This document shows positions 1 to 64,000 of a stretch of 64,000 nucleotides of DNA, one piece after another. The position numbers were made by a program, and so were the translations under genes. This DNA is from Pengzhenrongella sicca (GTDB lineage: Bacteria; Actinomycetota; Actinomycetes; Actinomycetales; Cellulomonadaceae): assembly GCF_017569225.1 (NCBI RefSeq), contig NZ_CP071868.1:3286001-3350000 (forward strand). Reading direction: 5' to 3'. The notes under the pieces are model-generated. The model saw nothing but the letters and a program-made list of their open reading frames with translations. It was not told the origin of the DNA and ran no database searches. The stretch's first letter is position 1. Each line of letters begins with the position of its first letter.

Positions 1-111
1 GTCGCCGAGGAGCGAGGCGACCATAGCCTTGGAGACGAAGTTCTTCGCACCGCGAACGGTGATCTCGCCCGACAGAGGGGTACCACCATTGACGTAGAGC
101 AGATCATTCAT
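1..111 (-). CDS. murA: UDP-N-acetylglucosamine 1-carboxyvinyltransferase, N-terminal fragment
   Basis: Only the first 37 codons lie in the window; the gene runs off the left edge. The translation opens MNDLLYVNGGTPLSGEITV and continues RGAKNFVSKAMVASLLGD. This is the typical MurA start (a G-x-x-x-L-x-G-E segment followed by R-G-A-K-N, whose lysine and asparagine contact substrate). MurA transfers enolpyruvate from PEP to UDP-GlcNAc, the first committed step of cytosolic peptidoglycan precursor synthesis. ATG at 111 is the only in-frame start near the conserved motif. The gene lies downstream of hupB on the same strand, about 90 bp away. Confidence 0.9.
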   Translation of the reverse strand, partial: MNDLLYVNGGTPLSGEITVRGAKNFVSKAMVASLLGD

Positions 112-163
112 GCCCTCATCGTTGCTCACTCCGGGGCTCAGACCAACCGCACAGGCCAGACTC

Positions 164-178
164 GGCGCGCCGCGCGCC
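164..178 (-). terminator. Short GC hairpin between hupB and murA
   Basis: Two 7-base complementary arms (GGCGCGC and GCGCGCC) flank a single C just beyond the hupB stop codon. In practice this folds as about 5 bp with a small loop. There is no T-tract, so it is at best a weak terminator or pause site for hupB transcripts. Confidence 0.3.
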
Positions 179-202
179 AAACCTTCACACCACCCGCGCG
201 GG

Positions 203-763
203 CTACTTCTTCTTCTTGCTGGTGGCCGGCTTGTGCTTCTTCGCAACCTTGCCTGACTTCGCGGGCTTCGCAGCCTTGGCTGGCGCGGGATCCTTGGCCG
301 ACTTGTCCTGCTTCGCGGACTTTGCGGCCTTCTTCGCCGTCGGGGCCTTCGCCGGCTTCGCGGCCTTAGCAGCCTTCGCGGGCTTGGCGGCCTTCGCGGG
401 CTTGGCGACTGCGCTCGCCGGGGCGCTCACCGTCGGGGCCGACGGCGTCGCGCTCGCGGCGACCTTCTCCGTCGCCGCCCGCGCCCCGGGGGTTCCCGAG
501 ACCGCCGCGCGCAGCGCCGTCCCGGGCCGAAAGCGCGGAGCGGCCGAGGCCGCGATCTCGATCGCGGCGCCAGTGCCCGGGTTGCGACCCGTGCGGGCCG
601 GCCGCTCGACGCGCTCGAACGTGCCGAAGCCCGTGAGCGTGACCCGGTCGCCGACGACGAGCCCGTGCTGGATCTCGCCGAGCACGGCGTCGAGCGCGGC
701 GACGGCGGCGGCATGGCTGCCGAGCCGACCTTCGAGCAGGGCAACGAGTTCGGTCTTGTTCAC
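203..763 (-). CDS. hupB: HU-family nucleoid protein with Lys/Ala-rich tail
   Basis: 186 aa. Residues 1-90 are an HU domain, starting VNKTELVALLEGRLG and containing GFGTFERVERPARTGRNPGT, the DNA-binding arm signature. Residues from about 95 onward are a low-complexity tail of Lys, Ala and Pro ending in KKKK, the mycobacterial HupB/Hlp architecture that adds non-specific DNA binding. I chose GTG at 763 because HU proteins begin at this NKTEL segment and a GAAGG ribosome-binding site precedes it; the frame stays open to 826, but those residues are not HU-like. It is expected to bind and bend DNA in the nucleoid. A candidate promoter lies at 825-853. Confidence 0.93.
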   Translation of the reverse strand: MNKTELVALLEGRLGSHAAAVAALDAVLGEIQHGLVVGDRVTLTGFGTFERVERPARTGRNPGTGAAIEIAASAAPRFRPGTALRAAVSGTPGARAATEKVAASATPSAPTVSAPASAVAKPAKAAKPAKAAKAAKPAKAPTAKKAAKSAKQDKSAKDPAPAKAAKPAKSGKVAKKHKPATSKKKK

Positions 764-824
764 CGCGACACCTTCATCCGTTGGGCGCGCCGGACGCCGC
801 AGATCGCCGCGTCGCGCGACTCCC

Positions 825-853
825 ACCCTAGGGGAGCCGGCGGCGCGGGTCAG
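825..853 (-). promoter_or_regulatory. Candidate hupB promoter
   Basis: On the minus strand CTGACC (848-853) and TAGGGT (825-830) are separated by exactly 17 bp and lie about 60 bp upstream of the hupB GTG. TAGGGT recurs as a minus-10 box at several other genes in this window. The minus-35 matches consensus only moderately. Confidence 0.5.
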
Positions 854-881
854 CCCGAAACGCGGCCGACATGCGATCGGC

Positions 882-1520
882 TCAGGCGGACGGCCGGGCG
901 GCGGCGATCTCGACCGACGGCAGGTGCCGGGCGGGCAGGGTGGTTGGCCGCCAGGGCGCGCGGGTCGTCTCGAACGCGGCGATCTCGTCGGCGTGGTTGA
1001 GCGTGAGGCCGATGTCGTCCAAGCCCTCCATCAGGCGCCAGCGCGTGTAGTCGTCGATCTGGAAGGGCGCCACGATGTCGTCGCACGTCACGGTGCGGGA
1101 CTCGAGGTCGACGGTCACCTCGGTCCCGGGCGCCTGCTCGAGGACCTTCCAGATGAGCTCGACGTCCTCCGCCGAGCAGGTCGCCGCCAGCAGACCCTGC
1201 TTGCCCGAGTTCCCCCGGAAGATGTCGGCGAACCGCGTCGAGATCACGACCCGGAAGCCGTAGTCCTTCAGGGCCCAGACGGCGTGCTCACGCGAGGAGC
1301 CCGTGCCGAAGTCGGGGCCGGCCACGAGCACGGAGCCGACCGCGTAGGCGGGCTGGTTGAGCACGAACGCCGGGTCGCCGCGCCACGCGGCGAACAGCGC
1401 GTCCTCGAAGCCGGTGCGGGTGACCCGCTTGAGGTAGACGGCGGGGATGATCTGGTCGGTGTCGACGTTGCTGCGGCGCAGCGGGACCCCGACGCCGGTG
1501 TGCTGGGCGAACTTCTCCAT
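882..1520 (-). CDS. leuD: 3-isopropylmalate dehydratase small subunit
   Basis: 212 aa, the usual length for LeuD. The N-terminus [20 protein letters not shown] continues [13 protein letters not shown], the conserved swivel-domain opening, and [20 protein letters not shown] is the substrate-recognition loop. With LeuC it isomerises 2-isopropylmalate to 3-isopropylmalate in leucine synthesis; in the citramalate route the same pair can isomerise citramalate. It lies 81 bp downstream of leuC on the same strand and is presumably co-transcribed. ATG at 1520 starts directly at the family N-terminus. Confidence 0.95.
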
Positions 1521-1601
1521 CAGGAGTCTCAGGCTTCCTCTTCGCGCCGGGCCGGCGCTGCGCGCCGGGCCCGGCTGGTCAGGTGTGGGGTGGTACCCGG
1601 G

Positions 1602-3050
1602 CTACGCCGGCTGGAGGTCCGTCACGCGGGTGCCGGTGCCGGCGTCGTCGCTGAGGTCCGAGATCGACGACAGCGTGCCGCGGATCGCCGTCGCCGCCGC
1701 GACCAGGGGCGAGACGAGGTGCGTGCGGCCGCCCTTGCCCTGGCGTCCCTCGAAGTTGCGGTTCGAGGTCGAGGCGCTGCGCTCCCCCGGGGCCAGCTGG
1801 TCCGGGTTCATGCCCAGGCACATCGAGCAGCCGGCGTTGCGCCACTCCGCCCCGAAGTCGAGGAAGATCTTGTCGAGGCCCTCGGCCTCGGCCTGCAGCC
1901 GGACCCGGGCGGAGCCGGGCACGACGAGCACCCGCAGCGAGTCGGCCTTGTGTAGCCCGTCGATGACCGCGGCGACCGCCCGGAGGTCCTCGATGCGGCC
2001 GTTGGTGCACGAGCCGATGAACACCGTGTCGACCGCGATGTCACGCAGCGGCGTGCCGGGCGTGAGCGCCATGTACTCGATCGCGCGCTCGGCCGTCGCC
2101 CGGTCGCCCGGGTCGGCGATCTCGGCGGGGATCGGGACGTTCGCCGACAGGGGCAGGCCCTGGCCGGGGTTCGTGCCCCACGTGACGAACGGCTCGAGCT
2201 CGCCTCCGTCGAGGGTGACCTCGACGTCGAACACGGCGTCGTCGTCGCTCTTGAGCGTGTTCCAGTAGGCGACGGCCTCGTCCCAGTCCGCCCCCTCGGG
2301 CGCGTGCGGGCGGCCCTTGAGGTAGGCGTACGTGGTGGCGTCCGGGGCGATCATGCCCGCGCGGGCGCCGGCCTCGATCGACATGTTGCAGATCGTCATA
2401 CGCGCCTCCATCGACAGCGCGCGGATCGCCTCGCCGCGGTACTCGAGCACGTAGCCCTGGCCGCCGCCGGTCCCGATCTTCGCGATCACCGCGAGGATGA
2501 TGTCCTTCGCCGTCGTGCCGGGGCGCAGGGCGCCGTCGACCGTGATCGCCATGGTCTTGAAGGGGTTGAGCGGCAGGGTCTGGGTCGCGAGCACGTGCTC
2601 GACCTCGCTCGTGCCGATCCCGAACGCGAGCGCGCCGAACGCGCCGTGGGTCGAGGTGTGCGAGTCGCCGCAGACGACCGTCAGGCCGGGCATGGTGAGC
2701 CCGAGCTGCGGGCCGACGACGTGCACGATGCCCTGGTCGGCGTCCCCGAGGGAGTGCAGCCGGACTCCGAACTCTACGGCGTTGTTGCGCAGCGTCTGGA
2801 TCTGGGTCCGGCTCGTCAGGTCGGCGATCGGCCGGTCGATGTCGAGCGTCGGGGTGTTGTGGTCCTCGGTCGCGATCGTGAGGTCCGGCCGTCGCACCGG
2901 GCGCCCCGCCAGCCGCAGCCCCTCGAAGGCCTGCGGGCTCGTGACCTCGTGGACGAGGTGCAGGTCGATGTAGAGCAGGTCCGGCGCTCCGTCGCTGCCG
3001 CGGCGCACGATGTGCGCATCCCAGACCTTCTCCGCCAGCGTGCCGGCCAT
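1602..3050 (-). CDS. leuC: 3-isopropylmalate dehydratase large subunit
   Basis: 482 aa, full length. The aconitase-type 4Fe-4S ligands are visible in [14 protein letters not shown] (one Cys) and [14 protein letters not shown] (two Cys). The N-terminus [17 protein letters not shown] is canonical. LeuC supplies the Fe-S active site of the LeuCD isomerase in the cytosol. ATG at 3050 has an AGGA site about 8 nt upstream. The divergent neighbour is an NdgR-type IclR regulator, and the 98-bp shared spacer contains a palindrome (3117-3135) that may be its operator. Confidence 0.96.
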
Positions 3051-3116
3051 GTCTCGAGTCCTCTCGTGTCCCTGCCCGGCGGGGGTGTCCCGGGCGCGTC
3101 GCCAGCCGGATACTTG

Positions 3117-3135
3117 CGTCTCAGTCTTCGAGACG
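3117..3135. promoter_or_regulatory. Palindrome in the leuC-ndgR divergent spacer
   Basis: CGTCTC (3117-3122) and GAGACG (3130-3135) form a perfect inverted repeat with a 7-bp spacer, 14 bp before the ndgR start and 67 bp before the leuC start. NdgR/AreB regulators of other actinobacteria bind this intergenic region, so it is a reasonable operator candidate; no binding evidence exists here. Confidence 0.45.
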
Positions 3136-3148
3136 GCAGTATCGACCT

Positions 3149-3868
3149 ATGGACAACTCTAGCGGAGTCGGCGTGCTGGACAAGGCCGCGTCGGTACTCA
3201 GTGCTCTCGAGGCCGGCCCCGCCACCTTGGCACAGCTCGTCGCGGCGACCCACCTCGCCCGCCCGACGGCGCACCGCCTCGCGGTGGCCCTCGAGCACCA
3301 CCGCCTCGTCGCGCGCGACATGCAGGGGCGCTTCGTGCTCGGCCCGCGCCTGTCGGAGCTTGCCACGGCCGCCGGCGAGGACCGCCTGCTCGCCGCGGCG
3401 GGTCCCGTGCTCGGCGCCCTGCGCGACCATACCGGGGAGAGCGCGCAGCTGTACCGGCGCCAGGGTGACCAGCGCATCTGCGTCGCCGCCGCGGAGCGGC
3501 CCATCGGCCTGCGCGACTCGATCCCGGTCGGCGCCGCCCTGTCCATGCAGGCGGGCTCCGCCGCCCAGATCCTGCTGGCCTGGGAGGAGCCCGACCGGCT
3601 GCACCGCGGCCTCCAGGGCGCGAAGTTCACCGCGACGATCCTCTCGGGCGTCCGACGCCGCGGCTGGGCCCAGTCGGTCTCCGAGCGCGAGCCCGGGGTC
3701 GCCTCGGTCTCGGCGCCGGTGCGCGGACCCTCGGGCCGGATCGTGGCCGCCGTGTCCGTCTCGGGCCCGGTCGAGCGCCTGAGCCGCCAGCCCGGCCGCC
3801 TCCACGCCGCGGCGGTCGTCTCGGCCGCCAACCGCCTGACAGAGGTCCTCCGCCGCACAGCGGAGTAA
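3149..3868 (+). CDS. ndgR: IclR-family regulator, NdgR/AreB type
   Basis: 239 aa. A winged helix-turn-helix occupies roughly residues 8-65 (VLDKAASVLSALEAGPATLA, then ATHLARPTAHRLAVALE). An IclR effector domain follows, with the typical RQGDQRICVAAAERPIGLRD and AGSAAQILLAWE segments. NdgR/AreB is an actinobacterial regulator that is almost always divergent from leuCD and controls leucine and other amino acid genes, sensing small metabolites. Here it has that exact arrangement. The symbol rests on synteny and family. ATG at 3149 has only a weak RBS, and a CAGTAT box 6 nt upstream suggests a possible leaderless start. Confidence 0.85.
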   Translation: MDNSSGVGVLDKAASVLSALEAGPATLAQLVAATHLARPTAHRLAVALEHHRLVARDMQGRFVLGPRLSELATAAGEDRLLAAAGPVLGALRDHTGESAQLYRRQGDQRICVAAAERPIGLRDSIPVGAALSMQAGSAAQILLAWEEPDRLHRGLQGAKFTATILSGVRRRGWAQSVSEREPGVASVSAPVRGPSGRIVAAVSVSGPVERLSRQPGRLHAAAVVSAANRLTEVLRRTAE

Positions 3869-3881
3869 CCCCCCCCATCGT

Positions 3882-3942
3882 CAGCCCGGTTTTCAGGGGA
3901 ATGTGTGCGCTGGACGCACCGATTCCCCTGAAAACCGGGCTG
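3882..3942. terminator. Very long perfect hairpin downstream of ndgR
   Basis: Two perfectly complementary 21-nt arms (3882-3902 beginning CAGCCCGGTTTTC, and 3922-3942 ending GAAAACCGGGCTG) enclose a 19-nt loop. The loop itself contains a 5-bp stem (GTGCG and CGCAC). It lies 14 bp after the ndgR stop. There is no T-tract on either strand. It may act as a factor-assisted or bidirectional terminator; its stem is unusually long and perfect. Confidence 0.55.
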
Positions 3943-4303
3943 TAGCGGGGCGGGCGGCGGCGCCGGGCGGGGCTTGAGCGCTGCGGCGAACTGGGAGGTG
4001 TGGTCCCGAAATCGCCAACAAATGCGCCGCAACTCCCAGTTCGACGAGTTCGAGGTCGAGGGTGGCGCGTAGTTCGACGAGTTCGAGGTTGAGGGTGCCG
4101 AGTTCCGACGCCACTGCGCAGCCGACGGCCGGCGTCACCCGGCTCGCGAGTGTGGGCGTTCGGTTGTCGCGGGCGCGCATGTGGGCATTCGGTCCCCGGA
4201 CCACCCACCCGATCGGGCCTCGGGGGTGATCTCCCCCGCTCGTGGGTCTCGAGAGCGGATCGCCCGCGCGCACGGGAGCTCGCGGGACAGGGCGGGTATG
4301 ACG
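3943..4303. other. Gene-free interval with repeats
   Basis: No credible coding frame is seen between the ndgR hairpin and the tRNA terminator. The interval contains a 10-bp inverted repeat (GAACTGGGAG at 3988-3997, CTCCCAGTTC at 4033-4042), a 33-bp tandem duplication (4038-4100) and otherwise unremarkable GC-rich DNA. Frames that stay open here have Arg/Pro-rich translations typical of chance reading of GC-rich sequence. Confidence 0.6.
4038..4100. repeat. 33-bp direct tandem repeat, about 1.9 copies
   Basis: The segment starting AGTTCGACGAGTTCGAGGTC at 4038 is repeated at 4071 with one T for C change in the first 27 bases. The period is 33 bp. Within each unit AGTTCGA or GTTCGAG recurs at about 10 bp. 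It is not within a recognisable gene. Confidence 0.8.
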
Positions 4304-4335
4304 AAGGCCCGGTCACCGCGAGGTGACCGGGCCTT
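4304..4335 (-). terminator. Hairpin terminator after tRNA-Glu
   Basis: A perfect 14-bp stem (AAGGCCCGGTCACC and its complement) closes a 4-nt loop and ends 4 bp beyond the tRNA-Glu 3' end on the minus strand. It has no long T-run, but position and stability make it the probable terminator of the tRNA operon. Confidence 0.75.
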
Positions 4336-4339
4336 GATG

Positions 4340-4412
4340 TACCCCCGACGGGATTCGAACCCGTGCTACCGCCGTGAGAGGGCGGCGTGCTAGGCCGCTA
4401 CACAACGGGGGC
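4340..4412 (-). tRNA. tRNA-Glu (anticodon CUC)
   Basis: 73 nt on the minus strand. The acceptor arms GCCCCCG and CGGGGGT pair with a terminal G-U, followed by discriminator A. The anticodon loop CTCTCAC is closed by GCCGC/GGCGG-type pairing and gives anticodon CTC. The T-arm contains GGTTCGAATCC. No CCA is encoded. It lies 86 bp downstream of tRNA-Gln and is probably co-transcribed with it. Confidence 0.95.
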
Positions 4413-4498
4413 CTAAGCAGCCTTTTCGCGACCCGGTTGCCCGGATCGCGAACGACTACGAGTGAGCACCTTACCCGAAACTCCGGGAAGGATTCACG

Positions 4499-4570
4499 CT
4501 GGGGTACCAGGACTCGAACCTAGAATGTCGGTACCAGAAACCGATGTGTTGCCAATTACACCATACCCCA
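4499..4570 (-). tRNA. tRNA-Gln (anticodon CUG)
   Basis: 72 nt on the minus strand. TGGGGTA pairs perfectly with TACCCCA, with discriminator G. The anticodon stem TCGGT/ACCGA encloses TTCTGGT, giving anticodon CTG. The T-loop contains GGTTCGAGTCC. CCA is not encoded. It is the first gene of the tRNA pair. No glnS is in the window, but gltX and gatCAB are, in line with the indirect Glu-tRNA(Gln) amidation route used by actinobacteria. Confidence 0.95.
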
Positions 4571-4637
4571 AAGTGGTACAAGCCCCCCACGGGCCTGCGG
4601 TTTCATCCGCAGAACACGGGGTCCGTACCGGCGGTTA

Positions 4638-4667
4638 ACACTACCCGAGCCCACCGGGTGGGTCCAA
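4638..4667 (-). promoter_or_regulatory. Candidate promoter of the tRNA-Gln/tRNA-Glu operon
   Basis: On the minus strand TTGGAC (4662-4667) and TAGTGT (4638-4643) are 18 bp apart. They lie about 70 bp before the tRNA-Gln 5' end, leaving a processed leader. Both hexamers are reasonable matches to the vegetative sigma consensus. Confidence 0.5.
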
Positions 4668-4732
4668 CCACGCGCCGCTGGCCAGCCCCGGACGTGACGA
4701 ACACCACGCTCCGCGGCGGTTGCGAACGCGGC

Positions 4733-4762
4733 GCCTCAGAACCGGGCGTCTCAGAACCCCAG
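4733..4762. repeat. 15-bp direct repeat over the HAD gene stop codon
   Basis: GCCTCAGAACCGGGC (4733-4747) and GTCTCAGAACCCCAG (4748-4762) are adjacent and related (11 of 15 identical). The second copy holds the real stop codon (TCA, read TGA on the minus strand) and the first holds a second in-frame TGA 15 nt later. It is the smallest member of a recurrent stop-codon repeat pattern. Confidence 0.6.
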
Positions 4763-5512
4763 CGCCGCGCGCAGCCCCGCGAGCCCGGGCAGCACGATCA
4801 CGCCCGCGGCCGCGACGTCGTCGGCCGAGATCTCGACCCGGCGCGCGCCGGGCCGGTCGAGCCAGACCCCGATCAGGCCGGCCGCCGACGCCGCCTGCGC
4901 GTCGATGTCGAGCTCGTCGCCCACGTAGGCGGTCCGGGCCGGTTCGGTGCCGAGCAGGCGGCACGCCTCGAGGAAGACGCGCGGGTCGGGCTTGCCGAAG
5001 CCCAGGGTGTCGAGGCCGACGAGCATCGGCATCGCGCCCGCGAGGCCGGCGCGCGCGAGCTTGCGGGTCTGGTACCCCACGAGGGCGTTCGACAGCGCGC
5101 CGACCGCGACGCCGTCGGCGCGCAGCTCCGCGATCACCTGGAGCGCGTCGGAGTGGGCCGCCCAGGCGCTCTGCACGCCCTCCTCGAAGACGGCGTCCCA
5201 GGCGTGGAAGGAGTCGAGGTCGAGCGCCGCCCCGCCGAACTCGGCCTGGAGGTCGTTCGCGCGCGCCATGCGCTGGGCCTCGTACCCCAGCTCCCCCGCG
5301 GTGTACTGGCGGTAGTAGCCGAGCGAGTCCGCCCGCCAGTGCGCGAGCACGTCCCCGCCGCGCGCCGCGGGCAGGTGCGGCAGGTATGCGCTCGTCGTGC
5401 CCGCGAGCGCGCGGGCGAACGCGCCGCGGGTGTCGACGAGCGTGTCGTCGATGTCGAACAGGACGCCGTCGACCGGCCGCGCGCCCGACCCGGCCGCGCC
5501 CGGCCCGCCCAC
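4751..5512 (-). CDS. HAD-superfamily hydrolase
   Basis: 253 aa. The HAD motifs are all visible: motif I FDIDDT (Asp20 nucleophile and Asp22), motif II in GALSNA, motif III lysine in GFGKPDPRVF, and motif IV VGDELDIDAQ with paired acidic residues for magnesium. A helical cap lies between motifs I and II (C1 type). It resembles small phosphatases such as phosphoglycolate phosphatase, but the substrate cannot be told. The GTG start at 5512 overlaps the gltX stop by one base (TAGTG), implying coupled translation. The stop codon sits in a 15-bp duplicated segment. Confidence 0.88.
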   Translation of the reverse strand: MGGPGAAGSGARPVDGVLFDIDDTLVDTRGAFARALAGTTSAYLPHLPAARGGDVLAHWRADSLGYYRQYTAGELGYEAQRMARANDLQAEFGGAALDLDSFHAWDAVFEEGVQSAWAAHSDALQVIAELRADGVAVGALSNALVGYQTRKLARAGLAGAMPMLVGLDTLGFGKPDPRVFLEACRLLGTEPARTAYVGDELDIDAQAASAAGLIGVWLDRPGARRVEISADDVAAAGVIVLPGLAGLRAALGF

Positions 5513-7062
5513 TAGAGCGTCGCGCGCAACGCGCGCAGGCGGGCGAGCGAGCTGTCCCGGCCGAGGATCTCCATGGACTCGAACAGCGGCGGCGACACGC
5601 GCCGGCCGCTGATCGCTGTGCGCAGCGGCGCGAACGCGAACCGCGGCTTGAGCCCGAGGCCGTCGATCAGGGCCTCGTTCAGCGCGACGTGCACGGGCTC
5701 CGCGGCGAAGCCGTCGGCCGGCAGCGCCTCGAGCGTCGCGATCGCCGCGTCGAGCGCGCCCGCCGCGTCGGGGCGCAGCGCGGCGACGGCCTGCGCCTCG
5801 AGCTCGACCGCGTCGTCGGCGGTGAACAGGAAGCCGAGCATCCCGGGCGCCTCGCCGAGCAGCGTCATCCGCTCCTGGACGAGCGGCGCGCCGGCGTCGA
5901 GCAGCGCGCGGTGCGCGGCCGACAGGTCGGCGTACGCGTCCGCCGGGACGATCCCGGCCGCGTGCAGGTACGGCACGAGGCGGCCCCGGAAGTCGTCGGG
6001 CGCGAGCAGGCGCAGGTGCGCGGCGTTGATCGCCTCGGCCTTCTTGAGGTCGAAGTGGGCGGGGTTTGGGTTCACGTCGGCGACGTCGAACGCGGCGACC
6101 AGCTCGTCGACCGAGAAGATGTCGCGGTCGGGGCCGATCCCCCAGCCCAGCAGCGCGAGGTAGTTGAGCAGCCCCTCGGGCGTGAAACCGTGCTCGCGGT
6201 GCAGGAAGAGGTTCGACTCGGGGTCGCGCTTGGAGAGCTTCTTGTTGCCCTCGCCGAGCACGTACGGCAGGTGCCCGAACACGGGCAGAACCTCGGCGAC
6301 GCCGATCGCGAGGAGCGCGCGGTAGAGCACGACCTGGCGAGGGGTCGAGGAGAGCAGGTCCTCCCCGCGCAGCACGTGGGTGATGCCCATGAGCGCGTCG
6401 TCGATCGGGTTCACCAGCGTGTACAGCGGCTGGCCGTTGCCGCGCACGATGACGTAGTCCGGGATCGACCCGGCCTTGAACGTCACGTCGCCCCGGATCA
6501 GGTCGGTGAACGTGACGTCGTCGTCGGGCATCCGGATGCGCAGCACGGGCGCGCGACCCTCGGCGCGGTAGGCGGCCTTCTGCGCGTCGGTGAGGTCGCG
6601 GTCGAAGCCGTCGTACCCGCGCTTCGGGTCGCGCCCGGCGGCGCGGTGGCGCGCCTCGACCTCCTCGGGGCTCGAGAAGGACTCGTAGGCGTACCCGCCC
6701 GCGAGCAGCTTCGCGGCGACGTCGGCGTACAGGTCCATCCGCTGCGACTGGCGGTACGGCTCGTGCGGGCCGCCGACCTCGACGCCCTCGTCCCAGTCGA
6801 GGCCCAGCCAGCGCAGCGCGTCGAGCAGCTGGAGATAGCTCTCCTGGCTGTCGCGCTCGACGTCGGTGTCCTCGATCCGGAACACGAACGTGCCGCCCAC
6901 ATGCCGCGCGTACGCCCAGTTGAACAGCGCGGTGCGGATCAGGCCGACGTGCGGCGTCCCGGTCGGGGACGGGCAGAACCGAACCCGGATCGCCGATCCG
7001 GTCGGGGCGGCGTCGGCCGCAGTGAGCGTGGTGGGCGTGGTGGTCGTTGCGGTGTCAGGCAC
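5512..7062 (-). CDS. gltX: Glutamyl-tRNA synthetase
   Basis: 516 aa. The class I synthetase signature is [19 protein letters not shown] (HIGH-type motif) and the second signature is [10 protein letters not shown] (KLSKR). It charges tRNA-Glu with glutamate in the cytosol. Actinobacterial enzymes without GlnRS also charge tRNA-Gln, with GatCAB (also in this window) then amidating it. The start is GTG at 7062; a TAGGCT box ends 6 nt upstream (7069-7074), so the mRNA is probably leaderless and the first 24 residues are a low-complexity Thr/Ala extension. The gene precedes the HAD hydrolase and, further on, the tRNA-Gln/Glu pair. Confidence 0.96.
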
Positions 7063-7097
7063 CCGACCAGCCTAGGCCGACCCCCAGGTGCGGCGGA

Positions 7098-7880
7098 TCA
7101 GCTGCGCCGGATCACCGGGTTGCGCAGCACGCCGAGGTCCTCGATCTCGATCTCCACGACGTCGGCATGCACGACCGGGCCGACGCCGGCGGGCGTGCCC
7201 GTGAGGATGACGTCGCCCGGCAGCAGCGTGAAGACCTCGGAGATGAACGACACGAGATGGGCGACGTCGAACACCATCGCCGACGTGCGCCCGTCCTGGC
7301 GCAGGTCGCCGTTGACGCGCGCGGTCACCCGGAGGTCGTCGGTGTCGAGGTCGGTGACGATCCAGGGCCCGAGCGGGCACGAGGTGTCGAAACCCTTCGC
7401 GCGCGTCCACTGCCCGTCGGTGCGCTGCACGTCGCGCGCGGTCACGTCGTTCGCGGCGGTGTACCCGAACACCTGCGCGAGGGCCTTCTCGGGCGGCACG
7501 TTCTTGGTGATCTTGCCGATCACCACGGCGAGCTCGGCCTCGTGGTGCACCTCTTCGGAGTACGACGGCAGCACGATCGGGTCGTCCGGCCCGATCACCG
7601 ACGTGTTCGGCTTGAGGAACAGCAGGGGCGTGGTCGGGACGTCGTTGCCGAGCTCGGCGGCGTGCGCGGCGTAGTTGCGGCCGACGCCGATGACCTTGGA
7701 CCGCGGGATGACCGGGGCGAGCAGGCGGACCGAGTCGGTGAGCGGGACCCGCTCCCCCGTCGGCTGGACCGGCATGTAGATCGGGTCGCCGGACAGCACG
7801 ACGAGCTCGAGCGAGCCCGGCTCACCGTCCACGAGGGCGTAGCGGGGGTCGTCACCGGTGGTAAATCGAGCGATGCGCAT
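7098..7880 (-). CDS. Fumarylacetoacetate hydrolase-family protein
   Basis: 260 aa with the FAH fold: GVGRNYAAHAAELG, FLKPNTSVIGPDDPIVLP, the metal-binding HHEAELAVVIGK, DVTARDVQ, and the C-terminal GDVILTGTPAGVGP. Members include 2-hydroxyhepta-2,4-dienedioate isomerases, acylpyruvases and oxaloacetate decarboxylases; the exact substrate is not decided by these motifs. I chose ATG at 7880 (MRIARFTTG) over TTG at 7886. A TAGGGT box lies 5 nt upstream, so transcription may begin at or next to the start. It is upstream of gltX on the same strand with a 35-bp gap. Confidence 0.9.
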   Translation of the reverse strand: MRIARFTTGDDPRYALVDGEPGSLELVVLSGDPIYMPVQPTGERVPLTDSVRLLAPVIPRSKVIGVGRNYAAHAAELGNDVPTTPLLFLKPNTSVIGPDDPIVLPSYSEEVHHEAELAVVIGKITKNVPPEKALAQVFGYTAANDVTARDVQRTDGQWTRAKGFDTSCPLGPWIVTDLDTDDLRVTARVNGDLRQDGRTSAMVFDVAHLVSFISEVFTLLPGDVILTGTPAGVGPVVHADVVEIEIEDLGVLRNPVIRRS

Positions 7881-7898
7881 GCTCAACCCTAGGCACGC

Positions 7899-8711
7899 TC
7901 AGACGCGGGCGAGCACCTCGCCGTGCAGCACGGCGAACCAGGCGTCCTCGCTCGCACCCCACAGGCGCCACGCGTCGGCCAGGTTCTCGAGCGCGACGTC
8001 GTCGGCGAGCCCGCGCGCGATCGCCTGGCTCGCGAAGTCCGACGACGTCGACCGCTCGGCCCAGAGGTCGGCCCACCACGTGCGGTCCTGCGGTGTCGCG
8101 TAGCACCACGCGGCGGAACTCGGCACGATTCCGGCCGGGTCGAACCCGGCCTCGCGCACCCACGACAGCAGCCGGCGGCCGGCGTCGGCCTGCGCGTGGT
8201 TCGCCGCGGCGACCTCGTGGTAGAGCGCGAGCCAGTCGTCCAACCCGGGTGATTCGGGGTACCAGGTCATGGCGGCGTAGTCGGCGTCGCGGACGGCGAC
8301 GAGGCCGCCGGGCCGGGTCACGCGGCGCAGCTCGCGCAGCGCCGCGACCGGGTCCACGAGGTGCTGCAGCACCTGGTGGGCGTGCACCACGTCGAAGCTC
8401 GCATCCGGGTACGGCAGCGCGTAGACGTCGCCGACGTCGAACACGATGCCGGTCGCGCCGGCCTCGCGCGCGGCCGCCCGGGCGAGGTGGATCACCCGCT
8501 CCGACCGATCGAGGCCCACGACCTCGCCGGGCGCGACCCGCGCCGCGAGGTCGATCGTGATGGAGCCCGGCCCGCAGCCGACGTCGAGCAGCCGCTGGCC
8601 CGGCACGAGCGCGGGCAGCAGGTACGCGGCCGAGTTCTCGGCGGTCCGCCAGCGGTGCGAGCGGAGCACGGACTCGTGGTGGCCGTGCGTGTACTGATCC
8701 TGGATACTCAC
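7899..8711 (-). CDS. SAM-dependent class I methyltransferase
   Basis: 270 aa. Motif I LLDVGCGPGSITIDLA binds SAM, followed by VVGLDRSERVI, VGDVYALPYPDASFDVVHAH, and LRRVTRPGGLVAV, as in UbiE/Methyltransf_11 proteins. The N-terminus VSIQDQYTHGHHESVLRSHR is conserved in a group of actinobacterial homologues, so I start at GTG 8711 (GGTGGG just upstream) rather than at the longer open frame. The acceptor molecule is unknown. It faces a divergent membrane acyltransferase gene across about 100 bp. Confidence 0.85.
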   Translation of the reverse strand: MSIQDQYTHGHHESVLRSHRWRTAENSAAYLLPALVPGQRLLDVGCGPGSITIDLAARVAPGEVVGLDRSERVIHLARAAAREAGATGIVFDVGDVYALPYPDASFDVVHAHQVLQHLVDPVAALRELRRVTRPGGLVAVRDADYAAMTWYPESPGLDDWLALYHEVAAANHAQADAGRRLLSWVREAGFDPAGIVPSSAAWCYATPQDRTWWADLWAERSTSSDFASQAIARGLADDVALENLADAWRLWGASEDAWFAVLHGEVLARV

Positions 8712-8815
8712 CCCACCAGTAGGGGGTGCCCGCCGGCAGATATCAACCGGCGGAATGTTCCATCTTGCATGTCGGACGCCCCGCGCGCACGGCGGCGAGA
8801 CCGTAACCTGCACCC

Positions 8816-9889
8816 GTGAAGCGGATCGTTGGTATCGACGTGGCGCGCGGCCTCGCGGTGCTCGGCATGATCACCGCGCACGTCGGGGTGATCGGCACCG
8901 AGTTCTTCTCCCCGACCGGCTGGCTCGCCGTCGTCGACGGGCGCTCCGCCGCGACCTTCGCGGTGCTCGCCGGCGTGTCGATCGCGCTGCTGTCGGGGGG
9001 GCCGCAGCCGGCGACGGGCGTCCGGCTCACCCGCGCTCGGATCCGCCTGTGGGTGCGCGCCCTCGTGCTGCTCGCGCTCGGCTTCGTCCTGACGGGCCTC
9101 GGCACGCCCGTCGCGGTCATCCTGCCGAGCTACGCGGCGTACTTCGTGCTGGCGCTGCCGTTCCTGCGCACCCGCTCCGCGGTGCTGCTCGGGTGGGCGG
9201 CGGCCGTGGCGGTGCTCGGCCCGCCCGTCTGCTTCGCCCTGGAGGACGCGCTGGCCGGGTACACCGGCCCGCTGACCCTCGCGGTCGAGCTGGTCATCTC
9301 CGGGTACTACCCCGCCGGCATCTGGATGGCCTACGTGCTCACGGGCCTGGCGGTGGGCCGGCTCGACCTCGGCCGCCGCGACGTGCGCGAGCGGCTGCTG
9401 CTCGCGGGGCCGTGCCTGGCCGTGCTGGGGTACGTCGGCGGCGGCCTCGCCCTGCGCGCCGGCCTTGCCGGCGGCGCGGACCCGACCGTGCTGCGGCTGC
9501 TGACCACGGTGCCGCACTCGGACACGACGTTCGAGGTGGTCGGCAACATCGGCGTCGCGCTCGCGGTGCTCGGCGGGTGCCTCGTGCTCGCCGAGCGCGC
9601 ACCGCGCCTGGTGTACCCCCTCGCCGCGACGGGCGCTCTCTCACTCTCGGCCTACTCGTTCCAGATCGTCGCGATCGCGGCGCTCGGCGACGTCGTCGTG
9701 CGCCAGCCGCACGTCGGCACCCACCTGGCCTTCCTGGCCGTGACCCTGCTCGCGGCGAGCGCGTGGCACGCCTGGCTCGGGCGCGGGCCGCTCGAACGCG
9801 TGCTGCACGGGCTGTCGACCCGCGCCGCGGACTCGATCGCTGGCGCCGCGCCAGCGCCGGGCCCGACCGCGCCGCCCGCCGTCCCGTAG
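8816..9889 (+). CDS. Polytopic membrane protein, HGSNAT/DUF1624-type acyltransferase
   Basis: 357 aa with about 10 hydrophobic segments. The start MKRIVGIDVARGLAVLGMIT matches the heparan-alpha-glucosaminide N-acetyltransferase-like/DUF1624 opening (R-x-x-x-x-D-x-x-R-G at the first membrane helix). The C-terminal 40 residues are Pro/Ala-rich and cytosolic. It probably moves acyl groups across or at the membrane onto a glycan; substrate unknown. The GTG start at 8816 lies 6 nt after TAACCT (8804-8809), a leaderless arrangement, and no Shine-Dalgarno is visible. Confidence 0.75.
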   Translation: MKRIVGIDVARGLAVLGMITAHVGVIGTEFFSPTGWLAVVDGRSAATFAVLAGVSIALLSGGPQPATGVRLTRARIRLWVRALVLLALGFVLTGLGTPVAVILPSYAAYFVLALPFLRTRSAVLLGWAAAVAVLGPPVCFALEDALAGYTGPLTLAVELVISGYYPAGIWMAYVLTGLAVGRLDLGRRDVRERLLLAGPCLAVLGYVGGGLALRAGLAGGADPTVLRLLTTVPHSDTTFEVVGNIGVALAVLGGCLVLAERAPRLVYPLAATGALSLSAYSFQIVAIAALGDVVVRQPHVGTHLAFLAVTLLAASAWHAWLGRGPLERVLHGLSTRAADSIAGAAPAPGPTAPPAVP

Positions 9890-9900
9890 CGGGGCGGGGC

Positions 9901-10668
9901 CTACCGACCGGCCGCCTCTGGCTCCTGCGGGGCCTGCGGGGGCTGCGGCGCGGGCCAGGGGCCGAGCGCGGGGGGCGGGGCGCCGTCGTCGGCGACGACG
10001 GGCCCGGCCGGCTCCCGCCCGGCCAGCCAGGCGACGAGGTCGGTGCGCGCACCGCGAAGCACCCGGGTCGGGCCGGTCCCCAGCTCCTGGACCCACCCAT
10101 CGGGCGCCTCGAGCACGAGCGCGCTGCCGCCGGGGAGCCGCTCCGCGAGAAACGCGGTGAGGTGCTCGCACAGCTGCACGCTCCAGTCGCCGCTGGCCGG
10201 TCCGAGGTCGAGGTCGGTGAGGTGGATCTCCACCTCGCGCCACCAGGCCTGCGCCATGTCGAGCGCAGTGCCGGCGCGGTAGCGCACCGGCCGGGACCAG
10301 TCCTCGCGCGTCAGGTCGGCGAGCAGCGCGTCGATGCGCTCGGTCGCGGACGTGATCGCCGAGCGATGCTCCGCGGCCGACGCCGGCGCGCCCGCCTCGA
10401 TTGCGGCGTCGCGCGCCGGGCGACCGCCGTCGTAGACGTCCACCAGTGCGCCGCGCCGCGCGTACTCGATCTGCCGGGTCGCCGCCGCCGCGAGGCCCAC
10501 CAGGTGCGCGAGGACGTGCCCGCGGCTCCAGCCGGGCAGCCGCGACGGCGCCGCGACGTCCGCGTCGGTGCAGCCCGCGATGGACGCAAGCAGGCGCGCG
10601 TGCGCGCCGCGGATCGCGGGGACGAGCTCGGCGGGGGCGACGCGGGCGGCGTCGTCGGGCCCGGTCAC
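9901..10668 (-). CDS. Maleylpyruvate isomerase/DinB-type mycothiol-dependent protein
   Basis: 255 aa. The DinB/MDMPI N-terminal domain is seen in RLPGWSRGHVLAHLVGLAAA and in WWREVEIHLTDLDLG, which carry the metal-binding histidines of the four-helix bundle. A smaller C-terminal MDMPI_C-like domain follows. The family includes mycothiol-dependent maleylpyruvate isomerase and many uncharacterised thiol transferases, so the reaction is open. The GTG start at 10668 overlaps the stop of the upstream pyridoxamine oxidase-like gene (GTGA), which fixes the start and implies coupling; the frame is open further upstream only inside that gene. Confidence 0.85.
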   Translation of the reverse strand: MTGPDDAARVAPAELVPAIRGAHARLLASIAGCTDADVAAPSRLPGWSRGHVLAHLVGLAAAATRQIEYARRGALVDVYDGGRPARDAAIEAGAPASAAEHRSAITSATERIDALLADLTREDWSRPVRYRAGTALDMAQAWWREVEIHLTDLDLGPASGDWSVQLCEHLTAFLAERLPGGSALVLEAPDGWVQELGTGPTRVLRGARTDLVAWLAGREPAGPVVADDGAPPPALGPWPAPQPPQAPQEPEAAGR

Positions 10669-11324
10669 GGCCACACCAGCTCGTGCCGCCAGGCGCCCGC
10701 GACGTCGTCGCGCGTGTAGACGACCCGCACGTGCGCGCGGGTGGGGTCGCCCTGCCAAAACTCGGCGGTCAGCGGGACCAGCGCGAGCAGCGCCCACTCG
10801 GGCAGCACCCGCGCGGGCTCGAGCGCGACACGCTCGAGCGCGGCGGCCATCGCCGCGTGCAGCTCGGCGGTCGACGCGAGGGGCTCCCCCGGGCGGACGG
10901 CGAACGCCGCGGCACGCGAGGCGGGCGACCGCGCGAGGAAGTCGGCGTCCCGCTGCAGCGCCCCGCGGTCGACGACGATCCCGGTGAGGCGGACCTGACG
11001 GCCCTGCGGCTGCCAGTAGAAGCTCGCCGCCGCCGCCGGGTTCAGCGCCAGGTCACGGGCCTTGCGGCTGCGTGCGTCGGTCGCGAACTCCCAGCCGCCG
11101 TCGTGCACGTCCTTGAGGATCACGACCCGCGCCGAGGGCGCGCCGACGGCGTCGGCGGTCGCGAGCGTCATCGCGTGGGGCTCGGCGACGCCCGCGTCGA
11201 TCGCGTGGCCCAACCAGTCGGCGAACAGGTCGAACGGATCGGCCGGGACGTCGGTCGGATCGAAGGCCGGGAGGGAGCCGGCGAAGACCGGGAGCCGGCG
11301 GAGCCTGGAGCGCAGAGTGGGCAC
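10665..11324 (-). CDS. pdxH: Pyridoxamine 5'-phosphate oxidase
   Basis: 219 aa, typical for PNPOx. AMTLATADAVGAPSARVVIL and KDVHDGGWEFATDARSRKAR are the FMN-binding strands, SFYWQPQGRQVRLTG is diagnostic, and the C-terminal PNP_phzG_C segment ends HELVWP. It oxidises PNP or PMP to PLP using FMN. The last residues differ from the usual RLAP ending, so a PhzG-like or F420/FMN paralogue is possible. GTG at 11324 gives the expected length, and TAGGGT lies 7 nt upstream (11332-11337), pointing to a leaderless start. The MDMPI-type gene overlaps its end by 4 nt. Confidence 0.8.
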   Translation of the reverse strand: MPTLRSRLRRLPVFAGSLPAFDPTDVPADPFDLFADWLGHAIDAGVAEPHAMTLATADAVGAPSARVVILKDVHDGGWEFATDARSRKARDLALNPAAAASFYWQPQGRQVRLTGIVVDRGALQRDADFLARSPASRAAAFAVRPGEPLASTAELHAAMAAALERVALEPARVLPEWALLALVPLTAEFWQGDPTRAHVRVVYTRDDVAGAWRHELVWP

Positions 11325-11402
11325 GATCTCGACCCTACGGCGGTCCCGGCCGGTCCGCCCTGGGTCGACGCGCCGCGGCCGGCCCGTGCCTACCCTGGTG
11401 CC

Positions 11403-12305
11403 ATGACGAGCCCGGAACCCGCCGGCGTGCCGCACACCCTGGCGTCGCGCGAGTGGCGGCCCGTCGCCGCGGCGCACGCGGCGCGTGCCGACGCCCTCAC
11501 GGCCGGCCACCGGGCGCGCCGCGGCACCGGCGAGCGGCACCCGATCGACGACTTCCTGTACGACTACTACACGATCAAGCCCAGCCTGCTGCGCCGCTGG
11601 CACCCGGGGCCGGGCGTCGTCCTGCGCGCCGACCCGGGTGGCACCCCGGCCGAGCACTCGGCCTGGCGGTGGTACGCCGTCGACGGCGCGGGCTCGGTCA
11701 GCCTCGATGTGCGGGCCTTCCTGAGCGACCGCGGCGACACCGCGCGCTACGTCCGGACCCTGCTCGAGGCGACGGCGTCCCGGCGCGCCCACGTCGGCTG
11801 CTTCGGGCTGCACGAGTGGGCGATGGTCTTCCACCAGGACGACGAGCGCCGGCGGCACGACCTGCCCCTGCGGCTCGGCCGCGCCGGGACCGACGCCGTC
11901 GTCGCGGCGCACCCGATCCGGTGCAGCCACTTCGACGCGTTCCGGTTCTTCGCGCCCGACGCCGTCGCGCTGAACGCGCTCCAACCGACTCGCGCGACCC
12001 AGGTCGAGCTCGAGCAGCCGGGCTGCCTGCACGCGGGGATGGACCTGTTCAAGTGGGCCGGCAAGCTCGGCCCCGTCGTGCCGGGCGACCTGCTGCTCGA
12101 CTGCTTCGAGCTCGCGCGCGAGATCCGGACGCTCGACATGCAGGCGTCGCCCTACGACGTCTCCTCGCTCGGCGAGCCCGCGGTCGCGATCGAGACGGCG
12201 GCGGGCCGGGCCGAGTACGCCGCCAGGCAGCGCGAGTTCGCCGAGCGGGCGGCACGACTACGGGGCCGGTTGATCGAGGCGATCGACGCGGGTGGCGCGG
12301 CCTGA
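11403..12305 (+). CDS. Protein of the family labelled 3-methyladenine DNA glycosylase
   Basis: 300 aa. The segment HPIDDFLYDYYTIKPSLLRR, followed by WHPGPGVVL, is the hallmark of a conserved actinobacterial family that databases commonly name 3-methyladenine DNA glycosylase. No helix-hairpin-helix or AlkA/MPG active-site motif is visible to me, so the name should be treated with caution. RCSHFDAFRFFAPDAVALNA and ELEQPGCLHAGMDLFKWA are further conserved stretches with His and Asp that could be catalytic. ATG at 11403 follows TACCCT (11391-11396) by 6 nt, a leaderless layout. It is convergent with whiB. Confidence 0.7.
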   Translation: MTSPEPAGVPHTLASREWRPVAAAHAARADALTAGHRARRGTGERHPIDDFLYDYYTIKPSLLRRWHPGPGVVLRADPGGTPAEHSAWRWYAVDGAGSVSLDVRAFLSDRGDTARYVRTLLEATASRRAHVGCFGLHEWAMVFHQDDERRRHDLPLRLGRAGTDAVVAAHPIRCSHFDAFRFFAPDAVALNALQPTRATQVELEQPGCLHAGMDLFKWAGKLGPVVPGDLLLDCFELAREIRTLDMQASPYDVSSLGEPAVAIETAAGRAEYAARQREFAERAARLRGRLIEAIDAGGAA

Positions 12306-12322
12306 GGCGACGCCGCCCGGGT

Positions 12323-12571
12323 TCAGCCCGCGTGCCGCTGCCGTGCGGTGCGGCGCCGGAGCGCGATCCGTTCGTCCTCCGCCAGCCCGCCCCAGACCCC
12401 GACGTCCTGGCGAGCCTCGAGCGCCCACGTCAGGCAGGTCTGGATCACCGGGCACCGACCGCAGACCGCCTTGGCCTCGGCGAGCTGCAGCACGGCTGGG
12501 GCTGAGCCACCGATCGGGAAGAACAGCTCGGGATCCTCGTCCAGGCACGCGGCCTCGTGGCGCCAGTCCAT
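12323..12571 (-). CDS. whiB: WhiB-family iron-sulfur transcription factor, WhiB1-like
   Basis: 82 aa. Four cysteines (C9, C37, C40, C46) with the CxxCP spacing bind a 4Fe-4S cluster, GVWGG (58-62) is the sigma-contacting turn, and a basic tail (RRRTARQRHAG) binds DNA. MDWRHEAACLDEDPELFFP matches WhiB1 rather than WhiB2/3/7 (judged from memory of Mycobacterium WhiB1). ATG at 12571 has GGAG 8 nt upstream; the open frame extends to 12730 but lacks family similarity there. A perfect GGGAC-N4-GTCCC palindrome lies about 110 bp upstream. Confidence 0.92.
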   Translation of the reverse strand: MDWRHEAACLDEDPELFFPIGGSAPAVLQLAEAKAVCGRCPVIQTCLTWALEARQDVGVWGGLAEDERIALRRRTARQRHAG

Positions 12572-12680
12572 GGACATCTCCTCGAGCATGGTCGAGGAGC
12601 CCGTTGCTGGGGCAGGTCTCGAGCGGGGTGGAATTGCGACGGCTTGAGATACTTTCCCTCGCGGGATCGTCCGCCGCCAG

Positions 12681-12694
12681 GGGACGAAAGTCCC
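12681..12694. promoter_or_regulatory. DevR/DosR-like palindrome upstream of whiB
   Basis: GGGACGAAAGTCCC is a perfect 5-4-5 palindrome in the whiB upstream region, about 110 bp from the start codon. It matches the core of the DosR/DevR binding box (GGGAC, four bases, GTCCC). Related but imperfect boxes precede doxX at 39244 and 39310. No devR gene is in the window. Confidence 0.5.
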
Positions 12695-12726
12695 GGGTCG
12701 AAGTAGCCCGCACGGGCGAGCAGCGA

Positions 12727-13347
12727 TCACGCCTCGGCGGCGCCCGGGAGGTGCTCGGTGGCGCCCGCGTAGCCCCGCGTCCCGGGGATCGTGCCGGGGG
12801 CGTAGATGAGGCGCATGACGCCTGTGGGGAGAGACTCCGAGCTGAGCAGCGTGAGCGGGTAGATCGGCTCGCCCTCGTCGAACAGGCGCTCGCCACGGCG
12901 AGCCGCGACGGGATGCACGAGCAGACGAAGTTCGTCGAGCAGGCCCGCTGCGAGGAGCTGGCGCACCACGGAGACCGACCCGGGAATCAGGATCTTGTGG
13001 ATGCCGGGCTCCGCCGCGAGCGCCGCGACTGCCTCGATGAGATCGCCACGGATCGCCTCGGCGTTCCGCCAGCCCAGCTCGGCGGACCCTCGCGTCGCGA
13101 CCACCTTGCGGGTGTCTCCCAGCTGCGCGGCGAACGTCGCGTCGTCCCCGCCCGCGGCTTCTCGGTCCGGCCAGGCGCCCGCGAAGCTGTCGTACGTGAC
13201 GCGACCGAGGAGCAGCACGTCCACGTCCTCGTAGTCCTCGCCCACGGCAGCACCCATGCGCTCGTCAAAGTAGGGAAAGTGCCAGGCCGGATCGATCTCG
13301 ACGACGCCGTCGAGCGCCATGAACAGGGTAGAAACGATCGTCGCCAT
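12727..13347 (-). CDS. Dihydrofolate reductase-family (RibD C-terminal-like) protein
   Basis: 206 aa. MATIVSTLFMALDGVVEIDP opens a RibD_C/DHFR-like fold; VDVLLLGRVTYDSFAGAWP and IHKILIPGSVSVVRQLLAAG are the NADPH-binding segments found in this family, and LLDELRLLVHPVAARRGERL is the conserved C-terminal block. Members are stand-alone, widely distributed actinobacterial reductases of unknown substrate, not true folate reductases. I chose ATG at 13347 because GGAGG lies 8 nt upstream, while the ATG at 13362 overlaps that site. Confidence 0.85.
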   Translation of the reverse strand: MATIVSTLFMALDGVVEIDPAWHFPYFDERMGAAVGEDYEDVDVLLLGRVTYDSFAGAWPDREAAGGDDATFAAQLGDTRKVVATRGSAELGWRNAEAIRGDLIEAVAALAAEPGIHKILIPGSVSVVRQLLAAGLLDELRLLVHPVAARRGERLFDEGEPIYPLTLLSSESLPTGVMRLIYAPGTIPGTRGYAGATEHLPGAAEA

Positions 13348-13461
13348 CGGGTGGTCCTCCACTCTCGCTCCACCCCAGCGGCGTCCGGGGCCTTCTCATC
13401 GAACACCGACCGGGCGACGCGCGCATTCTGAGCCGGCGCCACGTCCTGAGACGATAGGTGC

Positions 13462-16026
13462 GTGTCCACCCTCACCGACCGTCCGCTCACGCTCGCCCAG
13501 CGGATGCCCGCGGACCCGGATCCGGACGCGCTGTACGACGCCTTCATGGCCTGGGCGACCGATCAGGGCTACGACCTCTACCCCGCCCAGCAGGAGGCCC
13601 TGCTCGAGCTGGTGACCGGCTCGCACGTCATCCTCTCGACCCCCACCGGCTCCGGGAAGTCGCTCGTCGCCATCGCCGCCCACTTCGTCGCGCTCGCGCA
13701 GGGCCGGCGCACCTTCTACACCGCCCCGCTCAAGGCGCTCGTGAGCGAGAAGTTCTTCTCGCTCGTGGCGGCGTTCGGCTCGGACAACGTCGGCATGATG
13801 ACCGGCGACTCCTCGGTCAACCCGGGCGCGCCGATCATCTGCTGCACGGCGGAGATCCTGGCGAACATCGCGCTGCGCCAGGGCGGCATCGACGGCGACG
13901 AGTCCGTCGTCGGCCAGGTCGTGATGGACGAGTTCCACTTCTACGCCGACCCCCAGCGCGGCTGGGCCTGGCAGATCCCGCTGCTCGAGCTGCCGACGGC
14001 GCAGTTCCTGCTGATGTCGGCCACGCTCGGGGACGTCTCGTTCTTCGCCGCCGATCTCCTTGAGCGCACCGACCGGGCCGTCGCCGTGGTCGAGAACACC
14101 GAGCGGCCCGTCCCGCTGAACTTCAGCTACGCGATCGAGCCCCTGGTCGAGCTGCTCGAGGAGCTCGTCAACACCCACCGCGCGCCGGTGTACGTCGTGC
14201 ACTTCACGCAGGCGGCGGCGGTCGAGCGCGCCCAGGCCCTCATGAGCATGAACGTCGCGACGCGCGCGCAGCGCGACGAGATCGCGACCGAGCTCGGGGA
14301 CTTCCGGTTCGGTCCGGGCTTCGGCCGCACGCTGTCGCGGCTGCTGCGCCACGGCGTCGGCGTCCACCACGCGGGCATGCTGCCGAAGTATCGGCGCGTC
14401 GTGGAGCGCCTGACCCAGAAGGGGCTGCTCAAGGTCGTCTGCGGGACCGACACCCTCGGCGTCGGGATCAACGTGCCGATCCGCACGGTCGTACTGACGT
14501 CCCTCGTGAAGTACGACGGCGTCCGGATGCGGCACATCTCGGCGCGCGAGTTCCACCAGATCGCCGGCCGCGCCGGCCGCGCGGGCTACGACACGGTCGG
14601 CGAGGTCATCGTCATGGCCCCCGACCACGTCATCGAGAACCGCAAGCAGCTCGAGCGCGCGGGAGACGACCCGAAGAAGATCCGCAAGATCGTCCGGAAG
14701 AAGGCGCCCGAGGGTGCCGTGAACTGGACCGACAAGACGTTCGAGCGCCTGCGCGACGCCGCGCCCGAGCCGCTGACCTCCAGCTTCGCGGTCTCGCACG
14801 CCATGGTGCTGAACGTCCTCGCGCGGCCGGGCGACCCGATCGCCGCGATGCGGCACCTGCTCATGGACAACCACGAACCGGAGTCGGCGCGCGGGCGGCA
14901 CGTGCGCCAGGCGATCGCCGTCTACCGCTCGCTCAAGGCCGCCGGCGTGATCGAGCGGGTGCCCAACGCCAACGGCGTCGGCCGCACGGTGCGCCTGACG
15001 GTGGACCTGCCGGCCAACTTCGCGCTCAACCAGGCGCTCTCGCCGTTCGCGTTCGCGGCGCTCGAGCTGCTCGACCTCGAGTCCCCGACGCACGCGCTCG
15101 ACGTCGTCTCCGTCATCGAGGCGACCCTCGACAACCCGCGCCAGGTGCTGTCGGCGCAGGCGAACAAGGCCCGCGGCGAGGCCGTCGCCGCGATGAAGGC
15201 GGACGGGCTCGAGTACGAGGAGCGGATGGCGCTGCTCGAGGACGTCACCTACCCCCAGCCTCTCACCGAGCTGCTGACCGGCGCGTTCATGACGTATCGC
15301 CAGACCAACCCGTGGGTCGCCGACCTGGAGCTCGCCCCCAAGTCCGTCGTGCGGGACATGCACGAGCGGACGATGACCTTCGTCGAGTACGTCTCCTACT
15401 ACGCGCTCGAGCGCACCGAGGGCGTCCTGCTGCGCTACCTCGCGGACGCCTACCGCGCGCTGCGTCAGACCGTGCCCGAGGAGAGCCGCACCGAGGAGCT
15501 CGCGGAGCTGGTCGAGTGGCTCGGCGAGCTGGTGCGCCGCACCGACTCGAGCCTGCTCGACGAGTGGGAGCGGCTGCGCAACCCCACGGACGACGGCGGG
15601 CCCGCGGTCGACGTCGACGCCGAGGACGCGCCGAAGCCGATCACGGCCAACAAGCGCGCCTTCCGCGCACTCGTGCGCAACGCGCTGTTCCGCCGCGTCG
15701 ACCTCGCCGCGCGCGAGAACTACCGCGCCCTGGGCCTGCTCGACGGCACCGACTGCTGGGACGCGGACGCCTGGGCGGACGCGCTCGACCCGTTCTACAC
15801 CGACCACGACGCGATCGGCTTCGGGCCGGACGCGCGCGGCCCCAAGCTGCTCCAGATCACCGAGCGGCCGGGCGACGACGACGGCGGCGCCCGCTGGGAG
15901 GTCCGCCAGATCCTTGACGACCCGGCCGACGACCACGACTGGCGCATCGACGCCGTGGTCGATCTCGCCGCCTCCGACGCCGCCGGCGAGGTCGTGCTGC
16001 ACATCACCGCGGTCGGGCCGCTCTAG
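13462..16026 (+). CDS. DEAD/DEAH-box helicase with DUF3516 domain
   Basis: 854 aa. Superfamily 2 motifs run in order: Walker A STPTGSGKSLVAI, motif II VVMDEFHFYADP (DEFH), motif III LMSATLGD, then HHAGMLPKYRRVVERL, GTDTLGVGINVP and QIAGRAGRAGYD (motif VI). Residues from about 400 to the end are DUF3516, an actinobacterial C-terminal extension. The helicase core resembles Ski2-like RNA helicases, so a role in RNA unwinding or decay is likely but untested. GTG at 13462 gives VSTLTDRPLTLAQRMP. Its 3' end carries the minus-10 box of the next gene. Confidence 0.93.
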   Translation: MSTLTDRPLTLAQRMPADPDPDALYDAFMAWATDQGYDLYPAQQEALLELVTGSHVILSTPTGSGKSLVAIAAHFVALAQGRRTFYTAPLKALVSEKFFSLVAAFGSDNVGMMTGDSSVNPGAPIICCTAEILANIALRQGGIDGDESVVGQVVMDEFHFYADPQRGWAWQIPLLELPTAQFLLMSATLGDVSFFAADLLERTDRAVAVVENTERPVPLNFSYAIEPLVELLEELVNTHRAPVYVVHFTQAAAVERAQALMSMNVATRAQRDEIATELGDFRFGPGFGRTLSRLLRHGVGVHHAGMLPKYRRVVERLTQKGLLKVVCGTDTLGVGINVPIRTVVLTSLVKYDGVRMRHISAREFHQIAGRAGRAGYDTVGEVIVMAPDHVIENRKQLERAGDDPKKIRKIVRKKAPEGAVNWTDKTFERLRDAAPEPLTSSFAVSHAMVLNVLARPGDPIAAMRHLLMDNHEPESARGRHVRQAIAVYRSLKAAGVIERVPNANGVGRTVRLTVDLPANFALNQALSPFAFAALELLDLESPTHALDVVSVIEATLDNPRQVLSAQANKARGEAVAAMKADGLEYEERMALLEDVTYPQPLTELLTGAFMTYRQTNPWVADLELAPKSVVRDMHERTMTFVEYVSYYALERTEGVLLRYLADAYRALRQTVPEESRTEELAELVEWLGELVRRTDSSLLDEWERLRNPTDDGGPAVDVDAEDAPKPITANKRAFRALVRNALFRRVDLAARENYRALGLLDGTDCWDADAWADALDPFYTDHDAIGFGPDARGPKLLQITERPGDDDGGARWEVRQILDDPADDHDWRIDAVVDLAASDAAGEVVLHITAVGPL

Positions 16027-16035
16027 GCTGCCCAC

Positions 16036-16560
16036 GTGTCGAAGAAATCCTCCGGGCCGGCCAAGGGGTCGGCCAAGCACCCCGGGGCCGGCACCCCCGC
16101 GCTCGTCGCGCTCGACGCCGCCGGGGTCGCCCACACCGTGCACGCCTACGCGCACGACCCCGCGAGCGCCGTCGGCTACGGGCTCGAGGCCGCCCAGGTG
16201 CTCGGCCTCGAGCCCGCCCGCGTGTTCAAGACGCTCGTGACGAGCATGGACGGCACGCTCACGGTCGCGGTCGTCCCGGTGACCGGGCAGCTCGACCTCA
16301 AGGCGCTCGCCCACGCCGTCGGGGGCAAGAAGGCCGCGATGGCGGCCCAGGCGGACGCCGAGCGCGCGACGGGCTACGTCGTCGGCGGCATCTCGCCGCT
16401 CGGGCAGCGCCAGCGCCTGCGCACGGTGGTCGACGCGAGCGCGCTGGACCACCCGACCGTGTTCGTCTCGGGCGGGCGCCGCGGCCTCGACGTCGAGCTC
16501 GCGCCGGCCGAGCTCGTGCGGCTCACGGGCGCCGTCGTGGCGCCGATCGGCCGGGCCTGA
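16036..16560 (+). CDS. ybaK: Cys-tRNA(Pro)/aminoacyl-tRNA deacylase, YbaK/EbsC type
   Basis: 174 aa, the normal size for a free-standing YbaK. VFKTLVTSMDG contains the conserved catalytic lysine, and GYVVGGISPLGQRQRLRTVV is the signature loop. It hydrolyses Cys-tRNA(Pro) mischarged by prolyl-tRNA synthetase. A short basic N-terminal extension (SKKSSGPAKGSAKHPG) precedes the domain. GTG at 16036 is 6 nt after TAGGCT (16024-16029), a box that overlaps the helicase stop codon, so the gene probably has its own leaderless promoter. Confidence 0.93.
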   Translation: MSKKSSGPAKGSAKHPGAGTPALVALDAAGVAHTVHAYAHDPASAVGYGLEAAQVLGLEPARVFKTLVTSMDGTLTVAVVPVTGQLDLKALAHAVGGKKAAMAAQADAERATGYVVGGISPLGQRQRLRTVVDASALDHPTVFVSGGRRGLDVELAPAELVRLTGAVVAPIGRA

Positions 16561-16584
16561 CCATTCGCTCGCGCGAGCGCGTCG

Positions 16585-16977
16585 TCAGCGGACGCCGAAC
16601 GGGGCGTCGGTCGGGACGATCACCTTGCCGAGCGGCGTGAGCGAGACCGGGATGAGCTTGAAGCTGGCGATCCCGAGCGGGATGCCGATGATGGTCAGGC
16701 ACATCGCGATGCCGGTCGTGAGGTGGCCGATCGCGAGCCAGATCCCGGCGACGACGATCCAGAGCACGTTCCCGATCGCGGAGCCGATCCCCGCCGTGGG
16801 CCGGTCGACGATCGTGCGACCGAAGGGCCAGAGCACGTAGTTGGCGATCCGGAACGACGCGATGCCGAACGGGATCGTCACGATCAACAGGCAGCAGATC
16901 ACCCCCGCGAGCGCGTAGCCGACCGCCATCCAGAAGCCGGACAGCACGAGCCAGATGAGGTTGAGCAGGGTGCGCAT
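16585..16977 (-). CDS. YccF domain-containing inner membrane protein
   Basis: 130 aa with four predicted membrane helices arranged as two related halves: LIWLVLSGFWMAVGYALAGV then IPFGIASFRIANYVLWPFGR, and VLWIVVAGIWLAIGHLTTGI then IPLGIASFKLIPVSLTPLGK. The I-P-x-G-I-A-S-F repeat is the YccF signature. Function is unknown. ATG at 16977 (MRTLLNLIWL) matches homologues better than the upstream ATG at 16995. The gene is convergent with ybaK across 24 bp. Confidence 0.9.
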   Translation of the reverse strand: MRTLLNLIWLVLSGFWMAVGYALAGVICCLLIVTIPFGIASFRIANYVLWPFGRTIVDRPTAGIGSAIGNVLWIVVAGIWLAIGHLTTGIAMCLTIIGIPLGIASFKLIPVSLTPLGKVIVPTDAPFGVR

Positions 16978-17030
16978 GCCCCCAGCCTGCCGCATCCGCC
17001 CGGCGGCGCGGTGCCCTAGGGTGCGGTGGC

Positions 17031-17750
17031 ATGAGCGAGGACCACGACCGGGCGGACGGCATCGTCGCGAGGCTGGGCCGGGTCCGGACCCGGATCGCCG
17101 ACGCCGAGCGCGACGCCGGCCGCGAGCCCGGCTCGGCGCGACTGCTGCTGGCGACCAAGACCGTGCCGGCCGCGCACGTGCGGGTGGCGATCGCGGCCGG
17201 GGCGAACCTGATCGGCGAGAACCGGGTCCAGGAGCTCGTGGCCAAGGGCCCAGAGCTCGCCGGGCTGCCGATCGAGATCCACCTGATCGGCCATCTGCAG
17301 GGCAACAAGGTCAACCCGGCGCTGCGCTGGGCGGGCTGCGTCGAGAGCGTCGACTCCCCCGAGATCGCCGCCCGCCTCGGCGAGCGCAGCGCCGACGCCG
17401 GCCAGGTGCTCGACGTGCTGCTGCAGGTCAACGTCTCGGGTGAGCCCACGAAGTACGGCGTGGCGCCCGACGCGGCGGCGGACGTCGCGGCCGCGGTCGC
17501 GCAGGTCGCCGGCCTGCGGCTGCGCGGCTTCATGACGATCGGGGCCAACTCCGCCGACGCCGGCGTCGTTCGCGCCGGCTACGCGCGCCTGCGGGAGCTG
17601 CGCGACGGCGTCGTCGGCTCCGGCCTGGCCGGCACCTCCGACGCGTCCGAGCTGTCGATGGGGATGAGCGGCGACCTCGAGCTCGCGATCGCCGAGGGCG
17701 CGACGATCGTGCGCGTGGGGACGGCGGTCTTCGGGGCGCGCCCCGCCTGA
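17031..17750 (+). CDS. YggS/PROSC-family PLP-binding protein
   Basis: 239 aa. The PLP lysine is in LLLATKTVPAAHVR (K43), followed by IGENRVQELVAKGPEL, IEIHLIGHLQGNKV (HFIG-like motif) and SMGMSGDLELAIAEGATIVR, the phosphate-binding C-terminal strand. The protein holds PLP and adjusts free cofactor levels; it has no known catalytic reaction. ATG at 17031 lies 8 nt after TAGGGT (17017-17022), so a very short or absent 5' leader is likely. The operator pair of the CPBP operon begins 4 bp after its stop codon. Confidence 0.93.
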   Translation: MSEDHDRADGIVARLGRVRTRIADAERDAGREPGSARLLLATKTVPAAHVRVAIAAGANLIGENRVQELVAKGPELAGLPIEIHLIGHLQGNKVNPALRWAGCVESVDSPEIAARLGERSADAGQVLDVLLQVNVSGEPTKYGVAPDAAADVAAAVAQVAGLRLRGFMTIGANSADAGVVRAGYARLRELRDGVVGSGLAGTSDASELSMGMSGDLELAIAEGATIVRVGTAVFGARPA

Positions 17751-17753
17751 CCA

Positions 17754-17781
17754 TCGCATGTCAAGCAACCTTGACATGCGA
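17754..17781. promoter_or_regulatory. Palindromic operator 1 of the CPBP-HTH operon
   Basis: Perfect inverted repeat with 12-bp arms TCGCATGTCAAG and CTTGACATGCGA around CAAC. The core TGTCAAG-N4-CTTGACA is identical to that of the next palindrome, which starts on the last base of this one. CTTGACA in each also resembles a minus-35 element. Confidence 0.7.
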
Positions 17782-17810
17782 TCATGTGTCAAGCATCCTT
17801 GACACATGAT
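17781..17810. promoter_or_regulatory. Palindromic operator 2, covering the CPBP start codon
   Basis: Perfect inverted repeat with 13-bp arms ATCATGTGTCAAG and CTTGACACATGAT around CATC. The centre is exactly 28 bp from that of operator 1. The ATG of the CPBP gene (17806-17808) is inside its right arm, so a bound repressor, or the RNA hairpin itself, would cover the translation start. Confidence 0.7.
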
Positions 17811-18612
17811 CGAGACCCTCCAAGCCCTCCACGCACTCAGCCCCGCGCCCGGCGTCGTCGCGGCACTCATCACGGCTGCGGTGCTGCTCGTCGGTTCCGA
17901 TCCCGTCCTGGGCCGCCGCCAGCATCGGGCGTTCCTCGCCGAGCTCGCCGCGGACCCCATCGGGGCCGGCGAGGTGCAGGTCCGGTTCTACCGGTCCTGG
18001 GCCCGACAGGGCTGGCTGTGGGCCGGCGGCGTGGTCGCGCTGGTGCTGGCGGCGCCGGGCGTCGACCTCGCGGACCTCGGACTGCGGCTGCCGACGTCCC
18101 TCGGCGGCGCGTCGCAGCCCTTCGTGGTCGGGGCGCTCGCGGGCATCGTCGGCGCGTTGGTCGGCGGGGTGGTGGCTGCCCGCCGACGGGACGGCCGAGG
18201 CCGCACGGCCCCCCGGATGGCGGGTGCGGCCGCCGTCGTGCCGATGCTGCCGACGACCCCGCGCGCGCGGCGCGGCTGGGTGGGGCTCGCCGTGACGGCC
18301 GGGCTGACCGAAGAGGTGACGTACCGCGGCCTGATCGTGCTCGTCCTCGCGCTGGCGCTGCCCGGCGCCCACCCGGTCGCGGTCGTGCTGGTCGCCGGCA
18401 CGGTGTTCGGCGCGGCGCACTGGTACCAGGGGCGGGCCGGCATGATCGCAACTGGCGCGCTGGGCTGCCTGTTCACCGCGATGTACCTCGCCACCGGGAG
18501 CCTGCTGGTCGCGATGGTGCTGCACGTGCTGATCGACCTCCGACCCGTGCTGACCGCCGCGCCCCGGCGCCCCGCCGCCGCGACCCAGCAGCAGGGCGCC
18601 GAACGCGCATGA
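17806..18612 (+). CDS. CPBP-family intramembrane metalloprotease
   Basis: 268 aa, about seven membrane helices. The three CPBP/Abi motifs are present: EEVTYR (E-E-x-x-x-R), FGAAHW (F-x-x-x-H) and VLHVLID (H with a following acidic residue). Relatives include Rce1-type CAAX proteases and bacteriocin self-immunity proteins; no substrate can be assigned. ATG at 17806 lies within operator 2. The stop codon overlaps the next ATG (ATGA), so the HTH regulator is translationally coupled, and the operator pair suggests autoregulation of the whole three-gene operon. Confidence 0.87.
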   Translation: MIETLQALHALSPAPGVVAALITAAVLLVGSDPVLGRRQHRAFLAELAADPIGAGEVQVRFYRSWARQGWLWAGGVVALVLAAPGVDLADLGLRLPTSLGGASQPFVVGALAGIVGALVGGVVAARRRDGRGRTAPRMAGAAAVVPMLPTTPRARRGWVGLAVTAGLTEEVTYRGLIVLVLALALPGAHPVAVVLVAGTVFGAAHWYQGRAGMIATGALGCLFTAMYLATGSLLVAMVLHVLIDLRPVLTAAPRRPAAATQQQGAERA

Positions 18613-18803
18613 GGAACGACGTCCGAGCCCGGCGCGAGGAGGCGGGGCTGTCCCAGGCCGCCCTCGCCGCGGCGCTGGGGGTGTCCCGGCAGACGGTCAA
18701 CTCCCTCGAGACGGGCAAGTACGACCCGTCCCTCCCGCTCGCGTTCGCCCTTGCCCGGTACTTCCACCTGACGATCGAGGAGCTCTTCCATGTGGACCTC
18801 TAG
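18609..18803 (+). CDS. Small Xre/HTH_3-type transcriptional regulator
   Basis: 64 aa, almost all helix-turn-helix: RARREEAGLSQAALAAALGV then SRQTVNSLETGKYDPSLPLA, ending in FHLTIEELFHVDL. Such short regulators (YozG/PadR-partner style) commonly sit with small membrane proteins and repress their own operon as dimers. The two TGTCAAG-N4-CTTGACA palindromes 800 bp upstream are the natural targets (inference). The ATG overlaps the CPBP stop by 4 nt and its 3' end overlaps the next gene by 14 nt. Confidence 0.9.
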   Translation: MRNDVRARREEAGLSQAALAAALGVSRQTVNSLETGKYDPSLPLAFALARYFHLTIEELFHVDL

Positions 18804-19221
18804 CCGCAGCCAGGCCCAGCAGCGCACGGCCTGGTACGTGGGGACGACGACGGCGGTCGTAGTCACCGTCAGCGGCTACGCGCTGCTCGCGCGCGCCACG
18901 AGCGACGGCACCGCCGAGGGCTTCCTCACCGGCGGGCTCTTGATCGTCGCGCTCGCCGCCCTCGCCCGCTGGCGCAGCGTGCGGCGCAGCGATCGCGCCG
19001 GGACCGCGGCCCGCCTCGGGGGCGGCCAGCCCGACGAGCGCGACCGGCGCGTGCTCGAGGCCTCGTTCGCCGTCGTGGGCCTGGCCGCCCTGGTCGCGAC
19101 GTCGTTCACCTCGATCGCGGCGCTGCTCGGGGCGGACGCGGAGAGCCTGCTCACCGCGCTGCCCCTGCTGCTCGTCGCCGTGCTCGTCGCCGCGTTCGTG
19201 GTGATCAACCGCCGGACCTGA
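18790..19221 (+). CDS. Four-helix membrane protein, unknown function
   Basis: 143 aa with four hydrophobic segments in two pairs (about 17-36, 43-61, 90-112 and 120-139) and a charged central loop containing GGGQPDERDRRVLEASFAVV. The DERD...E segment before the third helix resembles DUF2178-type proteins that accompany HTH regulators in other prokaryotes; this is a weak pattern match. ATG at 18790 has GGAG 9 nt upstream and overlaps the HTH gene, making it the third gene of the operon. Confidence 0.82.
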   Translation: MWTSSRSQAQQRTAWYVGTTTAVVVTVSGYALLARATSDGTAEGFLTGGLLIVALAALARWRSVRRSDRAGTAARLGGGQPDERDRRVLEASFAVVGLAALVATSFTSIAALLGADAESLLTALPLLLVAVLVAAFVVINRRT

Positions 19222-19254
19222 GCCGGCCGAACGGCGAGCGGCGGCTCGGCCGCG

Positions 19255-20331
19255 TCACGGCACGCGGGCGAGCCACTCCTGCGTGCCGAACTTGGTCGCC
19301 ACGAGCTCCTCGGCGCGCTCGACCTCGGCCGGGCGCAGCGCGCCGTCGACCACGTCGTAGCGCGAGCGGAAGTGCTTCTTGAAGGCGTCGATGACCTCGG
19401 TGCGCGGCAGGCCCGTCTGGGAGCGCACCGGGTCGACGCGCTTCTTGGCGCTCGTGGTGCCCTTGTCGGACAGCTTCTCGCGGCCGATCCGCAGCACCTC
19501 GAGCATCTTGTCGGCGTCGATGTCGTAGGCCATCGTCACGTGGTGCAGCACCGCTCCCCCGACGAGCCGCTTCTGCGCCGCGCCCGCGAGCTTGCCGGCC
19601 GGGGACGCGATGTCGTTGAGGCCCGCGTACGCGGCGGTGACCCCGACGTCCGCGAGCGCCCCGAGCACCCAGTCGTCGAGGAACGCGTACGACTGCTCGA
19701 ACGTCAGGCCGTCCACCAGCGATGCGGGCACGACGAGGGAGAACGTGATGCAGTTGCCCGCCTCCATGAACATGGCCCCGCCGCCGGAGATCCGGCGCAC
19801 GACCGTCACGCCGTGCCGGTCGGCCCCCTCGGGGTCGACCTCGTTGCGCAGGGACTGGAAGGACCCGATGACGACGGCCGGGTCGACCCACTCCCAGAAC
19901 CGCAACGTCGGGCCGCGCCGGCCGGCCGCCAACTCCTCGGCGAGCACCTGGTCGAGCGCGACGTGCAGCACCGGAAGCTGGGGCGCTTCGTGGATCAGCT
20001 CGAACGTGAGGTCGCGCCAGCTCGACGCGTGCCCCAGCGCGCGCCGCACGGCGATCGCGATCGCCTCGGGGCTGAAGCCGACGAGCGTGACGCTCTCGTC
20101 GAGCGCGGCCTCGATCGCCGCCGTGAGCTGCGCGACGCGCGCGTCCGCGGGCTGCCCCACCAGCGCAGCGTCGATCAGCTCGAGCGCGTCGTCGGGGTCG
20201 AGGAAGAAGTCGCCACTGATCGACACGGCGGACAGGACGCCGTCGGTCACCGTGACGTCGGCCGCGACCAGCTTGCCGCCGGGCACCTTGTACTCGCCGC
20301 GCAGGGCGGACACCACGTCATCATCGCTCAC
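19255..20331 (-). CDS. lplA: Lipoate-protein ligase A-like protein with N-terminal accessory domain
   Basis: 358 aa. The catalytic BPL/LplA domain occupies about 110-320: VVRRISGGGAMFMEAGNCIT is the lipoyl-AMP loop and ASPAGKLAGAAQKR holds the conserved lysine. Residues 1-90 (LRGEYKVPGGKLVAADVTVT, then DPDDALELIDAAL) look like the accessory domain that is normally C-terminal in E. coli LplA, so the domain order is swapped. It would attach lipoate or octanoate to E2/GcvH proteins. The final 50 residues are an extra helical tail. GTG at 20331 follows TAGGAT by 6 nt (leaderless). Confidence 0.82.
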   Translation of the reverse strand: MSDDDVVSALRGEYKVPGGKLVAADVTVTDGVLSAVSISGDFFLDPDDALELIDAALVGQPADARVAQLTAAIEAALDESVTLVGFSPEAIAIAVRRALGHASSWRDLTFELIHEAPQLPVLHVALDQVLAEELAAGRRGPTLRFWEWVDPAVVIGSFQSLRNEVDPEGADRHGVTVVRRISGGGAMFMEAGNCITFSLVVPASLVDGLTFEQSYAFLDDWVLGALADVGVTAAYAGLNDIASPAGKLAGAAQKRLVGGAVLHHVTMAYDIDADKMLEVLRIGREKLSDKGTTSAKKRVDPVRSQTGLPRTEVIDAFKKHFRSRYDVVDGALRPAEVERAEELVATKFGTQEWLARVP

Positions 20332-20364
20332 CAAGTCATCCTATGACCTGCGTCGACGGCCAGG

Positions 20365-21987
20365 TCAGCGGCGCGTGACGCCCGCCCGGAGCAGCCCGTA
20401 CACGATGGAGTCGACGATCGCCTCGAACGACGCCTCGATCACGTTGGGGCCGACGCCGACCGTGCGCCAGGTGGCATCGGCGCCCGAGTCCATGGTCTCC
20501 ACGAGCACCCGCGTCGTCGCGTCGGTGCCGTGCATCGTGTCCATGATGCGCACCTTGAAGTCGATCAGCTCGAACCGCTCGATCTCGGGGTACGTCGCCA
20601 CCAGCGCCTGCCGCAGCGCATGGTCGAGCGCGTTGACCGGGCCGTTGCCCTCGCCGGTCGCGACCGTCCGGGTGCCGCCGGCCGTGAGCTTGACGGTCGC
20701 CTCGGCGCTCGCGCGCCCGAGGACCGCCGCGTTGGTCTCGACGATGACCCGCCAGCTCTCGACGTCGAAGTAGGTGACGCGGTCGCCGTCGACCTCCTCG
20801 CGCAGCAGCAGCTCGAACGACGCGTCGGCGGCGTCGTAGGTGTAGCCCTGCGCCTCTGCCGTCTTGATCCGCGCGGTCACGCGGCCGAGCAGCTGGTCCT
20901 GGCCCGCGAGCTCGAGGCCGAACTCGCGCCCCTTGAGCTCGATGGACGCGCGCCCGGCCATCTCGGAGATCAGCATGCGCATGTCGTTGCCGACGCGCAC
21001 CGGGTCGATGTGCTGGTAGAGGTCGGGGTCGACCCGGATCGCGCTCGCGTGCAGGCCCGCCTTGTGCGCGAACGCGCTCGCGCCGATGTAGGGCTGGCGC
21101 GCGAACGGGCTGATGTTGGTGATCTCGCTGATCGCGTGCGCGATCCGGGTGGCCTCGCGCAGCCCGCCCGGGCCCGCGAGCAGGGTCCGGCCCTGCTTGA
21201 TCTCGAGGTTCGCGACGACGGCGATGAGATCGGCGTTGCCCGTGCGCTCGCCGTACCCGTTCACGGTGCCCTGCACGTGCTCGGCGCCCGCGCCGACGGC
21301 CGCGAGGGAGTTCGCGACCGCGCAGCCCGAGTCGTTGTGCGCGTGCATCCCGATGACGGGGCCGTGCCCGACGGCGGCCCGGACGTCGCCGACGATCTGC
21401 GCGACGCCGTCGGGGAGCATCCCGCCGTTCGTGTCGCAGAGCGTGACGACCTCGGCCCCCGCGCCGAACGCGACGCGGACCGCCTCGAGCGCGTACGCCG
21501 GGTCGTAGCGGTACCCGTCGAAGAAGTGCTCGGCGTCGAGCACGACCCTGCGCCCCTCGCCGACGAGCAGCGCGACGGTGTCGGTGATCATCGCGAGGTT
21601 CTCGGCCGCCGTCGTGCGCAGCGCGCGCTCGACGTGCCGGATGTCGCTCTTGGCCACGAGCGTGACGACGGGGGCCTGGGCGTCGAGCAGAGCGCGCACC
21701 TGCGGGTCGTCCCAGGCGTGCGTGCCGGCCTTGCGCGTGGCACCGAAGGCCGCGAGCTCGGCGTGCACGAGGTGCAGCTCCTTGGCGGCGCGCGCGAAGA
21801 ACTCCGTGTCCTTCGGGATCGCGCCCGGCCAACCGCCCTCGATGAAGCCGACCCCGAGCTCGTCGAGCAGCGGGGCGATGGCGAGCTTGTCGGCGACCGA
21901 GAGGTTCATGCCCTCCTGCTGCGCGCCATCGCGCAGCGTGGTGTCGTAGACGTGGAACGCCGCGAGCGGCGGGTGATCGCTGGTCAC
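20365..21987 (-). CDS. cimA: Citramalate synthase
   Basis: 540 aa. The HMGL/DRE-TIM domain starts VYDTTLRDGAQQEGMNLSVA with the catalytic Arg-Asp pair, and GMHAHNDSGCAVANSLAAVG carries the metal-binding H-x-H. A C-terminal LeuA-type allosteric dimer domain spans about 375-530. The FIEGGWPG and DAEHFFDGYRYDP segments distinguish CimA from LeuA. It condenses pyruvate and acetyl-CoA to citramalate, the threonine-independent route to 2-oxobutyrate and isoleucine; LeuCD and LeuB, also in this window, complete that route. An attenuator-like leader precedes it. GTG at 21987 is the start. Confidence 0.92.
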   Translation of the reverse strand: MTSDHPPLAAFHVYDTTLRDGAQQEGMNLSVADKLAIAPLLDELGVGFIEGGWPGAIPKDTEFFARAAKELHLVHAELAAFGATRKAGTHAWDDPQVRALLDAQAPVVTLVAKSDIRHVERALRTTAAENLAMITDTVALLVGEGRRVVLDAEHFFDGYRYDPAYALEAVRVAFGAGAEVVTLCDTNGGMLPDGVAQIVGDVRAAVGHGPVIGMHAHNDSGCAVANSLAAVGAGAEHVQGTVNGYGERTGNADLIAVVANLEIKQGRTLLAGPGGLREATRIAHAISEITNISPFARQPYIGASAFAHKAGLHASAIRVDPDLYQHIDPVRVGNDMRMLISEMAGRASIELKGREFGLELAGQDQLLGRVTARIKTAEAQGYTYDAADASFELLLREEVDGDRVTYFDVESWRVIVETNAAVLGRASAEATVKLTAGGTRTVATGEGNGPVNALDHALRQALVATYPEIERFELIDFKVRIMDTMHGTDATTRVLVETMDSGADATWRTVGVGPNVIEASFEAIVDSIVYGLLRAGVTRR

Positions 21988-22054
21988 GTTGGGCTCTCTG
22001 GATGGGGTGACGCTCTACCGGGTGGCGCGCTATCTGCTGACGATCTAGCTGCCG

Positions 22055-22108
22055 GCGGGGGGTGGTGCCGGTCAGGCGATCGACTGGTCGGCGGGCGGGG
22101 GGTGGTGC
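22055..22108. repeat. 15-bp G-rich direct repeat in the cimA leader
   Basis: GCGGGGGGTGGTGCC occurs at 22055-22069 and 22094-22108 (39-bp offset), between the attenuator hairpin and the cimA start. On the transcript these are C-rich. Purpose unknown; possibly factor loading or protein binding, or simple duplication. Confidence 0.6.
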
Positions 22109-22115
22109 CCGACAA

Positions 22116-22145
22116 CAAAAAGACCCCCCGAGGGTACGGGAGGTC
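22116..22145 (-). terminator. Attenuator-type terminator upstream of cimA
   Basis: On the minus strand AGACC-T-CCCG pairs with CGGG-G-GGTCT (9 bp with one mismatch, 6-nt loop), followed directly by TTTTTG. It lies between the leader peptide and cimA, about 130 bp before the cimA start, as expected for an amino acid attenuator. Confidence 0.75.
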
Positions 22146-22174
22146 TGCGCGTTCGGCGGGTGGGGCCGAACGCG
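22146..22174 (-). promoter_or_regulatory. Stable leader hairpin adjoining the leader-peptide stop codon
   Basis: Perfect 11-bp arms GCGCGTTCGGC and GCCGAACGCGC around a 7-nt loop. The 5' arm on the transcript begins within the leader stop codon, so a ribosome stalled on the Leu-Ile-Ile-Val codons would interfere with it. It directly abuts the terminator hairpin and may act as the pause structure. Confidence 0.65.
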
Positions 22175-22203
22175 CTACACGATAATAAGCTGGGACTGGT
22201 GCA
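22174..22203 (-). CDS. cimA leader peptide MHQSQLIIV
   Basis: A 9-codon frame GTG CAC CAG TCC CAG CTT ATT ATC GTG followed by TAG. The last four sense codons are Leu-Ile-Ile-Val, the end products of the pathway, which is the hallmark of a branched-chain amino acid attenuator. It is followed by an 11-bp hairpin and a T-tailed terminator. CATAGT ends 6 nt before the GTG, and TTCTCA lies 17 bp further up, so transcription probably starts at the GTG (leaderless). Confidence 0.72.
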
Positions 22204-22209
22204 CGGCCT

Positions 22210-22238
22210 CACTATGACACCGTGACCGACCAGTGAGA
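22210..22238 (-). promoter_or_regulatory. Candidate promoter of the cimA leader
   Basis: TTCTCA (22233-22238) and CATAGT (22210-22215) on the minus strand, 17 bp apart. The predicted start is 6-7 nt downstream, at the GTG of the leader peptide. The ilvE terminator ends directly upstream, which supports an independent cimA transcript. Confidence 0.55.
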
Positions 22239-22263
22239 AGGGGTGTCCACCCACCGGACACCC
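22239..22263 (-). terminator. ilvE terminator hairpin
   Basis: Perfect 9-bp stem GGGGTGTCC/GGACACCCC with a 7-nt loop, 7 bp after the ilvE stop codon. On the minus strand it is followed by TTCTC only, so it is a GC-rich hairpin without a full T-tract. Confidence 0.7.
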
Positions 22264-22270
22264 CGCCCCG

Positions 22271-23401
22271 CTAGACGAGCCGGCGGAGCCAGCCGTGGCG
22301 GTCGGCGGCCCGGCCGTACTGGATGTCGGTGAGCTCGGCGCGCACGCTGGTGGTGACCGCGCCCGCGGCGCCGTCGGCCACCGTGAGATCGAAGTCGGTG
22401 CCCTTGAGCCGGCCGATCGGGGTCACGACGGCGGCGGTGCCGCACGCGAAGACCTCCGCGACCGAGCCGTCGGCGATGCCGGCCAGCAGGTCGGCGAGCA
22501 GGATCTGGCGCTCGCGCACCTCGTGCCCGGCGTCGGTCAGCAGCGCGATGATCGACGAGCGCGTCACGCCTTCGAGGATGGAGCCGGTGAGCTCGGGGGT
22601 CGAGACGCTCCCGTCCGCGTGCACGACGAACACGTTCATGCCGCCGAGCTCCTCGATCGCGGTGCTGGTGGCGGCGTCGAGGAAGCAGACCTGCTCGCAG
22701 CCGTGGTCGTACGCCTCCTGCTGGGGCAGCAGGCTCGCGGCGTAGTTGCCGCCGCACTTCGCGGCCCCGGTGCCACCCTGGCTCGCGCGGTGGTAGTCCT
22801 GGGCGACCCAGATCGACACGGGCGCGACGGCCCCGCCGAAGTACGGCCCGACCGGGGAGGCGATCACGAGGAACTCGGCCTCGAGGGAGGGCCGGACGCC
22901 GAGGAACTTCTCCGACGCGTACATGAACGGGCGCAGGTACAGGCTCGTCTCGTCGCCCGTGGGGATCCAGTCGACGTCGGTGCGCACGAGCGCGACGAGC
23001 GCGCCGAGGAAGTCCTCCGCCGCCAGGACAGGGAGCGCGAGCCGGCGGGCCGACGCCGCGAACCGCGCCGCGTTGGCCTCGGGCCGGAACGACCAGACCG
23101 AGCCGTCGGCGTGCTGGTACGCCTTGAGGCCCTCGAAGATCTCCTGGCCGTAGTGCAGGACGGCGCTGGCGGGGTCCAGCAGCAGCGGCCCGTACTTCAC
23201 GACGCGGCGGTCGTGCCAGCCGGCGTCGACCGACCAGCCGATCCGGACCATGTGGTCGGTGAAGACCGTGCCGAACTTGGGCGTCGCGAGCGCCGCGAGC
23301 CGCTCGGCCTCGGGCACCGGCGCGTCGTTGCGCTGCACGGTGAAGGCGGCCACCGCGCCGGCGAGCGACTCGGGGACGCGAGCGGCGGAGATCGTGGACA
23401 T
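22271..23401 (-). CDS. ilvE: Branched-chain amino acid aminotransferase
   Basis: 376 aa, fold-type IV PLP enzyme. The PLP lysine is in GTGAAKCGGNYAASLLPQQE, and the EVFACGTAAVVTPIG loop near the C-terminus is typical of IlvE rather than of D-amino acid aminotransferase. It makes the last step to isoleucine, leucine and valine from their 2-oxo acids with glutamate. ATG at 23401 (MSTISAARVPESL) is preferred to the upstream frame start. It sits 129 bp downstream of leuB and is separated from cimA by a terminator and an attenuator leader. Confidence 0.95.
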   Translation of the reverse strand: MSTISAARVPESLAGAVAAFTVQRNDAPVPEAERLAALATPKFGTVFTDHMVRIGWSVDAGWHDRRVVKYGPLLLDPASAVLHYGQEIFEGLKAYQHADGSVWSFRPEANAARFAASARRLALPVLAAEDFLGALVALVRTDVDWIPTGDETSLYLRPFMYASEKFLGVRPSLEAEFLVIASPVGPYFGGAVAPVSIWVAQDYHRASQGGTGAAKCGGNYAASLLPQQEAYDHGCEQVCFLDAATSTAIEELGGMNVFVVHADGSVSTPELTGSILEGVTRSSIIALLTDAGHEVRERQILLADLLAGIADGSVAEVFACGTAAVVTPIGRLKGTDFDLTVADGAAGAVTTSVRAELTDIQYGRAADRHGWLRRLV

Positions 23402-23495
23402 GAGGCGGTGCCTTTCACCAGAGGACAACACAGACGGTACCCGCGGTCGCCGCCGGGCCGTCGGCTCGTCGACGGCGGCGCGGGGCTCGCGGACC

Positions 23496-23539
23496 GGCTC
23501 AGCCCGCTACAGGCTCAGCCCGCTACAGGCTCAGCCCGC
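23496..23539. repeat. 16-bp tandem repeat over the leuB stop codon, 2.75 copies
   Basis: GGCTCAGCCCGCTACA is repeated exactly at 23496 and 23512, and a partial third copy (23528-23539) contains the leuB stop codon. Each unit therefore carries a copy of the TGA and of the preceding Ala-Gly codons. The period is not a multiple of three. Confidence 0.9.
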
Positions 23540-24601
23540 GATGCGCGCGGCGAGCTCCTTGCCGACCTCGGCGGTCGTGCGCGCGCTGCCCGCCCCGCTC
23601 GGCCGGTCGGCAAGATCGGCGGCGACGGCGCGCTCGACCGACGCCGCGGCGTCGGGCAGCCCCAGGTGGTCGAGCAGGAGGGCGACCGACAGCACGGTCG
23701 CGGTCGGGTCGGCGATCCCCTTGCCCGCGATGTCCGGGGCCGAACCGTGCACGGGCTCGAACATCGACGGCGCGAGGTGCCGGCCGCCCGAGTCGACGTC
23801 GGGGTTGATGTTGGCGGACGCCGCGAGGCCGATCCCGCCGGTGATGGCCGCCGCGAGGTCGGTCAGGATGTCGCCGAAGAGATTGTCCGTGACGATGACG
23901 TCGAACCGGGCCGGGTTCGTCACGAGCAGGATCGTCGCGGCGTCGACGTGCAGGTAGTCGACGGTGACGTCGGGAAACTCGGCGTTGACGGCCTCGACCG
24001 TGCGGCGCCACAGGTGCCCGGCGTGCACGAGCACGTTGTGCTTGTGCACGAGCGTGAGCTTCCGGCGCGGGCGGGCGGCCGCCCGCGCGAAGGCGTCCCG
24101 CACGACGCGCTCGACGCCGAACGCCGTGTTGACGCTGACCTCGTTCGCGACCTCGTGCGGCGTGCCGACGCGGATCGCGCCGCCGTTGCCGACGTACGGG
24201 CCCTCGGTGCCCTCGCGCACGACGACGAAGTCCACGTCCCCCGGCGCCGACAGCGGCGAGGTGACCCCCGGGAAGAGCCGGCTCGGGCGCAGGTTGACGT
24301 AGTGGTCGAGCGCGAACCGCAGGCGCAGCAGCAGGCCGCGCTCGAGCACGCCGGACGGCACCTGAGGGTCGCCGACCGCGCCGAGCAGGATCGCGTCGTG
24401 CGTGCGGATCGCCGCGAGGTCCGCGTCCGTGAGGGTCTCTCCCGTCGCGTGCCAGCGCCGCGCGCCGAGGTCGAACTCGGTGGTGCGCACCGCGACGTCC
24501 CGGCCGACGAGCGCCGCGTCGAGCGCGAGCAGCCCCTGCTCCACGACCTCGGCACCGATGCCGTCGCCCGCGATCACTGCCAGTTCGAGGTTCCGCGTCA
24601 T
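23531..24601 (-). CDS. leuB: 3-isopropylmalate dehydrogenase
   Basis: 356 aa. [20 protein letters not shown] opens the decarboxylating dehydrogenase fold; [20 protein letters not shown] and [20 protein letters not shown] are the metal and NAD-binding signatures. It oxidises and decarboxylates 3-isopropylmalate in leucine synthesis and beta-methylmalate in the citramalate route. ATG at 24601 is 7 nt after TAGGGT (24609-24614), a leaderless layout, so leuB probably starts its own transcript. The stop codon lies in the 16-bp tandem repeat that separates it from ilvE. Confidence 0.95.
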
Positions 24602-24655
24602 GGCGCCGACCCTAGTGCGAATCCCACGCCTCGGGACGGCCGTCTCACCTGTCGG

Positions 24656-25219
24656 CTACTCCGACGCGGGTGCCGCCGTCGTCGGCCGGGCCGGGAAGCG
24701 AAGCTCGAACCTCTCGAGCACCACCGGCAGGGACTCGTCGAAGGTACGCCCGCGGGCGGCGAGGGCCCGGCCGAACGCGGCGCGGTGCTCCCTGCGCCAC
24801 GTATCGAGGGATCGGTCACCTTCGCCCTCGAGCCAGGCGGACTCGGCGTCGACCTCGGCGAACGGCACGACCCGCACGGCGCTCGTGCGCACGAGCGCGC
24901 ACGGGTGGCCGCGCCCGTCGAGCAGGATCGAGAGGTCGCCGGGCCGCGGGAGCGGCTCGTCCGCGTCCTCGTACTCCCAGACCGCCGACGCGGTCGCCGT
25001 CTTCAGCCCGGCGAGCACCAGCGCGAGCAGCTCGTCCGCGAGCTCGGGCGAGTCCCCGAACGCCCAGGCGGGCGGCAGCACGCTCGCCGCCGGGCTGAGC
25101 CCGGTGATCACGGGCAGGCGCGCGAGGCCGACGCGCGAGCGCGCCAGCTCCCAGAACGCGACGAGCGCGGCGCCGGCCTCGTCGGGGGCGGCATCGCGGT
25201 CGGTCTCGAGCTCGGGCAT
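24656..25219 (-). CDS. ASCH domain-containing protein
   Basis: 187 aa. The ASCH fold is recognisable from ELLALVLAGLKTATASAVWE, then PLPRPGDLSILLDGRGHPCA, VRVVPFAEVDAESAWLEGEG and the C-terminal DRSLDTWRREHRAAFGRALA. ASCH proteins are PUA-like RNA-binding or nucleoside-processing proteins; this YqfB-unlike, longer type is common in actinobacteria and of unknown role. ATG at 25219 has an AGG-containing site upstream. It is inserted between ilvC and leuB in the otherwise BCAA-dedicated strand, and a strong hairpin separates it from ilvC. Confidence 0.85.
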   Translation of the reverse strand: MPELETDRDAAPDEAGAALVAFWELARSRVGLARLPVITGLSPAASVLPPAWAFGDSPELADELLALVLAGLKTATASAVWEYEDADEPLPRPGDLSILLDGRGHPCALVRTSAVRVVPFAEVDAESAWLEGEGDRSLDTWRREHRAAFGRALAARGRTFDESLPVVLERFELRFPARPTTAAPASE

Positions 25220-25272
25220 GCACCTATCCTCCCCCGTCGCGCGCGGCCCCCGCCGCACTCCCCCGCACGCAG

Positions 25273-25319
25273 CGGCGTCCGCGCTCGGAGGTGACGAGCA
25301 CCACCGGACGCGGACGCCG
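25273..25319 (-). terminator. Large hairpin after ilvC
   Basis: Perfect 11-bp arms CGGCGTCCGCG and CGCGGACGCCG enclose 25 nt that contain a further GGTG/CACC stem. It begins 18 bp past the ilvC stop codon on the minus strand and likely ends the ilvBNC transcript. Confidence 0.65.
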
Positions 25320-25336
25320 GTCGAGCAAACCCGCCG

Positions 25337-26990
<1,654 letters not shown>

Positions 26991-27003
26991 TGCCATGATC
27001 CCC

Positions 27004-28899
27004 TCAGTCCTCGCGGTCCCACGCCGGGGAGATGCCCCGGGCGTACTGGACCTCGTCGTTGCTGACGCCGGCGGCGACCATCGGCCAGACCATGGCGTCG
27101 GGCGAGACCGTGAAGTCGACGACCACCGGCTGGTCGTTGATCTCCATCGCGCGCCGGATCGTCGCGTCGACGTCTGCCTTGGACTCGCACCGCAGGCCGA
27201 CGGCGCCGTACGCGTCCGCGAGCTTGACGAAGTCGGGCACGCGCCGCGTGCCGTGCCCCGTGTGGAGGTCGGTGTTGGAGTACCGCTCGTTGTAGAACAG
27301 GGTCTGCCACTGGCGGACCATGCCGAGCGAGGAGTTGTTGATCACGGCAACCTTGATCGGGATGTCGTTGATCGTGCAGGTCGCGAGCTCCTGGTTGGTC
27401 ATCTGGAAGCAGCCGTCGCCGTCGATCGCCCAGACCGTCCGGTCCGGCGCGCCGACCTTGGCGCCCATCGCGGCCGGCACGGCGAAGCCCATCGTGCCGA
27501 GGCCGCCCGAGTTGAGCCAGGAGTTGGGGCGCTCGTACCTGATGAACTGCGCCGCCCACATCTGGTGCTGGCCGACCCCGGCCACGAAGATCGACTCCGG
27601 GCCGGAGATCTCGCCGATGCGCTGGATCACATGCTGCGGCGCCAGGTGCCCGTCGTCGGGGTCGGTGTAGCCCAACGGGAACGTCTCGCGCCAGTCGTCG
27701 ATCTGGCGCCACCAGCCCTCGAGGTCCGGCTTGCCGTGGCGCGTGTGCTCGCGCGCGAGCTCGGGCAGCAGGTCCGCGAGCACCTCGCGCAGGTCGCCCA
27801 CGATCGGCACGTCGACCGCCTTGTTCTTGCCGATCTCGGCGGGGTCGATGTCGGCGTGCACGACGGTCGCGTTCGGCGCGAAGCTCGAGAGCTTGCCGGT
27901 CACGCGGTCGTCGAAGCGGGCCCCGAGCGCGACGATCAGGTCGGCCTTCTGCAGCGCCGCGACCGCCGTCACCGTGCCGTGCATGCCGGGCATCCCCAGG
28001 TGCTGGGGGTGGGAGTCGGGCAGCGCGCCGCGGGCCATGAGCGTGGTGACCGCCGGCGCGCCGGACGCGTCGACGAGCGCGCGCAGCTCGGCCGAGGCAC
28101 CCGCGCGGATCACGCCGCCGCCGATGTACAGGACGGGCCGGCGCGCCGTGGCGAGCAGGCGGGCGGCCTCGCGGATCTGCTTCGAGTGCGGCTTGGTCAC
28201 GGGGTGGTACCCGGGCAGGTTGAGCTGCTGCGGCCAGCTGAACGTCGTCTGCGCCTGCATCGCCGACTTCGAGATGTCGACGAGCACGGGCCCCGGCCGT
28301 CCCGTCGAGGCGATGTGGAACGCCTCGGCGATGACCCGCGGGATGTCGTCGGCGTTGGTGACGAGGAAGTTGTGCTTGGTGACCGGGAGTGTGATGCCGA
28401 CGATGTCAGCTTCCTGGAAGGCGTCGGTGCCGATGAACGACGCACCGACCTGGCCCGTGATCGCGACCATGGGGATCGAGTCCATGTTCGCGTCGGCGAT
28501 CGGGGTGACGAGGTTCGTGGCGCCGGGCCCGGAGGTGGCGATGCAGACGCCGACCCGGCCGGTTGCGTGCGCATAGCCCGAGGCCGCGTGCCCGCCGCCC
28601 TGCTCGTGCCGCACGAGGATGTGGCGCACGCGGGTCGAGTCCATCAGCGGGTCGTACAGCGGCAGGACGGCGCCGCCCGGGATGCCGAAGACGACGTCGA
28701 CGCCGGACTCCTCGAGGGACCGCACGATCGCCTGCGCGCCCGTGACCTGCTCGGGCCCGGCGGCCACGGGCGACGACGACGCCGCGGCGGCCACGCGCTC
28801 GACGAGCGCGTCCGGGCCGGGCGGGCGCGGAACGACGCTCGGGACGACGCCGTGGGCGCCGGCCGTGCGCGGTGGTGCCGGATGGTGTCCCTGGACCAT
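27004..28899 (-). CDS. ilvB: Acetolactate synthase large subunit
   Basis: 631 aa ThDP enzyme. The N-terminal domain has the catalytic Glu in [20 protein letters not shown]; the C-terminal ThDP motif runs from [17 protein letters not shown] to [20 protein letters not shown]. It makes acetolactate or acetohydroxybutyrate, the first common step of the valine, leucine and isoleucine pathways. A Pro/Ala-rich N-terminal stretch of about 60 residues precedes the enzyme domain. ATG at 28899 has GGGAGA 6 nt upstream. The transcript is controlled by the leader peptide and terminator just upstream. Confidence 0.96.
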
Positions 28900-28938
28900 C
28901 GATGTCTCCCTGAATTCGGCGTTGCACGTGCGGGGCAC

Positions 28939-28977
28939 AAAAAAACCCCTCGGCCCGCGTACGGGCTGGGCGAGGGG
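28939..28977 (-). terminator. Attenuator terminator upstream of ilvB
   Basis: On the minus strand CCCCTCG, an internal bulge and CCCG pair with CGGG and CGAGGGG, then seven consecutive T residues and GTG. It lies 33 bp beyond the leader-peptide stop and 40 bp before ilvB. CGGGCTG within the last leader codons is perfectly complementary to CAGCCCG inside the terminator's 5' arm, offering an alternative pairing. Confidence 0.85.
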
Positions 28978-29009
28978 GAAGCGCGCTGGCGGGGCCTAGT
29001 GGAATGGCC

Positions 29010-29084
29010 TCAGCCCGCGCGCCCGATAACTACAAGCCCGGCCACGACGACGAGGCCGGACGCTGAGAGAAGGATCGCCTGCAT
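29010..29084 (-). CDS. ilvB leader peptide rich in Ile, Leu and Val
   Basis: A 24-codon frame: MQAILLSASG, then LVVVAGLVVI, then GRAG and TGA. Thirteen of 24 residues are Ile, Leu or Val, including ILL, LVVV and LVVI runs. With the T-tailed hairpin immediately downstream this is a textbook BCAA attenuation leader for the ilvBNC operon: when charged BCAA tRNAs are scarce the ribosome would stall and prevent the terminator. TAAGGT ends 7 nt before the ATG, so the leader is probably translated from a leaderless 5' end. Confidence 0.85.
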   Translation of the reverse strand: MQAILLSASGLVVVAGLVVIGRAG

Positions 29085-29091
29085 GCGTCGC

Positions 29092-29121
29092 ACCTTACGC
29101 CGCCGCGGCCACCCGTGTCAC
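29092..29121 (-). promoter_or_regulatory. Candidate ilvB operon promoter
   Basis: On the minus strand GTGACA (29116-29121) and TAAGGT (29092-29097) are 18 bp apart. The expected start is 7 nt downstream, at the ATG of the leader peptide. Confidence 0.65.
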
Positions 29122-29205
29122 TCCGGAAGCCCTGCGTCTCACATCGTGGTTCACATGCCCACAGGATGGACGCCGGCGACTGCGGGTGCCGGCGACACCG
29201 TGCCG

Positions 29206-29457
29206 TCAGCAGCAGCGGGCCTGCGGCGTCGAGTCGTCGTGCCGGGACCGCCAGTACGCCCGCTCGGTCTCGGGTGCGGTCCCCGGATGCGTGCGGGCGA
29301 GGTGCGCCACATAGCGCGCGTAGTCGTGGTCCCCCATGAGGGTCGTGGCGTACCACCGGACGCCGCCCGCGGCACGGGCGAGCGCCCGCACGGAGGCGGC
29401 CGCCGCCGGGCGCAGGCGCGCCCGCACGGTCCCGCCGAGCCGTGCGGGCGACGCCAT
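29206..29457 (-). CDS. ybdD: YbdD/YjiX family small protein
   Basis: 83 aa. MGDHDYARYVAHLARTHPGT and PETERAYWRSRHDDSTPQARCC match the YbdD/YjiX (DUF466) family, whose members end in a Cys-Cys pair and lie immediately downstream of cstA or btsT transporters. The role is unknown, perhaps transporter function or quality control. The ATG at 29457 overlaps the cstA stop (TGATG), fixing the start and implying coupling. The N-terminal 30 residues are basic and Ala-rich. Confidence 0.9.
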   Translation of the reverse strand: MASPARLGGTVRARLRPAAAASVRALARAAGGVRWYATTLMGDHDYARYVAHLARTHPGTAPETERAYWRSRHDDSTPQARCC

Positions 29458-31715
29458 CAGTGCCTACCGGTCGGAACCGGCGTGCGACCACCGTCGCGGC
29501 CGAGCGCGTCCCACTCCGCCTGCACGGCCTTCTCGGCCGGCGTCGCGAGGAGCCCGTTCGGGGCGAACAGGTGCGACGGCAGCTCGGGATCCTCGCTCGT
29601 CGGCATCCCGCCGAGCCTTCTCGACTTGACCATCACGGCCACGGCCGCCCCGACCACGATCAGGACCAGGACGGCGAACACGATCGACAGGGTGCCCTGG
29701 ATGAACGTGTTCCGGATCACCGCGTCGATCGCCTGTGGGTCGGCCGCGGAGCCGAACGACTCGGCACCGGAGGCCTTCGCATCGAGGAAGGCCTGGTGGT
29801 TCGCCCAGTACCCGATCTTCGGGTTGCTCGAGAAGATCTTCTGGTACGACGCCGTCATCGTGATGACGAGGTCCCACAGGAGCGGCGCGCCCGCGATCCA
29901 GGCCCACTTGCCCCGCCCCTGCTTGACCAGGACAGCGGTCACGACCGTGAGCGCGATCGCCGCGAGCAGCTGGTTGGCGATCCCGAACAGCGGGAACAAC
30001 GTGTTGATGCCGCCGAGGGGATCGGTCACGCCCATGAGCATGATCGCGCCCCAGCACGCCACGACGAGCCCCGAGCAGAGCCAGGCGCCCACGCGCCAGG
30101 ACGGGTCGCGGAACTTCTTGGCCGCGCCGCCCAGGTTGCCGATGGTGTCCGAGAGCATGAACCGGGCGACCCGGGTGCCGGCGTCGACGGTGGTGAGGAT
30201 GAACAGCGCCTCGAACATGATCGCGAAGTGGTACCAGAACGACGCGAGCGCGGAGCCGCCGAAGACGCCCGACAGCACCTGGGACATGCCGATCGCGAGG
30301 GTCGGAGCGCCGCCGGTGCGCGAGATGATCGAGGCCTCGCCGACGTTCGTCGCGGCCTGGGAGATCTCGGCGGGGGTGATCGGCGTGCCGCCGAGGCCCA
30401 GCCCGTTGACGTACTCCGCCGCGACCGTCGGGTCGGCGCCCGTGAGGGCAGCCGGGGCGTTCATGACGAAGTAGAGGTGCTGGTCGATGACGAGCGCGGT
30501 GACGAGCGCCATGATCGCGACGAACGACTCGACGAGCATGCCGCCGTAGCCGATGATCCGCGCCTGGCCCTCCTTCTCGAGCATCTTCGGCGTGGTGCCC
30601 GAGGCGATGAGCGAGTGGAAGCCCGAGAGCGCCCCGCACGCGATGGTGACGAACAGGAACGGGAACAGCGAGCCAGCGAACACCGGACCGGTGCCCTCGA
30701 TCGCGAAGGTCGTGACGGCGGGGGCGTGGATCTCCGGGCGGACGACGAGGATGCCGACCGCGAGCAGGGCGATCGTGCCGACCTTCATGAAGGTCGACAG
30801 GTAGTCGCGGGGCGCGAGGAGCAGCCACACGGGCAGGATCGAGGCCGCGAAGCCGTAGCCGATGAGGCACCAGGCGATCGTCACGGGCTCGAGCGTGAAC
30901 CAGGCCTGGCCCCACGAGGTCTCGGCGACCCAGCCGCCGGAGATGATCGCGAGCAGCAGCAGCACGAGTCCGATCCCGGAGACCTCGGAGACCTTCCCCG
31001 GCCGGAGGGTCCGCAGGTAGACGCCCATGAAAAGGGCGATCGGGATGGTCATGGCGATGGAGAAGACGCCCCACGGGCTGGCCGCGAGGGCGTTCACGAC
31101 GACGAGCCCGAGGATGCCGATGACGATGATCATGATGACGTAGACGCCGATGAGCGCCGCGGTCCCGCCGACGCGTCCGAGCTCGTCGTGGGCCATCTGG
31201 CCCAGGCTGCGGCCCCCGCGGCGGACCGAGAGGGTCAGGACGAGATAGTCCTGCACGCAGCCGGCCAGCACCGCGCCGAAGATGATCCAGATCGTCCCGG
31301 GGAGGTAGCCCATCTGGGCCGCGAGCACAGGCCCGACGAGCGGCCCGGCACCTGCGATGGCAGCGAAGTGGTGGCCGAAGAGCACGCGACGGTCGGTCGG
31401 CATGAAGTCTTTGCCGTTGTCGTACGTCTCGGCGGGGGTCGCCCGGTCGTTGCGGGGCTTGACGACGTTGTACTCGATCAGGCGCGCGTAGAACCGGTAG
31501 CCGATGATGTAGGTCGACACCGCCGCGAGGACGAACCAGACCGCGTTCACGCTCTCGCCGCGGACGAACGCGACCATCGCCCACGAGATCGCCCCGAGCA
31601 GCCCGATCGCGGCGAACAGCAATTTCTTCCGGCCCGTGATGGGATTCGTGTCGATCACCCCGACCGGGGGTGACGCAGGATCTGTGCGAACAAGCTCGAC
31701 GCCGGTGTCGGCCAT
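29457..31715 (-). CDS. cstA: Carbon starvation protein A, pyruvate/peptide transporter family
   Basis: 752 aa with at least 16 membrane helices. The CstA signature region is at about 65-160: YDNGKDFMPTDRRVLFGHHF, then AAIAGAGPLVGPVLAAQMGY. Relatives (CstA, BtsT) are proton-coupled pyruvate transporters or peptide-uptake proteins induced on carbon starvation. ATG at 31715 has GGAG upstream. Two TAGAAT hexamers at 31784-31789 and 31800-31805 could be minus-10 boxes, the second overlapping the stop codon of the upstream glucosidase gene. It forms an operon with ybdD and precedes the ilvB leader. Confidence 0.94.
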   Translation of the reverse strand: MADTGVELVRTDPASPPVGVIDTNPITGRKKLLFAAIGLLGAISWAMVAFVRGESVNAVWFVLAAVSTYIIGYRFYARLIEYNVVKPRNDRATPAETYDNGKDFMPTDRRVLFGHHFAAIAGAGPLVGPVLAAQMGYLPGTIWIIFGAVLAGCVQDYLVLTLSVRRGGRSLGQMAHDELGRVGGTAALIGVYVIMIIVIGILGLVVVNALAASPWGVFSIAMTIPIALFMGVYLRTLRPGKVSEVSGIGLVLLLLAIISGGWVAETSWGQAWFTLEPVTIAWCLIGYGFAASILPVWLLLAPRDYLSTFMKVGTIALLAVGILVVRPEIHAPAVTTFAIEGTGPVFAGSLFPFLFVTIACGALSGFHSLIASGTTPKMLEKEGQARIIGYGGMLVESFVAIMALVTALVIDQHLYFVMNAPAALTGADPTVAAEYVNGLGLGGTPITPAEISQAATNVGEASIISRTGGAPTLAIGMSQVLSGVFGGSALASFWYHFAIMFEALFILTTVDAGTRVARFMLSDTIGNLGGAAKKFRDPSWRVGAWLCSGLVVACWGAIMLMGVTDPLGGINTLFPLFGIANQLLAAIALTVVTAVLVKQGRGKWAWIAGAPLLWDLVITMTASYQKIFSSNPKIGYWANHQAFLDAKASGAESFGSAADPQAIDAVIRNTFIQGTLSIVFAVLVLIVVGAAVAVMVKSRRLGGMPTSEDPELPSHLFAPNGLLATPAEKAVQAEWDALGRDGGRTPVPTGRH

Positions 31716-31783
31716 GGGCTCTCCGTGATGCGTGACGTCACCGCGCCCGAACCCGTGCGGCCGGCGTCAGCATGACGCACAGA

Positions 31784-31805
31784 ATTCTAACAGCGGCGCA
31801 TTCTA
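31784..31805 (-). promoter_or_regulatory. Possible cstA promoter elements
   Basis: Two TAGAAT hexamers (minus strand, 31784-31789 and 31800-31805) lie 69-90 bp upstream of the cstA ATG in an AT-richer patch. Neither has a clear minus-35 partner. Confidence 0.35.
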
Positions 31806-33623
31806 TGCTCGGCGATAAACTCGCGACTCCCAGGGGCGCAGTCGCCCCGGCTCGATTGACGCGGCAGCATTGTGCGCGGATTCCGCGGGCGGCAATTGCG
31901 TCGTTATTGGCCCAGGTGCGGACATATCCGGCACGGCCGCCCGCGGCCCGACGAAGTCGGGGTAGTTGCCGATGAGGCGCTCGGCGGAATCCCAGGATCG
32001 CGCGTCCGACAGGTCGACGGTCTGGTTCTCGCCGGTGAAGTTGCCGAGCACCAGCAGCTCGACGTCGCCGAGCCGGCGTGTGAAGGCGTACACGGCCTCG
32101 TCCGTCGGCGCGAGCATGGTGAAGTCGCCGAGGGCGACGGCGGGCACCGTGTGCCGCAGCTCGATCAGGCGCCGGTAGTGGTGGTAGACCGACGCCGGGT
32201 CCGCCACCTGCGCGGCCGCGTTGATCCGGTCGTGGTTCGGGTTCACGTCGATCCACGGCGTGCCGGTCGTGAACCCCGCGTGCGGACCCGCGTCCCACTG
32301 CACCGGTGTGCGGGCGTTGTCCCGGCTCATGGCGCGCAGGGCCGCGAGCAACGCGCCCTCGTCGGCGCCGTCCGCGCGGGCCTGCGCGACGTAGTTGAGG
32401 GACTCGATGTCGCGGTAGGAGTCGATGCGCTCGAAGTGCGCGTTCGTCATCCCGAGCTCCTCGCCCTGGTAGACGTACGGCGTGCCGCGGTGCAGGTGCA
32501 GGACAGTCGCGAGCATCGTGGCGGACAGCTCGCGGTGCGCGTCCGAGTCGTCCCCGAAGCGCGACACGATCCGGGGCTGGTCGTGGTTGTCCCAGTACAG
32601 GCTGTTCCAGCCCGTCTCGGCGAGCCCGGCCTGCCAGCGCCCGAACGACGCCTTGAGGTCGGTGAGCCGCAGCGGGCGCACGTCGAACTTCGTCGCGCCC
32701 TGGTCGAGCCCGACGTGCTCGAACTGGAACACCATGTCGACCTCGCCGCGGGCGGGGTCCGTGTACGCCACCGCGTCGTCGACCGTTGCGCCCGGCATCT
32801 CCCCGACCGTCAGCAGCCGGTCGCCCCGGCCCGCGAACACCTCGCGGTGCATCTCGTGGAGGAACTCGTGGATCCGCGGCCCGTTGGCGTAGTGCGGGTG
32901 GCCGTCGCCGAACCGGCCGCCGGCGCGCACGCTGCCGTCGGGCAGCGAGCCGTCGAGCGCCACGGCCTTCGAGATCATGTTGATGACGTCCATCCGGAAG
33001 CCGTCCACGCCGCGGTCGAGCCACCAGCGCATCATCGCGTAGATCGCCTCGCGCACCTGCGGGTTCTCCCAGTTGAGGTCAGGCTGCTTGCGGGAGAACA
33101 GGTGCAGGAAGTACTGGCCGGTCGCCGGGTCGAGGTGCCACGCCGGCCCAGAGAACGCCGACTCCCAGTTCGTGGGCTCGGCCCCCGGCGTACCGGGCTC
33201 GAGGTGCGGGCGCGCGTCCCGCCACCAGTACCAGTCCCGTTTGGGGTTGTCCCGCGAGGACCGCGACTCGACGAACCACGGGTGCTCGTCGGAGGTGTGG
33301 TTCACGACGAGGTCCATGACGAGCTTCATGCCGCGCGCGTGCACGTCGGCGAGCAGCGCGTCGAAGTCCGCGAGGGTGCCGAACACCGGGTCGATCCCGC
33401 GGTAGTCGCTGATGTCGTATCCGGCGTCGTCCTGCGGCGAGGGGTACACCGGGGACAGCCAGATCACGTCGACCCCGAGCCGCTCGAGGTGGTCGAGTCG
33501 GCCCTGGAGCCCGCGCAGGTCGCCGATCCCGTCGCCGTTCGAGTCCGCGAAGCTGCGCGGGTAGACCTGGTACACGACGGCGCTGGTCCACCAGGGCGCG
33601 CTCGCGGTGGGCTCGTCGCTCAC
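31803..33623 (-). CDS. GH13 alpha-glucosidase (oligo-1,6-glucosidase type)
   Basis: 606 aa. All four GH13 regions are visible: DLVVNHTSDEHPWF (I), DGFRMDVINM (II, Asp nucleophile), LLTVGEMPG (III, acid/base Glu) and YWDNHDQPRI (IV, Asp). WWTSAVVYQVYPRSFADSNG with DGIGDLRGL is typical of GH13 subfamilies that include oligo-1,6-glucosidase, dextran glucosidase and sucrose hydrolases. No signal peptide, so it acts in the cytosol on imported oligosaccharides. ATG at 33623 follows a GGGAG-like site. No sugar transporter is adjacent, which leaves the natural substrate open. Confidence 0.92.
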   Translation of the reverse strand: MSDEPTASAPWWTSAVVYQVYPRSFADSNGDGIGDLRGLQGRLDHLERLGVDVIWLSPVYPSPQDDAGYDISDYRGIDPVFGTLADFDALLADVHARGMKLVMDLVVNHTSDEHPWFVESRSSRDNPKRDWYWWRDARPHLEPGTPGAEPTNWESAFSGPAWHLDPATGQYFLHLFSRKQPDLNWENPQVREAIYAMMRWWLDRGVDGFRMDVINMISKAVALDGSLPDGSVRAGGRFGDGHPHYANGPRIHEFLHEMHREVFAGRGDRLLTVGEMPGATVDDAVAYTDPARGEVDMVFQFEHVGLDQGATKFDVRPLRLTDLKASFGRWQAGLAETGWNSLYWDNHDQPRIVSRFGDDSDAHRELSATMLATVLHLHRGTPYVYQGEELGMTNAHFERIDSYRDIESLNYVAQARADGADEGALLAALRAMSRDNARTPVQWDAGPHAGFTTGTPWIDVNPNHDRINAAAQVADPASVYHHYRRLIELRHTVPAVALGDFTMLAPTDEAVYAFTRRLGDVELLVLGNFTGENQTVDLSDARSWDSAERLIGNYPDFVGPRAAVPDMSAPGPITTQLPPAESAHNAAASIEPGRLRPWESRVYRRA

Positions 33624-33647
33624 GTGACTCTCCCTCCCCCAGGGCGC

Positions 33648-35402
33648 CTAGATCAGGACCGCGCCGGTCGAGGCCGACTGGACGAGCTTGGCGTACTTCG
33701 CGAGCACGCCACGCGTGTAGGTGGGGGGCAGCGGAGCCCAGCCGGTGCGCCGCGCGGCGAGCTCGGCGTCGTCGACCAGCAGGTCGAGCCGCGAGCTCTC
33801 CATGTCGAGGCGGATGCGGTCGCCGTCGCGCACGAACGCGATCGGGCCGGCGTCGACGGCCTCGGGCGCGACGTGCCCCACGCAGAGCCCGGTCGTGCCG
33901 CCCGAGAAGCGGCCGTCCGTGAGCAGCAGGACGTCCTTGCCGAGCCCCGCGCCCTTGATGGCGCCGGTGATCGCGAGCATCTCGCGCATGCCCGGGCCGC
34001 CCTTCGGGCCCTCGTACCGGATGACGACGACGTCGCCGGCCACGATCGTGCCGTCCTCGAGCGCGTCGAGCGCCAGGCGCTCGCGCTCGAACACGCGCGC
34101 GGTGCCCTCGAACACGTCCGAGTCGAAGCCCGCGGACTTCACGACCGCGCCGTCGGGGGCGAGCGAGCCCTTGAGGATCGTGATCCCGCCGGTCTTGTGG
34201 ATCGGGTTGTCCAGCGCGCGCAGGATCTTGCCGTCGGGGTCCGGCGGGTTGATGTCCGCGAGGTTCTCGGCGACGGTCTTGCCGGTGACGGTCAGGCAGT
34301 CGCCGTGGATGAGGCCCGCGTCGAGCAGGGCCTTCATGATGACGGGCACGCCGCCGACGCGGTCGACGTCGGTCATGACGTACTGGCCGAACGGCTTGAG
34401 GTTGCCCAGGTGCGGGACCTTGGCGGCGACGCGGGTGAAGTCGTCGAGCGTGAGGTCGACCTCCGCCTCGTGCGCGATCGCGAGCAGGTGCAGCACGGCG
34501 TTGGTCGAGCCGCCGAAGGCCATCACGACGGCGATCGCGTTCTCGAACGCGTGCTTGGTCATGATGTCGCGCGCGGTGATGCCAAGCCGCAGCAGGTTGA
34601 CGACGGCCTCGCCCGAGCGCACCGCGAAGTTGTCGCGGCGGCGATCGGCCGACGGCGGCGCGGCGGAACCGGGCAGCGACATCCCCATCGCCTCGGCGAC
34701 GGACGCCATCGTGTTCGCGGTGTACATCCCGCCGCACGCGCCCTCGCCGGGGCAGATGGCCCGCTCGATGCGGCCAAGGTCCTCGGTGCTCATCAGGCCC
34801 TTCGCGCAGGCCCCGACGGCCTCGAACGCGTCGATGATCGTGACGTCCTTCTCGGTGCCGTCGGAGAGCTTGACCCAGCCCGGCATGATCGAGCCGGCGT
34901 ACAGGAACACCGAGGCGAGGTCGAGCCGCGCGGCCGCCATGAGCATCCCGGGCAGCGACTTGTCACACCCGGCGAGCAGCACCGAGCCGTCGAGCCGCTC
35001 GGCCTGCATGACGATCTCGACGCTGTCCGCGATGACGTCCCGCGACACGAGCGAGAAGTGCATGCCCTCGTGGCCCATCGAGATCCCGTCGGAGACGGAG
35101 ATCGTGCCGAACTCGAGCGGGTAGCCGCCCGCGGCGTGCACGCCGGACTTCGCGGCCTTCGCGAGCCGGTCGAGGGACAGGTTGCATGGCGTGATCTCGT
35201 TCCACGAGCTCGCGACCCCGATCTGGGGCTTCGCGAAGTCCTCGTCCCCGAGGCCGACGGCGCGGAGCATCCCGCGCGCGGCCGTCGCCTCGATGCCGTC
35301 GGTCACCTTCCGGCTGCGGGGCTTGATGTCGATCGCGCCGCGCCCGGCGCCGGGGGTGGACGTGGTGCTCGTGCTAGCCGTGGGCTCGGTCGTCGCCGTC
35401 AT
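33648..35402 (-). CDS. ilvD: Dihydroxy-acid dehydratase
   Basis: 584 aa. Fe-S ligand cysteines are in [38 protein letters not shown] and [20 protein letters not shown]; the C-terminal [14 protein letters not shown] and [19 protein letters not shown] complete the family pattern. It dehydrates dihydroxy acids to 2-oxo acids for valine, leucine and isoleucine. A Thr/Ser-rich tail of about 20 residues precedes the domain. ATG at 35402 lies 6 nt after TAGACT (35409-35414), another leaderless start. It is transcribed apart from ilvBNC, with the glucosidase gene 24 bp downstream. Confidence 0.95.
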
Positions 35403-35471
35403 GGCGCGAGTCTAGATCGGCAGGTGGCAGGCCGCTTCGTCCGGTCGCCTCGCGGACACACCAGGCACATG

Positions 35472-36146
35472 TCAGCCCTCACGCGCCTGCCACGTGCACA
35501 CGCAGGCCTCGTTGCCCTCGGGGTCGGCGAGCACCCAGAAGGCGGGCGCGCGCCGGTCGGACACCAGCCGGCCGCCGGCGGCGATCGCCGCCGCCACGCG
35601 CTCCTGCGCGACGTCGTGCGGCACGTCGACGTCGACGTGGATCCGGTTGCGCTGCGGCCGGGGCGCGTCCATCTGCTGGAACCAGACGGTCGGCCCAATC
35701 CCGTCGGGGTCGACGACCGCCGGGCTCAGCCCCTCGGACGGGGGCAGCACCTCGTCGCGGTAGCCGAGCACCGCGCGCCAGAACGGCTGCACCGCCGGGA
35801 TCTGCAGGGCGTCGATCGCGATCTCGACGACCGCGGGGCGCGTCGGATCACCCGCGAACCCGAGCTCGTCCGCGACGGCCGAGATCTCCCGCGCGAGGGC
35901 GACGTCCTTGCCCGTCAGCCCGCCGGCGTCGTGCGTGGTGAGCACGACGTGCACGCGCGGATAGCGCAGATCGAGGTCGGGGTGGTGCCCGGCCGCCTCG
36001 GCGAGGTCGCCGATCCGGGCGACGAGCTCGACCCCGCGCGCGAAGTCGCCCGTGCGGAAGCTGGCGTGCAGCCGGCGCTGGACGACCCGCCAGTGCCGCT
36101 CGTCCACCGAGCCCTGCGCCGCCCCGTCCGTCAGTCTGGTTGCCAT
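35472..36146 (-). CDS. Pterin-4a-carbinolamine dehydratase-like domain fused to a VOC domain
   Basis: 224 aa. Residues 15-100 resemble PCD/DCoH: RLHASFRTGDFARGVELVAR, AGHHPDLDLRYPRVHVVLTT and GGLTGKDVALAREISAVAD, including the conserved H-H-P-D. Residues 110-222 are a glyoxalase-like VOC domain (VVEIAIDALQIPAVQPFWRA, then RNRIHVDVDVPHDVAQERVA, ending ADPEGNEACVCTW). This two-domain protein occurs in actinobacteria; its reaction is unknown and it may not act on pterins. ATG at 36146 (MATRLTDGAAQ) is preferred to the longer frame. It is divergent from the TipA-like regulator. Confidence 0.85.
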   Translation of the reverse strand: MATRLTDGAAQGSVDERHWRVVQRRLHASFRTGDFARGVELVARIGDLAEAAGHHPDLDLRYPRVHVVLTTHDAGGLTGKDVALAREISAVADELGFAGDPTRPAVVEIAIDALQIPAVQPFWRAVLGYRDEVLPPSEGLSPAVVDPDGIGPTVWFQQMDAPRPQRNRIHVDVDVPHDVAQERVAAAIAAGGRLVSDRRAPAFWVLADPEGNEACVCTWQAREG

Positions 36147-36215
36147 CCGGCCACTGTCGCACCGCCCGCCGTCACGCGCCCACCGACATCCGCCTGGCGG
36201 TCCGGCGCGCGGGGG

Positions 36216-36246
36216 TTGCAGTTGACGTAGCGTCAACTTCTAGGGT
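36216..36246 (+). promoter_or_regulatory. MerR-type promoter with operator in a 19-bp spacer
   Basis: TTGCAG (36216-36221) and TAGGGT (36241-36246) are 19 bp apart, the over-long spacing that MerR activators correct by DNA distortion. The perfect palindrome AGTTGACG-TAG-CGTCAACT (36220-36238) fills the spacer. The MerR/TipA gene begins 69 bp downstream, consistent with autoactivation. Confidence 0.72.
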
Positions 36247-36314
36247 GTCGATCCGAGGGCGGAACCGCCGCCCTCGACGGTGGTCGACCGCGACCGGTAC
36301 CCGGGGAGGAACGC

Positions 36315-37127
36315 ATGCCGAGCGAGGGAAGCTGGACGATCGGCGAGCTGGCTCGCCTGTCCGGCGTGACGTCGCGCACGCTGCGGCACTACGACGCGAT
36401 CGAGCTGCTCGCGCCGTCGGCCGTCGGGGCGGGCGGGCGGCGGGTGTACGGGCGGCGCGAGTTGCTCCGGCTCCAGCAGATCCTCGTCCTGCGCGAGCTG
36501 GACGTCGGGCTGCCGACGGTCGCGGAGATCCTGGGTGCCGGCGTCGGCGGCGGCGAACCCGCCGGCACCGACGGGACAGCCGGCGCCGGCGACGACGGCG
36601 CCCGGATGCTCGCGCGGCTGCGCGAGCACCACGAGCGGCTGCTCGCCGAGCGGGACCGGTTCGCCCGGCTCGCCCGGACGGTCTCGGCCACCATCACGGC
36701 ACTCGAGAAAGGCGAGGACATGGCAGCGGACAAGCTCTACGAGGGCTTCGACAACAGCCAGTACGACATCGAGGCGCGCGAGCGCTGGGGGGACGAGCCG
36801 GTCGACCGCAGCCACGCCGCTTGGGCCCGGCTCGGGCCGGCGGGCCAGGAGGCGTTCCGGGGCGAGACCGCGGCGATCAACGCCGGCCTGGCCGCCGCGA
36901 TGGCCGACGCCCTGGCGCCGGACCACGAGCGGGTGCAGGCGCTCGTCGCGCGGCACCACGCGCAGGTCGGCACGTTCTGGACCCCGAACCGCGCGTCCTA
37001 CGCCGGCCTGGGCCAGCTGTACGTCGACGACCCGCGCTTCACGGCGACGTACGACGCCGTGGCGCCCGGGCTCGCCGAGTACCTGCGCGACGCGATGGGC
37101 CGCTTCGCCACAACGCTGCCCGGGTAA
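36315..37127 (+). CDS. MerR-family regulator with TipAS drug-binding domain
   Basis: 270 aa. The winged helix is at 8-78 (WTIGELARLSGVTSRTLRHY, then GGRRVYGRRELLRLQQILVL). A Gly/Ala-rich linker and coiled-coil follow, and residues about 140-265 form a TipAS domain (EGFDNSQYDIEARERWGDEP, then HHAQVGTFWTPNRASYAGLG and YVDDPRFTATYDAVAPGLAE). TipA proteins bind thiopeptide-like or other drugs and activate their own promoter. The palindrome within a 19-bp promoter spacer upstream fits autoregulation. ATG at 36315 has GGGGAGGAACGC upstream, a good RBS. Confidence 0.92.
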   Translation: MPSEGSWTIGELARLSGVTSRTLRHYDAIELLAPSAVGAGGRRVYGRRELLRLQQILVLRELDVGLPTVAEILGAGVGGGEPAGTDGTAGAGDDGARMLARLREHHERLLAERDRFARLARTVSATITALEKGEDMAADKLYEGFDNSQYDIEARERWGDEPVDRSHAAWARLGPAGQEAFRGETAAINAGLAAAMADALAPDHERVQALVARHHAQVGTFWTPNRASYAGLGQLYVDDPRFTATYDAVAPGLAEYLRDAMGRFATTLPG

Positions 37128-37154
37128 CCCGGATGTGGCCCTAGGCTCAGGCGC

Positions 37155-38159
37155 GTGAGGTCTCAGGGAAGAGCCACGATCATCGACGTCGCCCGGTCCG
37201 CCGACGTCTCGGTCGCGACCGTGTCGAAGGTGCTCAACGGTCGCTACGGCGTCGCCGTCGCGACCGCGGAGCGGGTCCGGGCCGTGATCGAGCAGCTGGG
37301 CTACGAGTCGAGCCTCGTGGCCCGGAGCCTGCGCTCGCACCGGACCAACGTGATCGGCGTGCTGCTCGCCGAGTTCGAGCCGTTCAGCACCGAGCTCCTC
37401 AAGGGCCTGTCGAAGGCGATCGGGGGCAGCGGCTACGAGCTCCTGGCGTACTCCGGCGGCGGCCGGGCGGGCGGGAACGTCGGCTGGGAGCGGCGCTACC
37501 TCTCGCGCCTGAGCGGCACGCTGATCGACGGCGCGATCCTCGTGACGCCAACCGTCATCGACGACGAGTACCGGATCCCGGTCGTGGCGGTCGACCCCCA
37601 CACGGGGCCGTCCGCGCTCCCGACCGTGGACTCCGACAACCTCGCGGGAGCGGTCCTGGCGACCGAGCACCTGCTCGGGCTCGGGCACCGCCGGATCGGC
37701 TTCCTCGCGGGCCGGCCCGACCTCGAGTCCGCACGACTGCGCGAGGAGGGCTACCGCAGCACGCTGGCCGCCGCGGGCCTGCCCGTCGACCCGGACCTCA
37801 TCCGCGTCGGCTGGTACCGCGAGGAGTCGGCGGACCAGCCCGCGCGCGAGCTCCTGACGATGGCCGACCGGCCGACGGCGATCTTCGCCGCGAACGACCT
37901 CTCGGCCCTGAAGACGATGGAGGTCGCCCGGTCGCTCGGCCTGTCGATCCCGGCCGACCTCTCCGTCGTCGGCTTCGACAACGTGCCCGAGGCGGCGCTG
38001 TCCACGCCGGCGCTGACGACGATCAGCCAGCCGATCCAGCAGATGGGCGTCGAGGCGATGCGCCTGCTCATCGCACTGGTCAACGGCGACGAGGTCGCCG
38101 ACACCCACCGCCGGCTGCCCACCGAGCTCATCTCCCGGGGGTCGTGCAGCGCGCCCTGA
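37155..38159 (+). CDS. LacI-family transcriptional regulator
   Basis: 334 aa. The N-terminal HTH with hinge is ATIIDVARSADVSVATVSKV, LNGRYGVAVATAERVRAVIE; a periplasmic-binding-like effector domain follows (NVIGVLLAEFEPFSTELLKG, then RIGFLAGRPDLESARLREEG and AIFAANDLSALKTMEVARSL). It probably senses a sugar. No obvious target operon is adjacent; the nearest carbohydrate genes are the GH13 gene 3.5 kb away and the ABC cluster at 50-56 kb. GTG at 37155 lies 7 nt after TAGGCT (37142-37147), another leaderless start. Confidence 0.92.
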   Translation: MRSQGRATIIDVARSADVSVATVSKVLNGRYGVAVATAERVRAVIEQLGYESSLVARSLRSHRTNVIGVLLAEFEPFSTELLKGLSKAIGGSGYELLAYSGGGRAGGNVGWERRYLSRLSGTLIDGAILVTPTVIDDEYRIPVVAVDPHTGPSALPTVDSDNLAGAVLATEHLLGLGHRRIGFLAGRPDLESARLREEGYRSTLAAAGLPVDPDLIRVGWYREESADQPARELLTMADRPTAIFAANDLSALKTMEVARSLGLSIPADLSVVGFDNVPEAALSTPALTTISQPIQQMGVEAMRLLIALVNGDEVADTHRRLPTELISRGSCSAP

Positions 38160-38174
38160 GCGGCCGCGCTCGCC

Positions 38175-39092
38175 TCAGGTCTGCGCGACGACGTTGGCCG
38201 GCGCCTCGCCGGCGACGAGGCGCCCGAGCTGGGCCTGGATGACCGCGACCATGCGCGAGTGGCTCGCGGTCGTGTTGCCGCCCTCGTGCGGGGTGATGAT
38301 CACGCCGGGCGCCGCCCACAGCGGATGGCCGGCCGGCAGCGGCTCGGGGTCGGTCACGTCGAGCGCGGCGCGCAGGCGGCCGGACTCGAGCTCGACCAGC
38401 AGCGCCGCGGTGTCGACGACCTTGCCGCGAGCCACGTTCACGAGCAGCGCGCCGTCGGGCATCAGCGCCAGGAACCGGGCGTCGACGAGCCGCTCGGTCT
38501 CCGGGGTGAGCGGGACGATGACGATGACCACGTCGACCGTCGGGAGCAGCTCGGGCAGCTCGTTCACGCCGTGCACGTGGCCGCCCGGCTCGTCCCGGGC
38601 CGTGCGGGCCACGCGGACGATGTCGACCTTGAACGGCTCGAGCCGCGCCACGATCGCGGACCCGACCGAGCCGTGGCCGAGCACGAGCACGCGCCGGTCG
38701 GCGAGCGAGGCCCGCACCCGGGACGTCCAGACGCCGGCGGCCTGCTGACGCAGCGCGTCGTCGAGGCCGCGCTGGGACGCGAGCACGAGCGCGAGCGCGA
38801 GCTCGGCGGTCTCGTCGTCGTGCACGCCCCGCCCGTTGCCGAGCGTGATCCCGGGCGGCAGGTGCGGCAGCACGTGCTCGTACCCCGCGCTGGGAAGCTG
38901 CACGAAGGACAGCCGGGGCAGCCCGCGCAGGCGCCCGAACCCCGCGGGGTCGAGGAAGTACGGGGGCACGACGACGGCGTCCACCTCGCGCGCGACGTCG
39001 GGGTCCAGCGGCCGGCGCAGGTCCCAGACGACGAGCCGCACCCCGGGCGGGGGGACGAGGTCGGCGAGCGTCGCGGCGTCGGGCACGGTCAC
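38175..39092 (-). CDS. D-isomer 2-hydroxyacid dehydrogenase
   Basis: 305 aa from the start chosen here. The NAD-binding motif is VLVLGHGSVGSAIVARLEPF; catalytic Arg lies in LLVNVARGKVVDTAAL, Glu in ALDVTDPEPLPAGHPLW and His in VIITPHEGGNTT. Substrate specificity is not decided; glyoxylate/hydroxypyruvate reductase is one option. The start is uncertain: the frame is open to 39347, and GTG at 39203 would add 37 Ala/Pro/Asp-rich residues. GTG at 39092 (VTVPDAATLADLVPPPGVR) matches the family length, though its ribosome-binding site is poor. Confidence 0.85.
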   Translation of the reverse strand: MTVPDAATLADLVPPPGVRLVVWDLRRPLDPDVAREVDAVVVPPYFLDPAGFGRLRGLPRLSFVQLPSAGYEHVLPHLPPGITLGNGRGVHDDETAELALALVLASQRGLDDALRQQAAGVWTSRVRASLADRRVLVLGHGSVGSAIVARLEPFKVDIVRVARTARDEPGGHVHGVNELPELLPTVDVVIVIVPLTPETERLVDARFLALMPDGALLVNVARGKVVDTAALLVELESGRLRAALDVTDPEPLPAGHPLWAAPGVIITPHEGGNTTASHSRMVAVIQAQLGRLVAGEAPANVVAQT

Positions 39093-39243
39093 CGTGAGCG
39101 ACCCGCGCCGCGGGGCCGTGGCGGAATCGGCGGATTCGGCCGGGGCAACAGGATCGGCAGGATCGGCATGGGCAGCGGCAGCGGCAGCGACGGGGGCGGG
39201 CACCCCGAGAGTCTCTCGCGGATCGCCGCGCAGGACGAAACAC

Positions 39244-39257
39244 AGGACCAACGGCCC
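39244..39257. promoter_or_regulatory. DevR/DosR-like box 1 upstream of doxX
   Basis: AGGACCAACGGCCC fits the relaxed pattern RGGAC-N4-GNCCC. It lies about 102 bp upstream of the doxX start. The perfect relative is at 12681 before whiB. Confidence 0.35.
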
Positions 39258-39309
39258 GCGACCCGGCCCTGCCGGACGCTCCAGAGTGGGTTGTATCGGG
39301 ACCCGCACT

Positions 39310-39323
39310 AGGACGAAAGGCCC
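39310..39323. promoter_or_regulatory. DevR/DosR-like box 2 upstream of doxX
   Basis: AGGACGAAAGGCCC matches the whiB-upstream box GGGACGAAAGTCCC at 12 of 14 positions, 66 bp from box 1 and about 36 bp before the doxX ATG. Confidence 0.4.
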
Positions 39324-39358
39324 CGACCCTGCACACGCGACCTGCAAGGAGGCAGCTC

Positions 39359-39973
39359 ATGTCCACGCACCGCTCCACCGGTTCTCCCCACGGCGTCAGC
39401 GCGGCCGGCGGCGGCGCCGCGCCCCACCCCGCGACGCTCATCGACACCGACGTCGTCACCTCGAGCGCCGGCCGGCACGTGCTGGCGGCGAGCCGGCTCG
39501 CCGTCGGCTTCATCTTCCTGTGGGCGTTCCTCGACAAGACCTTCGGCCTGCACTATTCGACCGGCGCCGCGGTCGCCGAGGGCACCCCGAGCCTGTCCTG
39601 GCTCGAGGGCGGCACGCCGAGCCAGGGGTTCCTGACGTTCGCGACGATCGGCCCGTTCCAGGACTTCTTCGCCTCGATCGCCAGCCCCGCGAGCGACTGG
39701 CTGTTCATGCTCGCGCTGCTCGGCGTCGGCGCCGCCGTGATGCTCGGGATCGGGCTTCGGGTCAGCGCCGCCGCCGGCACGCTCCTCATGCTGTCGATGT
39801 GGCTCGCCGAGTGGCCGCTCCAGCAGGGTTCGACGAACCCGCTGATCGACTACCACATCGTGTACGCGCTCGTCCTGATCGCGTGCGCGGTGCTGCGCTC
39901 CGGCGACACCTGGGGCCTCGGGCGCCGCTGGGCCGCGCTGGACCTCGTGTCCAGGAACGGCTGGCTGCGCTAA
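39359..39973 (+). CDS. DoxX-family membrane protein
   Basis: 204 aa with about four membrane helices: LAASRLAVGFIFLWAFLDKT, then FQDFFASIASPASDWLFMLA with LLGVGAAVMLGIGLRVSAAA, and VYALVLIACAVLRSG. The FIFLWAFLDKTFGLHYST segment and the WLAEWP motif are typical of actinobacterial DoxX/DoxD-like proteins, linked to redox stress and respiration in some species. ATG at 39359 has a strong AAGGAGG site. The two DevR-like boxes upstream suggest hypoxia or redox control (inference). Confidence 0.88.
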   Translation: MSTHRSTGSPHGVSAAGGGAAPHPATLIDTDVVTSSAGRHVLAASRLAVGFIFLWAFLDKTFGLHYSTGAAVAEGTPSLSWLEGGTPSQGFLTFATIGPFQDFFASIASPASDWLFMLALLGVGAAVMLGIGLRVSAAAGTLLMLSMWLAEWPLQQGSTNPLIDYHIVYALVLIACAVLRSGDTWGLGRRWAALDLVSRNGWLR

Positions 39974-39980
39974 CGGCCGC

Positions 39981-41552
39981 TCACCTCTCGGCGCGCACGA
40001 CCTCGGCGTCGGCGGCGTCGGCTGCCTCGGCGACCTCCTGGGCGACCGCGACCTCCTCGGTGGTCTCGGCGCCGTCCCGGATGTGCCGGGTCACCCACGG
40101 CGCGAGCGCGAACAGCGCGAGCGCGAACACGAGCGCGACGGCGCCGATCGCACCGAAGTACAGCGTGTCCGAGGTGCCCTCGGTCGCCGTCACGAGCTGC
40201 GCGGTGATGGCCTGCCCCGCCGCGGGAGCCAGGAACCACAGCGCCATGGCCTGGCTGCGGAAGGCCCGGGGGGCGAGCAGGGTCGCGGCCGCGAGCCCGA
40301 CCGGGGACAGGCACAGCTCGCCGAGGGTCTGCACGACGTAGACGAGGATCAGCACCCAGGCGGGCGACTTGCCGTCGCCCGCGACCGCCGAGGCGCCCGC
40401 GAGGAACAGGAACGACACGGCCGCGAAGGTCAGCCCGATGGCGAACTTCGCCGCCGTCGGCGGGCGGCCGCCGGTGCGCAGCCAGAGCCACGCGAACACC
40501 GGCGCGAGCAGGATGATCGTCGCGGGGTTCACCGACTGGAAGAACTCGGGCGCGAACTCCCAGCCGAAGATCGACAGCTCGGTGCGGTTCGCGGCGAAGC
40601 TCGCGAGGGTCGTGGCCGCCTGCTCGAAGATCATCCAGAACAGCATCGCGGCGACGAACAGCGGCACGTACGCCATCAGGCGCGACCGCTCGGGCGCGCT
40701 GACCTTGGGCGAGCGGAACATCACGACGAAGTACGCGACGGGCGCCGCGAACGCGAGCACCGACAGCGTGTCGATCATCGTGGTGACCCCGAACGAGCCC
40801 GAGATCAGCCGCGCGACGAGCGCCACGGCGACGATGCCCGTGACGATCATCCCGAAGGTGCGCACCAGGCGCGGCCGGTCGGCCGGCTGCAGCGGGTTGG
40901 GGGCGCCGTCGCCCGCCTCCCCGAGCAGCTTGCGGCCCGCGACGAAGAACGCGAGCGCGATGCCCATCCCGACGGCGGCCACCGAGAAGCCCGCGTGGAA
41001 GCCACCCGCCGCGCGCGCGGCGCCGACGACGAACGGCGCGACGAGCGAGCCGAGGTTGATCCCCATGTAGAAGATCGAGAAGCCCGAGTCGCGGCGGGTG
41101 TCCTCGCGCGAGTAGAGCTCGCCGACCATGCTCGATACGTTGGGCTTGAGCAGCCCCGTGCCGAGCGCCACGAGCACGATGCCGAGGTAGGAGAACCCCG
41201 CGCCCGGGATCGACAGGAGCACGTGGCCGGCCGCGATGACGAGGCCGCCGTACAGGGTCGAGCGGCGCGCGCCGAGCACGCGGTCCGCGAGCCAGCCGCC
41301 GACGACCGAGAGCAGGTAGACCGAGGCGCCGTAGATCGAGACCACCGCGAGGCCGGTGGTCTCGCCGATCCCGAGCCCGCCGTCGGCGACGGCATCCGTC
41401 AAGTAGTACAGCAGGATGGCGCGCATCCCGTAGTAGCTGAACCGTTCCCACAGCTCCGTGGTGAACAGCGTCATCAGCCCGCGCGGGTGGCCGAAGAAGC
41501 CGCGGCTGAGCGGCACCACCGACGGCGCGGGGGACAGGGGATCATTGGTCAT
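39981..41552 (-). CDS. POT-family proton-dependent peptide transporter
   Basis: 523 aa, about 14 membrane helices. The proton-coupling ExxER motif is in TELWERFSYYGMRAILLYYL, and the PTR2 signature FYMGINLGSLVAPFVVG is present. It imports di- and tripeptides, possibly with other solutes, using the proton gradient. ATG at 41552 (MTNDPLSPAPS) is chosen; GATAAT ends exactly 6 nt upstream, so a leaderless transcript is likely, and the frame above it is not family-like. The gene is convergent with doxX with only 7 bp between stops. Confidence 0.93.
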   Translation of the reverse strand: MTNDPLSPAPSVVPLSRGFFGHPRGLMTLFTTELWERFSYYGMRAILLYYLTDAVADGGLGIGETTGLAVVSIYGASVYLLSVVGGWLADRVLGARRSTLYGGLVIAAGHVLLSIPGAGFSYLGIVLVALGTGLLKPNVSSMVGELYSREDTRRDSGFSIFYMGINLGSLVAPFVVGAARAAGGFHAGFSVAAVGMGIALAFFVAGRKLLGEAGDGAPNPLQPADRPRLVRTFGMIVTGIVAVALVARLISGSFGVTTMIDTLSVLAFAAPVAYFVVMFRSPKVSAPERSRLMAYVPLFVAAMLFWMIFEQAATTLASFAANRTELSIFGWEFAPEFFQSVNPATIILLAPVFAWLWLRTGGRPPTAAKFAIGLTFAAVSFLFLAGASAVAGDGKSPAWVLILVYVVQTLGELCLSPVGLAAATLLAPRAFRSQAMALWFLAPAAGQAITAQLVTATEGTSDTLYFGAIGAVALVFALALFALAPWVTRHIRDGAETTEEVAVAQEVAEAADAADAEVVRAER

Positions 41553-41636
41553 CGTTCTATTATCTCGCGGTGACTTCGGCGTGACTGACGCCAAAGTCCC
41601 GCGTGACCCTGCCTTGGGTGTGCAGGGACGGCCGGG

Positions 41637-42182
41637 CTACGCGGGCAGCCCGAACCGATACTCGTCCTCGAGGATGCCCATCTCGACCGCGTCGCACCAG
41701 CCGTCGCCGTCGCGGTACGCGTCGCGCCGCAGCCCCTCGACGACGAAGCCCATGCCCTCGTAGATCGCCTGCGCCCGCGTGTTGATCGAGAGCACCTCGA
41801 GCCCGACGCGGTGCAGGCCGACGCCGTCGAACGCGAGGCCGAGCACCAGCCCGATCGCGTCGCCGCCGTAGCCCCGCCCGCGCGTCGACGGCCGCATCGA
41901 CAGGTGCAGGTCCGCGCAGCCGCGCGCCTCGTCGATGTCCTTGAGCACGATCTGGCCGAGGAAGTCGTCCGAGCCGCTCGCGGTCACGGCGAGGTCGATC
42001 CGGCCGTCCCGGTCGGCGACGGTCGCGCACCATGCGTCGACCTCGGCGCGCGTGAACGCGGCCGTCTGGCCCGTGACGCGCCGGCTCTCGGGGTCGCTGA
42101 CGATCTCCCAGAGTCCGCCGCCGTCGCGGGCGCCGATCGGCCGCAGCCGGACGAGCTCACCTTCGAGGGTGGGCTTGATCAT
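41637..42182 (-). CDS. GNAT-family N-acetyltransferase, RimJ/RimL type
   Basis: 181 aa. LEGELVRLRPIGARDGGGLW starts the domain; MRPSTRGRGYGGDAIGLVLG is the acetyl-CoA loop and VGLEVLSINTRAQAIYEGMG the C-terminal signature. Related proteins acetylate protein N-termini or antibiotics; target unknown. Its ATG at 42182 is only 6 bp after the gatB stop, so it is probably the fourth gene of the gatCAB operon. Confidence 0.92.
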   Translation of the reverse strand: MIKPTLEGELVRLRPIGARDGGGLWEIVSDPESRRVTGQTAAFTRAEVDAWCATVADRDGRIDLAVTASGSDDFLGQIVLKDIDEARGCADLHLSMRPSTRGRGYGGDAIGLVLGLAFDGVGLHRVGLEVLSINTRAQAIYEGMGFVVEGLRRDAYRDGDGWCDAVEMGILEDEYRFGLPA

Positions 42183-42188
42183 CCCGGA

Positions 42189-43712
42189 TCAGCCCTCGAC
42201 GCCGAGCTTCTCGAGGATCAGGGCGCGCACGCGGCCCGCGTCCGCCTGCCCGCGGGTCGCCTTCATGACCCCGCCGACGACGCTTCCGACGGCCTGGATC
42301 TTGCCGCCGCGAATCTTCTCGGCGACGTCCGGCTGCGCGGCGAGCGCCTCGTCGATCGCGGCGAGGAGCGCGCCGTCGTCGGACACGACGCCGAGCCCGC
42401 GGGCCGCGACGACCTCGGCCGGGGACCCCTCCCCCGCCAGCACGCCCTCGAGCACCTGGCGGGCCAGCTTGTCGTTGATCTTGCCGGAGTCGACCAGGCC
42501 CTGGAGCTCGCCGACCTGCGTCGGCGTGATCGGCAGGTCCTCGAGCTCGCCGTCGGTCGTCTTGACGATCCGCGCGAGCTCCCCCATCCACCACTTGCGG
42601 GCCGACGCCGGGCTCGCACCTGTCGCGATCGTCGCCTCGATGAGGTCGACCGCGCCAGCGTTGACGACGTCGCGCATCTCGGCGTCGGCGAAGCCCCAGA
42701 CGCCCTGCAGACGGTGCCGCCGCGCGACGGGCATCTCCGGCAGGCTCGCGCGGATCTCCTCGACCCACGCCCGGCTCGGCGCGACGGGCAGGAGGTCCGG
42801 CTCGGGGAAGTAGCGGTAGTCGTCGGCGTCCGACTTGATCCGGCCCGCCGTCGTCGTGCCCGTGTCCTCGTGCCAGTGCCGCGTCTCCTGCGTGATCGAG
42901 CCGCCGGCCGCGAGCAGCGCGGCCTGGCGGGTGACCTCGTAGCGCACGGCGCGCTCGACCGAGCGGAACGAGTTGACGTTCTTCGTCTCGGTGCGCGTCC
43001 CGAGCGGGGACTGCGGGGTGTCGCGCAGCGAGAGGTTGACGTCGGCGCGGACGTTCCCGCGCTCCATGCGGGCCTCGGAGACGCCGAGCGCGCGGAAGAT
43101 GTCGCGCAGCGACTGCACGTAGGCGCGCGCGATCTCGGGGGTCCGGGCGCCGGCGCCCTCGACCGGGCGCGTCACGATCTCGACCAGGGGGATGCCCGCG
43201 CGGTTGTAGTCGACGAGCGAGTACTCCGCCCCCTGGATGCGGCCGGTGGCGCCGCCGACGTGCGTGTTCTTGCCGGCGTCCTCCTCCATGTGCGCGCGCT
43301 CGATCTCGACCCGGAAGATCGTGCCGTCCGCGAGCTCGACGTCGAGGTGACCATCGAACGCGATGGGCTCGTCGAACTGCGACGTCTGAAAGTTCTTCGG
43401 CACGTCCGGGTAGAAGTACTGCTTGCGCGCGAACCGGCAGGACTCGGCGATCTGGCAGTTGAGCGCGAGGCCGATCCGGATTGCGTACTCGACGGCGGTG
43501 CCGTTGACGACCGGGAGCGAGCCGGGCAGGCCCAGCGACGTCGGCGAGACGGCGGTGTTGGGCTCGGTGCCGAACTCCTGCGGCGCCGAGTCGAACATCT
43601 TGGTCTTCGTGCCGAGCTCGACGTGCACCTCGATCCCGAACACGGGGTCGAAGCGCTCGATCGCGTCGTCGTAGTCCATCAGCTCGACGGGGCCGTGGGT
43701 CGTGGTGCTCAT
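42189..43712 (-). CDS. gatB: Asp/Glu-tRNA amidotransferase subunit B
   Basis: 507 aa. [20 protein letters not shown] begins the GatB cradle domain, LDYNRAG-type segment [17 protein letters not shown] is the signature, and residues from about 395 form the helical GatB/YqeY tail that binds tRNA. With GatA and GatC it phosphorylates and amidates Glu-tRNA(Gln) and Asp-tRNA(Asn). The ATG overlaps the gatA stop by 4 nt (ATGA). tRNA-Gln and gltX also lie in this window. Confidence 0.96.
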
Positions 43713-45268
43713 CGGGACGCCTCCAGGGAGATCGCAGGACTGCGGGCGAGCTCGGGCGCGCGGCCGAGCAGCGGGCCGCCCCAGCGGCTCTCGAGCAACG
43801 CCTCGAGCGCGGCGCCGACCCGGTAGAGCCGGTCGTCGGCCTTCGCCGGGGCGAGGATCTGGAGGCCGACGGGCAGACCGTCGTCGGACAGGCCGTTGGG
43901 GACCGACATGCCGGGCACCCCGGCGAGGTTCGCCGGGATCGTCGCGACGTCGTTGAGGTACATCGCGAGCGGGTCGTCGAGCTTCTCGCCGAGCTTGAAC
44001 GCGGTGGTGGGCGCCGTCGGTGACACGAGCACGTCGGCCTTCTCGAAAGCGGCCGCGAAGTCGCGCTGGATGAGGGTGCGAACCTTCTGCGCGCTGCCGT
44101 AGTACGCGTCGTAGTACCCAGCGGACAGCGCGTAGGTGCCCAGGATGATCCGGCGCTTGACCTCGTCGCCGAAGCCCGCGCCGCGGGTCGCGGACATCAC
44201 GCGCTCAGCGGTGACGGCGAGACCGTCGCTGCCGTCGGGCGTGACGCGCAGGCCGAATCGCATGCCGTCGAACTTGGCCAGGTTGCTCGAGGCCTCCGCC
44301 GGCAGGATCAGGTAGTACGCGCCGAGGGCGTACTCGAAGTGCGGGCAGGAGACCTCGACGATCTCGGCGCCGGCGCCGCGCAGCAGGTCGAGGGATTCCT
44401 CGAAGCGCGCGCGCACGCCGTCGGAGTAGCCCTCGCCGCCCAGTTCGGTGATGACCCCGACGCGGACGCCGGTCAGGTCGCCGCTCGCGCCGCGGCGGGC
44501 CGCGGCCGAGAGCGCCGGGAGGGGCTCGTCGATGGAGGTCGAGTCGCGCGGGTCGTGCCCGCCGATGAGCTCGTGCAGCAGCGCGGCGTCAAGGACGGTG
44601 CGCGTGACGGGGCCGGCCTGGTCCAGGCTCGAGGCCAGCGCGATGAGGCCATAGCGGGACACGCTGCCGTAGGTCGGCTTGACCCCGACCGTGCCGGTGA
44701 CGGCGCCCGGCTGGCGGATCGAGCCGCCGGTGTCGGTGCCGATCGCGAGCGGGGCCTCGTAGGAGGCGACCGCCGCGGCGCTGCCGCCGCCGGACCCGCC
44801 GGGGATGCGGTCGAGGTCCCACGGGTTGTGCGTGTTGCCGTACGCGGAGTGCTCGGTGCTCGAGCCCATCGCGAACTCGTCCATGTTGGTCTTGCCGAGG
44901 ATCGGCAGGCCGGCGGCGCGCAGGCGGGTCGTGATCGTCGCGTCGTAGGGCGGGACCCAGCCCTCGAGGATCTTGGAGCCGGCCGTGGTCGGCATGCCCT
45001 TCGTCACGACGATGTCCTTGACGGCGATCGGCACGCCGGCGAGAACGTGCAGCGGCTCGCCCGCGGCCCGCCGGGCGTCGACGTCGCGGGCCGTGGCGAG
45101 CGCGTCGTCGCCGTTGAGGTACAGGAACGCGTGCACGGCCCCGTCGACGTCGCCGATGCGGTCGAGGTGCGCGCGGGTGACCTCGACGCTCGAGACCTCT
45201 CCGGCGGCGAGCTTGGTCGCGAGCGCAGCGGCGCTCAGGCGGGTGAGATCGGTGGACTCCGCGGTCAT
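43709..45268 (-). CDS. gatA: Asp/Glu-tRNA amidotransferase subunit A
   Basis: 519 aa amidase-signature enzyme. The Ser-cisSer-Lys triad is visible: Lys in [16 protein letters not shown], and the serines in [18 protein letters not shown] and [18 protein letters not shown]. It releases ammonia from glutamine and feeds it to GatB. The start codon overlaps the gatC stop by one base (TGATG), and the stop overlaps gatB. Confidence 0.97.
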
Positions 45269-45564
45269 CAGTCCTCCTCGAGAATCTGGGGGACCAGGAA
45301 CTTGCCCTGGTCGGCGGCGGGGGCGCCCGCGAGGACGTCCGCCTGGGCCAGCGCCGGCTCCGGCACGTCGGCGCGGAAGACGTTGGTCATCGGGAGGGGA
45401 TGGCTGGTGGCGGGTACGTCAGCGGTGGCAACCTCGCTGACCCGTGCGACCGACTGGACGATCACGTCGAGCTCACCCGCGAGGCGGTCGAGCTCAGCGG
45501 GCGTCAGGTCGATCCGGGCCAGCCCGGCCACACGCGCGACCTCGTCGCGGGAGATGGTGGACAT
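45268..45564 (-). CDS. gatC: Asp/Glu-tRNA amidotransferase subunit C
   Basis: 98 aa, normal for Gat[21 protein letters not shown] and [20 protein letters not shown] form the helical part; the C-terminal stretch ([20 protein letters not shown], then [14 protein letters not shown]) wraps around GatA. It stabilises the GatAB complex. ATG at 45564 is 7 nt downstream of TAGACT (45572-45577), so the gatCAB operon likely begins with a leaderless mRNA. Confidence 0.95.
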
Positions 45565-45654
45565 GGACCCGAGTCTAGTCGGGGGCTAGCCCTACCCTGA
45601 GAACGCATGGTCACCGGATCGACCGGCACCCCCGGCGCGCAGAAGGATCGAGGC

Positions 45655-47082
45655 ATGAACTCCAACCCCACGATCCCCTCGCTCCCGATCCAGGCTGCCG
45701 CCTCCGGGCCAGCGGCACCGGCCCCAGCACCCGGCGCGGCGCCGGGCGCAGCACAAGGCGCGGCGCCGGACGTAGCACCCGGTCGCGCCCGCACCGAGCC
45801 GCCCGCCGCCGCCCGCACCCCGAGCCTGCTGGGCCGGCTCGGCCGCGACTCCGCCTACGTCCTCGCGGCGCTGCCGATCGCGATCGCCTCGTTCGCCGTG
45901 CTCGTCACGGGCCTGTCCCTGGCCGCCGGGCTGCTGATCACCGTGATCGGCATCCCTGTCGCGGTGGCCACGCTCGCCGTCGCCTCAGGCTTCGCATCGC
46001 TCGAGCGGTCACGGCTCGTGCTACGCGGCACGCCACTGACACCGGTTCGCCGCCGGGCCAAGGTCACGGGGCGTTCGTGGCTGCGCCGGATGCTCACCCT
46101 GCTGGCCGACCGGAGCCGGTGGGCGGAGGTGCTGCACGGGATCCTCGTGCTGCCGATCGCCATCGCGACCTGGTCGATCGTCCTCACCTGGTGGGCGGGC
46201 ACGCTCGGCGGCCTCACGTACTGGTTCTGGACCCGGTGGCTGCCCGACTCCGCGCCCGACTCGAACACGACGCTGCCCGAGCTGCTCAACCTGCCCATCT
46301 CGGACTCGCTGTTCAACCTCCTCGTCGGCCTCGCGTTTGCCGCGACGCTCGTCCCGGTCGTGCGTGGCTGCGCGAACCTGCAGGCGGCGTGGGCCGACCT
46401 GCTGCTGTCGGGGTCCTCCCGGCGCGCGCTCGAGGAGCGCGTCGAGGACCTCACCGAACGCCGCGTCGCAGCGGCATCGGCCGAGGCGCAGGCCCTGCGG
46501 CAGTTCGAGCGAGACCTGCACGACGGGCCGCAGCAGCGGCTCGTCCGGCTCGGCATGGACCTGTCCGTCGCGGAGCGCCGGCTGGACGACGACCCGGCGG
46601 CCGCGCGGGAGCTCCTCGGGCTGGCGCGCATGCAGGCGAGCGAGGCGCTCGCCGAGCTGCGCGCCCTCTCCCGCGGAATCGCGCCGCCGATCCTGTCGGA
46701 CCGCGGGCTCGAGGCCGCGCTCGCCGCGGTCACGGCACGCACGCCCTTCGCGACAAGGCTCGACGTCGATCTCGGCGCCGGTCCGCGCCCGCCCGCGGCC
46801 GTGGAGAACGCCGCGTACTACGTGGTCTCGGAGGCGCTCACGAACACCACGAAGCACGCCGGGGCGTCGTCGGCGGCGGTGAGCCTGCGACGCGTGCGGG
46901 GAGCCGACAGCGCGGAGGTGCTGCGCGTCGTGATCGACGACGACGGCACCGGGGGCGCCGACATCGCCAAGGGTCACGGGCTCGCGGGCCTGTCGGACCG
47001 CGTCGCCGGGCTCGACGGCACGCTCTCGATCGACAGCCCGCTCGGCGGGCCGACCCGGCTCGTCGCCGAGCTGCCGTGCTGA
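45655..47082 (+). CDS. Sensor histidine kinase (HisKA_3) with membrane sensor domain
   Basis: 475 aa. A Pro/Ala-rich N-terminal tail is followed by four membrane helices in a Sensor-type domain (about 55-255). The dimerisation and phosphoacceptor segment is ALRQFERDLHDGPQQRLVRL with the conserved His, and the ATPase has VVSEALTNTTKHAGASSAAV (N box) and GHGLAGLSDRVAGLDG (G box). It pairs with the adjacent LuxR-type regulator. I chose ATG at 45655 with AAGGA 7 nt upstream. ATG at 45607, 8 nt after TACCCT (45593-45598), is an alternative that adds 16 residues. Confidence 0.9.
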   Translation: MNSNPTIPSLPIQAAASGPAAPAPAPGAAPGAAQGAAPDVAPGRARTEPPAAARTPSLLGRLGRDSAYVLAALPIAIASFAVLVTGLSLAAGLLITVIGIPVAVATLAVASGFASLERSRLVLRGTPLTPVRRRAKVTGRSWLRRMLTLLADRSRWAEVLHGILVLPIAIATWSIVLTWWAGTLGGLTYWFWTRWLPDSAPDSNTTLPELLNLPISDSLFNLLVGLAFAATLVPVVRGCANLQAAWADLLLSGSSRRALEERVEDLTERRVAAASAEAQALRQFERDLHDGPQQRLVRLGMDLSVAERRLDDDPAAARELLGLARMQASEALAELRALSRGIAPPILSDRGLEAALAAVTARTPFATRLDVDLGAGPRPPAAVENAAYYVVSEALTNTTKHAGASSAAVSLRRVRGADSAEVLRVVIDDDGTGGADIAKGHGLAGLSDRVAGLDGTLSIDSPLGGPTRLVAELPC

Positions 47083-47741
47083 GCCGGTCGTTGCGCATCG
47101 TGCTCGCGGAGGACTCCGTCCTGCTGCGCGAGGGCCTGGTCCGCCTCCTCGAGGAGGCGGGCCACGCCGTCGTCGCAGCGGTCGACAACGCCGACGAACT
47201 CGTCCCTGCGGTGCTCGCGCACCGCCCCGACGTCGCCGTCGTGGATGTGCGGATGCCCCCCACGTTCACGGACGACGGCCTCCGCGCCGCGGTCGAGGCG
47301 CGGCGGGCGCAGCCGGGGCTCGGCGTGCTCGTGCTGTCGCAGTACGTGGAGGAGTCGTACGCGCGCGACCTGCTCGCCGACGGCCTCGGCGGGGTGGGCT
47401 ACCTCCTCAAGGACCGAGTGCAGGACCTCGATTCGCTCGAGGACGCGTTGTCCCGGGTCGCGGGCGGGGGCTCGGCGATCGACCCCGAGGTGGTTGCGCA
47501 GCTGCTCGTGCGTCGGCGCGTCGCGGACCCGCTCGGCGGCTTGACCCCACGCGAGCGAGAGGTGCTCGGGCTCATGGCCGAGGGCAGGTCCAACGCGGCG
47601 ATCGCCCAGCACCTCGTGGTCAGCGACGGCGCGGTCGAGAAACACATCCGGAACGTGTTCACGAAGCTTGGCCTGCCGCCGTCGGAGGAGGACCACCGCC
47701 GGGTCCTCGCGGTGCTGGCCTGGCTGCGCGGGGCCAGCTGA
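47076..47741 (+). CDS. NarL/LuxR-family response regulator
   Basis: 221 aa. The receiver domain starts RIVLAEDSVLLREGLVRLLE with the acidic pair; the phospho-acceptor Asp lies in DVAVVDVRMPPTF and the conserved Lys in GYLLKDRVQDL. A LuxR HTH follows: LTPREREVLGLMAEGRSNAA, then VVSDGAVEKHIRNVFTKLGL. GTG at 47076 overlaps the kinase gene by 7 nt. The signal and targets are not indicated by the neighbours. Confidence 0.94.
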   Translation: MLSRSLRIVLAEDSVLLREGLVRLLEEAGHAVVAAVDNADELVPAVLAHRPDVAVVDVRMPPTFTDDGLRAAVEARRAQPGLGVLVLSQYVEESYARDLLADGLGGVGYLLKDRVQDLDSLEDALSRVAGGGSAIDPEVVAQLLVRRRVADPLGGLTPREREVLGLMAEGRSNAAIAQHLVVSDGAVEKHIRNVFTKLGLPPSEEDHRRVLAVLAWLRGAS

Positions 47742-47761
47742 GGGAGACCCGTTCGTGGTTC

Positions 47762-48175
47762 TCAGCCGTGCAGGCCGGATCCGATGAGTGCGAGCAGGGC
47801 CTGCCCGTAGGCCTCGTCCGCCGAGTCCGCCTCGAAGGTCAGCTCGCCCCCGGAGAGCGAGCTGGTCGTGACGCGGTAGAACGCCTGCGCCGCCGCGAGC
47901 GACCGGAACGTGCCGCCGAGCATCGTGCGCAGCTGGTCCTCGCGCGGCAGCCAGAGCGCGTCGTCCTGTGCCACCGAGTCCAGGGCCCACTCCGTCGTGC
48001 CGTTGAAGCCGAGGACGGTGCCGGTCGGGAACTCGTGCGCCTCGATCATCATGTCGCTGATCGTGAAGATCTCGCCGGTGAGCTCGGGCGCGAGGATCGT
48101 GAACTGGTCGCCCGAGCGCGGCTGCCAGCGGACGCCGGCGGCGTGCAGCCGCAGGGCGAGGTCGATGGAGATCAC
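47762..48175 (-). CDS. Conserved protein of unknown function (family sometimes labelled pilus assembly protein CpaE)
   Basis: 137 aa, no membrane segment. MISIDLALRLHAAGVRWQPR and GFNGTTEWALDSVAQDDALW, LPREDQLRTMLG are conserved in a short actinobacterial family that some databases name CpaE, though it lacks the P-loop and receiver of true CpaE. I would treat it as a hypothetical. The second half (YRVTTSSLSGGELTFEADSA) is an Asp/Glu-rich beta region. It is convergent with the response regulator, with 20 bp between stops. Confidence 0.8.
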   Translation of the reverse strand: MISIDLALRLHAAGVRWQPRSGDQFTILAPELTGEIFTISDMMIEAHEFPTGTVLGFNGTTEWALDSVAQDDALWLPREDQLRTMLGGTFRSLAAAQAFYRVTTSSLSGGELTFEADSADEAYGQALLALIGSGLHG

Positions 48176-48270
48176 CGCGCCAGTATCTGACGGGTCGGCC
48201 GGGAGCGCGCGGGGTGCCCGGGGTGTGGATAGGCGGGGTGCGTGTGGGTGGTGTGTCCTAGTCTGTACAC

Positions 48271-49842
48271 ATGTTCGAACCGAGCGATGACGAGGTAGCG
48301 GGGGCCCCGGCGGGGGCCGGGTCGGCGGTCGCGGGCGCCACCGGTGCTGGCGTGCTGCCGGTGTCGGTGGATGTGGCGTTCGGGCTGTTGCTCGGGCGGG
48401 TGTTCGCGGAGGCGGGGGCGGCGTTGGCGCAGGCCGCGGCGGCGGGGTCGTGCATTGCGGGGCCGATCGATCAGGTCGCGTTGGCTACGGCGTTGATGGG
48501 GCAGGCGCCCGGCTCGTCGCTGGTGGACCTGCTCGAGGGCCTGTCCCCGGGGGACGTGCATGATGCGGTGTTGATCGAGGCGATCGCCGCCTGGGAGCGC
48601 GTGACGTCGTTGGCTGCGGCGCGGCAGGGCGAGATGATCGCCGAGTTGGCCCGTCGGCGGGATGCGCAGCGTCTGGGTGAGTTCGTGGGTGATGAGGTCG
48701 CGTCGGTGCTGGTGATGTCCCGGTCGGTGGCGGAGGCAAAGGTCAGCCTCGGGACCTCACTGCAGGCGTGGCCCGCGGTGCGCGAGGCGTTGGCGGTTGG
48801 GGTGATCGATCACCGCAAGGCGACCGCCTTGGTCGACGGGGTCGGGCACCTCGACGGCGACGCGGCCGCGGCCGTGCTGGACGCGGTGCTGCCGGTCGCG
48901 GCGGGTTTGACGGTGCCGGCGTTGAAGGCGCGCCTGCGCAAGGTCGAGCTGACCGTGAACCCGGCCGCCGTCGCCGAACGCCACGCCCGCGACGCCGCCG
49001 ACAGGAATGTGCGGGTCAGCCCGGCGCCGGGGGTGATGGCGTGGTTGACCGCGTACCTGCCCGCCAAGGACGCGATGACGATCTACACCGCGATCGACGC
49101 CATCGCCGCCTCCGCCGACCCCGCCGACCCACGCGGTGTGGCGGCGCGGCGCGCGGACGCCCTGACCGACCTCTGCGCCGACATCCTCGACAACGGCATC
49201 GCCCCCACCACCGCACTACCAGGCACAGCGGGACCGGGTCCCGGGACAGCGGGTCAGGCCGGCGGGACTCCGAGGGCTGGCGGGGTCTTGAAGACCGAGC
49301 ACGGGCGTCGACCGCACCTGCAGGTGACCGCCGCCGCGACCACGTTGCTGGGGTTGGATGAGGTGCCCGGGGAGCTGGCCGGGTACGGGCCGATCCCCGC
49401 AGACCTGGTGCGGGCGATCGCGGCGGACGCGACGTGGCGGCGGATCTTCACCGACCCCGCCACCGGGTGCGTGACCGGGATCGGGCCGCGCGGGTACCGG
49501 CCCGGCGCCGACCTGACCGGCACCGTCCTGGCCCGGGACAAGACCTGCACGTTCGTGGGGTGCCGGATGCCGGCGTGGCGATGCGACCTGGACCACCGCG
49601 ACCCCTACGACCACGACCACCCCGACCTCGGCGGGCAGACCTGCGCGGAGAACGTCCACTCGTTGTGTCGTCACCATCACCGGGCCAAGACCTACGGCGG
49701 CTGGCACCCCGACCTCGACACCTCCACCGGCGACACGTGGTGGACCTCACCAACCAAACACCGCTACAAGCGACCCTCGACCGACGCCAACCCCGACCGG
49801 CCCTGGCTCCACACGCCCCAGCCCGACGACCCACCCTTCTGA
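48271..49842 (+). CDS. DUF222/HNH endonuclease-motif protein (13E12-repeat type)
   Basis: 523 aa. Residues about 90-320 are DUF222 (WERVTSLAAARQGEMIAELA, then VARRADALTDL). A C-terminal HNH motif follows: CTFVGCRMPAWRCDLDHRDP, then NVHSLCRHHHRAKTYGGW, with zinc-binding Cys and catalytic His residues. These proteins occur in many copies in actinobacteria and resemble the mycobacterial 13E12 repeats; activity is unproven and they may be selfish elements. ATG at 48271 lies 6 nt after TAGTCT (48259-48264), hence leaderless. The stop codon starts a 17-bp degenerate tandem repeat. Confidence 0.9.
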   Translation: MFEPSDDEVAGAPAGAGSAVAGATGAGVLPVSVDVAFGLLLGRVFAEAGAALAQAAAAGSCIAGPIDQVALATALMGQAPGSSLVDLLEGLSPGDVHDAVLIEAIAAWERVTSLAAARQGEMIAELARRRDAQRLGEFVGDEVASVLVMSRSVAEAKVSLGTSLQAWPAVREALAVGVIDHRKATALVDGVGHLDGDAAAAVLDAVLPVAAGLTVPALKARLRKVELTVNPAAVAERHARDAADRNVRVSPAPGVMAWLTAYLPAKDAMTIYTAIDAIAASADPADPRGVAARRADALTDLCADILDNGIAPTTALPGTAGPGPGTAGQAGGTPRAGGVLKTEHGRRPHLQVTAAATTLLGLDEVPGELAGYGPIPADLVRAIAADATWRRIFTDPATGCVTGIGPRGYRPGADLTGTVLARDKTCTFVGCRMPAWRCDLDHRDPYDHDHPDLGGQTCAENVHSLCRHHHRAKTYGGWHPDLDTSTGDTWWTSPTKHRYKRPSTDANPDRPWLHTPQPDDPPF

Positions 49843-49910
49843 ACCGCGAGCAGCGAGCCGCGAGGCCTTCTGAGTCGCGAACCCTTCTGCGCCGCGAGGC
49901 CTTCTGAGCG
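49835..49910. repeat. About five 17-bp units beginning at the HNH gene stop codon
   Basis: Copies of CCTTCTGAACCGCGAGC-type sequence begin at 49835, 49866, 49883 and 49900, with a shortened copy (14 bp) between the first and second. The first copy contains the real TGA (49840-49842). Conserved core: CCTTCTG, three variable bases, CGCGA. Confidence 0.8.
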
Positions 49911-49928
49911 GACAAGGCTGACGGGGTC

Positions 49929-49990
49929 GTCAGCGGGAGCGGCCGGCGCCGTCAGCGGAGCGACCGTCGCCCTCAGCGGGAGCTGAAGGC
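49929..49990. repeat. Three 21-22-bp units ending at the isomerase stop codon
   Basis: Units with the core TCAGCGG(G)AGC start at 49930, 49952 and 49973. The last contains the stop codon (TCA, minus strand 49973-49975) of the isomerase gene. Together with the preceding array, both convergent genes here end in stop-codon repeats. Confidence 0.7.
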
Positions 49991-50977
49991 GGCGTCGAAG
50001 GCGGCCGTGGGCGGGTCGAACGCGAGCCGCTTCACGAAGGCCAACGCCTCGGGCGCACCGACGAGCCGGTCCATCCCGGCGTCCTCCCACTCGACCGAGA
50101 TCGGGCCGTCGTACCCGATGGTGTTCAGCATCCGGAAGCTGTCCTCCCAGGGGACGTCGCCGTGCCCGGTCGAGACGAAGTCCCAGCCGCGGCGCGGGTC
50201 GGCCCACGCGAGGTGCGAACCGAGCCGTCCGTTGCGCCCGTTGCCGACCCGGCGCTTCGCGTCCTTGCAGTCCACGTGGTAGATCCGGTCCCTGAAGTCC
50301 CACATGAACCCGACGGGGTCGAGGTCCTGCCAGACGAAGTGGCTCGGATCCCAGTTGAGCCCGAACGCCGGACGGTGCTCGATCGCCTCGAGCGTCCGCA
50401 CGGTAGTCCAGTAGTCGTACGCGATCTCGCTCGGGTGCACCTCGTGCGCGAACCGCACCCCCACCTCGTCGAACACATCGAGGATCGGGTTCCACCGGTC
50501 CGCGAAGTCCTGGTAACCCGCGTCGACGAGCTCCTGCGAGACGGGCGGGAACATCGCGACGTACTTCCAGATCGAGGAGCCCGTGAAGCCGACGACGGTC
50601 TGGACTCCGAGCCGCGCCGCGGTCCGGGCCGTGGCCTTCATCTCCTCCGCGGCGCGCTCCCGGACGCCCTCGGGCTCGCCGTCGCCCCAGACCCGATCCG
50701 AGAGGATCCCCCGGTGGCGCTGATCGATCGGGTCGTCGCACACCGCCTGACCCAGGAGGTGGTTGGAGATCGCGTAGACCGAGAGGTCGTACTTCTCCAG
50801 CAGGTCCAGCTTCGAGCGGATGTACGCGTCGTCCTCGGCGCCGCGCCACGGATCCAGGTGGTCACCCCAGCAGGCGACCTCCAGGCCGTCGTAGCCCCAC
50901 TGCGAGGCGAGCCGCGCGACCTCCTCGAACGGCAGGTCGGCCCACTGCCCGGTGAACAACGTGATCGGTCGTGCCAT
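49973..50977 (-). CDS. Sugar phosphate isomerase/epimerase-type TIM-barrel protein
   Basis: 334 aa, AP endonuclease 2/xylose isomerase-like barrel. Metal-binding residues are likely in [45 protein letters not shown] and [12 protein letters not shown]. Such proteins (IolE, IolI, keto-sugar epimerases and hydratases) act with Gfo/Idh/MocA oxidoreductases in inositol or keto-sugar degradation. It is the last gene of the transporter operon, 109 bp after the oxidoreductase. ATG at 50977 is preceded by AAGGAGCAG. No xylose isomerase signature, so the substrate is open. Confidence 0.9.
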
Positions 50978-51037
50978 GGTCTGCTCCTTACCTTGACGCT
51001 GGACTGTGAACCGGACGGCCGCGCTATGTCCGGCCGT

Positions 51038-51101
51038 GCGACGGACCGGCCGTGCGACGAACCGGCCGCGCTACGAACCGACCGCGCTACGAACCGGCCG
51101 C
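51038..51101. repeat. Four 16-bp tandem units over the oxidoreductase stop codon
   Basis: Units at 51038, 51054, 51070 and 51086 (consensus GCKACGAACCGGCCGC) are 75-94 percent identical. The last unit contains the stop codon (CTA, read TAG, 51087-51089). One or two more decayed units extend left to about 51005. Confidence 0.88.
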
Positions 51102-52280
51102 GGTCGGCAGGGCCACCCACGCCCCGCCCGCGGTGGAGCTGCGCTCGACGGCGTCGAGCACCCGCTGGATCTGCAGGCCGTCCGCGAAGCTCGGCTCCGG
51201 CTGCCGTCCGGCGGCGATGGCGCCGACGAGGTCGACGGCCTGATGCGTGAACGCGTGCTCGTACCCCAACCCGTGCCCGGCCGGCCACCAGGCGCTCAGG
51301 TACGGGTGGTCGGGCTCGGTGACGACGATGCGCCGGAAGCCCGCCTCGACGGGGGCGAGGGTCGCATCGAAGTAGTTGAGGACGTTCATGTCCTCGAAGT
51401 CGAAGGCAAGGGAGCCGGTCGTCCCGTTGAGCTCGAGCCGGATCGCGTTCTTGCGACCCCACGCGAACCGGGTGGCCTCGAACGTCGCGATCCCCCCGCC
51501 CGAGAGCCGGGCCAGGAAGATCGCGGCGTCGTCGACGGTCACCGGGCCGCGCCCCGTTCCGCCGCGCCCGTGCAGGCCCGCGAACGAGTCCGCGACCGGG
51601 CGCTCGCTCACGAACGTGGTGAGCACCCCGCCGACGCTCGTTAGCACCTCCCCCGAGATGAACTGGGCGAGATCGACGATGTGCGCGCCGATGTCCCCGA
51701 GGGCGCCGGACCCCGCCCGCTGCTTGTCGAGGCGCCACGACAGCGGGGCCTGCGGATCCGCCAGCCAGTCCTGCAGGTACTGGGCGCGAATCTGGCGGAT
51801 CTGGCCGATCCGCCCGTCCGCGACCATCCGCCGGGCGAGCTCGATCGCCGGCACGCGCCGATAGGTGAACCCGACCATCGCGAGCACCCCGCGGGTCGCG
51901 GCCTGCGCGGCCGCGGCGGCCATCGCCTCGGCCTCCGCCACCGAGTTCGCCAGCGGCTTCTCGCACAGCACGTGCTTGCCGGCCGCGAGCGCCGCGATCG
52001 CGATCTCGGCGTGCGTGTCGCCCGGCGTGCAGATGTCGACGACGTCGACGTCGTCCCGCTCGATCAGGGCCTTCCAGTCCGTCTCGACGTCGGCCCACCC
52101 CAGCCGGCGCGCCGCCGCCCGGGCCGCGCCCTCGCTCCGCCCGCCGAGCACGGTCAGCTCGGGCCGCAGCGGCAGGTCGAAGAACCGTGGGGCGTTGCGC
52201 CACGCCTGCGAGTGCGCGGCACCCATGAACGCGTAGCCGATCATGCCCACCCCGAGCCGCGGCGGATCGTCCTCAGCCAT
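51087..52280 (-). CDS. Gfo/Idh/MocA-family oxidoreductase
   Basis: 397 aa. The Rossmann domain starts LGVGMIGYAFMGAAHSQAWR; DVVDICTPGDTHAEIAIAAL and GKHVLCEKPLANSVAEAEAM hold the conserved E-K-P catalytic lysine; the C-terminal beta-sheet domain includes GDIGAHIVDLAQFISGE with the His-Asp pair. It is expected to oxidise a sugar, cyclitol or glycoside with NAD(P). ATG at 52280 has GGAGG 6 nt upstream, better than the ATG at 52286 that abuts it. It lies between the binding-protein gene and the isomerase gene. Confidence 0.93.
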   Translation of the reverse strand: MAEDDPPRLGVGMIGYAFMGAAHSQAWRNAPRFFDLPLRPELTVLGGRSEGAARAAARRLGWADVETDWKALIERDDVDVVDICTPGDTHAEIAIAALAAGKHVLCEKPLANSVAEAEAMAAAAAQAATRGVLAMVGFTYRRVPAIELARRMVADGRIGQIRQIRAQYLQDWLADPQAPLSWRLDKQRAGSGALGDIGAHIVDLAQFISGEVLTSVGGVLTTFVSERPVADSFAGLHGRGGTGRGPVTVDDAAIFLARLSGGGIATFEATRFAWGRKNAIRLELNGTTGSLAFDFEDMNVLNYFDATLAPVEAGFRRIVVTEPDHPYLSAWWPAGHGLGYEHAFTHQAVDLVGAIAAGRQPEPSFADGLQIQRVLDAVERSSTAGGAWVALPTAAGS

Positions 52281-52322
52281 GGTCATCCTCCGTGTCCCGT
52301 CCCGTCCTGTCCCGTCCGGGCC

Positions 52323-53384
52323 TCAGGACTCGAACGCCGACGCGAGGTACTGGTCCACGTTGTCCTTCGTGACGACCGGCGCGTAGAGCTGCACCTTGCG
52401 CGGCACCTCGACCTCGACCAGGTCGCTCATGGCCTTGCCGTGGACCAGCAGGCGGGCGAGGCGGATGCCGTCCGCCGCCTGGGTGGACGGGTAGATGACC
52501 GTCGCCTTGAGCACGGTGTCATCGGCCTGGATCGATCGCATGACGTTGGCCGACCCCGCGCCGCCGACCATCACGAACTCGTCCCGGCCGGCGTTCTCGA
52601 TGGCGGCGAGCACGCCGACGCCCTGGTCGTCGTCGTGGTTCCACAGGGCGTCGATCTTCGGCGCCGCCTGCAGCAGGTTGGCCGCCGCGGCCTCGCCGCC
52701 CTGGACCGTGAAGTCGGCCGCGACGCGGTTGTCGACGTCGAGGCCGCATCCCGCGAGTGCGTCGGCGAAGCCCTGGCTGCGGTCCTGCGTCAGCGGCAGG
52801 GAGTCGATCCCGGCGATCTCGGCGACCACGGCGTCGGACTGGCCCCCGAGCTGCTCGCAGATGTAGGAGCCCGCGCTCACGCCCATGCCGTAGTTGTCGC
52901 CGAGGATCGTGGTCCGGGCGGCATTCGGGTCCGAGAACTCGCGGTCCACGTTGATGACGACGATGCCCGCCTCCATCGCCTCGGTCGCGACCTCGGTCAG
53001 CGCCGCGCCGTCGAACGGCAGCAGCACGATCGCGTCCACCTTGTCGTTGATGAACGTCTCGATCTGGCTGATCTGGAGGTTCACGTCGTTCGTCGCCTCC
53101 GCCTGGATGAGCTCGACGTCCTCGAACGACTCCGCCTCCGCGACCGCGCTCTTCGTGATCGCCCCCATCCACCCGTGGTCGGCCGCCGGCGCCGAAAACC
53201 CGATCCGGACCATGTCCCCGGGCTCGTCGTTGTCGCTGACGGCGACGGGCGCGCTGTCGGCGGCGTCGGCGGTGTCGTCCGCCTCCGGGGTGTTCGACGT
53301 GCACCCCGCGGCGAGCAGGGCGAACGCCGCCGTCGAGCCGGCGGCGAGCAGCAGCCGGCGGCGGCGCATCAGTGGTGCGGACAT
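52323..53384 (-). CDS. Sugar ABC transporter substrate-binding lipoprotein (RbsB type)
   Basis: 353 aa. The N-terminus MRRRRLLLAAGSTAAFALLA followed by AGC is a lipoprotein signal with lipobox LAAGC. An acidic linker (TPEADDTADAADSAPVAVSD) precedes a Periplasmic_binding_4 fold: IGFSAPAADHGWMGAITKSA, DAIVLLPFDGAALTEVATEA and WNHDDDQGVGVLAAIENAG. It delivers a sugar or cyclitol to the adjacent permease. ATG at 53384 has a strong AAGGAGG. The gene is 64 bp downstream of the permease gene. Confidence 0.94.
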   Translation of the reverse strand: MSAPLMRRRRLLLAAGSTAAFALLAAGCTSNTPEADDTADAADSAPVAVSDNDEPGDMVRIGFSAPAADHGWMGAITKSAVAEAESFEDVELIQAEATNDVNLQISQIETFINDKVDAIVLLPFDGAALTEVATEAMEAGIVVINVDREFSDPNAARTTILGDNYGMGVSAGSYICEQLGGQSDAVVAEIAGIDSLPLTQDRSQGFADALAGCGLDVDNRVAADFTVQGGEAAAANLLQAAPKIDALWNHDDDQGVGVLAAIENAGRDEFVMVGGAGSANVMRSIQADDTVLKATVIYPSTQAADGIRLARLLVHGKAMSDLVEVEVPRKVQLYAPVVTKDNVDQYLASAFES

Positions 53385-53448
53385 GGTGTTCCTCCTTGAA
53401 CGGGGCGGTGCTTCGGTGAGGTCGAACGAGGTGTGCGAGCCGGTCGGC

Positions 53449-54441
53449 TCAGGTGCCGTGGCTGCGGGCCGCGATGCGCTGCTGGAGCAGCACGGCGACG
53501 ACGATGATCACGCCCTTGGCCACGGCCTGCGCCGAGATGGACAGGTTGTTCTGCGTGAAGACGTTGGTCAGCGTGGAGAAGATCAGGACGCCGAAGACGG
53601 TGCCGACGATCGTGCCGCGCCCCCCGACGAGCAGCGTCCCGCCCACGACGACCGCCGCGATCGCGTCGAGCTCGTACAGCTGCCCGTGCGTCGAGCTGCC
53701 GGCCGTCGTCCGGGCGAGCATCATCACGGCCCCGATCCCTGCGGTCAGGCCCGCGAGCGCGTACAGGTACATCGTGTGCCGCTTGACCTTGATCCCCGCG
53801 AGCCGGGCCGCCTCGGGGTTGCCGCCGACGGCGAGCGTGCGGCGCCCGAAGGTCGTGCGGTTGAGCAGGATCCAGCCGGCCACGGCCACGGCGGCGAAGA
53901 TCCACACCAGCACCGACACCCCGATCAGGTCGGTCCGGAAGAAGTCGAGGAAGGGTTGGACGTGCACGATCTGGGTCTGCCGGTTGGCGATCATCTCGGC
54001 GAGCCCGCGCGCGGCGACCATCATCGCGAGCGTCGCGATGAACGCGACGACCCCGCCGTAGGCGATGAGCACCCCGTTGATGAGCCCGGCGCCGACCCCG
54101 ACGGCGAGCGCGACCCCGACCATCACGATCCAGTGCGAGTCCTGCGCCATCGTCTGGGTCGCGAGGGTCGTCGCCCAGACCGACGCGAGCCCGAGCACCG
54201 AGCCGATCGACAGATCGATGCCGCCGCCCGTGATGACGAAGGTCATCCCGATGCTCAGCACCCCGATCACGGCGGCCAGCCGCAGGATCGTCATGAGGTT
54301 GTCGACGCTGGCGAAGCGCTCGCCCGCGGTGATCACCCCGACGGCGCACAGCGCGACGAGCGCGATGACGAGCCCGAGGTTTCGCCCGGCGGCGCCGCCG
54401 AACAGCCGGCGTACGCCGGATCGGGTAGTCGTGTCACTCAT
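53449..54441 (-). CDS. Sugar ABC transporter permease (RbsC type)
   Basis: 330 aa with about 8-10 membrane helices. ITGGGIDLSIGSVLGLASVW and INGVLIAYGGVVAFIATLAM are BPD_transp_2 signatures, as is GGTLLVGGRGTIVGTVFGVL (the GxxGxG coupling region). It forms the homodimeric channel. The ATG overlaps the ATPase stop by 4 nt (ATGA), so the ATPase and permease are translated together. Confidence 0.95.
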   Translation of the reverse strand: MSDTTTRSGVRRLFGGAAGRNLGLVIALVALCAVGVITAGERFASVDNLMTILRLAAVIGVLSIGMTFVITGGGIDLSIGSVLGLASVWATTLATQTMAQDSHWIVMVGVALAVGVGAGLINGVLIAYGGVVAFIATLAMMVAARGLAEMIANRQTQIVHVQPFLDFFRTDLIGVSVLVWIFAAVAVAGWILLNRTTFGRRTLAVGGNPEAARLAGIKVKRHTMYLYALAGLTAGIGAVMMLARTTAGSSTHGQLYELDAIAAVVVGGTLLVGGRGTIVGTVFGVLIFSTLTNVFTQNNLSISAQAVAKGVIIVVAVLLQQRIAARSHGT

Positions 54442-55958
54442 GCGGGCATCCCTTCCATCACGAGGTCGAGCACGCGGTGCTCGTCGATCTCGGTCGCCGG
54501 TCCGGCGTGCACGACCCGCCCCTCGGAGACGACGAGCACTCGGTCGGACAGGCCGAGCACCTCCTCGATCTCGCTGGAGACGACGACGACGGCGGCGCCG
54601 CTCGCCGCGAGGTCACGGATCAGCGCGTAGATCTCGGCCCGGGCACCGACGTCGACGCCGCGGGTCGGCTCGTCCAGGAGCAGCACCGTGCAGCCGTGCA
54701 CGAGCCAGCGCGCGAGCAGGACCTTCTGCTGGTTGCCGCCCGACAGCGTGCGAGCGCTGCGGTCGGGGTCGGCCGGGCGCAGGTCGAGCGCCTCGATCTG
54801 CGCCCGCGCGGCCTCGCGCTCGCCGGCCTCGTCGAGGAACGACGCGCGGGCGAAGCGCGCGAACGCGGACAGCGTCACGTTGCGGTACACCGGTTCGTCC
54901 AGCAGCAGGCCCTGGCTCTTGCGCTCCTCCGGGCACAGCCCCAGGCCTGCGGCGACCGCGGCCGGCACCGAACCGGGCCGGACCCGGGTTCCGGACACCA
55001 GCACCTGACCGCTCGTGGCGCGGCGGGCCCCGAACACCGTCTCGAGGATCTCGGACCGGCCCGACCCGACGAGCCCGGCGAGCCCGACGACCTCGCCGGC
55101 CCGGACCTCGAAGTCCACGTCGGCGAAGACCCCGCGCAGCCCGAGGCCCTCGACGCGGAGCAACCGCTCGGCGTCCGGCGCGACGGGCGGCCGGACGGGG
55201 AACGCGTGCTCGACCGTCCGCCCGGTCATCAGCCGGATGAGGTCGGCCGTCGGCGTGCTGGCCGCCGCGAGGCCGGTCGCCACGGTGCGGCCGTCCTTGA
55301 GCACCGTGATCCGGTCGCCGATCTGGCGGATCTCCTCGAGCCGGTGGGAGATGTAGACCACCGCGACACCCGACGCCGTCAGCTCCCGAACCACCCGGAA
55401 CAGGTTCGCGACCTCCTCGGAGTCGAGGACGGCGGACGGCTCGTCCATGATGATCACGCGCGCGTCGCGCGAGAGCGCGCGCGCCATGCTCACGATCTGC
55501 TTGCCGGCCGCGCTGAGCCGCCCGACCTCGCGCTGCGGCGAGATGTCGTCGTGCCCGAGTCGACGCAGCAGGGCCCGGGTGCGCTGGCGCGCCGCTCGGC
55601 GCTGGGAGAAGCCGGCGACCGCGACCTCGTGGCCCAGGAAGACGTTCTCCGCGACGCTCAGCCCGTCCACGACGTCGAGCTCCTGGTACATCGTCGCGAC
55701 GCCGAGCCGGAGCGCCGCGACCGGGTTCGCGATCGTGACCGGCGTGCCGTCGATGCGGATCTCACCCTCGTCGGGCTGGTGCGCCCCGGCGAGGATCTTG
55801 ATGAGTGTCGACTTGCCCGCCCCGTTCTGGCCGAGGACGCAGTGCACCTCGCCCGCCCGGATCTCGAGATCGACGCCGTCGAGCGCGCGCGCTCCCGGGA
55901 ACTGCTTGACGATCCCGTGCATGCTCAGCAGCGCGGCGGGTGGGTCGACGTTGACCAT
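54438..55958 (-). CDS. Sugar ABC transporter ATP-binding protein (RbsA type)
   Basis: 506 aa with two ATPase domains. First: Walker A GQNGAGKSTLIKILAG, signature-like LSAAGKQIVSMARAL, Walker B VIIMDEPSAVLD. Second: a degenerate P-loop GLVGSGRSEILETVFG, signature LSGGNQQKVLLARWL and Walker B VLLLDEPTRGVD. This asymmetry is usual in the RbsA/MglA family. It is the first gene of the operon, with a divergent ROK regulator 108 bp away. Confidence 0.96.
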   Translation of the reverse strand: MVNVDPPAALLSMHGIVKQFPGARALDGVDLEIRAGEVHCVLGQNGAGKSTLIKILAGAHQPDEGEIRIDGTPVTIANPVAALRLGVATMYQELDVVDGLSVAENVFLGHEVAVAGFSQRRAARQRTRALLRRLGHDDISPQREVGRLSAAGKQIVSMARALSRDARVIIMDEPSAVLDSEEVANLFRVVRELTASGVAVVYISHRLEEIRQIGDRITVLKDGRTVATGLAAASTPTADLIRLMTGRTVEHAFPVRPPVAPDAERLLRVEGLGLRGVFADVDFEVRAGEVVGLAGLVGSGRSEILETVFGARRATSGQVLVSGTRVRPGSVPAAVAAGLGLCPEERKSQGLLLDEPVYRNVTLSAFARFARASFLDEAGEREAARAQIEALDLRPADPDRSARTLSGGNQQKVLLARWLVHGCTVLLLDEPTRGVDVGARAEIYALIRDLAASGAAVVVVSSEIEEVLGLSDRVLVVSEGRVVHAGPATEIDEHRVLDLVMEGMPA

Positions 55959-56003
55959 GAGGGGAACGCTCGCAGGAAGTTCTGCCAGACGTCAAGCAAA
56001 AGT

Positions 56004-56039
56004 CGTGACCGATTTGAGATGTTATGTGAACGTGACCGA
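56004..56039. promoter_or_regulatory. Direct repeats flanking a minus-10 box in the ROK-ABC spacer
   Basis: CGTGACCGA occurs at 56004-56012 and 56031-56039. Between them, on the minus strand, TAACAT (56019-56024) could be the minus-10 of the transporter operon. A regulator bound to both repeats would bracket it; the ROK protein is the natural candidate. Confidence 0.45.
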
Positions 56040-56066
56040 CCGAAGTCGAGATGGTTCACTGGGCGC

Positions 56067-57251
56067 ATGGTGGCGGATCAGCTCCGGGTCGTCCCTCGAC
56101 CGGCCGGGATCGGGGAGCTGTTCCAGCTGCTGCGCGACGGGCAGCCGCGGACCCGGGCCGACCTAGCCCAGGAGACCGGCCAGTCGCGCTCGACCGTCGC
56201 CACGCGGGTCGATCAGCTGCTCGCCTCGGGGTTCGTCGCGGCGGCCGGCGAGGCGAGCTCGACCGGCGGCCGCCCGCCGGCGACGTTCGCGTTCAACCCG
56301 GCCGCCCGCATCGTCCTCGCGATCGACCTCGGCGCGACCCACGCACGCGTCGCGGTCACCGACCTTGCCCAGCACGTGCTCGCCGAGGTGAACGAGCCGA
56401 TCGCCATCGCGCAGGGCCCGGAGCCCGTGCTCGCCCGCGTCGCCGCGGTCGGCGCCACGCTCGTCGCCCGGGCCGGCCGCACGCTCGCCGATCTTGTGAG
56501 CGTCGGCGTCGGGCTGCCCGGGCCCGTCGCGCACTCGACGGGCCGGCCGATCGATCCGCCGATCATGCCGGGCTGGGACGACGCCGACGTGCCGGCACAC
56601 CTCGGCGGGCTCCTGGGCTCGGTGGTGCTGGTCGACAACGACGTGAACCTCATGGCGCTCGGCGAGCACGCCGCCGTGTGGCCCGACGTCGACCACCTGC
56701 TCTTCATCAAGGTCGCCACCGGGATCGGCGCCGGCATCATCAGCGACGGCCGCATCCGGCGCGGTGCGCAGGGCGCGGCGGGCGACCTGGGACACATCGC
56801 CGTCCCGGGCGGGCCCGAGGTGGCCTGCCGGTGCGGCAACACCGGCTGCCTCGAGGCGATCGCGAGCGGTCAGGCCGTCGCCGACGCGTTGCGGGCCGAG
56901 GGCCTCGACGTCGCGACGAGCGCTGACGTCGTCGCCCTCGTCCGCGCGGGCGACCGGGCCGCGAGCCTCGCCGTGCGCGAGGCGGGCCGCGACATCGGCA
57001 AGGTCCTCGCGACCTGCGTCAGCCTGCTCAACCCGTCGGTCATCGTCGTCGGCGGCGTGGTCGCGGGGGCGGGCGAGCACCTGCTGGCCGGGATCCGCGA
57101 GGTCGTCTACCGCCGGTCGCTGCCGCTCGCGACGCAGCACCTGCGCATTGTGACCACCCGCACCGCGGGGCGCGCCGGGGTGCTCGGGGCGAGCTCGATG
57201 GCCACCGAGCACGTGCTCTCACCCGCCGCGATCGACGCGCTGCTCACCTGA
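56067..57251 (+). CDS. ROK-family transcriptional regulator
   Basis: 394 aa. A winged helix at about 12-70 (LFQLLRDGQPRTRADLAQET, then GQSRSTVATRVDQLLASGFV) is followed by the ROK fold: ATP loop VLAIDLGATHARVAVTD, sugar site LVDNDVNLMALGEHA, and the zinc motif GHIAVPGGPEVACRCGNTGC with LEAIASG. Regulators of this kind repress sugar operons and are released by the ligand. It is divergent from the ABC operon. ATG at 56067 is used; GTG at 56070 is equally possible. Confidence 0.93.
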   Translation: MVADQLRVVPRPAGIGELFQLLRDGQPRTRADLAQETGQSRSTVATRVDQLLASGFVAAAGEASSTGGRPPATFAFNPAARIVLAIDLGATHARVAVTDLAQHVLAEVNEPIAIAQGPEPVLARVAAVGATLVARAGRTLADLVSVGVGLPGPVAHSTGRPIDPPIMPGWDDADVPAHLGGLLGSVVLVDNDVNLMALGEHAAVWPDVDHLLFIKVATGIGAGIISDGRIRRGAQGAAGDLGHIAVPGGPEVACRCGNTGCLEAIASGQAVADALRAEGLDVATSADVVALVRAGDRAASLAVREAGRDIGKVLATCVSLLNPSVIVVGGVVAGAGEHLLAGIREVVYRRSLPLATQHLRIVTTRTAGRAGVLGASSMATEHVLSPAAIDALLT

Positions 57252-57262
57252 CCAAGGCTCAG

Positions 57263-57364
57263 CATCCGACGACTCAGCACATCCAGACGACTCGCGCATC
57301 CAGACGACTCGCACATCCAGACGACTCGCGCATCCAGACAACTCGCGCATCCAGACGTCTCAGC
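57263..57364. repeat. Six 17-bp tandem units at the double-GNAT stop codon
   Basis: Units begin at 57263, 57280, 57297, 57314, 57331 and 57348, each close to CATCCAGACGACTCGCG. The middle four differ by one base or less from that consensus except one A for G. The last unit contains the stop codon of the GNAT gene (TCA, minus strand 57360-57362). The array fills the whole gap to the convergent ROK gene. Confidence 0.92.
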
Positions 57365-58652
57365 GCTGGCGGTACACGTACCGCGCTGCCGGCGCGAAGC
57401 CGAGCTCCTCGTACAGCGCGATCGCGGCCTCGTTCGACTCCTCGACCTGCAGGAACGCGCGGCGGGCCCCGCGGCTCGCCGCGACCCGGAGCGCCTCGAG
57501 CGTGAGCGCCCGGCCGAGGCCACGACGCCGCGCCCCGGCGTCGACGCACAGGCACGAGAGCCCGACCCACTCCTGCTCGCGCGCCGCCCGGATGACCCCG
57601 ACCGTCCGCCCCTCGCTCCGCGCGCGGACGTACGCCGCGGGCGCCCCGCGCAGGACCGCGGCGGCGACCGCCGGATCGACCGGGTGAGCGCTCTTGACCG
57701 CGAGCCACGCCGTGAGCCAGGCGTCGTCCGGCGCGGCAGCCTCCGTGGTGGTCAGCTGCGCCCGCGCGCCGAGGACGGCGAGCTCCGCGAGCTCGGCGAG
57801 CTGCTCGAGGTCGCCGCGCACCATCACCTGCGTGCGCGAGACGGTCCGATAGCCGCGCGAGCGCAGCACCTCGTCGAGGTTCTCGGGCAACGACTGCGCG
57901 CAGACGCGGAAGATCGCCGGCTGGCGCGCCGTCGCGTAGACCCGCTCGACCTCGTCGAGGCTCGCGCGGACGTCGGCCGGCTCCGCCAGCGCGACGACGC
58001 TGTTCGCGCGCCGGGTGAACCCCGCCGACAGGCCCAGCCGCCAGCCGTCGACGTCGCGAACCTCGACCGGGCGCCACAGTGCCGTCTCGATGCGCAGGCC
58101 AGGCCCCTCGGGCACCTCCCGCGCGTAGACCCGGAGCGAGACCGCCCCGACGTGCCAGTCCCGGGCCGGCACCCGAACGAAGCCGAGCCGCCCGTACAGG
58201 CGGTGCGCCGCCGCCATCGGCTCGAGGGTCGACAGCACGACGCGCCGGGCGCCGCGCGCGACGGCCTCCAGCAGCGCCGCCCGGGTCAGGGCGCGCGCGA
58301 TCCCCTGCCGGCGGGCCGCGGGCGCGACCGCGAGCATCCGGATCTCGAGCTCGCCCGGCTCGGCGATCTCGGCGTACGGGCTGCCCGCGGGCGCGAGCGT
58401 CACGGTGCCCGCGAGCTCGCGCGCCGCGGGCGGCGGGGCGGCAGACGTCGGCTCGGCGGACGGCGCCGACGCGGGGAGGAGCGCGACGAGCACCGTCGCC
58501 TCGCGGGCGCGCCGCGCGGCGTCCCGCAGCTCGAGGAGGTAGCTGTCGCCCGGGTCGAGCAGGCCGTCCGCAAGGTACGCCTCGGCGGTGAGCGCGCCCG
58601 CCGCCGCGATGTCGTCAGGGGTCGTCGCGACGCGGATGATCAGGTCGGCCAT
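57360..58652 (-). CDS. Double GNAT-domain acetyltransferase fusion
   Basis: 430 aa. The first domain (about 1-175) has VAPAARRQGIARALTRAALL as its acetyl-CoA loop; a linker and the second domain (about 190-430) have [20 protein letters not shown] and QVEESNEAAIALYEELGFAP. The C-terminal half resembles N-acetyltransferases seen alone in other actinobacteria, so this looks like a gene fusion. MshD (mycothiol synthase) also has two GNAT domains but the motif order and spacing are not clearly MshD-like. ATG at 58652 has GAGGAG 7 nt upstream. Confidence 0.88.
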   Translation of the reverse strand: MADLIIRVATTPDDIAAAGALTAEAYLADGLLDPGDSYLLELRDAARRAREATVLVALLPASAPSAEPTSAAPPPAARELAGTVTLAPAGSPYAEIAEPGELEIRMLAVAPAARRQGIARALTRAALLEAVARGARRVVLSTLEPMAAAHRLYGRLGFVRVPARDWHVGAVSLRVYAREVPEGPGLRIETALWRPVEVRDVDGWRLGLSAGFTRRANSVVALAEPADVRASLDEVERVYATARQPAIFRVCAQSLPENLDEVLRSRGYRTVSRTQVMVRGDLEQLAELAELAVLGARAQLTTTEAAAPDDAWLTAWLAVKSAHPVDPAVAAAVLRGAPAAYVRARSEGRTVGVIRAAREQEWVGLSCLCVDAGARRRGLGRALTLEALRVAASRGARRAFLQVEESNEAAIALYEELGFAPAARYVYRQR

Positions 58653-58711
58653 AGCGCAGCTCCTCGGGTGGCGTCGATGGGGCGCCCTGGCACAGTACCT
58701 ACACTGGAAGC

Positions 58712-59422
58712 GTGCCGACGATCCCCGAGCAGGACGCCGTCGACCTGCGCAGACGCGCCCGGTCGAGCGGGAGCCGGGTCGCTCGCCGGCTCGTCGACCA
58801 GCCGCTGCGCTCGCTCGGCGTCGGGGCCGCGGTGCTCGTCCTCGCCGCGACCGCGGGCTTCGGCGGCCTCGAGTCAGCCATCGCACCCACCCTCGCGCCG
58901 GTCGTGCCGGGCACCTCGGTCGCTGCGGCCCCGTTCGAGATCACGCTCGACAAGGTGCTCTGGACGGCGGAGCTGCCGGGCGCGTACCTGACGTCGGACG
59001 GCAACCGATGGCTCGCGATCACCGCCACCGTCACGAACACGGCCGACTCCTCGGTCGTCGACCCAGTGATCGACGCGCTCGCGCTCGCCGGCGTCGCCGG
59101 GCTCGTCAAGGAGCCGGTCCGCGGGACCGACCGCGTCACGTCGAGCGCGCGGCTCCTTCTCGCGGACGGCAGCAGCCCCTTCCCCGTGCAGCCCGGCCTC
59201 GCCTACGACCTGGTCTTCCTGTTCGAGCAGTCCGGCGAGGTTCCCCCACCGACCGAGGTGACCGTGCAGGTGCTCGGCCACACCTCGCGGCCGAGCACCC
59301 TGGACCGGACCCAAGGCTGGTTCGACCCGACCGTCGTCGCGCAGGCCACGCTGCCGCTGCGCGAAGCCGTCGACACCGCGGCCGTCGACAACGCGGCCGT
59401 CGACAACGGAGCGCAGGAGTGA
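58712..59422 (+). CDS. Exported or membrane-anchored protein, unknown family (cluster gene 1)
   Basis: 236 aa. One membrane helix near residues 34-58 (SLGVGAAVLVLAATAGFGGL) leaves a beta-rich outer domain: PFEITLDKVLWTAELPGAYL, TSDGNRWLAITATVTNTADS and AYDLVFLFEQSGEVPPPTEV. The pattern of a telokin-like or Ig-like domain such as DUF4352 is suggested but not certain. The C-terminus has three 5-residue repeats (VDTAA, VDNAA, VDNGA). GTG at 58712 is 6 nt after TACACT (58700-58705), hence leaderless. It overlaps the next gene by 4 nt. Confidence 0.75.
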   Translation: MPTIPEQDAVDLRRRARSSGSRVARRLVDQPLRSLGVGAAVLVLAATAGFGGLESAIAPTLAPVVPGTSVAAAPFEITLDKVLWTAELPGAYLTSDGNRWLAITATVTNTADSSVVDPVIDALALAGVAGLVKEPVRGTDRVTSSARLLLADGSSPFPVQPGLAYDLVFLFEQSGEVPPPTEVTVQVLGHTSRPSTLDRTQGWFDPTVVAQATLPLREAVDTAAVDNAAVDNGAQE

Positions 59423-60018
59423 AGGCTCCCCTCGCGCTGCGGGCCCGGCAAGCAGGCGTCGTCGCGCTCGTCCTCGGCGCGCTCGTCACCGGTCGCGTCG
59501 TCACGACGGCGTTCGCCATCGACGGAGTGGTCGACGCGCCGTTCGTGCACACCGCGGGCACGGGCGACGTCGTCACGCTCCGGTACGCCGCGCTGACGGC
59601 AGCCGAGCCGGCCGGCTCGACCATGCTCGACGCCGCCGGCGCGCTGCTGCAGACGCCCGGGGTCTGGGTCGTCATCCCCATGACCATCACCGCGGTCGGT
59701 GAGCCGGCCCGGCTCGGCTACGCGGCCGTGCGCGGCTCCGACGGGCGCCTGTACACGGCCGACGGCAGCCGGAGCCAGTTTTCGCCGGGCGTCGCCCAGC
59801 CCGGCGTCCCGCGGTACGCGAGCGTCGCGGTCGAGCTGCCCGCAGCGGCGGCGGCGGGCGCTCATCTGCTGATCGCGCTCGACGGCCTCGACCAGCGCCG
59901 GGACGATCTCGCCGACATCGATCTCGCCATCACGGTCGAGCAGGCCGAGCAGTGGGCGACCCGCACCGCCCCGGCCGAGCTCAGCCCGGCGTCGTCGTCC
60001 CCGCCGGGTGCGCAGTGA
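59419..60018 (+). CDS. Small exported protein, unknown family (cluster gene 2)
   Basis: 199 aa. An N-terminal signal or anchor (VVALVLGALVTGRVVTTAFA) precedes a beta-rich domain with GTGDVVTLRYAALTAAEPAG, GVWVVIPMTITAVGEPARLG and YASVAVELPAAAAAGAHLLI. No conserved catalytic motif is seen. GTG at 59419 overlaps the previous stop (GTGA), and its own stop overlaps the next start in the same way, so genes 1 to 3 form a translationally coupled unit. Confidence 0.75.
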   Translation: MKAPLALRARQAGVVALVLGALVTGRVVTTAFAIDGVVDAPFVHTAGTGDVVTLRYAALTAAEPAGSTMLDAAGALLQTPGVWVVIPMTITAVGEPARLGYAAVRGSDGRLYTADGSRSQFSPGVAQPGVPRYASVAVELPAAAAAGAHLLIALDGLDQRRDDLADIDLAITVEQAEQWATRTAPAELSPASSSPPGAQ

Positions 60019-60604
60019 CGGCCCCGCGGAACGGGTCGTGGTGGCGCCGCAACCGGTGGGGTCTCGTCGCACTGCCGCTCGCGCTCGCCGCCGCGCTCGG
60101 CGCCAGCTCGGACCGCGTGGCGACGTACTACTGGAACGCGGGCCTGCACCAGCCGCAGGGCGCCGACCAGGGCGAATGGCTGAGCTTCAGCACGACCTAC
60201 GTCGACGCGAAGGGCACCCACGGGCGCGAGCTCGACCTCCGGCTCGACGCGGCGCGCGACCTGCCCGGCGTCGCGACGGGCCCCGGCACGCGCCTCGTCG
60301 AGGTCACCCTGAGCTTCCGGGCCGACCCGGCCCTGCCGCTCACGGGCTGTCGGCTCGCGCTGCGGGACGCCCGCGGCACCCGGTACGAGGCCATCGACGA
60401 CATCGTCGGGCCGGATGCGCTGCCCCTGTTCTCGTGCGTGCCGGTGGAAACCCCGGGACCAGGGCCGTCGCTCGGAGACATCGACGCGAGTCTGGGCGCG
60501 GACGACTCCCCGCCGCGGCCTCGCGAGTGGACGGTCACGGGGGCCGTCCTCATTCCCGCCGATGTCGCGGTCACGGAGGTCCTCGTGTGGTGGCAGGAGC
60601 CCGA

Positions 60605-60629
<25 letters not shown>
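60015..60629 (+). CDS. Small exported protein, unknown family (cluster gene 3)
   Basis: 204 aa. NRWGLVALPLALAAALGASS is a membrane anchor, followed by SDRVATYYWNAGLHQPQGAD and a beta-rich domain (RLVEVTLSFRADPALPLTGC, then WTVTGAVLIPADVAVTEVLV) that has two Cys residues able to form a disulfide (TGCRLALRD and LFSCVPVET). GTG at 60015 overlaps the gene 2 stop by 4 nt. Its last 25 bp overlap the 3' end of the convergent membrane-protein gene. Confidence 0.75.

Positions 60630-64000
<3,371 letters not shown>

Follow-up and report, generated by a model that had tools for sequence, protein, structure and literature searches.

The window, a 64,000-nt stretch of the Pengzhenrongella sicca genome, contains a branched-chain cluster (ilvB, ilvN, ilvC, leuB and ilvE) around cimA. 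On the minus strand the ilvE stop codon (22273-22271) is followed by a leader cassette and then by the cimA start at 21987. The original prediction had described an attenuator-like layout before cimA, and the leader, the 11-bp hairpin and the T-tailed terminator are all present on the minus strand in front of that gene, whose identity was confirmed by a family match well above its cut-off. The features of the locus are as follows.

20365..21987, minus strand: cimA, (R)-citramalate synthase, the gene predicted to be regulated (TIGR00977, 598.8 bits; cut-off 450)
22113..22120, minus strand: T-tract TTTTGTTG (sequence reading, pattern scan, conservation)
22121..22146, minus strand: terminator hairpin, 10 bp, -18.3 kcal/mol, directly adjoining stem 1 (pattern scan, covariation)
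22147..22175, minus strand: stem 1, 11 bp, GCGCGTTCGGC/GCCGAACGCGC, its first base being the G of the TAG stop (sequence reading, covariation)
22175..22204, minus strand: leader ORF VHQSQLIIV*, with its start codon at the predicted +1 (sequence reading, comparison)
22181..22189, minus strand: CTT ATT ATC (L-I-I), both Ile codons being the putative conserved control codons (comparison of leaders)
22211..22216, minus strand: -10-like CATAGT with an upstream TG, i.e. an extended -10 (sequence reading, conservation)
22234..22239, minus strand: -35-like TTCTCA, 17-nt spacer to the -10, below the scan threshold (sequence reading)
22240..22264, minus strand: 9-bp hairpin 3′ of the ilvE stop codon (sequence reading)

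The hairpin behind ilvE is the likely end of the ilvE transcript, and the -35 of the cimA leader lies in its 3′ flank. Between the terminator and cimA, at about 22051-22111 of the minus strand, two successive short hairpins with the stems CGGGC..GCCCG and CCGGC..GCCGG and a CACCACCCCC-like loop were also seen, and comparable hairpin pairs occur in loci of the same family, e.g. L087 and L091. The genome also contains an ilvA match that exceeds its cut-off (TIGR01127, 405.5 bits), and a TIGR02079 match that stays below its own; with the first of these, isoleucine synthesis probably has two entries, CimA being one of them and not the sole route.

The promoter-like pair that had been noted upstream of the leader is present, and its -10 block is conserved in relatives (T5 and G6 in at least 90% of their alignment), but the pair is weak and a sigma-70 promoter scan of the window gave no site over threshold. 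Thus, the promoter call rests on the TGTGGCATGATG-like block conserved in relatives; TTCTC-like blocks are also visible in several of them, e.g. L085, L086, L087 and L089. The GTG start codon (22204-22202) begins 6 nt past the -10, and because of this distance the G of GTG (22204) is predicted to be +1. By a permissive search with no chance control, the start codon follows a -10-like hexamer at a distance of 6-7 nt in 52 of the 60 related leaders described below, a spacing that fits the predicted leaderless loading of ribosomes.

The leader reads GTG CAC CAG TCC CAG CTT ATT ATC GTG TAG, i.e. nine codons and a stop. When both strands of the window were searched for a short ORF with an ILV-rich end followed by a hairpin and a T-tract, it was the sole match; owing to its limit on loop size, this search overlooked the ilvB leader considered later. 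In the terminator pattern scan two overlapping sites were found at the cimA leader, compared with a mean of 0.2 in shuffled sequences, and an intrinsic terminator accordingly lies between the leader ORF and the gene, as in attenuators in the broad sense.

To see how far this arrangement extends, 77 cimA loci were scanned by script, comprising 30 from the window's family (its own locus and the 29 others that scored highest in the 199 matching genomes of that family) and 47 named loci (L003-L049 of the best 80 matches). The cassette lies upstream of cimA in 60 of them, 30 of 30 in the family set and 30 of 47 in the named set, and these 60 are not all independent because L003 and L096 seem to come from a single genome and the elements of L094 and L095 are near-identical. 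The 17 loci without a script match belong to uncultured actinobacterial MAGs (L024-L032, L039, L043), a Brachybacterium MAG (L034) and L010, L012, L023, L035 and L048; in L023 a variant cassette is present by eye. Another 33 loci (L050-L082) were inspected by eye. Two Acidimicrobiia MAGs among them (L059, L078) have a leader, stem and terminator before cimA with changed letters in the stem base and terminator, and the cassette may therefore predate the class. In two Nitriliruptorales loci (L048, L051) inspection by eye showed that cimA is preceded by a leader rich in Ile and by a hairpin, with no T-tract; control there may use Rho or translation.

The paired structure was examined in two alignments, A1 with 58 rows (L003 and L095 left out) and A2 with 52 rows (six further close rows left out), and RNAalifold recovered two adjacent hairpins on the aligned loci. 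In A2, 97.5% of cells are paired against 88.6% in shuffles, and changes on both sides occur in 99 cells, compared with 32.9 after shuffling, while sliding the partners by 1-3 columns lowers the pairing to 36-58%. Changes on both sides were found in five of the 10 modelled pairs of stem 1 and in five of the nine pairs of the terminator. The base of stem 1, GCGCG/CGCGC, is identical in all 52 rows, so the covariation support for this stem comes from its upper five pairs only. Moreover, stem 1 is followed by the terminator with a spacer of 0 nt in 51 of the 60 loci and of 1 nt in the other nine.

A covariance model, R1, was built from A2. In the 4.4-Mb genome, where 150 of 18511 candidates were scored and E values of at most 10 accepted, it reported two places, the cimA leader with 90.6 bits and, as the only other match, the ilvB leader of the window with 27.9 bits. 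In the class, under stricter filters that lose weak matches, R1 matched 267 of 394 genomes, from 109 of 138 genera (E up to 0.1), and TIGR00977 (E up to 1e-110) matched 310 of 394 genomes in what we take to be the identical sample. Both were found in 249 genomes, a co-presence that does not by itself prove adjacency, cimA only in 61, R1 only in 18 and neither in 66. The 61 cimA genomes without an R1 match include 31 from family f33, which has small genomes, and 14 from family f25; outside these two families R1 matched 221 of 237 cimA genomes. In a phylum sample 90 of 396 genomes had a match. Also matched upstream of cimA (e.g. L145, L149) was genus g60, which we infer to be Streptomyces; SCO5529 is presumably the S. 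coelicolor locus tag of cimA. At ten g60 loci (L145, L147-L149, L152, L153, L155, L160-L162) the element takes 121-129 nt against 79 model positions, and the extra length lies inside stem 1, where further hairpins are possible, with the stem base and the butted terminator retained. Judged by these comparisons of sequence, the cassette before cimA is conserved well beyond the genus and not by chance; leader, stem and terminator are kept jointly, which supports the predicted attenuator.

Conservation of the leader is concentrated in its codons. With codons counted back from the one overlapping stem 1, Ile stands at codon -2 in 58 of 60 leaders and at codon -3 in 53, in agreement with the earlier remark that a double Ile fits CimA feeding isoleucine. 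The Leu-Ile-Ile-Val ending emphasized in the original prediction is present in the window, but Leu and Val are not conserved as control residues, and the control residue predicted for the cimA leaders is Ile. All 60 leaders are open in one frame as far as stem 1; a start codon lies within the inspected 48 nt in 59 of them, that of L004 being further upstream. The stop codon overlaps stem 1 in 45 leaders, and in 15, e.g. Nonomuraea and Amycolatopsis loci, the ORF enters stem 1 by 12-18 nt. The rare codon ATT accounts for 51 of the 127 Ile codons in the last five codons of these leaders and for 11 of 1119 in the cimA genes downstream of them (Fisher p 1.5e-44, which is only a guide since the sequences are related); across 13 CDSs of the window it accounts for 0 of 238. 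The putative leader ORF is thus rich in codons for isoleucine, the end product of the pathway. If it works as predicted, the citramalate route is under isoleucine-specific control in a large part of the class, with probable Streptomyces among them, and the leader offers a handle for engineering the production of isoleucine and citramalate.

R1 also matches in front of other genes. Adjacency was examined at 99 R1 loci, 31 from the class and genome searches, 28 from the phylum sample and 40 picked by hand (L171-L210), so that they do not form a random sample. The downstream gene is cimA at 55, ilvB at 26, leuA at four (L194 being assigned by its likeness to L205 and not by its own family search), leuB at two and leuS at two, and ten loci have no branched-chain assignment. 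Of the 50 loci that score 50 bits or more, that of the window included, 49 lie before cimA and one (L146) before leuA. Control codons were counted over five codons per leader, in the frame with the most I/L/V codons, a choice that favours these three alike in all genes. The cimA leaders (55 loci) gave I123 V16 L35; the ilvB leaders gave I13 V51 L34 (23 loci, with L167, L186 and L203 excluded as they gave no leader frame); the leuA leaders (four loci) gave L13 and the leuS leaders (two loci) L5, both with no I or V; and the leuB leaders (two loci) gave I5 V3 with no L. The difference in Ile share between cimA and other leaders was reached in none of 10000 label shuffles, which ignore relatedness. 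By these counts the control codons mostly follow the downstream gene, and cimA belongs to the pathway of the amino acid that its leader codons specify. The relative in the window has two parts, given below, and its rare codons CTT GTA GTT stand immediately before the stem (element at 28946-29084, minus strand).

28946..28977, minus strand: terminator hairpin of the ilvB leader (sequence, duplex test)
29010..29084, minus strand: ilvB leader ORF MQAILLSASGLVVVAGLVVIGRAG* (sequence, R1 match)

The same observations bear on two explanations that involve no translating ribosome. A terminator placed after the end of ilvE could merely insulate, being constitutive and preceded by an incidental short ORF; such a terminator would leave the enrichment of rare codons, the fixed register between codons and stem and the matching of codons to genes without a reason, and we consider it very improbable. 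Alternatively, stem 1 could be read by a protein or a tRNA, by T-box-like or protein-dependent termination. The invariance of its base in 52 of 52 A2 rows would suit such a reader, but the leader stays in frame with its start codon and keeps rare Ile codons, the codons mostly track the downstream gene, and the stem base differs, by eye, in the Acidimicrobiia loci L059 and L078, so that we give this explanation hardly any weight. At the gathering score, the only Rfam matches in the window are two tRNAs, with no T-box or other RNA family at the leader, and a T-box or protein site was dropped on this ground together with the leader frame and codon evidence. We regard it as very probable, from the conserved layout and codons, that the cimA leader is a ribosome-mediated transcription attenuator tied to the charging of tRNA-Ile, in a variant with butted hairpins.

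In trp-type attenuators, RNA upstream of the terminator pairs with its 5′ arm. This antiterminator was searched for by the duplex energy between the upstream RNA and the terminator 5′ arm, compared with shuffles, and five E. coli attenuators served as controls (z of -6.43 for thr, -1.53 for leu, -1.66 for his, -1.45 for trp and -1.48 for ilvGMEDA; duplex energies from -12.0 to -23.4 kcal/mol). The test is coarse, as four of the five controls reach only -1.45 to -1.66, though the contrast between controls and cimA leaders is clear at the group level, and pseudoknots lie outside it. None of the 60 cimA leaders reaches -1.45, the value of the weakest control; their mean z is +1.08, the minimum -1.00 and the mean energy -5.8 kcal/mol, i.e. 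the pairing is weaker than in shuffles. The loop and 3′ arm of stem 1 gave a mean z of +0.28 with the terminator 5′ arm (0 of 60 below -2) and of +0.13 with its 3′ arm (one of 60 below -2). In ensemble folding with ribosome masks in four states, the mean probability that the 5′ arm pairs upstream was 0.04-0.30, and an earlier duplex test with the leader and the stem 1 5′ arm likewise found no antiterminator in the cimA leaders. Hence, the element that marks a classical trp/his-type attenuator was not found in the cimA leaders by the duplex and folding tests. Attenuation by the logic of ilvB and leuA, as originally proposed, is supported for the leader and terminator, but not for the classical antiterminator, which was searched for and not found.

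The ilvB leader of the window does show antiterminator-like pairing (z -1.90, -24.2 kcal/mol), while the cimA leader does not, so one genome seems to hold both designs. For 26 ilvB loci including that of the window, the earlier duplex test gave a mean z of +0.71 with none reaching -2; many of the re-coded relatives may thus share the absence, or the test may be too blunt for GC-rich leaders. The cimA leader could instead be a classical attenuator whose antiterminator was overlooked, e.g. a pseudoknot or a structure invisible to the duplex test. Three published actinobacterial ilvB attenuators are modelled with an antiterminator in the accessible parts of their reports (PMC11857589, PMC10272879, PMC13236596), the window's own ilvB leader pairs in this way, and the test parts four of five E. 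coli controls only weakly from shuffles. The positive mean z of the cimA leaders, none of which comes up to the weakest control, the negative results with the stem 1 loop and 3′ arm, and the low upstream pairing of the 5′ arm in all four masked states speak against it, and an overlooked antiterminator appears unlikely to us.

Returning to attenuation by the ribosome, we suppose that the RNA begins at the leader start codon and that a ribosome loads onto its bare 5′ end. With ample isoleucine, the ribosome would pass the Ile codons and reach the stop codon, the terminator would form and the RNA would end before cimA; when charged tRNA-Ile is short, the ribosome would halt on the Ile codons and RNA polymerase would read into cimA. 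A ribosome covers about 15 nt downstream of the start of its P-site codon. Thus, with the first Ile codon in the A site, its edge would fall at the base of stem 1, which could stay closed, and a closed stem 1 would put the first base of the terminator 0-1 nt off, at the ribosome, where folding of the terminator would be hindered. A ribosome at the stop codon would instead cover the 10-11-nt 5′ arm, so that stem 1 would open and the terminator would be free. Since the overlap between stem 1 and the terminator is zero in cimA, we propose steric hindrance by the ribosome and stem 1, with stem 1 itself acting as the switch; we hold this step only tentatively.

Its main rival is a pausing role for stem 1, in which the hairpin holds the polymerase inside the terminator until the ribosome comes and the timing of release sets termination. 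An 11-bp stem directly before the 5′ arm would indeed sit behind a polymerase that is making that arm, and in the available text on C. glutamicum the hairpin H1 is given a pausing role (PMC11857589). Pausing would account for synchrony, but not by itself for read-through on starvation, and it would not require a spacer as tight as 0-1 nt; we consider this role rather doubtful, with a small but appreciable chance of being right. If the antiterminator is truly missing, a ribosome and an adjacent hairpin suffice for attenuation, which might account for the difficulty of identifying the switch in certain leaders of actinobacteria.

The E. coli trp, his, thr, leu and ilv attenuators resemble the cimA leader in placing a leader peptide before the operon, followed by a T-tailed terminator, and their leaders hold codons of the end product. 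They differ in the upstream pairing with the terminator 5′ arm, whereas the cimA leader shows none and has in addition a predicted leaderless start and a butted hairpin. In Actinobacteria, as far as the accessible parts of the papers go, ilvB, leuA, leuS and trp have known or proposed attenuators or leader peptides (PMC1262725, PMC8079986, PMC10272879, PMC13236596), and published ilvB attenuators include C. glutamicum ilvBNC (PMC11857589), the Corynebacterium ilvB-II motif (PMC10272879) and M. tuberculosis ilvB1 (PMC13236596). From what these texts describe, such ilvB attenuators share with cimA a short leader with branched-chain codons, an intrinsic terminator before the gene and control by leader translation, and C. 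glutamicum ilvBNC also shares a near-leaderless start (PMC11857589). Their models use Val/Leu/Ile codons and an antiterminator, in contrast to the Ile codons of cimA, where no antiterminator pairing was detected. The antiterminator H2 of C. glutamicum ilvBNC is described as sharing only a GCC trinucleotide with its terminator (PMC11857589); stem 1 of cimA is proposed to close under starvation and to open when supply is sufficient, a behaviour also assumed for H2.

In S. lividans the leader peptides ilvL, leuL1, leuL2, trpL1, trpL2, alaL, thrL and metL are given in Table 4 of PMC8079986, and by the available text they are, like that of cimA, short, in several cases leaderless, and located before amino-acid genes including leuS and ilvB. 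cimA is absent from these eight, and the main text of that paper contains neither 'cimA' nor 'citramalate'. The LEU element of leuA and the T-boxes of ileS likewise represent RNA control of branched-chain genes in Actinobacteria; as presented in the portion at hand of Seliverstov 2005 (PMC1262725), LEU elements pair Leu codons with the leuA ribosome-binding site and use no terminator, and for ileS the T-boxes are suggested to act by masking the ribosome-binding site, both unlike cimA, which that portion does not mention. Work cited there found no effect of changing candidate codons in the S. coelicolor ilvB leader, a result that counts against attenuation. The accessible text of PMC8632094 also lacks both 'citramalate' and 'cimA'. 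Judged by titles and the beginnings of abstracts, none of the papers listed from the open-licence PubMed Central literature deals with a cimA attenuator. What appears to be new here is the target gene, cimA, with its wide conservation, and a design that fails the classical antiterminator test.

Taken over all downstream genes, the leaders might represent one modular attenuator scaffold without an antiterminator across Actinomycetota, re-coded for each gene, in which a butted hairpin held by the ribosome blocks the terminator; this is an idea we put forward with reserve. Its parts would be a leaderless leader with two to four control codons in a fixed register and, one codon further on, a hairpin with the terminator butted directly on it. 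Re-coding would supply Ile for cimA, Val/Leu/Ile for ilvB, Leu for leuA and leuS, and Ile/Val for leuB, and switching would need no competing RNA helix, as the stalled ribosome would keep the butted hairpin closed. One RNA scaffold re-coded for different amino acids would be a natural experiment, in which codon swaps can test sensing.

The ten R1 loci with no branched-chain assignment are L154, L183, L185, L191, L192, L195, L196, L198, L200 and L204; eight of them score 22-32 bits, and most look like chance or terminator-only matches. At L154 (1501-1580, minus strand, 46.9 bits) the leader codons are VLLIT and the longest downstream ORF, about 200 nt off, is a prephenate dehydratase, which does not fit codon-gene matching. 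At L198 (1161-1242, minus strand, 34.4 bits) a leader end RGFVAIA* lies directly before isocitrate lyase, and this match may be due to chance or to an unrelated leader. The leader at L200 is rich in Leu and, by eye, looks like those of leuS. In the ilvB leaders GTA makes up 22 of 51 Val codons, against one of 542 in the CDSs of the window, a comparison in which the leaders come mostly from other genomes and have no matched control. The two leuB leaders, L165 (1501-1578, AVIII) and L190 (54-132, QVVII), contain Ile and Val and no Leu, as might be expected if LeuB acts in the citramalate route to isoleucine in the genomes concerned.
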